Below, in pieces: positions 1-64,000 of a stretch of DNA of 64,000 nucleotides (position 1 is the stretch's first letter; every line of letters begins with the position of its first letter). Position numbers and translations under genes: made by a program. The DNA is from Hyaloraphidium curvatum (lineage: Eukaryota; Monoblepharomycota; Hyaloraphidiomycetes; Hyaloraphidiales; Hyaloraphidiaceae), in assembly GCA_025558095.1 (NCBI GenBank), contig JAIVFI010000002.1, positions 868,001-932,000 on the forward strand. The letters are read 5' to 3'. The notes below the pieces were generated by a model, which was not told where the DNA came from, did not search any database, and saw nothing but the letters and a program-made list of their open reading frames with translations.

Positions 1-230
1 GTCCGGGCGGGCAGCGGGCGCAGCTACCGAGAGAAGGTCCGCCGAAAATTGCGGCTCGTCCGTCTCATTTGCCCCGCCTTGAGCTTCAGAAACGGGACTT
101 TGCGGGCTCGGAAGGTGGGACATTTTCGTTCAAACTCCGCTCGCGATCGGCCACGGACGAATCTTGAGAAAAGAGCTGTACAGAAAAAGCTTTCGGGTAT
201 CATCATCGCCATGCCAAAGCAATCTCCGCA

Positions 231-2277
231 TTACGCAGCAACAGACGCGGGAGTCTGCGGTACCTTCGCAGACGGTTCGGCAGCCGCGGCTGCTGCCGCA
301 GGCGGGCCCGCCCGCGGCGGAGCCGCGCCTCCCTCGCGGGCAATCGTCCGCACCGGTTTCGCTACCCGGTGTACCGGCCGATGGAGGATCTTGCGGAGCT
401 CCTGCTGAATCATGTGGCGCCCCTCGGTCGAGCTGATGGCCGGCAGCGTCCGCGTCAGCTCCAGCAGGTCGCAATCCGGCACAGCCGCCGGAGCCTGATC
501 GCCCACGCGGAGCACAAAGAACTGGGGGTGCAGCCGCTTCATGAGCAGGCTCGCGTCCGGGATCGAGACGGGGTACTCCATCGCCGGCGGATCCCCAGGC
601 TTCCGGATGAAGCCGATCATGTCCATCGACGCCAGCCGCTCGGCCATGTCGTACTCGCTGATGCTCGACCAGATGTTGTGCTCGTGTGGATCGACGCCCT
701 CCTCGCCCAGGCTGCCCGAAATTGGGCCCACGAAGCCAAAGAAGGGGTTTCGGCGCCAGCTGTCGTCGACAAAGATGTCCTCTCCGTCGCGCCGGATCCG
801 GAACCGCTTCGGCTTCGGGAGCTCCTCGAAGTGGCCGTCGTAGTCGGGATCGATGGTCCAGTAGCTACCCTTGCCCGTCCCATCGTCGCGAGGGACCTTC
901 TTGAACGCCTTGTTCAGGCTCAGCTGATGGCGCACAGAGTTCTGGACGGCAACGTCAGATACACTCACCGACGAGAAAGGGCACGGCAACTGACCTGCCA
1001 CTTGAGGCCCGCGTAATGGTAGTAGGGGTACCTGTCCTTGATGGCGTCGTAGATCCCTGCGAGGGTGAGCCTCTTGTTCGGGGCCAAGATGATGGCCTCG
1101 CCGATCAGGTTGGCGTAAGAATACTCCGGTTTCGGGTACGGGATGCTGGCGGGATCCATGATGATCTCGTCATCGTTCCGTTTGCGCTTCAGGCCGTCGA
1201 ACTTGGGTTTGGAAACCATGGGCTTCGGCAGCTTCGGCTTCGGGATCTCCGAGACAACAGCAAGCTCTTCGTCCGCGACAGCGGCGGCCGGCTTCTTGGC
1301 TTTGGCGAGCTCGCCCTTGGGCTTTGCCTTGGGCTTCGACGGCTCCTTCAGCTTGACGGCCTTTGCGCTCTCCGACTTGCCAATCTTTGGCCCTTCCGGT
1401 TTCGCCTTGGCTTTGGCAGCCTCGACCCTCGCCTTAGCAGCGTCGCTCTTGGCTTTGGCCTCGGCCTTTGCTGCCTTTGCCGCATCGGCCCTCGCCCTCG
1501 CGGCCTCCGCCTTGGCGGACTTGCCCTTGGGCTGCTTCGCCTTGGGCTCCGCTTTCTTGGCGGGCTTCTTCTTCCTCTTCTTCCGCTCGGGCTCGTCGTC
1601 ATCGGGCTCGTCAATGTCCATGGCAAAGTCGTCCTCCGGGAGCTCGTCAAACTCCTCGGGCTCCAAGCCGAGATCCAGATCGGCCTCCGCCTCGTCCGCA
1701 GCATCTTGGCCCGCGTCTGGAGCGGTTGGCAGTCCGAACTCAAAGGTGACGCCTCCGATTTCGAGCTGGTCTCTGCGGGACGGTGACGCTTGAGCGGCCC
1801 GTGTCCCCCTCGACCGGGTCCAGCACTTACCCCGATTCCAAAAGCACGGGCTCGGGACTCGGCTTGTAAAGCTCGCCGGCATGCCGAACGCCGTTCCTTC
1901 CGAGGACGAGCAGCTCCCTGACACGGAAGGCTCTGTGAGCGGGAGCCTTCGACGCAACTCCGACAGGCTTCCAACCATTTCCTCGTCCGGAAATTGAACT
2001 GAATCTTCGCGTGCTTCCTCGACACGTTCTTCCTCCCCGAACCAAGGTCTACATCGACCGCGTCCGCCGGGTCCGCCGGGGCGGCACCCTCGGGGGACCG
2101 CCCAATGGTGATCGCCAGCGTCTGCACATAGAACACCCAGTCGGCCCCTTGCAGCTTCGCGTAGGCCTGAACGGGCGCAACAGGGATCTCGGTGGTGCTC
2201 CTGTTTAGCTCCACATTGAAGGGCTTGGCGAAGTCCGAGGAGTGGGCCGCGCCCTCGGCCGCCGAGTCCAGCAGCAT
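231..2277 (-). CDS. FHL1: FHL1-like FHA/forkhead transcription factor
   Basis: Four exons (2277-1976, 1917-1831, 1772-995, 941-231) give about 625 aa. The FHA domain starts near residue 36 ([20 protein letters not shown], then GR and VSRKHAKI) and is interrupted by the first two introns. A long Lys/Ala-rich histone-H1-like linker follows. The forkhead domain ([13 protein letters not shown], then [17 protein letters not shown]) is split by the third intron just after GLKWQ. FHA plus forkhead with an AYAKL...VQTL...GR start matches Fhl1 better than Fkh1/2; Fhl1 regulates ribosomal-protein genes in yeasts. ATG 2277 is preferred because an upstream ATG at 2403 lies only 57 bp from the divergent neighbour; the choice is unproven. 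The 230 bp downstream, to the left edge, show no gene. Confidence 0.85.
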
Positions 2278-2459
2278 GGCGGTGCCCGACCGTCCTACAG
2301 CGAGCACATAGATCCCGGTAAAGCTCTGCAGGCCGTTCGGCTGTCTACGCCGTCCGCACGGGGCCTCACGCGGAGAGTCTTTCGGAGCCGCTGCGGTGAT
2401 CAATCGCGGTCAACTTCCCTGTTGCGTCCCCCTCCCCCATCCCCACACGCGAGACGGCC

Positions 2460-5073
2460 ATGGGCGCAGTGCGCGCTCTATGTGCGCTTGCGCTGCTCGC
2501 TGGCGTGTTCGCCGCACGCTCGGATGCGTTCTACGTCACGCCGGGCTTCCTGAGCCCGACGGCGTTCCACGACAATGACACCGTGCCCCTAATGGTGAAC
2601 AAGCTCACGTGGGTGGTCCGCAGCACTTGCCTGCCGCCAGCTGGCAAACGGTTTTCTCGGGACGGCGGCGCAGCTCGGACAAGACCATGCTCACGTACGC
2701 GTACGCGGATGCTGCAATCTTCTGCGCGCCCGCGGGCGGGTTCAAACGGCAGCTGCTGAACTTGGTGCGTCGAGGCGCGGCAGCTTATGCTCTGTGGGAT
2801 TCATTTGGCTTCCTGTCAGGGGGAGGTGTTGCGGGGAGACCGCATTGCCAACTCTGACTACCAGGTTCGTCGGATTGCCGCAGGGACCAGTGACCGAGCT
2901 CACGCTGGAATATCCGCAGCTGCGAATGAATGCCGACGAATCTTGTCGCGTGCTTTGCACGAAGCCGCTTTCGAAGTCGGACGCGGAGTTTGCGTGGTGG
3001 CTCATTAAGGAGGACTACCGCCTCGAGTGGTGGGGTCGACACTTGGCCGTTCCTTCGCGGGCATTGAGCTTTGCTGTCCAGGCTCATCGACAACTTGCCC
3101 TCGGCGACGGCGTACACGGCCCAGCAGGGCACCAAAAAGAAGCAGTACGAACCGGGATTCAAGTTGGGCACCTGGAAGGTTGGGACAGTGCCGCAACGGC
3201 GCCTTCTATGGCACCTAACCTTTCGACTGGGGGCCTCAGGATGAGAAGGCATACATCCACAACCACGTGAACCTGAAACTTTACTACGCGGCGAAGGGGC
3301 CGGGGGCAACCGCGGAAAAGTACATCGTCGGTTTCGAGGTCTATCCCAAGAGGCGGGTGGACTGCTGCATCACCGTGAACGGGTTGGCTGACTGTCACTT
3401 CAACAGTGTCGCCATTGCGGACGGAAACTGTCCCGCAAAGGTCAACGACCCGAACCTGCCGATGCAGCAGGTGACCAAGGACCCCGCGTCCATCACGTAC
3501 ACGTACTCTGTGTACTGGCTCGAGGAGAAGGAGGTTAACTGGGGCAACCGGTAGGAGGGCACCGCCGTGCGTGCCGGCAAAGATCCTAATCCGTGCCACC
3601 TAGGTGGGACCTTTACCTCATGAGCTCCGACCCTCAAATCCACTGGTACTCGATAATCAACTCGATGATCATCCTCCTTTTCTTGACGGCGATGGTGGCC
3701 ATCATCATGCTGCGGACGCTGAACAAGGACATTGCCATGTACAACGAGGAGGATCTCAAGGTTTGGCTCGCGGCTGAGGTCGTTTGCTCGTTCAACGGCC
3801 TGATGCGCTTTCTTTACTTCTCAGGAGGAACAGGAGGACACCACGGGCTGGAAGCTCGTCCACGGCGACGTCTTCCGTCCGCCGAGGCTGGGCGGCCTGC
3901 TTTCCATCGTCGTTGGCTCCGGAGTGCAGTTTGCTCTCATGATTCTCGTCACCGGATGTGGGCGCTTTTGCCTTCGCTGGCTTAGATGGCCTACTGACTA
4001 GCCGTCTTCGCAGTCTTTGCCGTTTTTGGCATTCTCAACCCGTCCTACCGCGGTGGCCTCATCTCCTTCGCGCTCTTCCTCTTCGTGTTCATGGGCGCGT
4101 TTGCCGGCTACTTCAGCTCGCGACTCTACAAGGCGTTCAAGGGAACGGCTTGGAAACGCAACGCCGTCCTCACGGCGACCGTCGTGCCGGGCAGTCTGTT
4201 TGCCATCATGTTCCTCCTCAACTTCTTCGTCTGGGCCCAAGAGGCTTCCAACGCCATTCCCTTGGGCACAATGGTCGTGATGTGTGAGTGGGCCGATGCC
4301 GGTGTTCGTGGATGTCAATCTCACGGCCCGCAGTCCTCATGTGGCTCGGCATCTCGCTGCCCCTCGTCTACGCGGGAGCATATTACGGGCAAAAGAAGCA
4401 GGTCATCGAGCACCCCGTGCGGACGAACCAGATTCCGCGCCAGATTCCCGAGCAGGTTTGGTACCTGCAACCCGGGCCGGCAATTTTGATTAGCGGCTTG
4501 ATGCCGTTTGTGAGTTGTTGCAATGCTCTTGAGCAGGAGCTCGACTGACCTCATTGGAACATCCAGGCCGTCGCTTTTATCGAGCTTTTCTTCCTGCTCA
4601 AGTCGGCCTGGTCCGACCAGTACTACTACCTGTTTGGTTTCCTGGGTCTGGTCGCGTCGATACTCGTCATCACCGTGATCGAGATCGACATTGTCATCAT
4701 CTACTTCACGCTGTGCGCCGAGAACTACCACTGGTGGTGGCGCTCATTCATGATCGGCGGTGCCTCCGCGGTCTACATCTTCCTCTGTGGGTGTTTTGCC
4801 CGGTCTTCTGTACGCAACTGACCTGCTCCGGCCTCAGACGCGCTCTTCTACTACGTGACGCGTCTGGAGATCAGCGACCCGGTCTCGGGCATGGTCTACT
4901 TTGTTCAAGCCCTCGTGGGCTGCCTCATCTACTTCGTGTCGCTGGCGACGATAGGGTTCCTCGCCACGTACCTGTTCCTCATCAAGATCTACGGATCGAT
5001 CAGTTCGTGTCCGCAACTTTTCAACGCCCGTCTTCTGCTGACCCTCGCCTCCGTCTCCGCAGAGATCGACTGA
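2460..5073 (+). CDS. TM9SF/EMP70 nonaspanin (nine-TM superfamily protein)
   Basis: Thirteen exons separated by 50-65 nt introns (for example 2609-2673, 2765-2819, 3030-3081, 3179-3239, 3551-3603). A cleavable signal peptide ([18 protein letters not shown]) precedes the lumenal domain ([18 protein letters not shown]). After it come the first TM segment, the family signature [13 protein letters not shown], and eight further TM segments with [16 protein letters not shown] and [11 protein letters not shown]. The protein ends KIYGSIKID; the terminal KxD motif is the known COPI-binding Golgi-retention signal of this family. TM9 proteins are endosomal/Golgi membrane proteins involved in sorting of membrane cargo and in adhesion. 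The spliced protein is co-linear with TM9SF2/4 and nothing appears missing. Confidence 0.95.
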
Positions 5074-5200
5074 GCTCGACCCTGGTGGACTGTAGATCGA
5101 TACTCTCGGCACATGGATACCCAGAAGATTGCGGCAAAGGGCAAATAAAGCCGTCACGTACATATGCATCTCAACGAGCACGTCCCCTGCGAGCAAACGC

Positions 5201-5946
5201 CTAGAGCTTCGAGTCCTTGATGTACCAGACCATCTCGACCTCCTGACGTGCGGCAGCCGCAGTGAGCAAGAGCCAGATGCAAGCCGCGCCCGAACGAACC
5301 TTCTTCTCAAACTCCAACTTGCTGTAGAAGGCCACGTTGTGCTCGCCGCAGTCGAGGATGACTTTGTAGCAGCCCATCGTTTTGGCAATCGATTTCAGTC
5401 CCTCGATGATGTAGCGCCCCATGTTCTTCCCGCGGTACCCCGGGTGGCTAACAATGTCCTCGATGTGCCCCACGAGCCCGGCCTCGTGAATGAATTTGCG
5501 TTCGACGAAAACGGTGCCAGCCGCCGCGATCCGGTTCTTTTTGAGATCCTCAATCACGATGGTGAAGTACTCGTGGTTGTGTTTCTTGAAGTAGGCATAG
5601 CGGTCTGAGCGTCGTTGGCGTGTCAGAACCCCATTTCGGCCACGGCAAGCCAAAGATGGGCTACCGACCGAGGAACTTATCCTTCGTGAACTCGCCCACC
5701 GTCGTCAGGTGCGAAAGTGCTTCGAGGAAGCCTGACGGAGATTGCGGCACAACACCGCACGAGCACCGCCCCGCGGTAAGCCTATCGAGCGGGAGGGCAC
5801 GGCATAACAGAAAGCCGACCTTTCTCATAGTCCGTTGCATGCAGCGGCCGGATCTCAAAGTCCTGGCCCAGGGCAGACCGTACCGCCGGAGAAATCAGCG
5901 ACCGGTCAAAGTAATCGGCCTGCGTCGAGGCAGAAACCGTCCCCAT
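5201..5946 (-). CDS. GNA1: Glucosamine-6-phosphate N-acetyltransferase
   Basis: Four exons. The start MGTVSASTQADYFDRSLI at 5946 resembles the N-terminus of animal GNPNAT1 (FD-SL). An in-frame ATG at 6129 would add a basic extension that the family does not need. The GNAT fold is visible in order: FEIRPLHATDYEKGFLEAL, EYFTIVIEDL, VFVERKFIHEAGLVGHIEDI, the CoA-loop GYRGKNMGRYI, and CYKVILDCGEHNVAFYSKLEF, ending EVEMVWYIKDSKL. The enzyme acetylates glucosamine-6-phosphate in the UDP-GlcNAc pathway that feeds chitin and protein glycosylation. It is convergent with the TM9SF gene (127 bp between stops). Confidence 0.92.
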
Positions 5947-6428
5947 GGCCGATGCAGGATGGAAGAAGCAGATTCCAAACCAGAGCTCAGCTGCCCTGGC
6001 TTTGGCGCGCCGGAGTTTCGAAGACCCTGTTGTGCCGAATTTTCGTATGCTCGTTCTAAAGGCCCAGCCAACTCTAACGAGTTTTCTTTTCGCGGGATTC
6101 CCACCGCCGTTCCTGTCCCGGCCGCCCATCGCCGGTGAGTTGGACGCGAAGAATGCGCCAGCCTGTGCCGCACCCGGGGAGGACGCGGGATCTGCTGTGT
6201 GGGGCGGGCGAGGAGGCCTCGCGAGAGATTTCTTTACCCGGCAACACCATCATCGCCCGGAGCCGGGCCACGCGCCCCACGCATGCCGATGCATATCTCT
6301 TGAACTCTCTCCTGGACCATTGGCGGGATCCGCGGACGATTGGGCGCGGCGTTGGGGCGGTTCGCACGGTTTCTGGCGGGAAGCTGACTTCCGAGGCAAA
6401 ACGATCCAGGGACCTTTAAGCTAGCACC
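5947..6428. promoter_or_regulatory. Shared upstream region between divergent genes
   Basis: This 482-bp spacer separates the divergent starts of the glucosamine-phosphate acetyltransferase and the G3BP-like gene, so it should hold both promoters and 5' UTRs. Reading frames here are short or shadows, and I recognised no RNA gene or repeat. Confidence 0.4.
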
Positions 6429-8074
6429 ATGGCGGCCACTGGTGGTGCAGCTCCGGCCATCGAGAGCACCGAGGTATGGTTTCCTCGTCCCAGCGCGCTT
6501 CCGAGCTTGGTGCCAACCCGCGCTCCCTCGCAGGTCGGATGGCTCTTTGTCCAAGAGTACTACACCTTCTTGAACAAGAGCCCGCACAAACTGCACCAGT
6601 TCTACAACCAGAAGTCGTACCTCATCCATGGCCATGAGGGTGAGACGGTCAAGCTCTGCCACGGGACCCAGGTTCGTTCTTCGGCACCCCTTCGAAGGCT
6701 CCAGGTTCTGACGCGGCTCGACGGTGCAGGAGATCCAGAACCGCATCGCCGAGCTGGACTTCAACGACTGCAAGGTCCTTGTCTCGAACGTCGACAGCCA
6801 GACGTCCCTCAACGGAGGCATCATCGTCCAAGTACTGGGGGAGATGTCCAACAAGGGCGGGCCGCACCACAAGTTCGCGCAGACCTTCTTCCTGGCCCAG
6901 CAGCCTCACGGCTACTACGTGCTGAACGACATCTTTCGGTTCCTGAAGGAGGAGGTCGACAACGATGCCGACGCCTACGACGATCTGTCCGCGGACCAGG
7001 GGCCCGTCATCCAGGAGCAGTTCGTCAACGACTACCAGCAGAAGGTCGAAAGCCAAGGCCACCGCCACGTCGAGCATGCTGCGGCGCCCCAGCCCGAAGT
7101 CGCCCCCGCGGCTGCGGCCGCCGCCGCCGCCGTCGAGATCGCTACCGAGCAGGCCCCCGCTCCTGCCACCAGCAAGCCCCGTGGATCTCCCGACCGCGCT
7201 CCCGGGCCGGCTGCCAAACCCGCTGCCCCTGCTGCGGAGGAGAAGCCCGAGCCGGCTGCCGAGCAGGCCGCCCCGGAGCCTGCCACGGAGAACCACGTGA
7301 ACCACGTGCCCGCCGAGGTGGCTGCCGCGGCCGGTGCCAAGGCCGAGGCTTCCGCCGCCAAGAGCGATGCCTCCAAGACCCCCAAGTCCTGGGCGGCGCT
7401 CGCGAGCGCTACTCCCAAGGTTCCGCCGACGGCCCAGTCGCCCAAGAAGCCCGAGCCGCAGGCCCCCGCCCCGGCGAAAGCCGAAGCTCCGGCCAAGCCG
7501 CAGGCGACTCAGACCGCGCCGCGTCGCGAGCCCCCCAAGCAGAGTACGTTGCGATAAGTGCGACAAGGAAGTGCGGGCTCGATTAACCTCCCGTTCGGTT
7601 CGCAGCCGACGATGCGTTCTCCATCTTCGTCCGCAATGTCCGCGAAGGCATTACCATCGAAATGCTGAAGGAGGTGTTCGGCGTTGTCGGCACTGTGAAA
7701 AGCGTGGAGATCAGGAAGGTGGGGATGCAACGGGTTCGTGCGCACCGGAGACCGTTGCTCATGCGCCGGTCGTTTGCCAGCAAAACGCATTCGTCGAGTT
7801 CGCGACCAAGGAGATGGCCCAGATTGCCATCAAGCAGCACAAGTTCCAGTCGCCGACGCAGGAAGGCTGGCTCTACGTCGAGGAGAAGAAGCGGAACCCG
7901 GGCCCACCTGCTCCCCGCACCGGAGCTCCCCGTGGCGGACGCGGAGGGCGCGGTGGTGCTCCTGCCAACATGGGCGACAGGAAGCCTCCGGCGAACGGCA
8001 ATGGCAAGCCTGCCCCATCAGGCCCGGCACCCGAGGCGTCTGGCGCGGCGGCCCTGGCTCCCGCGGAGAAGTGA
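6429..8074 (+). CDS. G3BP-like NTF2-domain and RRM RNA-binding protein
   Basis: Five exons. The N-terminal NTF2-like domain (WLFVQEYYTFLNKSPHKLHQ, YNQKSYLIHG, NRIAELDFNDCKVLVSNVD, KFAQTFFLAQQPHGYYVLND) matches G3BP/Bre5 proteins. A low-complexity Ala/Pro/Lys/Glu linker of about 190 residues follows. Near the C-terminus is an RRM (FSIFVRNVREGITIEMLKEV, then NAFVEFATKEMAQIAI), followed by an RG/GG-rich tail (GGRGGRGGAP). G3BP family proteins nucleate stress granules and, as Bre5, partner a ubiquitin protease; which role applies here cannot be read from sequence. ATG 6429 follows a stop-rich leader and begins MAATGGAAPAIESTE. Confidence 0.9.
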
Positions 8075-8351
8075 TTTGCTGAAACGGACTCGAAATTGCC
8101 GCGCATTGCTGCAATGCGATCGTGGGGCGGATGCATGATGGGTGGGCGTGCGATGTAGCGGATGGGGATGGGGCGGTGCACCCGTGCAGGGCTCGAGGCG
8201 CGAAAAACTAGACAGCTATTTGAGTTGATTGGCGATATCAAACGCGCGATCAGTGTACATCTGGCAATGAGACGGGCCTTGCGTGCGAGGGGACATTTTG
8301 TGCCGCGCTACAGCGTCTCCGCCGCCACGAAACTACCAGCACTCCACAACG

Positions 8352-9293
8352 ATGCTCCGGTCCACAGCGCTCGTGGCCCGCGTGGTCGCCAAGGTAAATC
8401 TTTGGACAGGAACACCATCGGATGGCGGCATTTGCGGTGCTACGGGGCGGGATGGGCGCGGGGATGGCGATGGCGCCGGCGTGGCGGCGGTCGCGGCTGC
8501 CCGCCCCAGCGGACGCCCCTGCGCCCGCCGTGGGCCGCGCCGTGGGTTATTTGTGGCGGCAGATTGGGAGCGGTGGCGGGATGCGGCCGGCGCGGACAGG
8601 ATGTTGAGACGGTGCCTTTCCTCGCAGAGCGCGGCGGTGCGCACCGCGCTCCCCGCGGCCGCCGTGTGCCCGCGCATGTTCGCGACCGCTGCGCCGAAGG
8701 CTCAGAGGGGTGGAGGTGAGACCGGATCCGCGCGGACGGCCGGCGGCGGCGCTGACCACTTTTCGTCCTCCCAGACGATGTGATCCAGAAGCTCTACCTC
8801 GATGCCCTTCGTTCGTACACTCCCGCAGCGGAGACGGAGAAGCCCGACCTGCCCGACAAGGTCTCGAAGCCCGCGGTGCCGGCTGCCGTGGGTTGCTTCG
8901 TTGTCTGGTTGAGCGCACCCCCTTGACGTTCGTGCACCTGCGTCTGAATCGTTCAGCCTGCGCTGGAACTCTCGCCTGCGGAGCCCATCGAAGAGGGCGG
9001 CGAGATTGTGCTCGTCAGGGCGGAGGACTTCCCCGCCTACGTCGACCCGATTGAGAACCCCGAGGACTGGGACCCCGTGCGTGTTTCGCGTCCGGTGCAC
9101 ATTCCAGCCGCTCATTCGCATGGGTTCTTCTCGTTGTTATGCAGTGGTGGGACTACAGCATCGACTCGGAGGTGTTCCCGGTGAGAAGGGCATGGTAGCG
9201 AGTTTCGCTAGCGGGAGAGCTGACCTTGTCGCACGACAGCACAACCTCAACCGGCAGCCCAAGCCGCCGACGGAACTACACGAGGCGCACTAG
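8352..9293 (+). CDS. ATP14: Mitochondrial F1Fo ATP synthase subunit h
   Basis: Six small exons give about 148 aa. Exon 1 (MLRSTALVARVVAK) and exon 2 (ending CPRMFATAAPKAQR) form a mitochondrial presequence without acidic residues. The mature part begins DDVIQKLYLDALRSYTP, matching the fungal subunit h core (D-hydrophobic-hydrophobic-Q-LYL-eL-sY-P). It continues through Pro/Glu-rich PALELSPAEPIEEGG and ends PPTELHEAH. The first intron (about 235 nt) is long for this genome. Subunit h belongs to the peripheral stalk of the fungal enzyme, so the assignment also supports a fungal host. Similarity is short, hence moderate confidence. Confidence 0.7.
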
Positions 9294-9571
9294 AGGGGAG
9301 GTTGACGAGACTCGGTGTAGCGGATCCATAAATCGATACGCTGCTCGCTCTAGCTCCGTCGTACCGGGATACATCTAGGTCCGCCTGCAACCATCTCGAA
9401 AACTCCTGCCTTAAAGCCGTCGTAAGTATCGTTTGAGTCGAGCATGGCGGGGTGCAGGGGAATGGCACAGGTGCGATGCATCAAAGGCCCGCCGCCACCC
9501 CTGAGTGGCGGGAAACTTTCGCACCCCAACTTCCGTAGCGCCGCCGCCTGCAGCGGCGCAGTGCGTGTGCC

Positions 9572-11661
9572 ATGGCGCGGCCGCCGCAGGCCATGCCGCC
9601 GGGGCCGCCGCTCGGGTCGGGCGAGCTCACGGCGCTGACGTCTGTGGGCAACCAGCACTCGCTCGCCGCCCTCGACCCCGCGGCCGGCCGCCGCCCGCTG
9701 CTGGACGTCGAGCTGCCGCCGACGACCGGCATCTACTCGGCGTCGGGCTTCGACCTGATGGCCGTGCTCGCGCGCGTCGTCACGAGGCCCAACCCGAAGA
9801 TCGACCTAGGTCCGGTCGACTTCTCGTGCGCCTTCGTCGTGTCGGACGTGAAGAAGCCGGACAACCCCGTGGTGTACTGCTCGACGGTACGGCTGCTCTC
9901 CCTGCACAGCTTGCGCTTCTGCGCTCATGCCGCTTCAACCCCCCGCCCCCGTCGTCCTCACGAACCAGAACTTCACCAAGCTCACGGGGTACACTCTGCC
10001 CGAGATTCTCGGCCGCAACTGCCGCTTCCTGCAGGCGCCGAACGGCGACGTCAAAGCCGGGGAGGTCCGCAAGTACACGGACAACGCCATCATCTACGAG
10101 CTGAAGCAGAAGCTGGACAACTTTGAGGAGTGCCAGTTCATCCTCATCAACTACAAGAAGAGCGGCGAACCCTTCATCAACCTCGTCACATGCATTCCGG
10201 TGGTGAGCTTCGGCATTCGCGGTTCCCGGTTGGCGAGGCGTAGCTGAGCTGTCGCGCAGCAATGGGGGGAGAAACCAAACGATTACGCCTTCATGGTCGG
10301 CTTCCAAATTGTAAGTGGACCAATTGTGGCTTCCACGTTCTGGCACTGAAGCACTTTGCCCAGGATTTGGTGGACCAGCCGCAAAACATCCTGGCTCGCC
10401 TACGCGACGGAACCTACACGGTCAACTGTTTGTATCTGTCGTACTCGGCGGTGGCGCTTTCTCATTCTGGCGCCGTCCAGATCAAGCATTGTGGAAACGC
10501 GACGACGACCAGAGCAGCAGCGCTGACGGACCCCTCTCCATTACCAACGAGGTCGAAGACCTCCTTTCCCCGTCCAACTCCCAGTTTTCTCCTACTCCCT
10601 CCTTTGAATCCTTCACCTCCTCCCTGAACGATACCGGACTGATCGGCAAGAATGGCAGCGGCAAAGATGTCGACGGGGAGCTGGCCTTTTACCGCGCCAT
10701 CGTCGAGCACGGCAAGGACTTTGTCCACATTCTGTCGCTCCGGGGCCGGTTCCTCTACGTCAGCAGACGGGCTTCCGCCAAGCTGCTCGAGTTCAGCGAG
10801 GAGGAGCTTGTGGGAAGAGGCCTGTCGGAGTTCTGCCATCCCGCGGATTTGCTGGTGGTGATGCGCGACCTGCGGAGCGCAGTGCCCGGCGATTCCATCC
10901 AGCTCCTGTACCGGTTTAAGCGGAAACGGAGCGGCTACATCTGGCTGGAGGCGCGAGGTAGTTGCGACATTAGCCTTGCGCACTGTTTTAGCTGATCGCT
11001 CTTCCCAGGGCACGTGTACGAGGGAGAGTCCAAGCGCACAAAGTGCTTCGTGCTCTCGGGCCGGGAGAAGCTCGTCGGCTCGGCCAACACGAAGGACATC
11101 AGCCACAACCTGGACGTGCGGGATCCGCGCGTGGACTTTTGGGCGAAATTGAGTCTCAACGGGCTCTTCCTCTTCGCCACCCCGAGCTGCGTCAGCATCC
11201 TGGGGACGGATGCCAACAGCGTCGTCGGGGCTTCTTTCCTGGACTTTGTCCCGAAAGAGTACCGGGAAGCCATCCGGCAGACCCTGCTCGATTACGGGCA
11301 ACCGGCCCCGCCCAACAAGGCGACACGGTCGGGGACGATACAGCTCACGCTGAGCACGCCCCACGGGCACCTGCCGGTGTCGATGTGGGTGTACCGGACT
11401 CCGCCAGGCGTGGCCAACGGCATGAAGCCGGTCGGGCCGCCGTTTGTGCTGGTCCAGGTCATGTCTGGGCACGTGGGGCCCGGGGACGAGTTGCCCAACG
11501 GCTTCGCCAACGGCGTCGCGAAGGACGTCTACGGGATTATGGACCCCACGCGCGCTTCCAGCTTCCCCTACGAGAGGGAGAAGCTGCGCGCGCTGAACAA
11601 GAAGCTGCAGGACGAGCTCGCCTCGGTTGCACCGAGCCGGAAACGGGCGAACCCTGCATAG
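9572..11661 (+). CDS. White Collar-1-like LOV/PAS blue-light receptor
   Basis: Six exons, about 600 aa. The LOV domain (about residues 60-220) has the flavin-binding signature GRNCRFLQAP with the photoactive Cys. It also has the extended loop after it (KYTDNAIIYELKQKLDN) that marks WC-1-type FAD-binding LOV domains, then INYKKSGEPFINLVTCIPV. Two further PAS domains follow: YRAIVEHGKDFVHILSLRGR (about 290-390), and one around FWAKLSLNGLFLFATPSC with SFLDFVPKEYREAI (about 430-510). The protein ends LNKKLQDELASVAPSRKR; no GATA-type zinc finger is encoded and only 61 bp separate the stop from the next gene. WC-1 proteins sense blue light and act with WC-2. ATG 9572 (MARPPQAMPPGPP) is the first sensible start. 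Confidence 0.9.
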
Positions 11662-11722
11662 CGTGCTGTACAGCCTTTTTTTGTCTGCGCAAGAGAAAGA
11701 ACAACCTCTGTCTACATCACAA

Positions 11723-14503
11723 CTAATCGCTCATGTCCTCCGCCTCGTTCTGGAGGCGCTCGATCTGGTCCTTGATGACCGAAGACTTGCCGTTGCTGCC
11801 GCGGGTATCGGACTTGGTGAAGGCAAGCAGGGCGTTGCGGTTGTCGCCGAGCGCCCGGTAGACCTTGCCCATGAGGAAGTAGACGTTGGGCTCCTGCGTG
11901 TAGCCTGACAGGCTCTTGAGCTCCGCCAGGGCCTCCCTGTGCCGGCCGAGCGCCGAGAGCACCTCGGCCTTGGCGAACCGGAACAGCGGGTTCTTTGGCG
12001 ACATCTCCAGGGCCTCTTCGTACTTGAGCAGCGCCTCGTCCTTGCGGTCCGTATTTTGGAGGACCTGAGGTGCGGATTTGAGCCGGGACCAATGGATGCG
12101 GGGCACCGATTCGTACCATGCCGATGTAGTAGGTGAGGATGGGGCTGGCCTTGTTGATCTGCAGCGCGCTTTCGAAGTGGAACTTTGCCATCTGCAGCTT
12201 CTCCTGCCGGTAGAACAGGTAGCCGAGCCCGTACCTTCCGGCAAGTCAGGCGATCGCCAACCCATAAACCATGAAGGCCACCAACCAGGCGTTGTAGTGC
12301 CGCTCGTCGACGCGCAGCGCGCTGCGGAAGCAGCTCTGCGCCTTGTCAAGGTCCTCGTTGGCGATGTACTCGTGCCCGGCGAGCGTGTACGCGTAGGCAA
12401 AGTGCGGGTCGAGCTGGATCGCGCGCTGGAAGCACTTGAGGGCGAGGTCGTGCTCCTGCTTGAGGGAGAAGGAGTTGCCGACGGCGCACCTGGACGACGG
12501 GTTGGCGGGGTGCAGGCGCTTCGGGCGGCGGCGGATCCCACCATGCCTGCGGCCTCTTCTTGTCCAGCTCCACGAGGTCGTGCGCCAGGTAGCTCAGCTC
12601 CACCTCCTTGTGCATGTGCCATAGCGCGACGGAAAACACCTCCATGTCCTCCATCCTGTAGGGTTCCAGCTCCCTGGCCTGCAGGAAGAGCTGCTCGCAC
12701 CGGCGGTACTCGGCCATCTCGAACTGCGCCTTGGCGGCCTGGCAGAGCACCCAGCCCGTGTTGTACTGCTCGGGCTGCGCCGAGGCGAAGCATTCGAAGG
12801 CCTCGCGGCAGCGGAACTGGCAGAGGTGCGCGTAGCCGACGGCGAGGGGACGCAGCATGGCAAAGAGGGCCTCGACGGCGTGGGCGACCTCGGTCCAATC
12901 GATGCCGTCGGCGACGTCGCTGGCCGAGGTGCCCGTCACGGGCTGCAAGAACAATCGGTAAGGGTGCTAGTCAACTTCGGGCCCCGAAAGTGTGCCCACC
13001 GATGCGTCATCCATCTTGATGTCGACATCGGCATCCTTCGAAGGCGCACCCGCGCCCTTGGCCGTCCGCTTCCTGTCCTTGGAGCCCGCCGCGGCCGCCG
13101 GGGCTTCCGCCGCCGCGGGAGGCTTCCCCGCACCCCCGACGGCCCTGGCCGACCTGCGCGTCTGCACGCTCGAGAGGGAGGAAGCGGGCGCGGCCTCTGC
13201 GGCGGTCCTGGTCTGATGCCGGGCGTGAGCGCTGCCCGCGTGCGCCCTCCTGTGCGCAACTTCCCACCTTCCTGGTCTGCGGCGCCGTCTTTGCCGGCTC
13301 GGCGGCGCCCGCGACCCGCTTCGTCTTGGGCGCCGGGGCGGGCTTGGGCGCCGGCGGGGGCTCCAGCTGCGCGGGGGCATTGCTCGCAGGAGGCGCCTCG
13401 GCCGGATCAGGGGGAGTCGATCTCGACCGGGGGCCCGGCAGCGACGAGGAGGAGGAGGCGGCGGAGGTTGCCGGTCCGGCGGCACGCCCGAGCTCCTGGC
13501 CGTTGTGCGGACGCAGGCCGTAGGTGAATGCCGGTCGCCTGGCGGGCAACACGTTGGTGCGACCGGCTGCACAAGAGAGCATCGCAACTCACGGTCGAGA
13601 CTGCGGCGGCGCAGGGGCCTCCAGCATCCCGGACATGTTCTCCCGGCCGGAAACGGAGGGAGGCCGGTCGGGGGCGGTGGTGTGGGAGGACGCGGCGCGA
13701 GGTTGAGAGGAGGAGGAGAAGATGGAGGCCGGGACGAGGCCAGGGATGCCGCGCAGGAAGCGGACCGCCTTGGCGACGTCAAAGATCGAGTCGACGTCGA
13801 CGTCGACGCCTGGCAAACGGGTTTGTTAGGTGAACGCGTCGGAAGCGGGGAGAGGACCGACCCATGTGGCACAGGGATTGGAAGGCGCACCACAGGAACG
13901 GGTTCTCGTCCAGGGCCTGGAAAAAGTACTCCTTGGCCTGTTCCGTCCGGTTCGCGTCCCTAGAAAGAGCAAGAGGTCGGCGTCATTCGGAGTGAGCTGC
14001 CCCGCAGCCTCGGGGTCCCCACTTGCAAATGAATCCGTTCGTGCAGAGCACGGCCGACCGCTCCAGCTCGACCCTGAACGCCGGTTCGACTGCGGCACAG
14101 GCGCACGGGAGCTGAATTAAATACCCCGCACGGTATAGCGGCCCGCCAGCGGCCCACCGATGTTGAACCCGGAGTCCGTGCCGTCGCCGTCCGCCAGCAG
14201 CTCCTGCATGTGGATCTCCGCCTCCTGCAGCCTGCCCAGCGCGCGGCACGCCAGCGCCAGCAGGTAGCGCGACTCCTTGTGGGCCGAGGCGCGCAGCAGC
14301 GCCAGCACCTGCGCGTGCCTGCCCCTGCGCAGGTGCGCAGCGGCCAGCAGGCAGCGCGCGCCGTCGTCGCCGGCCAGCGCGCACAGCCGCTCGGCGAGGA
14401 ACGCGGCGTTGTCCGGCAGCGCGGCGTCGAGCGAGAAGCGCGCCAGCGCGGCGAGCAGCCCGCGGGCCCCCGCGTCGGCCGTCCCGCCCGTGCGCGCCGC
14501 CAT
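11723..14503 (-). CDS. CDC27: Anaphase-promoting complex subunit Cdc27/APC3
   Basis: Ten exons. The N-terminal TPR block (ERLCALAGDDGARCLLAAAH, CRALGRLQEAEIHMQ, EYFFQALDENPFLWCAFQSL) is followed by a long Pro/Ala/Ser-rich insert (coded about 13.8-13.0 kb). The C-terminal superhelix carries family hallmarks: YNTGWVLCQAAKAQFEMAEY, EPYRMEDMEVFSVALWHMHK, ELSYLAHDLVELDKKRPQAW, NPLFRFAKAEVLSALGRH, YFLMGKVYRALGDN. Cdc27 is a scaffold of the APC/C ubiquitin ligase that binds the IR tail of coactivators. Splicing restores the YNAW-YGLGYLFYRQEKLQ repeat across an intron that ends in AAG rather than CAG/TAG. A short GACGTC repeat near 13.80 kb encodes a VDVDVD run. Start MAARTGGTAD lies 167 bp from the divergent GT relic. 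Confidence 0.93.
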
Positions 14504-14670
14504 TCTCCAAGCCGCGGGGCGCGCCTCCGCCGTTGTCGCGGCGATCTCAGGCGCGCCGGCTCGCCATCGGCCGCAAAGGGCGGCTGACCGGAGCTGTCGT
14601 GGTTGCCGGACGCGGCTCGGCAACTCCGATCACTCGTCAACAACGCCCCCGATCTCGCGTGACCGCGGGA

Positions 14671-15944
14671 ATGGAGGACCCGCTGCAGCCGCGGGCACGG
14701 ACCTGGGCGGCGGTCGGCGCGTTGCTGCTGCTCGCCGCCTCGATGTCTGCCGTCCCGCGCGACGGGTGGCTGCCCGTGCCGCTCGATCTCCCACAAAGGC
14801 CGCGCCCGCAGATTGCCTCACTTCCCACGCACCCGTCGTGGCGGGACCTGCTCCGCCCGCCGGAGGGCCGCCTCGATCCCGCCCTGCCCCTCGCGGAACG
14901 TGGGCCCTTTTTCGCCATCCAGACGGGTTCCATGCCGTGGTTGGGCAAGGGAATCGGCCATGCGCACTGGGAGATCTTTGAGTGCCTCTCCCTGGCCGCC
15001 TTCTACGCCCCCGTGCGCGAGTTCATCCCTGGGAGGCCGCTTTTTGTCGTACCACCGCTCGTCAGCTGCGGCCACGGCGTGGGGACTCGTTGCGGGGATG
15101 TTTACGGCTTGCACGATGTTCTGGTGGGAACCGAGGTCAACGTCACGCACCAGTCGGTCGAGGTCGCCGTCAAGGCCGGCTTGCTGCGCTCGGTCGATCT
15201 CCCCGGCCCGTTCCACAACGCCACCCTGTTCCGCGCCGCTCTCGAGGAGCTCGCCGCTAAACATGCCGGCCAGGACAACGGCCGCTCGCTCGTCGTGAGA
15301 GGCGTCGAGCTCGGCCCAACGTCGACGTGCACCAGCGGCCTTCCGAATGGGACCCGCAACCTGTGGCCAAGGGGGCTGCGCGGGCCGGCCTACGAGTTTT
15401 ACCGACTGGCACGCCGCCGTCCTCGTGATCTCTAGTGCCACTTTGACTCGCCCGACCGGCTGCACATTGCGGTCCACGTGAGGAGGACCGACTTTCGAGA
15501 CTACGGCCTTGCCGTCCGACGGCTTGGTTCAACGAGGCTCTGGAGCACGTTCTGCGATGGGCCTTTGCGATTCCGCAGGACGTGGGTCGGGAAAAGGACC
15601 TCGCTTCCGCGGATGTCGTCCGGCGGGCCCAGGTGGTCGTTTTCACCGACGGAGCTCTCAAGGACGTCGGGGGCATCGACGCCGGCTTCCCCGCGGGGCT
15701 CGTGCGAATCTTTGCCTCGGACCACCCGCCGCGGCCCACCAACCTCTCTGCTGCCGAGCTGTTCCTGTGGAACCGGACGGCCGACGCCCCGTCGGTGCTG
15801 CACAACCTCGCCTCGGCCGACATCCTCTATAGGCAGGCGCGGACAATTCCGCCAACCGTTCATCCCTCGCCGGGGGGCGAACGGGAGCCCGGCGGGCGCC
15901 GGCTGGAGCACGGGACATCCGAACGGATGCATTTGGCGCAATAA
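14671..15944 (+). pseudogene. Fucosyltransferase-like glycosyltransferase, broken
   Basis: The 5' part reads as a type II membrane protein (MEDPLQPRARTWAAVGALLL; hydrophobic anchor; then GHAHWEIFECLSLAAFYAP and DVYGLHDVLVGTEVNVTH). It hits a TAG at 15433. The same frame resumes with CHFDSPDRLHIAVHVRRTDF, the donor-binding HxRRxD motif of fucosyltransferase folds. Within about 15 nt after DYGLAV the reading must jump to another frame (WFNEALEHVLRWAFAIPQDV, VVVFTDGAL, HNLASADILY), a gap too short for an intron. The expected C-terminal SGFS segment is replaced by unrelated residues. The TAG alone could sit in an intron (a GTGAGA donor near 15293 keeps phase), but the frameshift and missing end argue for a pseudogene. 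A sequencing error would be the alternative. Confidence 0.65.
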
Positions 15945-16232
15945 ATGCCGCGGGGAAATGCACTGGTAGTGGGGGGCCGGGGTAGGGGGGCGGGGACAAC
16001 CGGTCGGCGGGCGGCGGAGGGCACGCGAGGGTCCGCCGCGGCCTCCGAAACCTGCGGAAATATCGTGCGCAGCCGTCGGAACGGCCGGCGGGGTCGTACG
16101 GTGCGCTGCCTGCGCGCGATGGGCGGCGGGAGCCGGCGGGTCCGATGCTCGCTGGATGCCGGCCTGCTTCCAACGCGGCGGCGCCCTCTTCCGGCATTTT
16201 CCCGCGCGGGTGCCGGACTTCCGCGGGCATCC

Positions 16233-16318
16233 GCGCCGCCGGACGGCGAGGGTGGTAAAATGGACCCTATGGACAGCTGAGGACACGGTAGTAGGCTCGA
16301 TTTCTCACACCATTCATT
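16233..16318 (+). repeat. 86-nt island repeat, copy 1
   Basis: This segment aligns without gaps to 21068-21153. The strongest identity lies in the second half (GCTGAGGACACGGTAGT and CATTTCTCACACCATTCATT-like stretches) and in the first 14 nt (GCGCCGCCGGACGG). It ends 91 bp before the ATG-like start of the truncated GT relic at 16410, in the same orientation and at nearly the same distance as copy 2 before an intact GT gene. It is therefore probably part of a duplicated GT promoter. Confidence 0.75.
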
Positions 16319-16409
16319 GTCGGGTGAGGTTGTCTCGCCCGTGGCTGAAGGTTGGGTGAGTTGTCCCGCCCGGGGGTGAAGGTCGGGGGACTTCCCGCCC
16401 ACCATTAAT

Positions 16410-16700
16410 ATGCGGGTGGACGACCCACTGCAGCCGTGCACAGGGACCTGGGTGCTGGTCGTCGCGTTCCTGCTGCCGCCGCATCGCCGTCCGCCGTGCC
16501 CCGCGACGAGTGGCGGCCCGTGCCGCTGGAGCCTGCGAGGCGGCCGCGCCCGCACAAACCCCCGCGGCTGCCGCCCCCGCTGCAAGGATATCTACGGGAT
16601 GCACGACGTGCTGGTCGGCGCCGAGGTCAACGTGACGCAGGAGACGGTCGAAGCAGCCGTCAAAGGCCGGCGTGCTGCGCCATGCCGTCGCTCCACGGTC
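16410..16700 (+). pseudogene. Truncated second copy of the 14.7-kb glycosyltransferase
   Basis: The start MRVDDPLQPCTGTW parallels MEDPLQPRARTW at 14671. A frameshifted stretch reads SAVPRDEWRPVPLEPARRPR, versus SAVPRDGWLPVPLDLPQRPR in the larger relic. After an internal deletion the original frame returns as DIYGMHDVLVGAEVNVTQET, versus DVYGLHDVLVGTEVNVTHQS. Nothing downstream of this survives. It is a decayed tandem duplicate of the neighbouring pseudogene, with about 130 codons of the middle missing. Confidence 0.75.
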
Positions 16701-16789
16701 AAGTCCCGGCCTCTGGAGGAAACAAACGGAGCGACAAGCGCGGAGAGCACCAATACTAGCAGGACGACAGAAGCTCGCCACCAGGTCAT
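16695..16789 (-). pseudogene. Relic of the 5' end of a GT47-type gene, inverted
   Basis: Read on the minus strand from 16789, this gives MTWWRASVVLLVLVLSALVA. That closely matches the signal-anchor start of the exostosin gene at 27369 (MSGWRLHGLLLILVLSALFG), and the DNA is visibly similar over about 60 nt. The similarity stops soon after, where the opposite-strand GT relic begins. The segment is therefore a scar of duplication and inversion, not a gene. It also supports 27369 as the true start of the intact exostosin gene. Confidence 0.65.
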
Positions 16790-16858
16790 GTGCTTGACTC
16801 GCCGTCGATACAGGTGTGATATCGCGCAGCCGTCATCTTCCAAGTGCGGCGTCCTCCA

Positions 16859-19800
16859 TCACATCAACGCCGCACCGCCCAGGTGCTCCCCAGCGCTGCA
16901 CAACCTCCCGATCGTCCAGTCCAGGTGCTCTCCAAGGGCTGTCGCGTTGACCGCAAAGTCCACCTCTGTCAGCCTGAGTGCGTCGTGCCGATCGCGGCAC
17001 AACAGCACCGGCACCGGGTTGGACTCGAACGGCGCCCACCTGCACCGCCGCGCAACCTCTTCCGCGGCCGCGGGATTCGCCGGCGCATGGCCTGTCGAGA
17101 CCGCGTACACGGCGCCAAGGCGCTCCGCACCACGCTTCCAGAGATCCTCGCGCAAAGCGATTCCGATCTCCAAGATCCCGACAAGGGTTTTGGAAGGCGC
17201 CAGGACAAAGCCGGTAAGATGGCTACCCGTAGGGGTCACCAGCACGTCGAAGGAGGCAAACACGCGGATGTGGTCGGCGGTAGAGAGTGAGACGTTGGCA
17301 GTGACCTCGATCACGGGCAGGGACGTGCGAGCGGCAGCCGCAGCGAGGAGTGCGGGCAGGTTGGATACGTTGCGGGCGTTCCGGCTGGCGGTGCGGCGCC
17401 ACACTGCAATGCGGAGGGAGCGGGAGCGGCACCGCTCGGCGAGCGCGCGGGCTTGGGCCTTTTGGTCGGGGAGGAGGGTGCCGGCGAGCTCAGGTTCTGT
17501 CCGTGCCAGGGCCTCGCGGAACCAGGCATCGTCGCTCGGGTCCAGCATGCCGCCCCAGATATGAGTGAGGAGGAACAGCTCGTCGAAACACGAGATGCCG
17601 CGGGGAACCTGGATCGCCCTGTCCACCGGCACGCTCAGCAGGTCGTTGGACTGCCAGTTCTGGAAGGCAATCTCGGTCAGCCGCCTTCCGAGCCTCCACT
17701 CGGGCCAGCGAGAGTAAGCGGGGCACCAGTTGAAGGCGAGCCGGTCGAAAGGTTGCAGCGGGGGGTTGGGCGGGCGCCTACCCAGCGCGACAGCGGCCGC
17801 CCCGCCAAACATGAGGTGCGCCAGGTTGGGCGTGTCCGGGTAACCGCAATGCGGCAGAAGTGTGCGGCCCCGGTGCCACGTCCGGTTGGCGGTGGCGGCA
17901 ACCACGTCGCGGGCTGCGGGTTCGACCACGAGCGCGGCTGCGAGGTTTTCCAAGGCTTCCGGCCCCACGTCGGCGTCGGCAAAGAAGGCGCCGCCCTTTG
18001 GCATCGCATGCCACCCGTCCGGCACGGCAAAGCACGCGCGGCGAAACCGCAGCAGCCGCGTGTTCCGTATCGGCATTGGCGGCAGCCGAAGTGTGAGGTC
18101 CGAGAACGGAGCATTGTCAGGCTCAGGCTCCGGTGCGGGGACCCCCGAGAGCGCCGCCGGCGGCACGTGCTCCTGCCGGAACGGTGCCTGCCCTCCCGCC
18201 TTTGTCCGCCGGCCTTTTTCGCACAGCCGGCGCAGAGCAAGCTCGATGTCCTTCTTGGCCCGGGCCAAATCCACCTCCACTTTGCCCTCACTCAGCTTGT
18301 GCCGCTCCGCATCCGGCAAGGGGCACTCGATGACCTGGGGTTCCCCAGGCCACACCTCTTTCCACGTGCACTTGGCATCGATCGCTGCCGCAACCCCAGC
18401 GTCCACGGTGCGGTGGCCGGTCGAAACGACGTACACGGATCCCCAAGCATCGGCTTCCTCCTTCCAGAACCTGTCCCGGAGCACGGAACCGAGCTCCACC
18501 CACGCCTTGAGGGGCTTCCCGGGGACCGCCGCGACGGCAGCAAAGTGCGATCCGGGCGGCATCACGAGCACGTCGTACGATGCATGCACGCGAACATGCT
18601 CTGCCGTGCTCGTTTCCGGACTGGTCGATACGATCGCAACCTTTGCCGATGTGAAGCTGCCCAGGAGGTTGGTGAGGCCTTCGACGTTGACGTAGGATCG
18701 GGCGTTCCATTCCGCTTCCGGTCGGGCAAACACCGCGATCCTCAAGCTGTGCGTCGAGCAGCGGTGCAAAAGGCTGTCCAGTAGCTGCATTTCGGAAGGC
18801 AAAAGGTCGCTGCTCGCCTCCGGTACCCTCCTAGCCAGCTCGGTCCGCAGCACTTTGTCGTCTCGTAGGTCCAGAACGAGGCCCCTGAGTTTGGAGGCCA
18901 CCCAGAGCTCCTCGTAGCACGCCGCCTTGGGTTGGAAAGCGGCACGCGAGACATCGTCGGCGAGCATGCCCGACGCCGTCCACGGCGTGAAACTGCTCTC
19001 GATCAGGTGCCTACCGAATTCCCACCCCTTGAACCCGGGGTGGTACGTGCTGCCGTGCCAGGGGCACCAGCTGAACGAAACGTTTCGGAAAACAGGTCTG
19101 GGGCCTGCACTCTCAGGCCAGCGTTCCGAGAGCGAGATTGCGAAAGCCATTCCGAACATGAGATGTGCGAGTTGCGGTGTGGAGGGCCTTACGGGTCGCA
19201 ATCAGCATCACCCAATGTGGACGCGCAGCGAAGAAGCTCACCACTCGCAAACGGGCAGGAACGTTGCACCCGGCACCCAGGTCGGCCGCGTCCCGTTCTC
19301 ACGCCGGCCCCAAGACACCGTGATGTGCTGCACACCTCGCGCAGCGACCATCCTTTCTTCGATCGTTGCCATAGTGGCATTGAACCACAGGTCCGTCGGG
19401 TACGGATGGCCAGGATCACGTGAAGCAAGACACACATTGCGGACGACAGTCAGGCGCCCCAGCCGAGCAGGTGGAGGTTGGAGCAATGCGTCTGCCAACA
19501 GGATATTCCGGATTTCGTGGCGCGCCGAGGCTCCCGATTGCTGTGAGGCGGGTTCTGTTAAATGCTCGAACCTCCAGGTGAGCGCGGAAAGGTGCCGCTG
19601 GACATGTTCCGTCAGGCGGGCCACGTCTTCCTCTTCGTTGCCGCTGGCAACAAAAAAGTCGGGCCTGTTCCTGTCGTAAGGTTGGGTGTGCTGGGGCAGG
19701 ATCACGAGCCCGCGCCCGGGGTCGTGGAGCATGGCAGCCAGCTGAGAAAAGCCCGAGATTGACTGCACCAACACGTCCGCACGGACCAGGGCCTTGAACG

Positions 19801-20776
19801 CATCCAGAGCCTGCGGCCCATCGCCGCTCACATTGACGACATGCCGGGCACGGATGGCATCGAAATCTGACAGGTTCAGTGCCACCACCTTTTCCGGCGG
19901 CACTGCGTCCATGTAGACGGTGATGAATGGCTTCGGAAGCCGGAGTGTTTCCAACGCGGCAGAAAGCGCGTTGCACGCGCCGACGTAGAACGAGTTGGGA
20001 ACGACCCTGCCTGCATGCGGGCCAGGACGCCCAAAAATGTCCCCGCGCCTAATGTGCACCGCGACCTGCAGCTCGCGCGGATCGCATTCGCCGTCCGAGC
20101 ACGGACGCCGCAAAGTCCAAGGCAGCACTTCCGACATTCTGGGCAGCGCATCCGTCGCACGGCCCATGAGCCCTATCGCCTCGGTCAGCCCGAGCAGCAC
20201 CTTCTCCCGGCCCCGAGCTCGCGCCTCCGTGCAGGCTTTGCGGGCAAGGTGAAGGAGCTCGGCACTATTAGGGTGAGTTCTTTCCGGAGGAGGGCGATAG
20301 CATCCGTCCTCGGCCTCGGCCCCCCCGAGGCAAGAGGTATTGTACGACGGCAGCTCAAACAGCGCATTCCATTCCCGTCGAAGCTTCGAGCTGGGCACGT
20401 GGTCGTACCACGGTGCTTCGCGATGTCGGTACCCGCAACCGCTGTTCTTGCAAAACATGAAGAGCTGAACCGATCGCCGGTTGCGGGCTCCGGGTCCGTC
20501 CAAGTAAGTCGGAGCAATTTCGAGCGTTACATTGCAAAACCTCGAAACGTTGTAGCTGGTGGTCGGCGGAGCGCCAGGAATCCGCGTTGCTTCGGGGACC
20601 CTCGTCGACCGAGCCACTGGAGACGCGTCCGACGTGGCAGGAAGGGGCGATTTCACTCGATACGCGTCGAAATGAACCATTGTCCTCTCCTCAGGCGCTC
20701 GGAATAGCGACCAGGCCGCCACCAGCAGTATCGCGGCGGCCCCGAACAAAGGGAGCATCAGCGGATGCCTTGGCAT
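16859..20776 (-). CDS. Three-domain glycosyltransferase: fucosyltransferase-like + GT61-like + GT61-like
   Basis: Two exons (20776-19242 and 19187-16859) joined across a 54-nt intron (GTGAGC donor, TGCTGAT branch, TAAG acceptor) give about 1,287 aa. An N-terminal anchor (LMLPLFGAAAILLVAAWSLF) implies a type II Golgi protein. Domain A (about 80-430) has LQVAVHIRRGDIFGRPG and LVRADVLVQSISGFSQLAAM, paralogous to the gene at 21266. Domains B (about 450-810) and C (about 860-1287) are homologous to each other and GT61-like: each has an LAHLMFG segment, a CPW/CPAY segment and a late loop (SYDVLVMPPGSHFAAV; SFDVLVTPTGSHLTGF). Splicing gives FLPVCEWPSTPQLAHLMFG in B, matching LLPHCGYPDTPNLAHLMFG in C, which is why the in-frame stops at 19.2 kb are read as intronic. 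Substrates are unknown. Confidence 0.75.
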
Positions 20777-21265
20777 CCCTCGTCCGATGGTGCCACAGCC
20801 CGACGCACACTAGCATGTGCGCGTCCATAGCCGGTAGCAATGTTTTCCAAACCTCGGGTGGCGCAGGGCGCGGCACGGAGAGTTGGGCATTGTCACGCGC
20901 GCCAGAGGGCCCTCCGCGCGTGCTCCGCGCGCGCAGGCTACTTGACTGCTTCGGCACACTTGCGCGCTTAACAGGCACCGCATCATACATAATCTAATAG
21001 AGAAGTTTATTGGTATCGTTTCGTAGGAAAGAAGTGGGATGCCTCAGCGTGAATGGGCGGATGATCTGCGCCGCCGGACGGGGACGGTTGGTGGATCGAC
21101 GTTGCGGGCAGCTGAGGACACGGTAGTGGGCTCCATTTCTCACACCATTCATTATCTGATGTCGGTCGGCCAAGTCGAGGTGCTATCGGCCGTTGACGAC
21201 AGTTCAGGACGTTGACGCGGCAGTCTCCGCGACGCGCTCTTCCACGTGCTCGGCTCCGATGGCCG
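20777..21265. promoter_or_regulatory. Bidirectional upstream region of two GT genes
   Basis: This 489-bp spacer lies between the divergent starts of the three-domain GT and its stand-alone paralogue. It contains an AT-rich island near 20985-21025 (ACATAATCTAATAGAGAAG, then TTTATTGG), conspicuous in this GC-rich sequence and a candidate core promoter. The 86-nt repeat follows at 21068-21153. No gene was recognised in it. Confidence 0.4.
21068..21153 (+). repeat. 86-nt island repeat, copy 2
   Basis: Gap-free partner of 16233-16318. It ends 112 bp before the ATG at 21266 of an intact fucosyltransferase-like gene. Shared position and orientation relative to two GT starts suggest a duplicated promoter segment rather than a coding remnant. 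Confidence 0.75.
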
Positions 21266-22495
21266 ATGGGCCTCTTCGGATCCCGCCGGAGGCTAATCCT
21301 GCTCGGGTTGGCAGCCGCCGCGCTCGTCCTGCTCGCACGCGGGGCCACCGTCGCGGACTCTTCGAACGCGTCAGTTCAACGCGCCAACGACCCCGGAGCT
21401 TTCTCCGCGCCCGCAATCGAAAGTCTTGAACAGAAGCAGATGGCTTCGGTCGCGAATCGCGCCGGCGCATCTTCAGGCCTGAACCTGTCAGAGGCGTGCA
21501 ACGTGACCCTCGCTGTGCATCCCCAGTTCAAGGACGGTGTCGGCGCCCGGAACCGCAGGCGATTGCACCTCTTTATCCTCTCCTTTATCGCCAACTGCGG
21601 CTTCCTAAATCCCCACTACGCCTGGTACGATCATGCGAGGACTGCAGAGGAGGTGGCGGCATGGAATGCTCTCTTTGCGCTGCTCCCGAGCCGGAACACG
21701 GCCTGCACGGGAGCCTCGCAGGCCGAGGACGGCTGCTTTCGGGCAAACCACACCGGATGGGGCGATTTCGGGATGCTCCGGCGCGCGGCGGACTCGGCCT
21801 GCCGCGCAGCATCGCTAGCAGGGACGGACCGCGTGCTCCTCTCGGTATCGGAGCCGGCGATCGTTTTTGACGGCACGAAGTTGCTCGGCATGGCGCCGCC
21901 GATGCAGCCGTTCTTGCCGTGGATCGGCGAACCGCCCTGCCACGGGCAACCCGCGTCCGAGTGCGAGCCCGCCCGGATCCACGTGGCGGTGCACGTTCGG
22001 CGCGGAGATATTCTGGGGAACCCCAGGTTCAAAGGTGTCGCGCTGCCCAACTCGTACTACGTCGCCGTGTGCAACGCGATCGAGTGGGCCCTGGCGGAAA
22101 ACGGCTTGCCCGCCCCGCGGATCCGCATCTTTATGGATAGCGTCCCCGACTCGCTGGCACTGCTGCTCAACCTTTCGGACTTTGACGCCGTGCACGCCCC
22201 GCACACGCTCGAGGTCCGGGGCCAGGAGCACGCGCTGGAGGCGTTCAGGGCGCTCGTCCGCGCGGACATCCTCGTCACTTCGAATTCGGGCTTTTCGACG
22301 GTGCCGGCCATGCTGCACGACCAGGGCCGCGGCATTGTCATTATGCCCTTCAACCCGCCCGCGCCTCGACCGGACTTCTTCCTCGCTTTCGGGAACGAAA
22401 CCCGCGACGCTCCGAGGCTGAAGTACCATTTTGCAAGGTACAGGGCAGCGCTGGAGTGGCGTGCGAGCAGGAAAGGCGTCCCGGGGAGAACATGA
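21266..22495 (+). CDS. Fucosyltransferase-like glycosyltransferase, single domain
   Basis: One uninterrupted exon, about 409 aa. MGLFGSRRRLILLGLAAAAL gives a type II signal anchor with a basic cytosolic side. The lumenal part contains ARNRRRLHLF, WYDH, AEDGCF, the donor-site motif IHVAVHVRRGDILGNP, IRIFMDSVPD, LVRADILVTSNSGFSTVPAM and DFFLAFGNETRD. It aligns along its length with domain A of the three-domain GT transcribed divergently next door. HxRRGD plus a late SGFS loop are features of GDP-fucose-using GT-B enzymes, but family and acceptor are not certain. ATG 21266 is used because the frame upstream has only TTG; a nearby ATG at 21259 is out of frame. Confidence 0.8.
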   Translation: MGLFGSRRRLILLGLAAAALVLLARGATVADSSNASVQRANDPGAFSAPAIESLEQKQMASVANRAGASSGLNLSEACNVTLAVHPQFKDGVGARNRRRLHLFILSFIANCGFLNPHYAWYDHARTAEEVAAWNALFALLPSRNTACTGASQAEDGCFRANHTGWGDFGMLRRAADSACRAASLAGTDRVLLSVSEPAIVFDGTKLLGMAPPMQPFLPWIGEPPCHGQPASECEPARIHVAVHVRRGDILGNPRFKGVALPNSYYVAVCNAIEWALAENGLPAPRIRIFMDSVPDSLALLLNLSDFDAVHAPHTLEVRGQEHALEAFRALVRADILVTSNSGFSTVPAMLHDQGRGIVIMPFNPPAPRPDFFLAFGNETRDAPRLKYHFARYRAALEWRASRKGVPGRT

Positions 22496-23313
22496 CCCGA
22501 TCCCTCTCGCAAGCTGCGATTCGACGAAGCTGTGGTGTGCCCGCGGTCCCGGCATGCCGCCCGCCCTCCCACCCCTCAGCCGTGTTGCCGCCGCCGTCCC
22601 GCTTCATGTCCGCCATTTTGCTGTCCGCCGCCGTCGACCGTGGCTGCGCGGGAGGGGCGCCGAGGGGTGCAGCGCGTGAGGGAGGTCCGACGGGGAGCGG
22701 CGCCGGGTTGCCCCCACCGCGCCCCGTCCCGCCGCCGCGCCGCGCCGCCGCCGCACAGGAACACGCGCGCCGTCACCGCGGTGGTGACCGCCGCCTCCGG
22801 AACCCGCCCAGGTGGACGGGGAGCCCGGTTTGGGCGAGGGGGTGTTGGGCGCGCGCTCCACCCAAAATCTGGCAGGGATCTCACTACCCAGCATGCATTT
22901 CCCAGCGGGTTTTATTGCATGAAAAGCATGCTTCTGCATCTCAACGTCCGAATCCCGCGCGCCGCCGGCGGGCGTCCACGGGGGAAAGAACTGGGCGCGA
23001 AAAGTTATTGTAGCCTGCTGCCCTCTTGGTCGGGGCTCCGCCCCTCGCCCAGACCGCTCGCTACGCTCGCGGGGGCCCTCCGCGGCAAAAGCTTGCAGGC
23101 AGGTAGCGGCGGGAGACGTGCGTGCCTGCGGCGGCCGGGTACGTGCCCGCTAACGCGGGGCTCGCTGGCGCTCGCGGGGAAGCTTGCACGCAGGTAGCGG
23201 CGGGGGGAGCGACCTCCTGAGCCCAGCACCCAACCTGGAATCAGAGACCAATTCGCCGCGCGACCTGGAATCAGTGAACCAGACTCGGTGGTAGCAGGTT
23301 CTCGGGAGCGATT
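22496..23313. other. GC-rich intergenic region with several short repeats
   Basis: No convincing gene in 818 bp between two convergent GT genes. It holds a 24-nt direct repeat (23090-23113 and 23181-23204, one mismatch), one copy of a 37-nt repeat (23143-23179), and a doubled ACCTGGAATCAG motif near 23.23-23.27 kb. About 22880-22935 resembles, in inverted orientation, the 3' end of the pseudogene at 15925-15975. Frames here are shadows of GC bias. Confidence 0.5.
23143..23179 (+). repeat. 37-nt direct repeat, left copy
   Basis: Identical to 27635-27671 except for one base (CCCGCTAACGC here, CCCGCTGACGC there). The core is GGGGCTCGCTGGCGCTCGCG. A degenerate relative lies at about 23055-23090. 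The two good copies bracket the O-fucosyltransferase-like and exostosin genes. Confidence 0.8.
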
Positions 23314-24756
23314 TCATTCGAGATATCCGTCAATCCACGATGATCTCCATGATCGCCGCGGCCGCTTCGTCCCATTGTTCTCCTCAGGGTATGCCAGCGT
23401 AACCTTCACCGCCGTCCCGTCCTTCACCTGCCACTCCCCGTCCCACCATCCTCTCATTTCGATCGCCGACATCGTGAAACTGGACCTGGGGTCGCCGATA
23501 AAGTACGTCCCGTGGGACAGAATGATCTTGTCCAAAAAGGCGTGCGCAGACCACTGCGGCGGCCCCGGAAAGTAGGGGACGAGGAAGGGATGGAAAGGAT
23601 CCGGCGAAACGGGTAGAGGGGGATCCGCAGGAGGGATGTGAAAGGGGGTTTCCGTCGCCGCAGAGTCGTTCCGAACGACGGAAGCAGGGTCGCCGTCGTC
23701 CACATCCAAGATGCGCAGCTTCGCGACACGACGGCTTGCAGCTTCAACCGGGCGAAAGAACCGGCACCGCGAAATGCCGGCGACAATCTGCCGGAGCTCG
23801 TCATCATCCCCGTTCGTCGCGACGAAAACGGTCCAGTTGTCCGCCTTCCAGCTCCGCCGCAGGCTCTGCACGTCTTCGATGATCTTGTCCAGCCGTGGAA
23901 GGGGTTTGAAGTCGCCGCGACGGATGTGGAGCGCGATCCAGGGCTCCCCGTTCGGTGCGAGCAGCCCGCGAATGAACCGCCTCGCCGTCTCGAGGTAGCG
24001 TGGATAAGGATACCAAGGACACGGCTTCGTACGCCACGGCGGTGTGGGAGCGCCAACAAGAAAGCTGCTGCCGATCACGAGCACCCGCTTTGACGCATAC
24101 GGTTCCTGGGCCAGTTGCTCGCCCATTTCGCCGCCGTTCCCCGCGTACTTACCGCGCGAAAGGAACATGTAGCCGCCATCGCCGCAGTTGCTGTCGACGA
24201 TGCACTTTGTCAGATTTGCGTAGGTCCAGTTGCGCAGCTGGCCAAAGTCAATGTCGTGGAACTTTTCCCCAACTGGACGGTCCCGGACGTGCACGACATG
24301 GTCCGTGGTCCTGTTGAAAATCGGCTCCACGTCGTCGTACTCTGCGATCCGCAGGCCGCACTTTTCCATGTGCGACGTGTCGAAGAAGCTCGAGCAAGGT
24401 GCAAAGATGCGCCAGGTCATCTGCCAATGCGGGAGCACAAGGGTGCGGTTCAGGCGATTCGCGAGGTACAGCAGCAGGGGCGCGGCGTAGTAGCCGTTGC
24501 TGAAGTAGCCGTAGGCCCCCGAAGTGACGACGAACTTCTCGTCGGGGCCGAACGTTCGCCTCGAAGCGGGTCGCGCGCGAGGCATACTGGCCGCTGCCGG
24601 CCTGCTCGCCTCCAAAGCATTGCGATCCGGGCCGAGAAGAAGCAGACCGGCGGCCAGAAACGCTAAGACCAAGGCGGCCGCCGCCGCCAGATGCGGCAAC
24701 CGGACGGTCGCGGCCATGGGACTGTCTCGGATTTCACGCCGCCGGTCCTCCCACAT
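23314..24756 (-). CDS. O-fucosyltransferase-like glycosyltransferase
   Basis: Single exon, 480 aa. N-terminal anchor HLAAAAALVLAFLAAGLLLL (type II). Features resembling the GDP-fucose protein O-fucosyltransferase superfamily, in order, are FSNGYYAAPLLLYLANRLNR then TLVLPHW (acceptor/nucleotide domain), EPWIALHIRRGDF (donor phosphate-binding HxRRGD), WTVFVATNGDDDEL, and LSHGTYFIGDPRSSFTMSAI (C-terminal loop that seals the donor site). Several NxT/S sites fit a lumenal protein. It lies 210 bp downstream of, and co-directional with, the exostosin gene. Which protein or glycan is fucosylated, and whether the donor is GDP-fucose at all, cannot be read here. Confidence 0.75.
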   Translation of the reverse strand: MWEDRRREIRDSPMAATVRLPHLAAAAALVLAFLAAGLLLLGPDRNALEASRPAAASMPRARPASRRTFGPDEKFVVTSGAYGYFSNGYYAAPLLLYLANRLNRTLVLPHWQMTWRIFAPCSSFFDTSHMEKCGLRIAEYDDVEPIFNRTTDHVVHVRDRPVGEKFHDIDFGQLRNWTYANLTKCIVDSNCGDGGYMFLSRGKYAGNGGEMGEQLAQEPYASKRVLVIGSSFLVGAPTPPWRTKPCPWYPYPRYLETARRFIRGLLAPNGEPWIALHIRRGDFKPLPRLDKIIEDVQSLRRSWKADNWTVFVATNGDDDELRQIVAGISRCRFFRPVEAASRRVAKLRILDVDDGDPASVVRNDSAATETPFHIPPADPPLPVSPDPFHPFLVPYFPGPPQWSAHAFLDKIILSHGTYFIGDPRSSFTMSAIEMRGWWDGEWQVKDGTAVKVTLAYPEENNGTKRPRRSWRSSWIDGYLE

Positions 24757-24966
24757 GGATTATGCCGACCTCGGTGCAGGTCCCGATTTAGACGAGGACT
24801 CTCCAATGCTGGCTGAGCCTCTCGGGCGGCTCGCGATGAGCATAACTTGGCTCTGCGACTCTGGCGGCGGTAGCGGGGCGTGAGTGAACGATTGAACTTG
24901 TATTGACGACCGGACCCGCCACCAACAGCGCCCTGGAATCCGGAGCGGTCGCGCTTACGGGGAAGG

Positions 24967-27369
24967 CTACACGGCGACCCGGCGTGGGCGAAACTTCTCT
25001 ACGAACAGCCCCCTGCCCGCCCTCTTCCACGCCTCCTCCCACCCGCCCCTGAGCGAGCCGGCGGCCCGATCCACAGCGTCCTTCTCCCGCCAGTACCTCG
25101 GGCCCCCAACCGCGGGCCCCCGCGACTCGGCGTACCCGATCCCCAGGCCATCCCTGCCCCGCGACTCGAGGAGGTACGAGCAGGGAGGGAACGCGAGCGC
25201 GGTGCCGTTCATGTGCCGCACCGCGAGCAGCGATATCGTCTCGGGATTGCAGCCCCGTTCTTTGGGGCACCTCCAGAGCAGTCCGATCGCAGAGGCGGGG
25301 TCTGAGTTGGAGAAGAGCGAGGAAACGCCGAGGAGCGCAGGGGCGAGGCGGCGCGGAAAGGCGGTGTGGCGGTCGTTGATGCCCCCCCAGTGCTCCGCAT
25401 CGGGGACAAAGACCGCGTCGCGGTCGACCTCGGCCATCAGACCCAGCGGGGGGTGGGGTGCAATCCAGAGCATGTCCGGTCTGGTTCTGACTACGGTTTG
25501 GTAGCGCTGTCCGGCGCTGCGTTCCCGGTCCAGGATCGCGCGCCAGCACTCCCTATAGTTGAAGTAGTTGCCGAGCATCGAGGCCACCGTCTGGTTCTCG
25601 AGCAGCGGGAGCACCGCATCGGCGGCTGGGAATGTGGCGTGCAGCGCGTTCCGGTCGCGGCCCGAGGCGTCGATGCGCATCCACTCCAGGCCGGGGAGGT
25701 CCGCAACCAGGCGAGCGACCTGCTTTCTGTACACTGCATCGGCGACAACGATGTACGCAAACACGTCCACGCGCCACTGCGCGTCGTCGGTGGGCCAGGG
25801 AGCCTTCAGGCCGCCTAGCAAGTTGGACACGATCGATGAAAAGGTGTCGTTGAAGCTGCGAGCTCCGCCGACAATGCACACGGCTGCCGTGTAGGGTTGA
25901 ATAGGTAGGTCGGCATTGGGATCCTCGAAGGGCCCTGGAGCGGTGGGAGATGCGACTGCGGAAGTACGGGCGCTGGGAAGCGTGGCGCCCGTGTGTGCTG
26001 CCTGCCGCGCCAAATGCATGGCGATGCCAACCGTGCTCTCCAGCTCGTGGTAATAAGAAGCCAGGTGCGCGTGGCAGAATGCCAGTGCTTTTCTCCTCTT
26101 CTTCTTGTGTTCTCCGGCCGCATACAGGGCGCGCAGGGTCGGTATGACCTCCTTGAGGTCCTCTGCCTCCCTGAAGCGCACGCCGTAGGATTCAAATGGC
26201 GCGATCTGCTCAAACGGAGGTACCAGTTGGTCCTGAATGAGGACCGGCACGGCCCCGCTGCAAATGACCTCGACGTAGCGGAGGCTGTACTGCAGATCGC
26301 CGGAAAGGATCAGGGAGAAAACCGAAGACGACAGCAGCTCAAGGTAGTTGAACCTCTTCGCTTCCTGTTCGTTGGCGCTGTCCACGAGTACAATTCCCTC
26401 TGTTTGGTTTGTCGGCAGCAGCTCTTTGATGCGCTTCCTCGCCTTGCCCTTCCGGAAGCTCGCCATGAACGTCAAGAACCAGCGGTAGCCGTCCGGGTCT
26501 TTGAAAGCGGCAGGGCGCTTGACGGGCTCGGCGGGCAAGCCTGCTTTAGCAGTCTCCGCAAAGGGCGGCAGCACTCCGGTCCACGCGTAACCGAACTCGG
26601 GCCTGTATCTGTAGCCCTCAGGCCGGGGCGGGACCAAAGCCGGAGGCATGGATATGTGCCGTGAGGGATCGAAAAAGCTCTTCTTGACCTCCTTATCCGC
26701 CAGAATAAACCTCGGATCCTCCCAAGGTAGCTTTTCGTGCTTGGCGGTCCAGTCGGTCCAGTTGTTTCTCCACCAGAACACGTGTTCCCATTCGTAAGTG
26801 CTCATTAGGAACGCTTTCGTGTGAGCGGGCATCTCTGCGAGTAGCTCCAATGACCTCTCGAGCGTCTCGAATAGGCAGTAATGTCCCGGCACGGCGTAGT
26901 TACGCTCCTTCCCTCCGTATTCAGGAAAGTGGACGTTCCGGGCCAGGAAGGGCGGGAGCATGGCCAAGACTGCCTCGGAAGGATACTCTGTCCTCTGTGG
27001 GTGGTTCGCAAAGAACACGTACGCCACGGATCCGTCGAGATTGAACGCGCACTCCCGGAGCTCTGGCCAGCGAGAGAGCGCTTGCTCCATCGAGAGGAGG
27101 AAGAACTTGGGGCCGCTCCCGCCCGAGCTCCGCTGCTGGAGCAGAGCGAGAGGAGATTGTTCGGAAGAACTGGGACGGATGGGATCCGGAGCACATCGCG
27201 CCGACGCTTCCGCAAGTTCCGGTGGGGGATCCGGTTGGGCAAACGCGTCCCGTTCGTCGCTCCGCCGTCCCTCCGCAGCAAAGTCCGGGCGTCCAAGGGA
27301 AGCAAGGGTACCGAATAGCGCCGAGAGCACCAGTATCAGCAGGAGGCCATGAAGTCGCCACCCGGACAT
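24967..27369 (-). CDS. Exostosin (GT47)-like domain fused to a second putative glycosyltransferase domain
   Basis: Single exon, about 800 aa from MSGWRLHGLLLILVLSALFG. The frame is open to 27624, but the matching relic at 16789 supports this start. The N-terminal half is exostosin-like: AYVFFANHPQ, EWEHVFWWRNNW, FLTFMASFRKGKARKRI, and SVFSLILSGDLQYSLRYVEV then CSGAVPVLIQDQLVPPFE, the conserved GT47 nucleotide-binding region. After a Pro/Ala linker a separate domain begins AAVCIVGGARSFNDTFSSIV and includes DVFAYIVVADAVY, YQTVVRTRPDMLWIA and FVPDAEHWGGINDRHTAFPR. Its RxRPD and DxH-type motifs suggest another GT, but I cannot name the family. GT47 enzymes build heparan- or wall-type polysaccharides elsewhere. 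Confidence 0.75.
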   Translation of the reverse strand: MSGWRLHGLLLILVLSALFGTLASLGRPDFAAEGRRSDERDAFAQPDPPPELAEASARCAPDPIRPSSSEQSPLALLQQRSSGGSGPKFFLLSMEQALSRWPELRECAFNLDGSVAYVFFANHPQRTEYPSEAVLAMLPPFLARNVHFPEYGGKERNYAVPGHYCLFETLERSLELLAEMPAHTKAFLMSTYEWEHVFWWRNNWTDWTAKHEKLPWEDPRFILADKEVKKSFFDPSRHISMPPALVPPRPEGYRYRPEFGYAWTGVLPPFAETAKAGLPAEPVKRPAAFKDPDGYRWFLTFMASFRKGKARKRIKELLPTNQTEGIVLVDSANEQEAKRFNYLELLSSSVFSLILSGDLQYSLRYVEVICSGAVPVLIQDQLVPPFEQIAPFESYGVRFREAEDLKEVIPTLRALYAAGEHKKKRRKALAFCHAHLASYYHELESTVGIAMHLARQAAHTGATLPSARTSAVASPTAPGPFEDPNADLPIQPYTAAVCIVGGARSFNDTFSSIVSNLLGGLKAPWPTDDAQWRVDVFAYIVVADAVYRKQVARLVADLPGLEWMRIDASGRDRNALHATFPAADAVLPLLENQTVASMLGNYFNYRECWRAILDRERSAGQRYQTVVRTRPDMLWIAPHPPLGLMAEVDRDAVFVPDAEHWGGINDRHTAFPRRLAPALLGVSSLFSNSDPASAIGLLWRCPKERGCNPETISLLAVRHMNGTALAFPPCSYLLESRGRDGLGIGYAESRGPAVGGPRYWREKDAVDRAAGSLRGGWEEAWKRAGRGLFVEKFRPRRVAV

Positions 27370-27634
27370 GTCGGCTACAAGGAGAAACATGCGAAAGGCA
27401 TCCCCCACGGACGAGACGATCGGGCAGGGACCTGGCGAGGGACCGCACGTGCAATGCGATGGAATCGATGCCGCAGCAGGATTCAACGAAACATTCCATC
27501 GAAGCGTTCCATCGAAGCGGTCCGAGCTCAATGCCACGTGTACGAGCACGCCCATATCGCCGCCGCCCAGTGCGAAGAAGCCACGATTCTCCCGCAGCCA
27601 CCATCTCCGATCTCCGCCGCCCACTAGAGCCCCT

Positions 27635-27671
27635 GTGCCCGCTGACGCGGGGCTCGCTGGCGCTCGCGGGG
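27635..27671 (+). repeat. 37-nt direct repeat, right copy
   Basis: Partner of 23143-23179 on the same strand, one mismatch. The following bases (CCGCTCCGCGGCAAAGC, then GCAGCGGCGGGG) resemble what follows the degenerate copy near 23080, so the repeated unit is longer than the perfectly matched core. Confidence 0.8.
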
Positions 27672-27744
27672 CCGCTCCGCGGCAAAGCTACATGGGAGGC
27701 AGCGGCGGGGACGCGGATCAGACTTCCGCAGCGCAATTTTAAGT

Positions 27745-27838
27745 CAGTGTCCGTTCGCGCACCAATGTAGAGTCACAGCGGTGCCAGCTAGCAGTGTCCG
27801 TTCGCGCACCAATGTAGAGTCACAGCCGTGCCAGCTAG
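27745..27838 (+). repeat. 47-bp tandem duplication
   Basis: Two adjacent 47-nt copies (27745-27791 and 27792-27838) each begin CAGTGTCCGTTCGCGCACCA and differ at a single base (CAGCGGTG versus CAGCCGTG). They lie 8 bp beyond the dihydroorotase stop, in its 3' UTR/terminator zone, at the border between the GT island and the housekeeping block. Confidence 0.9.
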
Positions 27839-27846
27839 CATGCCCG

Positions 27847-29186
27847 CTATGAGAGACTCCACGACAGAGTTTGCCCGGCCAGGAACGGCACGAGTGATGC
27901 TTCCTTCCCCTCGTCGTCGACGTACTTCAGCTCGTCCGGGACCACGAACGGCTGGCGCACCAGCCGGATGGTTTCCCGCTTCTGCCCCGAGCCAAATCCG
28001 TAAAATCGGCGGCCGTGGTGGCACGCAAAGTCTTCGAGGCGGTCGAACGCGCCTATGCGGTCCAGGATGTCGGCGAGGTACTGCATCGTGAACGCAGAAG
28101 TGAATACGCCCGCGTTGGACACAGCCGCCTCTTTCTGGCTTTTCGGATGCGGTGCCGAGTCGGTCCCCAGGAAGAAGCGGGGGTGACCTGGGGATGGTGC
28201 GGGAAACCGTTAATAGACGCCCTGCATTCGATGCCACCACATCCCTCTTAAGTCCCGCTACCAAGAGCTCAGATACCGTTGTAGTCATTATTTCAAGATT
28301 CTCGTCACGGGCAGTGCCGAAGAAGTTGCTGTCGATCATCGCTCCCAAGCCACCCATCCACCCATACTACTCACCCGAGCGGACGGTTTCCTGCAGCGCC
28401 TTCCTGTCCTCGGGCAGCTTGGCCACGGGTTTGCAGAAGTTATGCCGATTTGCCGCCCAGTCGTCTATGACGAGGTGGAGGTGGTGCACCGTGATGGTGC
28501 ACCCCACAGTGTCGCCCAAAGACTTGACGGTATCGACAGCGGCCTTGCTCGTGGCGTGCTCGAGAACAATTTTGAGCTTCGGGAAGTCCTTGTGGAGCTG
28601 CACAAGGTGCCCGAGGAACTTCTCCTCGGCGTTCAGAATGGTAATGCCCTGCCGGCACCCGTCAGCCTCTGACTGGTGGGCGGCGCACACCCTGCTCACG
28701 TTGTCGTGGTCGCTGGGAACCTCGCCGTGCAGATTCAGGACCATGCCGTGCTCCTCCATCGCCCGGAAAACGTCGTAGTACGCCGTGTAGCTTTCGATCC
28801 CGCTCTCCGAGTTGGTCGTCACCCCTCTCGGATACGACTTGACGCCCCTGACGCCGGCTTGGGCGGCGGCGGCAATCTCCTGCGGCGTCAGCTCCGGTCC
28901 GAGGTAGAGCGTCATGAGAAAGTCGACGCCGGGCGCGAGGGCCTCCAGCTCCGCCTTGTAGGCCAGCGCCGCCTTTGCGCTCGCCACCGGCGGCTTCAAG
29001 TTCGGCTGCAAGCGGCCTGCTTCATCAGCGGCGCCTCCAGAGCCGGATTCCGCGCCGGCGCACCATCACGTAGGCAAGGTTAGCGCCACCCTGCCGGACC
29101 ATCGGCGTGACGTGGCGCATCATGGCCCCTTGCCGGAGGTGCGTGTGAAAGTCATCCGCAAACGGCACGACGAGCTCGTCCGGCAT
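27847..29186 (-). CDS. URA4: Dihydroorotase, PyrC type
   Basis: Three exons. The metal-binding HxH is in FADDFHTHLRQGAM. An intron falls inside the conserved AYVM-PNLKPPV. Then GVKSYPRGVTTNSESG carries the carboxylated-lysine signature (VKSYP), followed by HGEVPSD, KIVLEHATSKAAV, ITVHHLHLVIDD and FFLGTDSAPHP with the catalytic Asp. The end is LVPFLAGQTLSWSLS. It closes dihydroorotate in de novo pyrimidine synthesis. The second intron (28374-28188, 187 nt) is about three times the usual length here; splicing through it gives VRSGHPRFFLGTDSAPHP. The start MPDELVVPFADDF follows an in-frame TAA upstream. Confidence 0.95.
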
Positions 29187-29334
29187 TGTGGCCTTGGAAG
29201 GCGGCGACGCTTTGGGCGAACCTTTGATGACTTCCCTCAGACTTTATTCGTACTGCTTTTGAGAGCGCGACGGTCACAAACGCGCCTAGCCCGCGCGCCT
29301 CTGTTCTTGGGGAGCGGGCAGCCCAGGTGCAACG

Positions 29335-31426
29335 ATGCGGCTCTTGGTGGCGCTCCTTGCGGCCCTGGCGGCGGCGGGGATGCTTGGACGCGTGGCGGAC
29401 GCGCAGGAGGCGTGGCTAGACACGCTCGCTGTTCAGCCGCTGGTCCCCTTCCCCTGCGTGATGCTCCTGAACGCGTCCGGGACCATTGGTTGCCAGACTT
29501 TCGGAGCTGCAGGCACGCTGTACGGGATTGCGAGCCAGGGGGAGCTGGACGCGTTCGCAAAAGGTTCCGGAGGCGGCTTCGTGCCAGTCATCCCCTTTGC
29601 CCTCTTGTCCAAGTGAGCGCTGGCCGGTGGAGGCTCTACTGACCGACGAATGATCGACGTCATTGCCAGGGGCAACCTCAACACCCTTGCCCAATCGGGG
29701 AGGATCGCCGGCGTGGTGGTCGTCCCCGGAGACGCGCCGCAGCGGTTCAGCCCCGACGTGGAGTGCCCCAACTGCCGCTACACCCAGTACGGCAACACCT
29801 CGTGGGGCAGGTATCCTTGGAACCCCGAGGGGACGGGCCTGGCGTTCGAGACCTTCGATTACCCCATCTTTGCCGCGTGGCCGTACTCGGCCGCGGCCAA
29901 CCGCAGCCTCGCGGCGCTGCAGCAGGCCGTGGTCGAGAACGCCAAGCGCGGCTATTCGTCGTATCCGCTTTACCAGGTGGATTTCGACGCGCTGATGTAC
30001 GCGGCCGGCAACTCGGCCCTATGCTTGTCGCGACGTGGGTTGCCGGTCTCGCATATCGCCGAACGTGCTTGTGCCAACGCGTTTGCCCCCAGAATTCTGC
30101 GATCCCGTGGGCGGATACTCGGTCTGGGCCAGCACGACGGCCCAGATTCTGCCCCAGAGGTCCATCATCGTCGTCTCGGCGACGCTCGACGCCTCGGCCT
30201 TTTTCCACGACCTCGCAATGGGGATCAGCACGCACATCTCGGGCATGGTCGCCGCGATGGCCGTCGCCGACGCCATCTCCAGGTCGCCGACGCCGCCGTC
30301 CTCGTTCAACAAGACGATCCTCTACACCTTCTTCAACGCGGAGCAGTGGGGCCACGCCGGGTCGCAGAGGTTCGTCCAGGACATCACCTCGTTCGTCTGC
30401 TACGCGACGACGGGCACCAAGTGCCCGATATCGACGGCGCAGTGCAAATCGCCATGCATCGCGAACCTCGATTTCCAGAACATCTCGATGAACGCCGTGG
30501 AGGCGTTCGTGGAGCTGAACCAGCTCGCCATGCTCCGGGACCAGGTCTTTCTCTACACGGACCGCGAGGACATCGCCAACATCGAGCTCCTCGACCGCTT
30601 CTACACGGCGGGGGCGGACCAGCCCGTCAAGCCCACCAACGGGCTCTCCGTCGGCAGGCTGCCGCCGTCGACGGCCATCGCCTTTGTGGCCAACAGGAGT
30701 ACGCTCCCGACCGCGGTCCTCGCCGACTTCAACGGCGACTTTTCCACGACCTACTACAACTCTGAGTTCGACAACCTGGCAACCACGCCCGTGGCTGTCG
30801 AGGCACTGTGCTCGGTCGTGACAACCACGTCGCGGACCGTGTGGCGGATGGCGATGGGCCTGCCCAAGGACGCGCCCGTGCCGCCCGAGGTCGCGGCCAA
30901 CTGCACCCTCGTGGCCGAGCTCCTGGACTGCTTCGGCCGCAACTTCTCGTGCCCCCTCGTGCGGCGCTACCTGCCCGACATCAACGCGCAGTACGTCTCG
31001 TCGTACCCCTCCGTCTTCAACTTTGGCAGCCCGACGGCGATCCCGTTCGTCGTGAACCAGTTCATGAAGCAGCAGGTGGCCACGGCGCTCGGCGCGGCGT
31101 GTAACCGCACCTCGGACTGCACCGCCGCCAACCTGACGGGCTACGAGTGCGTCGCGCGGACCTGCACGCGGTCGTTGGTCAGGTACCACCAGGCCTTTGG
31201 CACCGGCCTGGCCTTCGACTCTGACAGCGGCCTGTTCGTGGTCACCAACGGGTCGCTGGGCACGTGGACCGAGAGCCGGTGGACGCAGACCGCCCTGCGA
31301 GTGTTCCTGGGCACCTCGACGGGGTTCCAGGTCGGCGAGCTGGTGGCGGGGATCGGCGTCGCGGGGTTCAGCGCGGCGGCGTGCATCATGGGGTCGCGGT
31401 ACCTCTCGTCCAAGCTCGTCGTGTAG
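29335..31426 (+). CDS. Nicastrin, gamma-secretase subunit
   Basis: Three exons, about 660 aa. Signal peptide MRLLVALLAALAAAGMLGRV is followed by a lumenal domain with family landmarks: NASGTIGCQT, RIAGVVVVPG, NTSWGRYPWNPEGTGL, SIIVVSATLDASAFFHDL, and ILYTFFNAEQWGHAGSQRF, the counterpart of the nicastrin DYIGS region. Many NxT/S sites and paired cysteines fit an ER/Golgi glycoprotein. One C-terminal TM segment (LVAGIGVAGFSAAACIMGS) ends the protein. Nicastrin is the size-gating substrate receptor of gamma-secretase with presenilin, Aph-1 and Pen-2. The start lies 148 bp from the divergent dihydroorotase. Confidence 0.88.
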
Positions 31427-31480
31427 CGGTCTATCTACATGGTATTGTCATCCGCGGAATATCGTCCCCGCCGTGCGGCG

Positions 31481-32686
31481 TCACGCCTCGCGGAGCGAGT
31501 TGTAGTGCGCCCCGAGCGCCAGCGCGTGCCGGTGGTACGACACCCTCAGCGGCTTGCCCGCAAAGTCCTCGCCCACGCGGAGCACGGGCGCGTGCTGTTG
31601 GTACACGTGGATCGGGCGGGCCAGGGCGCGGGAGAGGGCCTGGATCTCGAGGTCGCCGCCCCAGACGGGCTTGCGGACCAGGTCGTCGCAGTACTGCCGG
31701 AGTCCGTCTGCGGGGAGGGGCGTTGGGGGGCGGCGAGCATGCAGCCACAGAGGAAACCCACCGTCGTCGAGCATGTCCCCGTTGGCGTCGGTCATGAAGG
31801 GCACAAAGTCGTCCGCGTGGTCCAGCATGAACTGCGCCGCCGTCTTGCGCAGCGCCTTGTAGTCGTCCGACGAGCCCAGCTGGTCGATGATGGCGTTGTA
31901 CAGGCTGTCAAAACAGTGAGCGGGGCCGGTCAACCGTGGGCGAGAGGCGACATACCAGTGCCCGTCCGCAGGAATCTAAACACCAAGGCAATGGGGGAGG
32001 ATGGGAAGCGTTAGGAAGGGGCAAGATCGGCACCGCCGTGCCGGCCAGCGACGGACCTCCTTGACGACGAGCCCCTCGGCCGCGACCAGCTTCCGCATCG
32101 CCTCCTCCTCGGCCCGCTTCAGGTCCGGCAGGTTCTTTGCCTCCTCCGCGGCCTGCCTCCGGGCCTCTTCCATTTCGGCGAGCCTCTTTTCCTGCCGAAC
32201 GGGGAAGGAAACGCGTCACGCGCCCGGCTGAGGGAAACGGGGGACGGCGGTCCTTGGCCGACCCACCTTCCGCTCCTTCTGCCTATTCCGCTTCTTCTTT
32301 CCCTCGCCGGCCGCCTGCGGCCCGTAACCCTCCCCTTCTCCGCCCGATCCCGCGCCGTCGTCCAGCTTCAGGGCGTCCAATTCCCCAGCGGGAGCGCCTC
32401 CGTCCCGATCGCCCCCCGGCCCGGCCGCGGGTTCCGCGCGCGTCCGCGCCTCCAGCTCCTCCCTCTCCGCGGCGTGCCTCTTCTTCAATGCCTCCTCCAT
32501 CTCGGCGATGCGGTCCGGCAGCTCCTTCTTGCGCTTCTTGTCCGACGCGGCCGCCTTTTTGAGGGCGGTGATCTGGTTCTGCAGCTCGCGGGCCTCCTTC
32601 CGGTGGCGGGCTGCCAGGTCGTCCAGCGACTCTGTGGCATCTGCAGGGCCTGCAGAGCTGCTGCCGTTTGCCTCCGCGTCCTCCAT
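31481..32686 (-). CDS. OTUD6-type OTU deubiquitinase
   Basis: Four exons. The N-terminal coiled coil (DLAARHRKEARELQNQITAL, then KKRKKELPDRIAEMEEALKK) is typical of OTUD6. A basic KKKRNRQKERK stretch and a Glu/Ala helix follow. The OTU core begins IPADGHC-LYNAIIDQLG; the catalytic Cys codon is assembled across an intron (TG|GTATGT...ACAG|C). Further on are YCDDLVRKPVWGGDLEIQAL and the catalytic-His region VSYHRHALALGAHYNSL. The enzyme cleaves ubiquitin; OTUD6 proteins are linked to translation complexes in animals. Without splicing the active-site Cys would read as Trp, so the intron call matters. Confidence 0.92.
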
Positions 32687-32785
32687 CGCGGGAACGAGCT
32701 CCAGTATTGTTGACACGCGTCCCCGCAATTCCCTTGCAGCGGACACCGCGTTCTCCGCGTGCCACCTCTCGGGCGTCCGCGCAGC

Positions 32786-35700
32786 ATGCAGCCGAATCAA
32801 GCGCGCCCGCCGGGCGTGCCCCCCGCGGGAATGCCGCCGCCCGGCGCGCCGCGGCCGCCCGGTGCGTTCGGTGCCCGCGCGCCGCGCCCGACTGACGCGT
32901 CTCCGGCAGGCGCACCCGCCGGCACCCCCCCGCCCGGCTACGCCCCGCGCCCGCCGACGCCCGGCGCGCCCGCACCGCGCCCGCCCGCGCCGCGCCCCGC
33001 GGGGGTGCCGCCGGCGGGGATGGCGCCCGGCGCGGCAGCAGGGCCGGGTGCACCCCGCCCGCGTCCGCCCAGCCAGCCTCCAGTGGCGGGCCAGCCGGGG
33101 GCGCCGAGGCCGGGCGTGCCGTACCCGCAGCAGGCACAGCCGCAGCAGGCCCCCGCGCAGCAGCTCCCCCCGCAACCCCCGATGCCCGCACCGTACGGTC
33201 AGCCCCAGTACCAGCAGCCGACCCAGCTCCCCGGCCAGCCCCCGCAAGGCAGCCCGTACCAGCCGTACCAGCAGCTGCCCGCGGACGGCGCGGCCTACGC
33301 CATGGCACAGAACGCTTCGCCTGTGTCGCCGGCGACCCCGCCCGCAGCTGGCGCCCCGCACGCCTCGAAATCCAGGCGCGCCTACGCGCCCGCCGCCTAC
33401 GGCGCCCAGTCGGCGGACCCGTATGCGCAGCCCGGCGGGGCACCGTACGGCGCGCAGCCCGGGTACGGCGGGGTGCCGCAGCCGGGCCCCGCGCCGGGCA
33501 TGGTGCCCGGGATGGTGCCTCCCGTGTCGGCCCCTGGCGTGCCAAACGGATCCGGGTACCCGCAGATGCCCGTGCCGGGGGCGCAGCTGCAGCAACAGCC
33601 CCAAGCGCCGCAGTTCTTCACGCCCGGGGACGCAGGCGCCGGCCCGGCGATCCCGGGCGCGCAGCCGCAGATGGGCCAGCAGTTTGGCGGTGCGGGTCCC
33701 CAGTTTGGCGCCCCCGCGCCGCAGTTTGGCGGGGCCCCGGCGTACGGCGGGGCCGCGCCGGGTCAGCCCATGCAGCCCCAGGCCGGCGTGAACCAGATCA
33801 CGCAGGGCATGGCAAACATGTCGATGGCGGTGGGCATCCGAGGCCACTGCTTTGATTTCCTCTCGTTCTCATCGGTTTCCTGCCTCGCAGCCGCGGAGCG
33901 TACCGGCCGTCTCGCTCTTCAACATGCCGCCTTTCCCGCAGGAGCTCGACGGCCCGCCGGCACAATCCTGGATCTCCATTTCCGTGGGTGCCGTTTTGAT
34001 TCGCCGCCGAAAACCGCCTCATCTCACCCCCTTTGCCGCCAGTCTTCCGTCTCGAACTCCGAAACAGCCAACCCCTCCGGCTCCTACAAGTGCTGCACCA
34101 TCAACGCCGTCCCCTCGACCCAGGCCGTCCTCACCAAGTCCAAGCTCCCCTTCGGCCTCATCATCGCGCCCTACCGCAAGCTCCTCGAGGGCGAGGACCC
34201 CGTGCCGGTCATCAACCCCGAGATGATCGTGCGGTGCCGGCGCTGCCGGACCTACATCAACCCGTGGATCCAGTTCGTGGAGCAGGGGACCAGGTGGAGG
34301 TGCAACCTGTGCTACCTGACCAACGAGGTGCCCGGGTTCTTTGACTGGGACGCCGAGACGAGGCAGCATACGGACCGGATGAAGCGGCCCGAGCTGACAA
34401 ACTCGGTCGTCGAGTTTGTCGCGCCCGCCGAGTACATGGTGGGTTACTTTGCCCGGCGCCCGCCTCGCCTGCTGACGGGACCGCGTCCAGGTCCGACCGC
34501 CGCAGCCGTGCGTCTTCTTCTTCATCATCGACGTCTCGTTCGCGGCCGTGCAGTCGGGCGCCGTCGCCGTCGCCGCGCGCACCATCCTCGACTCCCTCGA
34601 TTCCCTCCCCAACTCGGACAACCGGACCAAGATCGGCTTCATGACCGTCGACAGCACCCTGCACTTTTACAACCTCGCCGTGGGTGGTCTTGGTCCTTGC
34701 AGCGCCTTGGGAAGCTGACGTCGTTCCCAGGCCAACGCGTCGGAGCCGCAGATGCTCGTCCTCCCCGACCTGGAGGAGGTCTTCCTGCCGCAGCCGGACG
34801 ACCTGCTCGTGAACCTGACCGAGTCGAGAAAGACGGTCGAGGCGCTGCTGTCCAAGCTGGGGGACATGTTCCGGTCGACGCACAACGCGCAGAACGCGCT
34901 GGGGACGGCGCTGCAGGCGGCGTACAAGCTGCTGGTGGGTGTCAGCAACCCCATTTCCTTTGCACGCTCTGACGGCCCTGGCAGCTTCCGATCGGCGGCA
35001 AAATCGTGGTCCTCAATTCGACGCTGCCCAACGTGGGCCAGGGCATCCTCAAGCCGCGCGAAGACCCGAAGCTGTACGGCACCTCGAAGGAGTCGCAGCT
35101 GCTGCAGCCCGCCATTCCCTTCTACAAGACGCACGCCGTGGACTGCTCGCGTGCCCAGATCAGCATCGACATGTGGCTCTTTGGCGGGACCTACGAGGAC
35201 GTGGCGACGCTGAGCACGTGCTCCAAGTTCACGGGCGGCGCGTGCTTCTTCTACCCGGCATTCAACGCCGCGCGGACCGAGGACGCGATCAAGTTCGCGA
35301 CCGAATTCTCCCACTTCCTCTCCAAACCGCTGGGGCTCGAGGCGGTGCTCAGGGTCCGCGCCTCCAAGGGCATCCGCATGACGGCCTTCCACGGCAACTT
35401 CTTCCTCCGCTCCACCGACCTCCTCGCCCTCCCCAACGTGAACCCGGACGCCGCCTACGCCGTCGAGTGCGAGATCGAGGAGGCGATCCAGTCCCCCGTG
35501 GTGTGCTTCCAGACCGCGGTGCTGCACACGAGCAGCAACGGCGAGCGCCGCATCCGCGTCATCACCACGGCGCTGCCCGTGACGACCAACCCCATGGACC
35601 TGTTCGCGTCGGCCGACGTCAAGGCCATCGCGGGGCTGCTGGCCAAGAAGGCCGTGGACAGGGCGCTGACTGCCAGGTTGGAGGACGCGAGGGACGCGCT

Positions 35701-36568
35701 GACCAACAAGTGCATCGACATTTTGGGGGCGTACAAGTCGACCTTTGGCAGCAACCAGGGCGGGCAGCTGGTGGTCAGCGAGAACCTGAAGCTGCTGCCC
35801 CTGGTGACGCTCGGGACCATCAAGAACGTGGGTTACCGCGGGCGTGGTGCCGAACCGTCCAACTGACCTCTTTCCAGATCGCGTTCCGGGCCGGCGCCTC
35901 GGTCCCCAGCGACGTCCGCTCGCAGATGCTCGGCCTGCTTTACATGCTCCCCGTCGAGATGTGCATCGCGTCGATCGTGCCCAAGTTCTACGCGCTGCAC
36001 ACGCTGCCGCCGGAGGTGGGCAGCCATGCGGCAGGCACCCCGCCCGAAAAGCTCGCTGACTTGTATTTCAGGCTGGACAACCGGACCCCGCAACGGGTTT
36101 CATCGTCATGCCGCCGCTCCTCAACTGCAGCAGCGAACGGATCGAGCGCCACGGGGCCTACCTGCTGGAGAACGGGTATGAGATCTTTCTGTGGCTTTCG
36201 CGGGGCACGTCGCCGGAGCTGGTGGCGGCGCTCTTTGACAAGCCTTACGACGCCATGGCCACTGGCAAGGTTGGTCGTCCCGCGCATCTCGCGCCTGTCC
36301 ATTCTGACCCCGCTCGCTCCACCAGATCACCTTGCCGGTGCTCCAGAATTCGTACAACCAGCAGGTCAACAACATCGTCGCCAAGATCCGCCGGACGCGG
36401 CTGACGATGGCTACGTCGTTCCCGACGCTGTACCTCGTCAAGGAGGATGGGGACCCGGCGATGAGGATGTGGTTCCTCTCGCACATGATGGAGGACCGGA
36501 CGGACGGGGCGATGTCGTACCCGCAGTTCCTCGGCCACCTGCGGGAGGCGGTGGCAAAAGTGAACTAG
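32786..36568 (+). CDS. SEC24: COPII coat cargo adaptor Sec24
   Basis: Nine exons, about 1,110 aa. A Pro/Ala/Gln-rich disordered N-terminus of about 350 residues precedes the zinc finger ([37 protein letters not shown]). The trunk/vWA-like domain follows ([20 protein letters not shown]), then beta-sandwich and helical regions ([20 protein letters not shown]). The gelsolin-like end reads [64 protein letters not shown] separates Sec24 from Sec23. It selects cargo for ER export. ATG 32786 lies 99 bp from the divergent OTUD6 start, implying a very short shared promoter. Confidence 0.95.
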
Positions 36569-36683
36569 AGGGCGGTAGCGATTGAGGCTGTATTGCTCGG
36601 AGGAAGGGTAGATCGCTTCGCCTCTGTCCCTCGGGGGACGGGCGAGGAGAGTCTGTCTCAACAATCAGTGCACATGCGCTTGG

Positions 36684-38074
36684 ATGGACGACGACGACGA
36701 CGACTTTGAGGCCAACGATGGCTCGGAGAAGTGCGTCCGCGGAGCTCTGCATCCATCGCACGCGGTGACGTGCGGCGCGTCGCGTCCAGGTACACCAAGG
36801 AGCGGAAGATTGGGGAGGGCCAGTACGCGGTCATTTACAAAGGTCCGGCCGGCCGCGGAGCCTCCGGGCGGCCCGTGACCCCTGTGCCGCGGTCGCAGGG
36901 ACGGAGAAGAAGACGGGACGGGTCGTCGCGATCAAGAAGATAAGGATCGGACAGTTCAAGGATGGGCTGGACCTGTCTGCGGTGCGCGAGGTCAAGGCGC
37001 TGAAGGAGCTGCGGCACCCGAACGTCATCGAGGTGCCTCTCGCGTGATGGTTTGGCGTCCCTTTTCTCATTGGACGGCCGGCCGGCAGCTCGTGGACGTG
37101 TTTGCGCAGAAGCAGAACCTGAACCTCGTCCTCGAGTTCCTGGACTGCGATTTGGAGATGATCATCAAGAACAAGAGCGTCCTTTTCCACCCGGCGGACA
37201 TCAAGAGCTGGCTCATAATGATGCTGCGGGGCCTGGAGCACTGCCACAGGAACTACATCCTCCACAGGGTGTGTAGGATCTCGGCCGGCAATCTCCTTGT
37301 TTCTGACTGGCTCCGCAGGATCTGAAGCCGAACAACTTGCTCATCGCAAAAGATGGCCAGCTGAAGCTTGCCGATTTCGGTCTCGCGCGCGAGTTTGGCG
37401 ACTTCGTGGACATTGCCCGTCGCCCGATGACGGCGCAGGTTGTGACGATGTTTGTGCTTTGCCTTCCTTCCCGGCTCTTGCCCTTACCGCCCCTGTTTTA
37501 CAGCTGGTACCGTGCTCCGGAGCTCCTCTTTGGCGCGAAGCAGTACAGCTACGGGGTCGACATGTGGGCGGTCGGGTGCATCTTTGCGGAGCTGATGCTG
37601 CGGACGCCGTACCTGCCCGGCGAGGGGCAGATCAGCCAACTCACGACCATCTTCCGGGCACTCGGGACTCCGACGGAGCGGGATTGGCCGGGGATGAACC
37701 AGCTGCCCGACTTCCAGAAGTACAAACACTACCCGAGGCCGCACTTGCCGGACCTCTTCACCTCGGCGACGCCGGACGCAATCAACCTGCTCGAGTCGAT
37801 GCTGGTGTACAATCCGCACAAGCGGATCACGGCTTCGGAAGCCCTCGCACATGCGCATTTCAGGCTGGATCCGCAGCCCACGCATCCGCGTTATCTGCCA
37901 CGGATGTCGGATGAGAACAGGCACGAGGACCTCGATCATCCGGGCGGGTTCCAGCCGGACGCCGCAACGGACGGTGCGGGTGCTGGGGGCGACGGCGCGA
38001 AGCGCAAGAGGCTTGAGGAGGCGACTGTAGATGAGGGGACGCGGAAGATCGCGAAGAGACTCTTCGTCGCGTAA
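36684..38074 (+). CDS. CDK7: Cyclin-dependent kinase 7 (Kin28), CAK/TFIIH kinase
   Basis: Six exons. An acidic start (MDDDDDDFEANDGSE) leads to YTKERKIGEGQYAVIYKG (Gly-rich loop), VAIKKIRIGQFKDGLDLSAV (Lys; PSTAIRE-like helix AVREVKALKEL), catalytic loop HRDLKPNNLLIAKDGQLKL, DFGLAREF, T-loop RRPMTAQVVTIWYRAPELLF, and DMWAVGCIFAELMLRTPYLP. KPNNLL and GLARxF with MTxQVVT are the Cdk7 variant of the motifs. It phosphorylates RNA polymerase II CTD (TFIIH) and, in many lineages, the T-loops of other CDKs. The WYRAPE segment follows an intron that leaves Ile where Cdk7 usually has Arg; other CDKs have Leu there. A basic C-terminal tail (TRKIAKRLF) may be a nuclear signal. Confidence 0.93.
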
Positions 38075-38528
38075 TCTAGATCGCGCAATCTAGGTTGCTT
38101 TAGCGTGGAGCGCTTAGTGGTATACCTTGGACACGCGGTGATGCGTTGCCCGCCGCTGCCGCCGCCCGGCACCGCCACCTACTCGAAAACCGAGGCCCCT
38201 TGCAAAGGAGCCAAGGCCATCGTTAGCTGGTCCGCTAAGGACGTGCTTGTGGCTACGGCGAGGCCCTCTGGCAGCGGAGCATCGGCCTTTTTCGTTGCTC
38301 GAGGCGCACCTTTATCTCGGCAGATCTCGAGAGGGGAAAGAACAAACTGCAGCGAACCAAGGATTATCTTGTGCTTTGCGGGACTAGGGCGACACTTTCG
38401 CACGTTTCTCACTTGGCGCTCATCGTCGGGTTGCGGCGCGGACAGCGGGTTCTTACCGCACGTGACCCGTTCGGACGGGTTGGTCTCTCGTCGATAGTCT
38501 CCGTCGCGGCACGGACACCTCGAGAAAG
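38075..38528. other. Intergenic spacer with no recognised gene
   Basis: This 454-bp spacer between two same-strand genes should include the 3' UTR of the kinase and the promoter of the makorin. Small open frames exist on both strands (about 130 and 77 codons), but neither has recognisable motifs, nor could I splice them into a known small protein. No tRNA T-loop signature was seen. Confidence 0.4.
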
Positions 38529-40839
38529 ATGAACTTTGACGATTTCGCGGAGCCGACGAATGGGAACGGCGTGAATGGGGGCGACGCGGGGTGGAGGTCG
38601 GTGCCCAGCGGTCGCGGCCGAGATCGTGGCGGGCGGCGGGGCAACCCAGACCGCGGGCGAAACTCCAAGAAGGATGACAGAGGTCTGTTCATCACTGCGA
38701 TTTACGTGTCCTTCGTCTCACATCGCACGTACCGCGGATGGGCGACATGTGGGGGATCTTGATCTTCAGGACCGTCTTTGCAGCACGTTCCGTGCAAATT
38801 CTTCATGCAGGGTCGCTGTACTGCCGGCAACAGCTGTCCCTTTTCTCATGAGCACCCGGAGAACACCGCGGTGTGCAAATGTGGGCTCATTGTCGATGCG
38901 AGACCATCAATGGTACTGATCCCCCTTTCGCCAGACTTCCTTGCCGGCACCTGCAAATATGGGAGCGGCTGCGCTCTAGCACATATCGCACCAAACGGCA
39001 CCCTTCTAAAGACCAAGGCCACTCGGAACATCCGAAACGCCAACATCCGCGAACGTGCCGAGAGGGAGCGGGAGCAGCTGGACCAACAAGATCTCCAGGA
39101 GCTCGTGTTCAACGGCTCTGATCCCATGGGTCTCGGACCGAGCAGGCGCTCCGGCTCCATGGCTGCCTCGCCGCCGCTCGATCAGCCCTTTGGATCCCCT
39201 GCTGGTTTCCCGGGCCGGCACGGCGGCGTTGCGCGATCCGATCCCATGGATTTGCGGCAGCCCCGCCGTGGCCTTGGAGCCGGAGTTTTCAACGAAGACG
39301 ATCACGGTGGCTCGCCAGCGAGTCTGCTTCCGTCATCCCTGAGCGAGCTCTTGACCCCCATGGAGCAAATGCAGCTCAGCCGCTCACAGGAAGACAGTTA
39401 CCTCCGCAGCCGCGGTGCCTTTTTGGGCCAAGATAATCCGGTTTCGCTACTCCAATCTTCTAATGGGCCGCGCAGACTTGCTGGGTACCCGGCCCGCTTG
39501 TCGCAGAGTTACGCGCCGGGGAGGATAGTCGACGAGCAGCTCCGGCTTTACGGCAGGTCCATCCCCGAGGACATCGTTTCTTCGCCTTCTACGCGCCTCC
39601 CATACTCCCCATCGGACATGCCTGGAGCTTACCTGAAGCCGGAGCTTGTGCGCGTTGCAAGGGAAGGATCCGACGGCCCGTTGTTCGGCGGCCAGGGACC
39701 CGTTCGATCCGAACTTCCCACGCGTTCGCTTCTCTCGAGTGCGTTTGAAGGCTCGCACGGCTTGGACGAGGATTCCGGGAGGCCGTTCCAGGCACCAAAA
39801 TCCTCGGGCTTGAGCAGCACGACTTCGCCGTCGCCGACCGGACGGGGACGCGTTTCACCCGGAGAGCCTAACGGGTCGTTCATGCCGGCCGTGGAGGAAA
39901 TCGACGTGTTCAGGATGGATTCCTTGGATCCGGATCTTGATACGGAGGAGCAAATCAGGCAGACACTGCCTCCGATTTTGGCGAGCCCGACGCGGGACGC
40001 GAACAAGCCGCCCCCGCCAGTTCTTTCCTTTTCTGCCGCGGCTCGAAAAGCGCTCGGGGGCGCTACACCGGCGGAGCAGCATCAGTCGCCGGCAATGGCC
40101 GAAGCCGCCAAAGGCACTCGGAGCGTTGCCGTCGACCCACGGAAGAACACTCCTCTCTGCCCCTTTGCGGTTGCCGGAACGTGCAAAATGGGCGATCGCT
40201 GTCGTTACATCCACGGCATCGTCTGCCCGTCGTGCCACCGGGCCGTGCTCCACCCAGCAGACTCCGCTGCGGAGCACCAGGCCCACATCTTCGAGTGCGA
40301 GAAGACGGTGGGAGCAAACGAGGACGCAAAGGCAAAGCTGGAGGCCAGCAAGTCTCTCGAATGTGGGATCTGCTTCACTGAAGTGATGTCGCGCAAGGAT
40401 CCTCGATTCGGCCTGCTGCGCTGCGAGCACGCTTTCTGCATCGAGGTATGCATGACGTGACAGCACGAAAGTTGCTCCGCCTCTGACAAGTCTCCTGCAG
40501 TGCATACGCGGCTGGCGCAGCACTCATGCGCAGGACGAGCGGCTTTCCTGCCCCTCGTGCCGCGTGCCCACGCCCTTCATTACGCCCTCCACCATCTGGC
40601 TCACCGGGCCCGAGAAGGAGGCTGCGATCGAGAAGTACAAGCAGGCGCTCGGCCGGATCGAGTGCAAATGGTGGAACTATGGGCGCGGGACCTGCCCGTT
40701 CGGGACGTCGTGTTTCTACGCGCACACGGATCGCGCTGGCAACGTGGTGAAGATGGAGTTGAGGAGCGCACAAACGTCAGAGGGGACCGGCGTCGTTCTG
40801 AACGCGCCAAAACTGTCCGACTTCCTTTTTCCTGAGTAG
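38529..40839 (+). CDS. Makorin-type CCCH/RING ubiquitin ligase
   Basis: Four exons. After an RG-rich N-terminus come two CCCH fingers (CKFFMQGRCTAGNSCPFSH; an intron-split finger, FLAGTCKYGSGCALAH). A long Ser/Pro-rich region follows, then a third CCCH (CPFAVAGTCKMGDRCRYIH) and the makorin Cys/His segment (CPSCHRAVLHP). The RING is ECGICFTEVMSRKDPRFGLL, CEHAFCIECIRGW, CPSCRVPTPF. A last CCCH (CKWWNYGRGTCPFGTSCFYA) completes the C3H-C3H-C3H-RING-C3H order of makorins. They are RNA-binding E3 ligases. Splicing joins CIE to CIRGW, completing the RING. It ends 63 bp from the convergent Utp7 stop. Confidence 0.92.
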
Positions 40840-40902
40840 TTGGAGTGCAAAAGCAGCATTGTCGACGGAAAAGGTACATTGTAGACATAGAATGGATGTC
40901 CT

Positions 40903-42740
40903 TCACGCCTTTGGCCGCTTGAACCGATCCAACGGGCTCCACGGGACCTCGCCCTGCTGCTCGCGTTCCCGCTTGCGCTGCTCCTTTTCCCGCTCCAGCT
41001 TCTCCTTCAGCGCCTCACGTTTGGCGTCGACGACATTCTGCTGCTTCCGGAGGTATCTTCGCTGTGCCGACGACCTTCCGCGCTTCTTGAACTTCAGTTC
41101 GGGGCTTTTGGGGGTGCCGTTGGCCTCGTCTTCAACCTCCTTGATCTCCTTGACGGCTTCCGTCGAAGACGAAGCGACAGTGCCGATGAAGTCGGGGTTC
41201 AGAGTGATCATCTCGGGTTGGATCTTGTCCAACAGCTGCTTGACCTCCTTTTCCCTGCGCTGCTTCTTCGTCTGGAACGGGTTTGCTTCCAAGCTGTCGT
41301 AGTTGGGCTCTCCGGATCCCGGGACCACCACGCTGGAGATGCCGCCGGAATGGCCCAGCGCGAGAACGTCCTCGAAGGGGCAAAACTCAATGTCCACGAT
41401 CTGCTTCCCCGGTTCCAAGTGCGACATGTAGGGTGCCTTCTGCTTTTCGCGGAAAGCGTCCTTCCACACGGCAACGTGCGGCCCGTAGGAAACGGCCAAG
41501 AGTCCGCGCTGACTGATGGACAGCGCCGTGGCCGGTGTCGGGGAAAAGTACTCGTGCACGGGCTTGTAGGTCCGAACGTCCCACACCTTTAGCTGGCCGT
41601 CCAAACCGGCAGTTGCCATGTAGTTACCGCCGTTGTCGACGGCAATGGCATGCACCGGGCCCCTATGGCAGAGCATCTTGACGAGCGGTTCACTCATGTT
41701 GGGGGACCACATGGTGACCGTGCCGTTGGCGTGGCCGAGGTTGATGATGGCGTTGTGCGGATTTTGTGCCATCGTTTCGCAGCGTCCCAAGCGCGTCCGA
41801 AGCTCGGCGACAAACTGTCCCGTGGACGTGTCCTGATACCTGAGCCAACCGGCGTTGCCCTACCAAATCAAACGTCAGCCACTTCTTCACGCCGACGTAG
41901 CACTATTTGAAACGCACCACAGTCGCCAGCAGAAAGTGGTAAGGAAGGAACTCGAGCCGGTTCACGTCGATGTGCTTTCGAAGGCAGTGCAACTCGAGCC
42001 CGGTGGAGTCGTAGATGTACGTGTACTTCTTCTGCGCCACCGCGAACATGGTCTCGTTGTGGAGCCATTTCACGTCCCGCACCGTCTCGTTGAGGTGCAG
42101 TTCCGTCCCCAGCGTTCCCGTCCGCCAATCGAAGGTGCCCACGTGGCCTTTGCGGCCGCCGATGAGCATCCAGCGTCCGTTCCGGGTATAGTCCAGTCGA
42201 TACGGTCCAAGGTGGTCCAGTTGGAGGGTGAAGATCTGCCGGGAACGTTGGCCGAACGAGTCTCGGCAGCGCGAGGCGTCTAACCTTGTTGCTCGTCTCT
42301 AAATCCACGTTGGCCGCGATGTCCGCCTGCGTGACCTTATAGGTCCTTTCCATCGGTCCTTCGGCCTCCAGGAAACCGGGTTCGTCGGCCAGCAGCAGCT
42401 CCGACTGCGCGGCACGGTAGGCAGCATCGTTGGCCTTTTCCCTCGTCCGCTTCAGCTTCCTCCCCAGCTTCTTGTCGTGAGTCTGCCCGACCGCGGCCCG
42501 TCAGCTACTCCGCAGGAGGGTGAAAGCGCATTCACTGACCGTGAGCTTGTCGTCGGGGCCCCGCCGGAACTCTTGCGCCTTGGCCCGGTGCGGATTCGGC
42601 GGGAACACTTCGCCCTCGTTGAACTGGGCCACGTATTTGAGGACCTCGCTCCGCTCCTTTCGCGGCACGTCCTCCGCAACGGGTCCATCTTCCCGGGCTT
42701 TGCCCTTGCCCTTGGGCCGCGGCGGGCCCACGTCGTCCAT
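40903..42740 (-). CDS. UTP7: U3 snoRNP/SSU processome WD40 protein Utp7 (WDR46)
   Basis: Four exons. The N-terminal helix ([40 protein letters not shown]) is a Utp7 hallmark. Beta-propeller repeats follow: [111 protein letters not shown]. The C-terminus has [16 protein letters not shown] and a basic Lys/Arg coiled coil. Utp7 acts in 18S rRNA processing in the nucleolus. The start [13 protein letters not shown] lies 94 bp from the divergent KIAA1143-like gene. Confidence 0.95.
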
Positions 42741-42834
42741 CAGCGTCGTTGTGTTTACCCCGCGTGCATGACGTGACTGTGATGATCGAGTGACAGCTCG
42801 CAGAACGCTACTCCAATCTCGACAGTCGAGCGAG

Positions 42835-43472
42835 ATGGCAGAAGGAAGGGGATCGAACTACAAATATCGCCAGAATCTCACGTTCTCGGCCAACGTGCCG
42901 AAGTTTCTGCAGGCACGCACCCCCCTGGCCGTTCCAGGCGCTGTTCCTCACCGACGCGTCTGCAGGGCTACCTCGGTCCAAAGCCTGGCGCGGACACCGA
43001 CGACGACGATCCGGACCGGCCACAGGTCTCGAAACAGCCCGAAGTGGAAGACCGTCCAGACGACGAGACGGAGAAGCCGTTGGTTGAGGTGGACCCGAGC
43101 AACTTCACGGAGGAGGAGCTCCAGGCGTTCCTGAAGGAGAACCCGGACGCGATCGTGGGCGAGGCGAAGAAGAGGAAGGATCCTTCGCAGATAAAGAACC
43201 CGCTGAAGAGGAAGATGGCCGAGGCGCAGGCCCGGAACGCCGAGAAGAAGCTCGCGAAGGAGGGCGAGAAGGACTCCAAAGCTGCTGCGGACGGCGAAGG
43301 CGACGGGGCCGGGGATTCGTCCGCGAAGGAATTGCCGCCGGTGGAGAGCAAAAGCGCCTCAACAATCGGACCGACGGCGAAAAAGGCGAAAGCCAAGCCC
43401 GCAGGGGCGTCCTCAGCGGCCGGAGTCAGAAACAAAGGGCTCCTGTCATTCGACGAAGAAGGTGAAGGCTAG
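42835..43472 (+). CDS. KIAA1143/DUF4604-like protein
   Basis: Two exons, about 190 aa. It begins MAEGRGSNYKYRQNLTFSAN and continues VPKFLQ, then GYLGPKPGAD, EKPLVEVDPSNFTEEELQAF, a Lys/Glu/Ala-rich basic stretch, and ends GLLSFDEEGEG. The YxR..PxFL start and LLSFDxxE end match the small conserved eukaryotic family KIAA1143 (DUF4604), whose function is not established. The best intron is GC-AG: CTGCAG|GCACGC to GTCTGCAG, 53 nt. The only GT alternative would be a 35-nt intron, well under the norm here. Confidence 0.75.
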
Positions 43473-43530
43473 CTACAGAAACACACCGTGCACGAGCTAC
43501 AGAGAATGATGCTCGGGCCTGCGCACTGAA

Positions 43531-45682
43531 TCACCGGCCGGGCACGCCGAACCTCCTCTCGAGCTCCCCGTGCCTCATCGACACGCGCTCAATCTGCGCA
43601 GACAGCTTGGCGACCTCAGCTTCGAGCGCCCGGATCCGCTCCTCGCTTGCGGCGCCTTCGGCCCGCTCGCGCCGGCGGCTGGCGCGACCGAGGGTCTCGA
43701 CGGCGTTGCTGACGGAACGGCGGAGGGAGTCGAAGGGACGGGAGGACGGGGCGGGGATCTGCGCCGAGACGGTGCTGCCGCGGTGGGCGGCGGTCGGGGA
43801 CGGCGGCGAGGGCGGGTCAGAAGCGTCTGCGGCGGGTCGGAAGCAGTCAGCACAGCCGGTCTATGGCTGCGACAACAAGGATGCCCACCTCTTGTTCGAC
43901 TGCGCTTGACGGGCGCCGTCCTGCTTCGCCGCACTCCCGCTGGCCCGGGCGATATCCGTCCGTCGAAAACGTCGCTTGCAGCATTGTCGGCAGGCCACAC
44001 CGGAGCCGCCTCGTCCCCTTGCGACGAAGGCGTCGGCGGCGCGACCGGGACCGTCACGGGCGAATCGTTATCGCCCTGCCCGTCCACCGTGAGCGTAAGG
44101 TTGACGGGAGGCAGGGAGCCCGCAGTCGGCGAACGCCAGGGCACGGCGGCAGTCCTGCTGCTGCCGTCCGAGCCGGGCGAGAGGAGGTAGGGAGGGAACA
44201 GCTGCAAAGAGTCCTGTCCGGTGCTGGCAAATGAGAAGGAGCGGCGACCCGAGTACGTCGGGGACGAGTCGTCGCCCCGGCGGAACGAGTCGAGCGACAT
44301 GCGGTCCGCGGCAGCGTCGTCGTGTCCGGCTGGGTGGCCGCGATCCCATTCCACGGGCGATGCCGGGCTGTCCCCGGCGATCATGAGGAACGGGCGGGAC
44401 CGCGGCGCCGTCAGCCTGCCCCAGCGCGGGTACGATTCCAGCATGAACTCGACCACCTCGGCGGCGGCCTCGAGCTCGTTCAGCCCGGCGCCGGCGAGGT
44501 CCCCCGACGAGCTGCCCGGTCCGCCCTCGCGGCCGCTGCCCTGGCGGAGGACGGTCGGCGCCAGCACCCGCGCGAGGTTCGAGGTCGTCATCTGCGTCCG
44601 GTCCGCGTTGCGGGCAATGTCGACCAGGAGCTCGAAAAGGAACTCGACGACCACCAGGTGCGCGGGAGACAGGAGGCACACGAGGCACTGCACGTAGTTT
44701 GCCCGCACGGCGTCGTCCGGGGAGACGTCCAGGGTTTGCAGGAAGTAAGGGAAGAGCTCGTTGGTAAAGAGGGGTTCGGGGACGTCGCGGAGGTACTTTT
44801 TGAGGATGGTGGCCACGTCGTGCACAGTGTAGCCGTCCCAGGACGTGTGCAGGCCGTAGGTCGGCGGCGTGTCGAATTCGGGGTACTTTGTCGCAATCCG
44901 GCGCTGTCGATAAGCAAGATTTAGCGACAGCTGGGCCACGCACATCGAGGCTCGAACGGTACCTCCGACCCGCTTATCCGGAAGATGCCCTCGGTTCGCA
45001 ACCCGGCCTCGCGGATGAAGCGGCAGCACTCGTAGACGATGATGGGCACCCTGAAGTCCGGGCTGACCGAGTTGCCGAGCGTCACCGACGCGTAGGCGAC
45101 CGACTTCTGGATCGGGGCGCCCGTGACGGTGTCTGCGGCCTTTTTCCGGACCAGGGTCGACCACCAGCGCTTCACGTCGCCGTCGCGGTCCCCGGGCGCC
45201 CGGATCGAGCGGCGGGCTGCCCTGGGCCCCGCGTTTGCCAGCAGCCAGTTGAGGCGCGCGACGGCGTGCGCCTGCAGCAGCGCCAGCTCCTGCGGCACCA
45301 GCAGGCCGTAGCACTTTGCCGCGGCGTCCGGGGGCACGGGCGGCGGCGGGTCGGGGCCCGAGGCCCGCCGCGTGCCGCGCAGCTGCCACCTCTGCTCGTC
45401 CTTGCGCGCGCCGCGCCTGCTGAGCGTGCCCGTGCCCTCGGCGTCGGCGTCGGTTGTCGGCGTCAGCGTGCCGTCATCGGTCGCGGACCCTGCAGACGCG
45501 AGCGACCACGCCGACGCGTGCGAACCCGCCGAGACGTCCAGCAGCGGCGGCGCCGGCGGGGGCGCGCACGCGGGGCCGCCGGGGGCCGCAGCGGGGGACG
45601 CCGCCGCGCCCGACCCCGCCGACCCGCCGAAGACCGACTTCAGCTTGTCGCGCCAGCTGCGCTTCCGCGTCAGCAGCGACAT
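43531..45682 (-). CDS. RhoGAP-domain protein with C-terminal coiled coil
   Basis: Three exons, about 690 aa. A disordered N-terminus (MSLLTRKRSWRDKLKSVFGG) is followed by the RhoGAP domain. Its landmarks are VPIIVYECCRFIREAGLRTE, the arginine-finger region GIFRISGSE-RRIATKYPEF, VATILKKYLRDVPEPLFTNE, and TTSNLARVLAPTVLRQ. The intron falls directly after RISGSE. Then comes a Ser/Pro-rich tail, a second intron near 43.85 kb, and a helix ending ALEAEVAKLSAQIERVSMRH before GVPGR. Reading through without the second intron gives an Arg/Pro-rich tail stopping at 43575, so this boundary decides the C-terminus. It should stimulate GTP hydrolysis by a Rho/Cdc42-type GTPase; which one is unknown. Confidence 0.88.
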
Positions 45683-46173
45683 GGCGCACCATTCGCGGCC
45701 CCGGGAAATCGGGAGGGGCGGAGGACTGAAGGGTCAGAGCTGCCGCCGCTGTGCAAGCTGCATGCGGTCGCCCTCGCCGCTTGCATCGTCCCCCCGCCAC
45801 GTCATTCTGTGGCAACAAATCTACCGCCGGGACAAGAGTAGACGCTTCTGCAGCGTCGTTGAGGAAACCGCTCCGACGTTGGGCCAGCGCCATGCACCGT
45901 CCTGCGAAGTTGGCGATCGGACTTTGCCTGGCGGGGTGCTCCCCCCCGAATCCCGCGATCGGACGCCAGTAGCTTCTAGCTAAGATACTCGGAAGCGCAG
46001 GGAAATTGATTCCAGGCGTTCGCTTCCGCTCTTCGCGTGTGGGTGCTTGTCGGTGATCTGCCTTACTGCTCCCACGGCCTTCCCTCCTCTCTGTTTCGAA
46101 TTTGGGCTTCCCCAAGAGAGAGCCCAAAGGGGCACGCGCCCGGGAGCTCCGTCCCGCGCATTTACTCTCCGCA
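45683..46173. promoter_or_regulatory. Shared upstream region of RhoGAP and SMC4 genes
   Basis: This 491-bp spacer lies between divergent starts. No ORF with recognisable motifs and no RNA gene was seen. It is much longer than the other divergent spacers in the housekeeping blocks (20-150 bp) and so may hold more elaborate control of the condensin gene, but no specific site was identified. Confidence 0.35.
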
Positions 46174-49100
46174 ATGCTCGCGGCGGACGAGGACGAATTT
46201 GTGGACGCGGCCGCTTCGCCCGCGTCTGCGGCCTCTGCGCCGCGGCGCGCTTCCGCCCGTGCGCGCCCCTCCGCCGCCGCAATGTCGCCGCTGCCGAGCG
46301 CGCCCGCAGCGCCGCACGCCGCGGTCGTCGGCGCCGGCGGCGCGGACGCGGCTGATCCCGGCCCCGCGGAGCCCGCGCTCGACGCCGCGGATCCGGAACC
46401 CGAACCCACGGACTTGGCGGTCAAACAGGAGCCCGTCGAAACGCCCTCGAAATCCTCCCGTCCCTCGAAACGGTACTCCACGCCGGGCGGCATGGTTTCA
46501 TTCGCCGCGGAGGCCGCGCCGACGCCGGCAAAGGAGGAGCCCGAGGGCCCCGTCCAGCGGCTGATCATGACCAAGATGGTCCTCGTCAACTTCAAATCCT
46601 ACGCCGGCCGCATCGAGGTCGGCCCCTTCCACCAGGTTCGTTGCGTCGGGCGGACCGCGGCGGGAAAACCCGTGACCGTTCCCGCGCCCGCCAGTCCTTC
46701 ACTTCCATCGTCGGCCCCAACGGGTCCGGCAAATCCAACGTCATCGACGCCCTCCTCTTCGTCTTTGGCTGGGCCGCCAAGAAGCTGCGCCACAGCAAGG
46801 TCGAGCACCTGATCCACAACTCGGCCAAGCACCCCAACCTGCCCTCGTGCTCGGTCGAGGTATACTTCGAGGAGATCGTCGAGCGGCCCGGGCTCCCCTC
46901 CGAAAGAGTACCGGGGTCGGAGCTGGTCGTCAGCAGGACGGGGACGAGGAGCGGCGGGAGCCAGTACCACATCAACGGGCGGTCGCGGACGAGGGAGGAG
47001 GTCCGCGACGCCATGAAGGCCAAGGGGGTGGACTTGGACCACAACCGGTTCCTCATCCTCCAGGTTCGCATCGCCCGCCGTTTTCCGCGGGCGTTGTACT
47101 GACTGCCGCCGGGCAGGGCGAGGTCGAGTCGATCGCGCTCATGCCTCCGAAGGGCAAGAATGAGAACGAGGAAGGCCTGCTCGAGTACCTCGAGGACATC
47201 ATCGGCACCAACGTCTACAAGGAGACGATCGAGACAAAGGTCAAGGAGCTCGAGGAGCTCAACGAGGAGCGCCAGGAACGGCTGAACCGCGTGCGCATCG
47301 TCGAGAAGGAGCGCAACGCGCTTGAGGGGCGAAAGAACGAGGCCGAGGCGTTCCTGCGGACCGAAAACGACCTGACCAAGCACAGAAACAAGCTCTGGCA
47401 GCACCAGGCCTCGCGGGCGAGGAAGGCTGCCGAGAGCCTGGGCAAGGAGGTGGCGGCGCTGGAGGAGACGCTGGCGGCGGAGCGGGAAAAGCACCGCGGC
47501 CTGCAAGAGACGGTCGCCGAGGCTGAGAAGAAGTTCGAAGTCATGAAGCGCGAGTACGAGACGCTCGGCAAGAAGGCGATCGAGGCGCAGGAAGAGATGG
47601 CCAAAGCGGAGAAGGAGGACATCCGCCTCTCGGAGAACCTGAAGCACCTCAAGACCAAAGCCAAGAAGCTGGAAAAGGCCCTGGAGAAGGACAAGCACTC
47701 GATCGTCGAGCTGGAGACCACCATCCAGAACTGCGAGGACGACATGGCCAAGGGGGCGCGGGAGCTGGAGCAGCTGACGGCGGCCAAGGCGAAGGAGGAG
47801 AAGGCGCTCGAAGAGATCCGCGAGAGCCTCAAGGGTGCGGTACCGTGTTGCGCTCCTCCAGAACGCGAAGCCGATCGTTCCATCCGCCACGTCAGGCAAG
47901 ACCGAGGTCTTCCAGCAGCAGATCGAGAAGAAGCAACGCGAGCTGGCGCCGTGGCTGGAGAAAATTGGTGCGGCCCAGGGACGGCTCGACGTCTGCCGCT
48001 CCGAGCACGAGATCCTGGAGGGGCGTACCAGTGCGGTGCACAAGGCCAAGGAGCAGGCCAAGGCGGACGATGCTCAGGTCGCGGCGACCCTCAAGGAGAA
48101 GGAGGCGGAGCTCAAGGACCTGCACAAAAAGAAGACCAAGCTGTCCGGCAAGACCGATGAGTACCGCCGAAACCTGGAGGTGCGCGCTCAGGGGACGGTT
48201 GAGATCGCTTGCCTGACGGGTCGCCCCCCCCATTCCAGGAGGCACAGGCGCAGGAGAACGCTCTCAAGGAGCGGGTGCTCAAGGCGCGCCAGAAGTGCGA
48301 GGAAGCCAGGTTCTCCATGCAGGCTGCGACGTCCCGCAGCCAGGTCATCTCGATCCTCATGAAGGAGCGTGACTCCGGCAGGCTCAAGGGCATCTTTGTG
48401 AGTTGAGTCCTCGTACGTGTCTCTGCACCCAACGTAATCCAATCCACACAGGGCCGCTTGGGGGATCTCGGCACCATTGAGGACAAGTACGACGTCGCGA
48501 TTTCCAGCGCAGTTCCCCAGCTTGACCAGATCGTGGTCGCCGACGTCGAGACGGCGCAGAAGTGCATCGAGGTCCTCAAGCAAAAGAACGGCGGCCGTGC
48601 GACGTTCATCACCTTGGACAAGCTGGCGCAAAAGGACATGTCGCCGGTCGACACGCCCGAGGGGGTCTCGAGGCTTTTCGATCTCATCAAGCCCAAGGAC
48701 GCCAAGTTCCTTCCTGCCTTTTTCTTCGTCATCGAGAACACTCTCGTTGCCAGCAACATGGAGCAGGCGAACCGGATCGCCTACGGCAAGCAGCGCTGGC
48801 GAGTCGTCACGCTGGACGGCCAGCTGATCGACAAGGCCGGCACCATGACGGGCGGCGGGTCCAAGCCGTCTCGGGGGCTCATGAGCTCCAAGCCGGTTTC
48901 GGATGGCGCTTCGCAGACCGAGGTCGCGTCTCTCGAGTCGGCCTGGCAGGAGGAGGAGGACAAGCTCAAGCAGCTGCAGGGCATCATGGCCGAGATCCAG
49001 GGCCAGATCGACAAGATCGACAAGGAGCTGCCCGCGATCGGCATGGCCCTCTCCAAGATCGCAATGGAGATCAAGTCGCTGCATCAGCAGAAGGCAGACA

Positions 49101-50753
49101 TCGCTCAGAAGCTGGTTGATCTCGAGTACGTGTCCTGCACTTCGTCTTGAACGCTGCAGTTGCGCTGACATCATGAGCAGGCAGCAGACGCCTGACGAGG
49201 CCGACATCCAGCGGATGAAGGAGCTGTCGAAGCAGATGGCCGGCCACGAGCAGGAGATCGCGACCCTGAAGAAGTCTTCATCCAAAATCGAGGACGGGAT
49301 CAAAGAGCTGCAGGAAAAGATCATGGAAGTCGGCGGCGTCCGGCTTCGTTCGCAGCAGGCCAAGGTCGACGGCATGAACTCGCAGATCGACGCGCTCAAT
49401 GACCAGGCGACCAAGCTCAAGGTCTCGCAAGCGGCGGCCGAGAAGAACATCCAGAAGGCGCGGAAGGCGGTCGAGAAGTCGGAGCAAGAGCTGGAGGAAA
49501 CCAACACCAAGCGCACCGAGATCGAGACGGAGAAGGAGCAGAAGACGCAGATTGCGATCGCTGTCAAGGCGCGGTGCGAGGAGGCGCAGAAGGTGGTTTG
49601 CACATCCGTGCGACGGCTCGATCCCGTACTGAGTATTCTTTACGTAGCTCATGGACGTGAAGAAGGCGCAGCTGGACGAGATCAAGGTCGAGGTGGATGA
49701 AGCAGACAACGCGATCAAGAAGCTTCGGAAGATGGAGGTCTGTCGGTTCGATGCTTCCTTCGTACAACTGCTCACGATTCTTCTGCTGCAGGTCGAAATG
49801 ACCGCTCAGATGGAGGAGAAGAAGCGGGAGCAGACTTCGAACGACAAGGCGGTCGCGCATTGGCAGAGGCAGCTCAAGGAACTGACGCTGCAGAAGCTCG
49901 GTCTATCGGAGGAGGAGGACCAGGAGGAACTCCCCACCTTTGCAGACGAGGATTTGGAGGACCTGGATGTTGCGGCCATGGAGTCGGAAATGGCTGACAT
50001 GGAGGCCACGCTGGAATCCGCGCAGCCCAACCTCGGCGTCTTGGCGGAGTACAAGCAACGCCAGGAAGAGTACGAGGCGCGGGTGACGGAGCTTGTCCAA
50101 GCCACTCTGGCCAGGGACGCCGTGAAGGAGGTCTACGACGGCCTGCGCAAGCGGCGGCTCGAAGAGTTCATGAAGGGCTTCACGGCCATTTCTCTCAAGC
50201 TCAAGGAGATGTACCAGGTCCGTCTGCATTCCCGATCGCCTGGTTTTCTGCTGACGTCGCCCGCAGATGATCACCTTGGGCGGGAACACGGAACTCGAGC
50301 TGGTCGATAGCTTGGATCCCTTCTCCGAAGGCGTGATTTTCAGCGTCATGCCGCCGAAGAAGAGCTGGAAGAACATCCAAAACCTGTCGGGTGGGGAGAA
50401 GACCCTCAGCTCCCTGGCGCTCGTCTTTGCGCTGCACCATTTCAAGCCCACGCCGCTCTACGTGATGGACGAGATCGACGCCGCCCTCGACTTCCGCAAC
50501 GTCTCCATCGTTGCCAACTACATCAAGGAGCGGACGAAGAACGCGCAGTTTGTCATCATCAGCCTGCGGAACAACATGTTCGAGCTCGCGGATCGGCTTG
50601 TGGGCATCTACAAGACGGACTCTTGCACAAAGGTACGAGAGCATGCGATTCCACAGTCTAGCTGTGCGCTGACGCATCTATTGGCAGACCGTCGCCATCA
50701 ATCCATTTGCGGAGAATCTCCTTCGGCCTCTCAACGATGTGGCCGTCCAATGA
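46174..50753 (+). CDS. SMC4: Condensin ATPase subunit Smc4
   Basis: About eleven exons. A disordered acidic N-terminus leads to LIMTKMVLVNFKSYAGRIEV, then FTSIVGPNGSGKSNVIDALL (Walker A), RHSKVEHLIHNSAKHPNLPS and INGRSRTREEV. Two long antiparallel coiled coils flank the hinge (GRLGDLGTIEDKYDVAISSA, GGRATFITLDKL, MTGGGSKPSRG). The C-terminal head has NLSGGEKTLSSLALVFALHH (signature motif) and PLYVMDEIDAALDFRNVSIV (Walker B), ending NPFAENLLRPLNDVAVQ. Smc4 pairs with Smc2 in condensin for mitotic chromosome compaction. ATG 46174 is the first in the frame. Its stop is 27 bp from the convergent Srp40-like stop. Confidence 0.96.
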
Positions 50754-50780
50754 TCAATGTAGTTCTCAATTATTGCACTC

Positions 50781-52178
50781 ATTCATCGTCGTCATCGAAC
50801 TTGATGCTGTTGCTCTCAAAGTCAATGCTGCCCCCGCGGTATGACCCCCTGGGCAAGAACGATCAGCTCCGTCGTCCATGAGTTCTAGAGCTGGTCTCAC
50901 CTCTTCTTCTTGGTCTTTTCCTGTCGAAATCCTTTGCCGCGTGTGACGATCAAGTCCAAGTGGGCCTTGTAGCCGAAATCGTTTGTCTTGTGCTGGTGTT
51001 GATCACGTCAATTCCAACGCCGCCGTCCGGGATGCATACGGGACACTTGCCTTCTTCGCCGCCAGGAAGGAATTGTCCTTGAGCCGCTCGTCCACAAACT
51101 CCACAGTGGTCGGATCGACCCTCTGGAACGGGGTACCCTTCTTCGAGGATGCATTGCCGTTCGCGCTGCCCGAATTCGACGCCTGCTTCGTGCCCGCAGG
51201 TGTAACCTTTCCGGCGTCCTCGTCCTTCTTGTGTTTCTTGGCGGGCGGGGGGGCCTTCTTGGCCTTCTTCTCGGATTCCGACTCGCTCGACGAATCCGAG
51301 CTCGAGTCAGAACTCGATGACTCTGAAGAAGAGCTGGACGACGAAGAGCGCTGCCTCTTCGCGCCACCGGTAGCCACCCCGTTGCCCGCTTTTGATGCCG
51401 AAGCACCGTTTGCCGGTTTCGCAGCGGGCCTTTCGTCCTCCGACGAATCGCTATCGCTCGTGTCGCTCGAAGAGCTGGAGCTACTGTCGTCTTGAGGAGC
51501 AGCCGCTGCCCCCGCTTTCTTCACCGATGCCTTCGCCTCTGCAGCGGCCTTCGTGACCGCCGGCGCCTCATCTTCAGAAGATTCGCTATCGCTCGACGAG
51601 TCGCTCTCGCTCGAGGAACTGGAGCTGCTGTCCGCCGCCGCCGCGGCAACGGCTTTAGGCTTCGGTGCGACCGCCTTTTTCGGCTTAGGCGCCGGCGCCT
51701 CATCTTCCGAAGACTCGCTGTCACTAGACGAGCTCGAGGAGCTCGAGCTGGCGCTGGACGCCTCGGCCTGCGCGGCCTTTGGCTTCGTCGCACTGGTGGC
51801 CTTGGTGGCCCCATAGTCATAGGGAATAGCGTTCATGGTCTTTGCGACCGGTGCGGCTTTTTTCGGTGCCAGCTTCTCATCCTCAGACGAGCTCGAGCTG
51901 CCGTCCGAGTCCGAGCTGTCGGAATCGTCGGTAGCCTGGCTCTTGGCCAGGATCGGCTCCACAGCGGCTAGGAAGTCCCCAGTGGCCACTTGAAGCTGCT
52001 GAGGTTTCTCCTGAAATCAAGGTGTTGGCGAGGATGAAAGAGAGATTGCAGCAGAACTAACCAGTTTGGCTTCCGCGAGCAAGGACGCCGCGGTCTTTGG
52101 AAGACCACCCTCGCCGGCCAGGTAACCATATATGAAGCTCAGAAGCTTCGCCTTCTCGGCGGACAGCTTCTTCCCCAT
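50781..52178 (-). CDS. SRP40: Nopp140/Srp40-like nucleolar phosphoprotein
   Basis: Four exons. The N-terminal LisH motif is [20 protein letters not shown], continuing [12 protein letters not shown] central array alternates acidic-serine tracts ([20 protein letters not shown]) with Ala/Lys/Pro blocks, the classic CK2-substrate repeat of Nopp140. The conserved C-terminal SRP40 domain is split over three exons: [20 protein letters not shown], then [36 protein letters not shown], ending [11 protein letters not shown]. It is a chaperone of snoRNPs in nucleolus and Cajal bodies. The intron between AAKK and HKTNDFGY has a GC donor (AAG|GCAAGT), needed to keep frame. Confidence 0.93.
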
Positions 52179-52302
52179 CGTGGAAGCGCTGAAAATGGGA
52201 AAACGGGTTCGTTTGTGTTCTTGTTTGCAAGAGATTGTGCGCAACCGCGCGGGTCCTCGTTCAGTCGCGCCGCTGCTATATCGCTGGCTTCCTCCGGACG
52301 AA

Positions 52303-53505
<1,203 letters not shown>

Positions 53506-53634
53506 CGGCTATGTAGATATCCCATTGCCGAAAATACCCACGTGACATCGCCGGCCAACTGTTCGTGGCAGGTTGTGTCGTCGGCTTGACGGCCGGGTTA
53601 CCGGGCGCTGCGTTCACCTCGACCTCGGACCACG

Positions 53635-54291
53635 ATGTCGTCCCTTCGGAACCGGTTCAGCAGTGTCCGCATCCCGTGCGTTATCTTGCGCAGTGCCGCA
53701 CGAGCGGCGACGGGCCCTGACCGCTATTCTTCGTTCCCCACGGCGACACCCTGTGCCCGCCTCGCGATGCGCGACGCCCTCCCTCCCCGCCGCGAATCCC
53801 GCGATCCGCCCGCCCTCCGCGCTCCTCCTTGATGATGGCAGCGTGGACACATGGCTGCCGTTCGTGATGATTATCGGCATGTTTGCCGTGGCGCGGTACG
53901 GCCTCATGTTCACCCAGCGGTGGGAGAACGAGTGGAAGGTGGGAATCCGGCCGTGCGGCGGACAGTTGGCGGTCTAGTGGATCTTTGGAGCTCCCTCTGC
54001 TCAATTTGGAGCATCTGGACGGGGATTGGTGCAGGCGGGCCGCGTTGTGGACGGTTCCTAACATTCACCCATCGGCAGCCGAAACGGTGGCGGGTGGACG
54101 AGTGGGACCGGCAGATGATGATTCGGGATCAGCGATTGACCGGGAAGATTCGCGAGCAAGCCGTGAGTGCCTCATCTCTGCGGCCGGGGAGCTCGGGCCT
54201 AACGTCTTCGCTCTGCTAGGCGAATGCCGAGGCTCCCGTCGAGTTTGAGACCAACTCCAAGTGGAACCTCGAGCGGACGTCGCTGGCTTGA
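53635..54291 (+). CDS. Mitochondrial complex I subunit NDUFA1 (MWFE-like)
   Basis: Four exons. The core is one TM helix (TWLPFVMIIGMFAVARYGLM) then FTQRWENEWK-PKRWRVDEWD, RQMMIRDQRLTGKIREQA and PVEFETNSKWN. DxWDRQMMxRDxRLTG is the conserved patch of fungal NDUFA1-type subunits (9.5-kDa membrane-arm subunit). Exon 1 is proposed as MSSLRNRFSSVRIP from 53635, joined over an intron of about 160 nt (GTGCGT donor, GGCAG acceptor) that keeps phase. No other in-frame ATG precedes the helix, so the N-terminus is uncertain. The second intron (about 145 nt) is also longer than average. Confidence 0.78.
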
Positions 54292-54527
54292 TTGAGTCAT
54301 TCCTGTTCACGCTGTAGACGGGACCGTGGGATGTGACCTAATATCAAGCACTTCTGCGGATCCGTGTCGTTCCGTGTCAGTCCCTCGGGGGAAGTAAGCT
54401 TGGTCTGTGCAGTGAAACGAACAGCCAAGGCTGGAATGTGCAGGAAACGAACAGTCTGAGTCCAGCTACCGCTAGTCTATCTTGACATCGCCAATCTACG
54501 AATACATCTAGAAATCAAGCATGAAAC

Positions 54528-56120
54528 TCATTCCTCGTCCGAGTCGAAAGTGACCTTTGTCGCCTTGACGCTCATGTCGACGTCCTTCGCGAACGCTCCG
54601 TAGTTGGGGTCCAGCTTCTTCTTCACCGTGCCGCCGAACGCACGGAGGCTGTCGGGCACGGCCTGGCCCGCGTCCCGGAGCACGTTCGCCAGCGCAGCGG
54701 CGAGGTGCTTCTCGGCCGACGTGAAGAAGGTGTAGCTGGTGCCGGTGGCACCGCCGCGCGCGGTGCGGCCGATGCGGTGCACGTAGTCCTCGATGGTGAG
54801 CGGAAACGTGACGTTGATGACCGCCTCGACGGCGGGGATGTCCAGGCCCCTCGCGGCGACATCGGTCGCGACGCAGATGGGCGACGAGCCGCTCTTGAAG
54901 TCGGCGAGCGCCTTGGTGCGCTGGTTCTGGGACAGGTCCCCGTGAATCCCCGTGACGGCGTAGCCGCGGCGGCGGATGGTCTCCTCGAGCCGTGCCGCCT
55001 CCTTCTTGTAGAGGGCGAACACGAGGACCTTGCTCTTGCCGGCCTTGCCGTGCACCTTGGCGAGCACCTCGAAGAGCCGCTTGTCCTTGTCGTGCTGCTC
55101 CATGACCTCGACGTGCTGCGTGATCTTTTCGTTGGCCTGCAGCTCCGCCGCGCCGATGGTCACCCGGATGGGCTCCTTGAGGAACTCGCTGGCCAGCTTG
55201 CGGATTGCGGGCGGCCACGTGGCCGAGAACATCGCCGTCTGGTGCGGGTTCTTGATCTTGCTGATGATGGTCCGGACGTCCTTCTCGAATCCCATGTCGA
55301 GCATGCGGTCCGCCTCGTCTAGGACGAGGAACGAGACGCTGTCGAGCCGGCATGCGCCCTCCTCCATCAGATCCAACAGCCTGCCCGGGGTCGCGACCGC
55401 GACGTGCACGCCCCGGCTGAGGGCCTGCTTCTGCTCGCCCTTGGACACGCCGCCGTAGATGCACACCGAGGTGACGCCCGAGGTCGCCTCGTGCTTGGCA
55501 AACGTCTCCTGGATCTGCATCGCGAGCTCTCGCGTGGGGGCAAGCACCAGGCCGGGGAAGAAGGGGGCCTTGGGGAGGTGCTTGAGCCCGCGGATGTGGT
55601 TGAACAGGGGAATGCCGAAGCCAAGCGTCTTGCCCGAGCCGGTGCGGGCGATGCCGATGACGTCCCGCCCACGCAGGAGGATCGGCCAGGTGCATGCCTG
55701 CACCGGGGTGGGGGCCGTGAAGGCGCTCAGCACCTCGATGAGGGCCGCAGGCAGGGCAAGGTCCGAGAACTTGAGCACGGGCTGGAACTCGGCGTCGCCG
55801 CCCTCCACCGAGATGGAGTTGGCGGCAAAGTACGAGTCGCGGTCCACCACCGCGCCCTCCGGGGCGGTCTTTTGCTTCTTGGCCTTATCTTTGCCGGCCT
55901 CGCCGTCTCTTTTGCGCTTGCTTTTTTCCTTGGCCGGTTCTGGGGCTTCGCCCGCATTGTCTTCGGCAGCGGCCCTCCGGGCGACCTTCTCAGCCCGCTT
56001 CTGCTCTTTCCGTGCCCGCTTCAAAGCTTTCCGCTCCTCCTCTTCGGGCGTGCGTGCCATTTTCTTGGGCGTATTTGTGATGTTTGGAGCGGCGTCCTTG
56101 CACTCATCACCCTCCTCCAA
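54528..56120 (-). CDS. DBP3: DEAD-box RNA helicase Dbp3
   Basis: Single exon, up to 530 aa. A Lys/Arg/Glu-rich N-terminal extension precedes the Q motif (FTAPTPVQACTWPILL), motif I (IARTGSGKT), Ia (PTRELA), Ib (TPGRLLDLM), II (VLDEADRMLD), III (SATWP), IV (VLVFALYKKEA), V (ATDVAARGLD) and VI (HRIGRTARGG). The C-terminus GAFAKDVDMSVKATKVTFD is characteristic of Dbp3, a helicase for 60S pre-rRNA processing. ATG 56120 is only 20 bp from the divergent nucleoporin ATG; a second in-frame ATG at 56060 (MARTPEEEERK) would leave 80 bp and may be the real start. Lack of introns is unusual among its neighbours. Confidence 0.92.
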   Translation of the reverse strand: MEEGDECKDAAPNITNTPKKMARTPEEEERKALKRARKEQKRAEKVARRAAAEDNAGEAPEPAKEKSKRKRDGEAGKDKAKKQKTAPEGAVVDRDSYFAANSISVEGGDAEFQPVLKFSDLALPAALIEVLSAFTAPTPVQACTWPILLRGRDVIGIARTGSGKTLGFGIPLFNHIRGLKHLPKAPFFPGLVLAPTRELAMQIQETFAKHEATSGVTSVCIYGGVSKGEQKQALSRGVHVAVATPGRLLDLMEEGACRLDSVSFLVLDEADRMLDMGFEKDVRTIISKIKNPHQTAMFSATWPPAIRKLASEFLKEPIRVTIGAAELQANEKITQHVEVMEQHDKDKRLFEVLAKVHGKAGKSKVLVFALYKKEAARLEETIRRRGYAVTGIHGDLSQNQRTKALADFKSGSSPICVATDVAARGLDIPAVEAVINVTFPLTIEDYVHRIGRTARGGATGTSYTFFTSAEKHLAAALANVLRDAGQAVPDSLRAFGGTVKKKLDPNYGAFAKDVDMSVKATKVTFDSDEE

Positions 56121-56140
56121 CCGCCCTCGAACGCGCCGCC

Positions 56141-58238
56141 ATGTCGGGCAAACGCGTCGCGGACAGCCAGCTGAGCCCGGACAACATCGACGACGACGGC
56201 GACGAGGCGCCTGCGGGCGGCTTCGCGCGCGCGTCCGCCGACGTGTTGGAGAAGCGCGTCATCAAGGCGCCGAAGAGCAGGCTCAAGGCGGCGGCTGCGG
56301 GCGACGGCGCAGTGAGTCAGCGTTGCGCATTGTACTGCCGCGTACGTCTTACGCCGCACAGCCGAGTCCGTTCGCGGGGCTCGCCGCGCCGCAGCCGGCC
56401 GCCTTCTCGTTCGGCGCCGCCGCAAAGGGCCCCGCGCAGCCGGCCGCGTTCGCCTTCGCCGCGCCGTCGGCCGGATTCGCGTTCGGCGGCGCGCCCTCCG
56501 CGCCGAAACCGGCCGAGCCCGCGGGCCCCACGCCGCCGGCGCCCTTCAAGTTCGAGCTGGGCAAAACAGCCGCTGACAAGCCGGGCTTCGGATTCACGCC
56601 GCTGGGCTCGGCATCCGCGCCCGAGGCGAAGCCTCCGGCATTCTCCTTCGGATCGGGCGCGACACAGGCCCCGGATGCTGCGAAACCTCCCGCGTTCAGC
56701 TTCGGATCGGCCGGGACCGCGGGCGCGGACTCGGCGCCCAAACCGCCGACGTTCACATTCGGAGCCGCCCCCAGCCCGGCCACCGATGCGTCTTCCAAGC
56801 CGCCCGGGATTGCGTTCGGAGCTTCGGCCACACCGGCATCGGATGGCGCCAGCAAGGCCCCCGCCTTCGGCTTCGGCACAGCCGCCACGCCGGCTTCGGA
56901 CTCGGCCGCCCCTGCGAAGCCTGCCGGTGGCTTCACCTTCACCCCGCCGACGAAAGCTGTCGAGGGCGCGTCGCCTGCACCGGGCGGTTTCGTGTTCGCC
57001 CCCGCCAAGGCGGACCCTCCTGCACCCGCGCCTGCGTCGTTTTCTTTTGGCGCCAAGAGCAGCGGCTCCGAATACCAAACCTCCTTGCCCGCACCACCTA
57101 GCTTTGGCTCCAAGCCCCTCTCTTTCGGCACCGGAGCCGGTGGCAGCGCGTCTGCCGCCAGTTCTTCCTCCAAACCTTCCGAGGCCGATATGGAATCGTG
57201 CCTCTCGGACCTGCTGGGCTTGAACAAGGCGTACGTCAAGTTTCTGCAGCAGGAGATGGATGGCGATGACTTTGGCGACCTGGGCGCGGCGGCGGAGCAG
57301 TACCGGGATTTCAGGAAGGGCATCGAGGCCAAGTACCCCGAGGTGATCAAGCTGATGAAAGGGGAGAGGACAGGAGCTGCGGAAAAGGACAGTGGAAAAC
57401 CCGCGGCGCCTGCGCCGACAGTGGTGCCGCCGCCTGCCTCGTCCGCCCCGGCACCCTTGTTCGGGGCGGCAAGCACGGAAGCGCCCAAGTTTGGCGCGCC
57501 GGCGTCCGAGGCGCCGAAAGCCCCGGCTTCGCTCTTCAGTTTCGGCGGCGCCGCACCCGCTGCCCCGTCGCTCCCCGCCCCGCAGCCCGGCGGCGCCCCC
57601 GCATTCTCCTTTGGCGCCGCCGCGCCGGCCTTCGGAGCAGCGGCCCCTGCCGCGCCTGCGCCCGGAGGTTTCAAGTTCGGGGCGCCGACGGGGGCCGCGC
57701 CCGCCTTTTCGTTCGGCGGTCTGCCGGCGGCGCCGTCGGCCCCTCTGTTCGGCGGCATGGCGGCGTCGCATGCCGAGGACGGCGAAGGGGACGAGGACGG
57801 GGACGACGGCGCGATGGAGGACGAGGAGCCGCAGACGGACCGCTCGAAGCTCATGACGGGCGCGGGAGAAGGTTCGTTGCTCCATTGATTGGTGCCGGCG
57901 GCCCGCTCACGACCCCTGCAGAGGACGAGGAGACAAAGTTCGAAGTCAAGGCCAACATCTTCACCAAGAAGGAAGGCTGGGACAAGATCGGGAACGGTCT
58001 GTTGAAGCTGAATGTGGACAAGGCGACCGGCGCGGCGCGCTTGCTCGCGCGGACGGACAACTCTACCGTCGTGCTGAACCAGGCGCTGCACAAGGACATC
58101 AACGCAAAGGCCCTGAAGGACAAATGGATCTCGTTCGTGGGGATTCTGGACGGGAAGCCTAATCTCTTCGCGGTCCAGGTCAAGGAAAAAAGCGACGCGG
58201 AGAAGCTTCTGGAGCTCATGGAGGAGTACAAGGCCTAA
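56141..58238 (+). CDS. NUP2: FG nucleoporin Nup2/Nup50 with C-terminal Ran-binding domain
   Basis: Three exons. The N-terminal importin-binding segment is MSGKRVADSQLSPDNIDDDG, then ADVLEKRVIKAPKSRLKA. A long low-complexity region has many FSFG, FxFG and FG repeats (PPAFSFGSG, GFGFTP, APAFSFGA). A helix (MESCLSDLLGLNKAYVKFLQ) interrupts the repeats. After an acidic patch and a short intron comes the RanBP1-type domain (TKFEVKANIFTKKEGWDKIG, LLARTDNSTVVLNQALHKDI, FVGILDGKPNLFAVQVKEKS). Nup2/Nup50 is a mobile nuclear-basket protein promoting importin-alpha recycling. It ends 65 bp from the convergent IF3 stop. Confidence 0.93.
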
Positions 58239-58303
58239 GGCGGGGCCTTGCGCAGCTCGTGCACCGCGGTCGTGTTTTGTAGCGCTGAACAACAAGCTCA
58301 GAC

Positions 58304-59278
58304 CTAGGCCTGTTTCCTTGGCGGTCCGAGGTGCACCATCAGTTTCGTGGGGTTCACCCGGTTCCTGTGCATCTGGACGTGCTCGATCCCCTGCTCCTGC
58401 AGCGCGGCCGCGATGGCCTCCCACGTGTTCTGCGTTTCCACGTCCGGCGGAAGCTCCGGCTGCTTCTGGTTCCGCTTGACCGGCTTCCGTTCGACCGTGA
58501 ACAGGACCTGGTACCCCTTGGAGAAGAACTGTCGCGCTCGTTCGATCTTTGTCTGCGGGTCCTGTCAGGCATGTCACCAAACCACAGGCACGAAAGGAAT
58601 CACCATCAGATCGTGCCGCGCGATCGACGTGTATATCTCCAGCTCCTTGACCACGGTCGCCACCTTCTTCTGGACCTGCTTCGGTTGCGGGGCTGCCGGC
58701 TTCTTCTCCGGCTCGGGCCAAACCAGCCGCGCGACGGGCGGCTTCGCCCTCGCGGCAACAATAAGGAGGTCCGGCAATCCGAGCTCCGGGTCCGCTTTGG
58801 ACTCGCGTAGGGTCATGGCCTCGGCAGCCGTCATGTTGGCCAGGCGCTCCCCTTCCGTGCCGATGAGCATGATGACCAGATTCGGATCGATCTCCTCGTT
58901 CTTTTGTCCGGCTTCAAGCTCGGAACCGTCGTCCTCCGTCTTCGGCTGCCTTTTCGACGCCGCCGGTTTGGGCGGCGCGGGAGCGGCACGCGTTGCAGCA
59001 CCCTGCTGCGGAGTCCTGGGCCCGCTCTGGGGTTTTTGAGGTGGCGGCCGCGGCGCATTCGGCCGGCTGCCAGCGTTCCCGGGCTGCCCCGGCGGCCGGG
59101 GCGGGCCCCGCTGCGTGTTCGGCGGACGAAGCCCGCCCTGGTTCGCGGGGCCGCCAGAGGCAGGTTTGGGCGTCGCGAGACCGCGTGACGCGCTCAGGCA
59201 GACAATGCAAGTGCGATGCGCCGACACGGTGGTCCGAACCGCCCGTAATGCGGTCAGAACGAGGGGTGGAGGGACCAT
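58304..59278 (-). CDS. Mitochondrial translation initiation factor IF-3
   Basis: Two exons. A presequence (MVPPPLVLTALRAVRTTVSA, ending SRGLATPKP) and a Pro/Gln-rich spacer precede the IF3 N-domain (LIGTEGERLANMTAAEAMTL, GLPDLLIVAARAKPPVARLV). The C-domain is intron-split: VVKELEIYTSIARHDLM, then DPQTKIERARQFFSKGYQVL, NTWEAIAAALQEQGIEHVQM and PTKLMVHLGPPRKQA. IF3 splits mitoribosomes and proofreads start codons. An in-frame ATG at 59320 would put acidic residues ahead of the presequence, so 59278 is preferred. The join across the intron is set by frame and length. Confidence 0.85.
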
Positions 59279-59423
59279 GTTGTTGCGGCGTTCCCGCGTC
59301 ACCACCCCACTGCCCTCCATCCTATCGTCGGGATCGAACAGTATGCGACACAGGAATCTTTAGATGCTTGGTGAAAGTACAGAAAAGCACCGCACAAGCA
59401 TCCGGCTACATCATGCTGCCGCC

Positions 59424-62400
59424 TCAGCTCGCTTTGCTTCGTTTGCCCCGGAACTCGATGTCCATCAGGGCCGCCTCCTCCTCGGCCGTCAACGTGGCCG
59501 CGGATTCGCCGAGCTCTGCCTCGAGCTCAAACTCCCGATCGCTGGAAGTCCGTTTGGAGGGCGTGACGCGCCCGCTCAGGGGCGGCGGTTTCCGTTCCCG
59601 AGGCGGCGTCGTCAGGACCCCGCTCGGGTATCCCAGCGGCTTCACGCCGTTGGCAATGTCATCCTGCCCAAACGCCCGCTTCCGCGGCGATGGAGGTTCC
59701 TCTTCCTCGTCCTCCAGCGGATAGTCCACGAGGGGGCCTGGCGATGCCACCGTGGTCGCGAGAGAATTGCCCAGAGGCCCGATGCTGAGCGGCGCGCGCA
59801 CAAACTCGATGCTCTTGCGCGCCGTGAGCGGAGGCCGCCCCTTCCCATTTAGCAGGTGGTCCGTGTCCCCGTCTCCAAACGCATCCGTTGGTCTCGGCCT
59901 GGGGAGCAAGAGGGCCGGCGCCGCGTCGGGCTGGTTCTCCCCGTCCACGTTCTCCTCGTCCTCCTCGTTCTCAAAGTATGCTTCCTCGTCCTCGTCCATG
60001 AATCCAGTAGACCACCCCGAGCGGTCGGCACCCTTCCTCGCCCTTGCTGCCGGCCGAGCTCTACTGGGACGAGACGCAATCAGATTGCAGGTAGCGCAGG
60101 TCGTTACTGACGCGACTCACCCGTCTTCCTCATCCGCAGGGGCAACCCCGTTAACCTCGTGGTTTTGATCGTACCGCAACCCCAGCCGCTTCACGGTCTC
60201 GAGCGAGGATGCCTCCTCCAGAGTCTGCCGATACTGCGGCACGATGTTGTCAATGAGAGGCTTGATGTTCTCCTGGAGGTGCGGGTTCAGCCACTGCTCT
60301 GCGCCTGCAAAATCGCTAGATCCCACCTTGCCAATCAGCTCAAAAAGCTCGAGACACGCCGAGTTGATGAGGTTGTTTCGGTCCTTCACCGAAACAAAGA
60401 GCTCGACGACAGGTCCGAAGGCGTGGTTTTTGACCAGATGCCGGTTGTAGAAGTCGTCCTTCATGCCTACTTGGGTGCGGATGTATCGCAGTGCTGCGAG
60501 CCTAATATACTTCTCTTTCGCCTTGAGAAGTAACAGACTCTTTTCCGTCACGGTCGACCCCAGGATGAACTTTTTGGACGTGAAGCCGTGATTCTTGACC
60601 GCGAAACAGAGAAGCTCCAGGAGCAGGTTGCAGGTCGAAGCGATGCGCTCGTCCATGGGCAAAACACGCCCGCCGAACCGGTCCGCAACCAGCATCGAAG
60701 GCTCCAACGACGTGATCGGCTCCACAAGCTTGGCAGCACGGCGGTCGTAGAAGTCCTCGAGGAATGATTCCGAATCAGGATCATGTTTGGCATGGGAAAT
60801 CAGACCCTGTGGGAATAGTGTTAGACCCGACGCGCCGCAAACAATAACTGGAGCTTACCTCGGCCCCTTCGACCTGGTTTGTGTCGAGCATGACGCGAAT
60901 GATCTCCATCGCCTGGCCACGGATCCCGGCGTCCGGCTCCTCGTGCATCCTCGATATCAGCAGGTCCACCAAGGGCCGACCCGTCCCGTGCCGGACCTGG
61001 GCCATCGAATACGAGCGGACCATGCTCGAGTCGTGATCGAGGATGGAGGCGAGGATCGCAGCGATGGCGTTGCGGATCTGCCCATCCGAATGGTCCAGAG
61101 TGTTTTCGAACAAACCGAATAGGCCGTGTTGCGCCAAGGATCTGTTTTGGTGAATCAGCAGAAGCCGTCGGCTCAAGCGAATGAGACTCACTTGTAGAAA
61201 ACGTTGCGCGACATGACCTGCAATGTCTTTGCGATCCCGCACAGCTCGTTCAAGAACAGTATGACCTGCTTTCTCCGCTCCAAGGGCGCGTCGTCCGCCT
61301 TCAGGATGCCAAAAAGCTCGTCGAGGAAATCATCGCTCTTGGCGATGTGGTCCACGATCTCGACGTGGTTCATGAACGCCATGTGGGTCAGCGTTGCGTG
61401 GTTCGCGTCGTCAATCGTCCTGGCAAGCACGACGTCCTTCAAAAACTGGATGCGGAAGGTCTGATGGATCTTCCGCTCCACATCCTTGTCCCGGAAAGCA
61501 ACAACCAGCTTGTACTTGTTGTTGCTTTCGAGATGCCGCCGGTGGTCGAGCTGGATCCCCGGCAGCTCACGGTCGTACTCCAACGCGCCCACGACGCGCT
61601 GGATGACCTCGTCCCGAGTCACATACTCGTAGACGGTGCTGTCGTTCGTGTAGAGGATGCCGCGCACGACACCACCCAGGATTTCGAGACTATCGCGGTC
61701 CTCGAGATCCTCCAAGTCCTCGAAAAGCTGGAGCAGCTTGTCGAGGTATCGTTCCCGCAACACAAAGGCCGCCAGCTGGTCGCGAGCAAACATCGAGCCG
61801 CTCCGCCGAATGGGGCCCACCACGGCCTCGATATCGGGAAGCGACGCCGACGAAGGTTCGGGGAGGGAAATCGACTTCATGGGAACGGCAGCCTCCTCCT
61901 CTTCGTTCGCCACGGCCGGCAGATTGTCGATGTCTGCAGGGTTATGGGTGAGACCTCCGCAAAGCTTTATGAAGCGGCTCCCTGTCACAGACCTCCCGCA
62001 GCTGCTCGCAGCCTGTTCTGGACCTCCATGAGCTGGTCCCACATCCAATCACATCCCGCAGCTTCCTGGAAGCTCAGCGCGAGGTCCGTCCCATTGGCAT
62101 CAGTCCAGACAATCAGCGTGCCTTCGAAAACGAACGAGTCCATCGAGTACGTTATGGTTAGAAGTGTCATGACGCCACGACGCTGATGAAGAAGTTACCT
62201 TGCTGGCGCTGGTAGTTGTCCTCCTTCCGAACCCTGCAGTTCAGAACCATGGCATCGGTGTCCTCAGACTTGACGACGATGTGATTGGACTCTTGCTTCT
62301 GCGGTGCCGGCGAGGAAAGCGCCTGCTCAGGCGTCTGCCAGGCGCTGGGCGACCAGTCTCCGCGAACCTCGAAGTAGAAGAGGGCCACGTGGCCCACTCC

Positions 62401-62487
62401 TTGCTCCTGCCAGTTCCCGTCCGAAGACAGCTCATAGACCTTGACTCTCCTCTCCGGCGTCCTTTGCAGAAACCCGTTGGACGGCAT
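59424..62487 (-). CDS. PSY2: Protein phosphatase 4 regulatory subunit 3 (Psy2/SMEK)
   Basis: Six exons. An N-terminal EVH1/RanBD-like fold (RRVKVYELSSDGNWQEQGVG, NYQRQQG-TLIVWTDANGTDL, ALSFQEAAGCDWMWDQLMEV) is followed by the SMK-1 domain (LAAFVLRERYLDKLLQLFED, LEILGGVVRGILYTNDSTVY) and armadillo-like repeats (RKIHQTFRIQFLKDVVLART, FLNELCGIAKTLQ, KYIRLAALRYIRTQVGMKDD). The tail is acidic/basic (MDEDEEAYFENEEDEENVDG). It targets PP4 to substrates in the DNA-damage response. ATG 62487 (MPSNGFLQRTPERRV) is the first ATG; the frame upstream has only GTG. All five joins restore family-like sequence. Confidence 0.93.
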
Positions 62488-62899
62488 TGCGCGTGCCAGT
62501 CCGAGGTGCGCCTCCGACACTCAGAGGCGAGGGGAAGGAACAGAACACCGGGCGTCGGTCCTCAACATGGAACACTAGCGCTGTGCGGCTCCGCGCGTGC
62601 CGATGACGGGCCCACGGGCGTGCGAAGCGCCTGCCCTTGACGGGCTGAAAAGGCCCAGGACGGCCCAGGCCGCCGCGCGGGCGCCTTCAGGCCCCACCAC
62701 CAGGCGGCTGTGACCCCTTTAGCCGCTAGAGCCGCACGGATTGGGCGCTAGCGGGCTGGGTTGCGGGGCACGACGAGGTTTTCGGGATGGCGCGAATCGG
62801 CCCGCACGGCGGGAGGGGATCGAATGGGCCCAATCCCTCAGCCCTTCACGATTGGAGGGCGGCAGCGACGTGGCACGTCGTACTTCGAGAGATCGCCTA
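62488..62899. promoter_or_regulatory. Shared upstream region of PSY2 and SARAF genes
   Basis: This 412-bp GC-rich spacer lies between divergent genes. The frame upstream of the SARAF start is open but has no ATG and no family similarity, so it is treated as leader. No repeats or RNA genes were recognised. Confidence 0.35.
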
Positions 62900-64000
62900 A
62901 TGATGGGGTGCCTGATGCGCGCCGTGTTGGCCGCCGCGTTCGTGATCGGCTTGGCGCAGGCAGCTGCCGGACAGAGTGCCAAGAAGGTCCTTCTCCGGGA
63001 CGTCGAAACGCTGACGCTCTACCGCGGCAAATGGACGACCGCCCGCCGAGGCAACCCCGTGAAGCAGATCTCTTGCATCAAAGGAGATGCTTGCGAACTG
63101 TTCGTTCCGGACGTGATCCAATGCAGGAACATGGGATGGGACGGCACCGACGTGACCTGGAAGTGCCACGCCGAGATGGACGAAGCGTTCAGATTCGGCG
63201 AAACGACGGTGTCGTGCGAGGGCTACTCGCGGCCGGACGACCCTTACATCCTGGGGGGCTCCTGCGGCGTCGAATACGCCCTCTACCTCACGCAGAAGGG
63301 AAAGGAGTGGAAGAATCGAAATGCCGGCGGGGGCACCTACGGCGGTCGCGCAGGCGATCAGAAACCGCGGGACTTCTACAACGAGGACGAAGTGGTGGAA
63401 GGTTGGTTGACCATCGGGAGATTCTTGCTCTATTGAGTGACGTCCGCTTTGACAGAGCCCGAGAAGACCTCTTTCCTGGGCAACTTGATCTTCTATGCGA
63501 TGGCAGCTTTCTTCCTCTACACCATACTCGGTGCCTTTTGCTTTCCGCCGCGTGGTCCGCAGGGGGCCGGCGCGGGGAGAGGAGGGTCGGGCGGGGGCGG
63601 TGGACCTGGTCCGGGTGGCGGCTGGGGTCCGGGTGGAGGAGGCGGTTACCCCGGGGGCGGTGGCCCGGGCGGAGCGAACCCTCCGCCTCCTGGTGGGTGC
63701 ATTCCCTGGTGAAGTTGCGCACCGATTTACGGGTCTTTCGCCTCAGGCAAAGGCGACGACCCGCCTCCTTACACCGCGTACCCCTCATCCTCGAGCTATT
63801 CACCAACATCTGCTGCTTCGTCTTCATCGTCTGGCCTGGGGACCGCTGGAACCTTCTTGGCCGGAGCCGCTGCAGGGGGACTCCTAAGCTCGATGTTTGG
63901 CCGGAACCGGGAGCCGCAGCAGCAACAGAGGCAGTCCTCTCGGACGATGTTTGGACACCGGAGCACGTCTCCCTCGGCCCCGCCAGCATCGTCGTTCGGA
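62900..64000 (+). CDS. SARAF/TMEM66-like regulator of store-operated calcium entry (3' truncated by window)
   Basis: At least three exons; the reading frame runs off the right edge. Signal peptide around LMRAVLAAAFVIGLAQAAAG is followed by the SARAF lumenal domain: VLLRDVETLTLYRGKWTTAR, QISCIKGDACELFVPDVIQC, CRNMGWDGTDVTWKCHAEMD, FGETTVSCEGYSRPDDPYIL, SCGVEYALYLT. An intron joins VVE to EPEKTSFLGN just before the TM helix LIFYAMAAFFLYTILGAF. A Gly/Pro/Ser-rich cytosolic tail follows (PGGGWGPGGGGGYPGGGGPG; later GTFLAGAAAGGLLSSMFG). SARAF is an ER membrane protein that dampens STIM/Orai calcium entry in animals; what it regulates in this organism is unknown. Confidence 0.9.

Follow-up and report, generated by a model that had tools for sequence, protein, structure and literature searches.

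Enzymes that build sugar chains are usually separate proteins, and the order in which they act is set by their location and specificity. From the precedents of PgtA, A111/114R and PgtB, a multi-glycosyltransferase kind of protein is already known. The A111/114R protein of the chlorovirus PBCV-1 carries three glycosyltransferase domains, and the proposal is that these attach three sugars in one N-glycan (PMC7826918). In PgtA of Dictyostelium and Toxoplasma, as in the predicted protein described here, a fucosyltransferase is fused to another glycosyltransferase. PgtA places successive sugars onto Skp1; it has, in contrast, two domains (beta1,3-galactosyl- plus alpha1,2-fucosyltransferase) and is cytoplasmic (PMC8439653, PMC3655985). 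A further likeness is to Dictyostelium PgtB, in which a GT61-like domain is combined with other domains that resemble glycosyltransferases (PMC13123520).

Gene layout and the fucosyltransferase domain

In the window (the whole stretch of 64,000 nt that was analysed), two open frames lie in the same phase on the minus strand with stops between them: an upstream frame of 512 aa with an ATG start (19238-20776) and a downstream frame of 780 aa in which TTG is the only start (16859-19201). This is as the initial annotation had described them, one of 512 codons and one of 780 without a proper start. The fucosyltransferase domain and the beginning of the first GT61 domain (GT61-A) share one stop-free frame, and the remaining part of GT61-A and the second GT61 domain (GT61-B) make up the other. 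When 54 nt (19241..19188) are taken out, a joined protein of 1,287 aa results, with FLPVCEWPSTPQLAHLMFG at the junction; the intron proposed earlier, with 19242 and 19187 as flanking exon bases, was thereby recovered exactly. The original observation, that the two frames are joined by a 54-nt intron into one predicted polypeptide, was confirmed from the DNA, and its reading of that polypeptide as an anchor followed by an HxRRGD fucosyltransferase and two GT61 domains was supported (Table 1). Frames, junction, homology, conserved catalytic residues and the single anchor can all be read from the letters themselves. A weaker hydropathy peak (1.69) inside GT61-B, immediately after a PTGSHL stretch, is interpreted as a strand region of the domain core and not as a second anchor.

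Table 1. Coordinates of the triple-enzyme gene, its predicted features and its neighbours in the window
Feature	Position	Strand	Basis
Exon 1: start codon, membrane anchor, fucosyltransferase domain, N-terminal part of first GT61 domain	19242..20776	(-)	open 512-codon frame
Predicted intron, 54 nt, GTGAGC...TGCTGAT...CGTAAG	19188..19241	(-)	C20 alignment and chaperonin introns
Exon 2: remainder of first GT61 domain, linker, entire second GT61 domain, TGA stop	16859..19187	(-)	open frame
N-terminal hydrophobic anchor, single, aa 6-24, type II-like	20705..20761	(-)	hydropathy peak 2.18
Fucosyltransferase domain, aa 75-412	19541..20554	(-)	AlphaFold model, fold matches, profile chain to GT11
HIRRGD motif (motif I), aa 241-246	20039..20056	(-)	24-sequence alignment
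First GT61 domain (GT61-A), aa 440-850, intron inside; QLAH and two conserved Arg	18173..19459	(-)	identity to C20
Second GT61 domain (GT61-B), aa 881-1287; NLAH and two conserved Arg	16862..18082	(-)	Pfam PF04577; C43 identity
Divergent neighbour, stand-alone anchored paralogue of the fucosyltransferase domain	21281..22495	(+)	45% identity, 343 aa, E 1e-81
Anchored O-FucT-like gene with HIRRGD	23314-24756	(-)	
GT47 and DUF7796 gene	24967-27624	(-)	

No Pfam match above the cut-off, and no match to PF01531 (GT11), was obtained for the window fucosyltransferase domain, and its paralogues scored 12-17 bits against PF01531 (gathering cut-off 23.9). On these scores the domain was not filed as GT11. 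A link to that family was found through a chain of profiles. A starting profile, in which the window domain and its two paralogues were combined with a distant relative from bacteria, detected bacterial relatives, with standard GT11 proteins at the edge, and the enlarged profile detected standard bacterial GT11 proteins in quantity. In the final alignment PF01531 was matched by 13 of the 24 members; H, R, R and G of HIRRGD are invariant and D is nearly so. Motif I has been implicated in GDP-fucose binding, and the superfamily concerned consists of GT11, 23, 37, 56, 65, 68 and 74 (PMC8439653).

The initial annotation had also proposed a structure prediction of the whole product; the result covers aa 75-412, the fucosyltransferase domain, and its predicted fold is a GT-B fold like that of FUT8 and POFUT1. 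The AlphaFold model, made with the 24-sequence alignment, has a pLDDT of 87.7 and a pTM of 0.88. The leading near-full-length fold matches were FUT8 (Z 11.2, 242 aa, rmsd 4.1) and POFUT1 (Z 10.6, 251 aa, rmsd 4.4); POFUT2 and AtFUT1 also matched over most of the domain. Viral models labelled alpha1,2-fucosyltransferase or GT11 were matched too. VldE was tied with the leading matches, over the C-terminal half only. In a plain Foldseek search general GT-B enzymes ranked first, with low TM-score, and when the sequence profile was run against the PDB the top two matches were FUT8 and POFUT1, both weak. A solved GT11 enzyme was absent among the fold matches, which does not exclude one. The domain thus has in common with the GT11/GT23/GT65/GT68/GT37 superfamily both HxRRGD and the fold of FUT8, POFUT1/2 and AtFUT1, whereas the N-terminal loop, GGLGNQ in GT11, has diverged to GPGARN. 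On profiles and model together, it is predicted to be a divergent member of the alpha1,2/alpha1,6/O-fucosyltransferase superfamily, profile-linked to GT11 and not itself a GT11. For the fucosyltransferase family of this genome (L035, L061-L075), bacterial relatives from the phylum of Haloferula outscore canonical GT11; a gene transfer may have taken place.

The GT61 domains and their paralogues

The downstream frame matched PF04577 with 47.7 bits against a cut-off of 27, the best stretch being in GT61-B (36.4 bits in the genome-wide search). A second stretch, in GT61-A, passed only at E<=1 and was unlisted in the genome-wide search. GT61-A and GT61-B are homologous (33% identity, E 4e-58), and it is through this homologue, not strongly through Pfam itself, that GT61-A appears tied to GT61. 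A PDB sequence search with the GT61 domains gave nothing useful, and at the sequence level neither EOGT nor POMGNT2 was detected.

The two GT61 domains had been taken for a tandem repeat, and this has to be corrected. GT61-A is 46-50% identical to the stand-alone gene on contig C20 (here C20) and GT61-B is 74-75% identical to the stand-alone gene C43, while the two domains are 33-35% identical to each other. In an unrooted GT61 tree, GT61-A with C20 was split from the rest at 100% support, and GT61-B grouped with C43, also at 100%. Because each domain groups with a different paralogue, two old paralogues have been brought together and no repeat is seen. C20, C43 and the neighbouring fucosyltransferase gene are all stand-alone, each with its own N-terminal anchor, and similarity to C20 and C43 starts right behind their anchors. 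From these comparisons, the gene seems to be a fusion of three formerly separate enzymes.

The genome searched (31.9 Mb, 55 contigs) has at least 23 GT61 matches, and the same three-domain architecture was not found elsewhere in it. Other very long GT61 frames of 1,183-1,295 aa are present (L045, L046 and L047 on contig C2, L048 on C29); by blastp they match neither the fucosyltransferase nor the GT61 domains of the window protein. Large N- and C-terminal parts of these frames have no Pfam match, and a C-terminal GLSSGS stretch is reminiscent of a hydrolase. A viral origin of the fusion was considered and set aside. A tblastn search of viral contigs detected nothing related to the fucosyltransferase trio or to the GT61 set, and with the wide alignment the only viral matches were single-domain fucosyltransferase-like proteins; therefore such an origin is unsupported.

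Residue positions for GT61 were taken from the EOGT structure paper (PMC13123520) and assigned by alignment. Across the two domains and five paralogues, the catalytic His, in its NxxH context, and the two UDP-binding Arg do not vary. The N-R-R triad is regarded in that paper as a feature that may distinguish active GT61 enzymes (PMC13123520); its Asn is kept in GT61-B (NLAH) and is replaced by Gln in GT61-A (QLAH), the same as in C20. It may be supposed from this that one domain of the single polypeptide, most likely GT61-A with its Q-R-R, is non-catalytic and serves for acceptor binding or as a scaffold. We consider this unlikely, since GT61-A keeps the catalytic His and both Arg, and F, Y or G stands at the Asn position in other GT61 proteins (PMC13123520). 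The substitution rates point the same way for GT61-A, where dN is below dS. Between GT61-B and C43, dN is 0.16 and dS 0.66 (dN/dS ~0.24), by which GT61-B is estimated to be under purifying selection; for the other domains against their paralogues dN was likewise well under dS, with dS saturated.

The predicted 54-nt intron

Three lines, each independent of the others, speak for the intron: the alignment to C20, a comparison of candidate introns, and the introns of chaperonin genes. The C20 paralogue is a single uninterrupted gene of 467 aa which reads KTLLPNCEWPSSPQVAHLMFG across the equivalent point. It aligns with the end of the first frame and the start of the second, with almost nothing in between. 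Every GT/GC..AG span of 30-259 nt near the junction whose removal leaves the frame open was taken as a candidate intron (n=51), and among them the 54-nt candidate gave the top C20 alignment (score 1053, against 1031 for the runner-up). A 57-nt intron with an alternative donor 3 nt upstream also keeps the frame, but a conserved Trp is lost and the C20 score is lower, and it was rejected.

For reference, 23 introns from the chaperonin genes of the same genome (L026-L034) were used, inferred via exon-wise Pfam matches and not from RNA. They are 50-66 nt long, with donors mostly GTGGGT/GTGCGT-like, a strong (G)CTGAC/T branch-like motif ~10-21 nt before the acceptor, and CAG acceptors except for one TAG and one AAG. 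In length (54), donor and branch (CTGAT, 14 nt before its end) the candidate agrees with this set. The weak point of the intron call is the acceptor, since AAG is unusual and occurs in only 1 of the 23. When random GT..AG spans of 45-70 nt were drawn from the window, only about 0.7% did as well on donor plus acceptor and on branch. The match is taken as more than chance. An independent paralogue, C20, reads straight through the same point.

Given that every reference intron has a higher-scoring acceptor, and that a stop follows directly after exon 1 when the intron is retained, retention could act as a switch, part of the transcript staying unspliced to give a 512-aa fucosyltransferase-only protein and the rest giving the triple enzyme. 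We regard such a switch as improbable, for an AAG acceptor does occur among the inferred introns of the genome and the retained form would bear a useless GT61 stump. That the 54 nt are a real interruption, either in a pseudogene or between separate genes, is very improbable: the in-frame stops and the second frame without an ATG at its start would fit it, but excision of exactly these 54 nt gives the best C20 alignment, the stretch is like the introns of this genome in donor, branch and length, the 1,287 codons are otherwise open with GT61-B under apparent purifying selection, and either half alone would lack part of GT61-A. We thus retain the joined gene with a predicted intron. An annotation built on open frames would cut such a gene in two at its 54-nt intron, and the traits of the chaperonin introns (50-66 nt, branch-like motif) should be useful for gene finding in this genome.

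The proposed enzyme and known systems

Three further glycosyltransferase genes are located within 11 kb of the triple-enzyme gene, in a cluster that spans 16859-27624, and this suggests one shared glycan pathway. GDP-mannose 4,6-dehydratase-like exons were found on C18 and C24, each alone under the whole-protein cut-off; by their sequence they are consistent with GDP-fucose being made in this organism. The genome carries a fungal-type chitin synthase domain, and a forkhead protein is encoded in the window; by these features the organism is most likely an opisthokont, and probably a fungus. Several repeats were observed in the region. The triple-enzyme gene lies between two copies of a 98-nt direct repeat that are 81% identical (16229-16326 and 21064-21161), and a whole-genome DNA search detected these two copies only. 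A 42-nt direct repeat (93%; 23143-23184 and 27635-27676) likewise brackets the O-FucT/GT47 pair, and two 47-nt tandem copies, 98% identical, lie upstream of the GT47 gene (27745-27838). Just downstream of the stop of the triple enzyme, a short frame on the minus strand (16592-16843) encodes an anchor-like MTWWRASVVLLVLVLSALVAPF and may be exon 1 of a further anchored enzyme.

The explanation that we prefer, and hold to be likely as a whole, is that three separate anchored enzymes were fused, their stand-alone relatives persisting in the genome, and that the inner two domains lost their anchors. A two-exon mRNA would encode a single type II membrane protein (1,287 aa) whose domains follow one another as fucosyltransferase - GT61 - GT61; it would most likely be located in the Golgi and act on one glycan. 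The N-terminal domain would transfer fucose from GDP-fucose. Each GT61 domain would transfer a UDP-sugar, for which the family offers xylose, arabinose and GlcNAc as precedents. Here splicing, location, donor sugars and the common acceptor are what we infer. Later proteolytic cleavage between the domains may occur and would be compatible with one open frame. Three catalytic folds on one type II stem suggest, by analogy with PgtA and with what was proposed for A111/114R, sequential transfer to one glycan, so that three sequential additions are plausible. The fullest form of this idea is more tentative: it supposes a Golgi assembly-line enzyme in which three transferases of separate evolutionary origin share one anchor and attach two UDP-sugars and fucose, one after another, to a single glycan. 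Such an enzyme, a combination not described before, is possible but doubtful. The triple enzyme predicts a fucosylated glycan in this organism. A natural single chain with three transferases, together with unfused relatives in the same genome, offers a direct test case for the way in which fusion sets the sequence of steps when a glycan is built.

In the open-licence literature no report was found of a fucosyltransferase-GT61 fusion or of the order fucosyltransferase-GT61-GT61. The earlier statement that no such enzyme had been described holds, in that literature, for the exact order, and it fails for the kind, since PgtA, A111/114R and PgtB are published. EOGT, POMGNT2 and the plant xylosyl-/arabinosyltransferases share with the window protein the catalytic His, the two UDP-binding Arg and the GT61 Pfam domain; they are not described as fucosyltransferase fusions (PMC13123520), whereas the window protein has two GT61 domains, one with Q for N. 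PgtB differs in that its domains are similar to GT1, GT2, GT4 and GT61, with an F-R-R triad, and a fucosyltransferase domain is unmentioned (PMC13123520). A111/114R resembles the window protein in having three domains on one polypeptide, a fucosyltransferase included (PMC7826918). In contrast, it is viral and ER-Golgi-independent, with domains of ~300 aa in the order galactosyl-, xylosyl- and, last, fucosyltransferase, and the two proteins are compared here by description.
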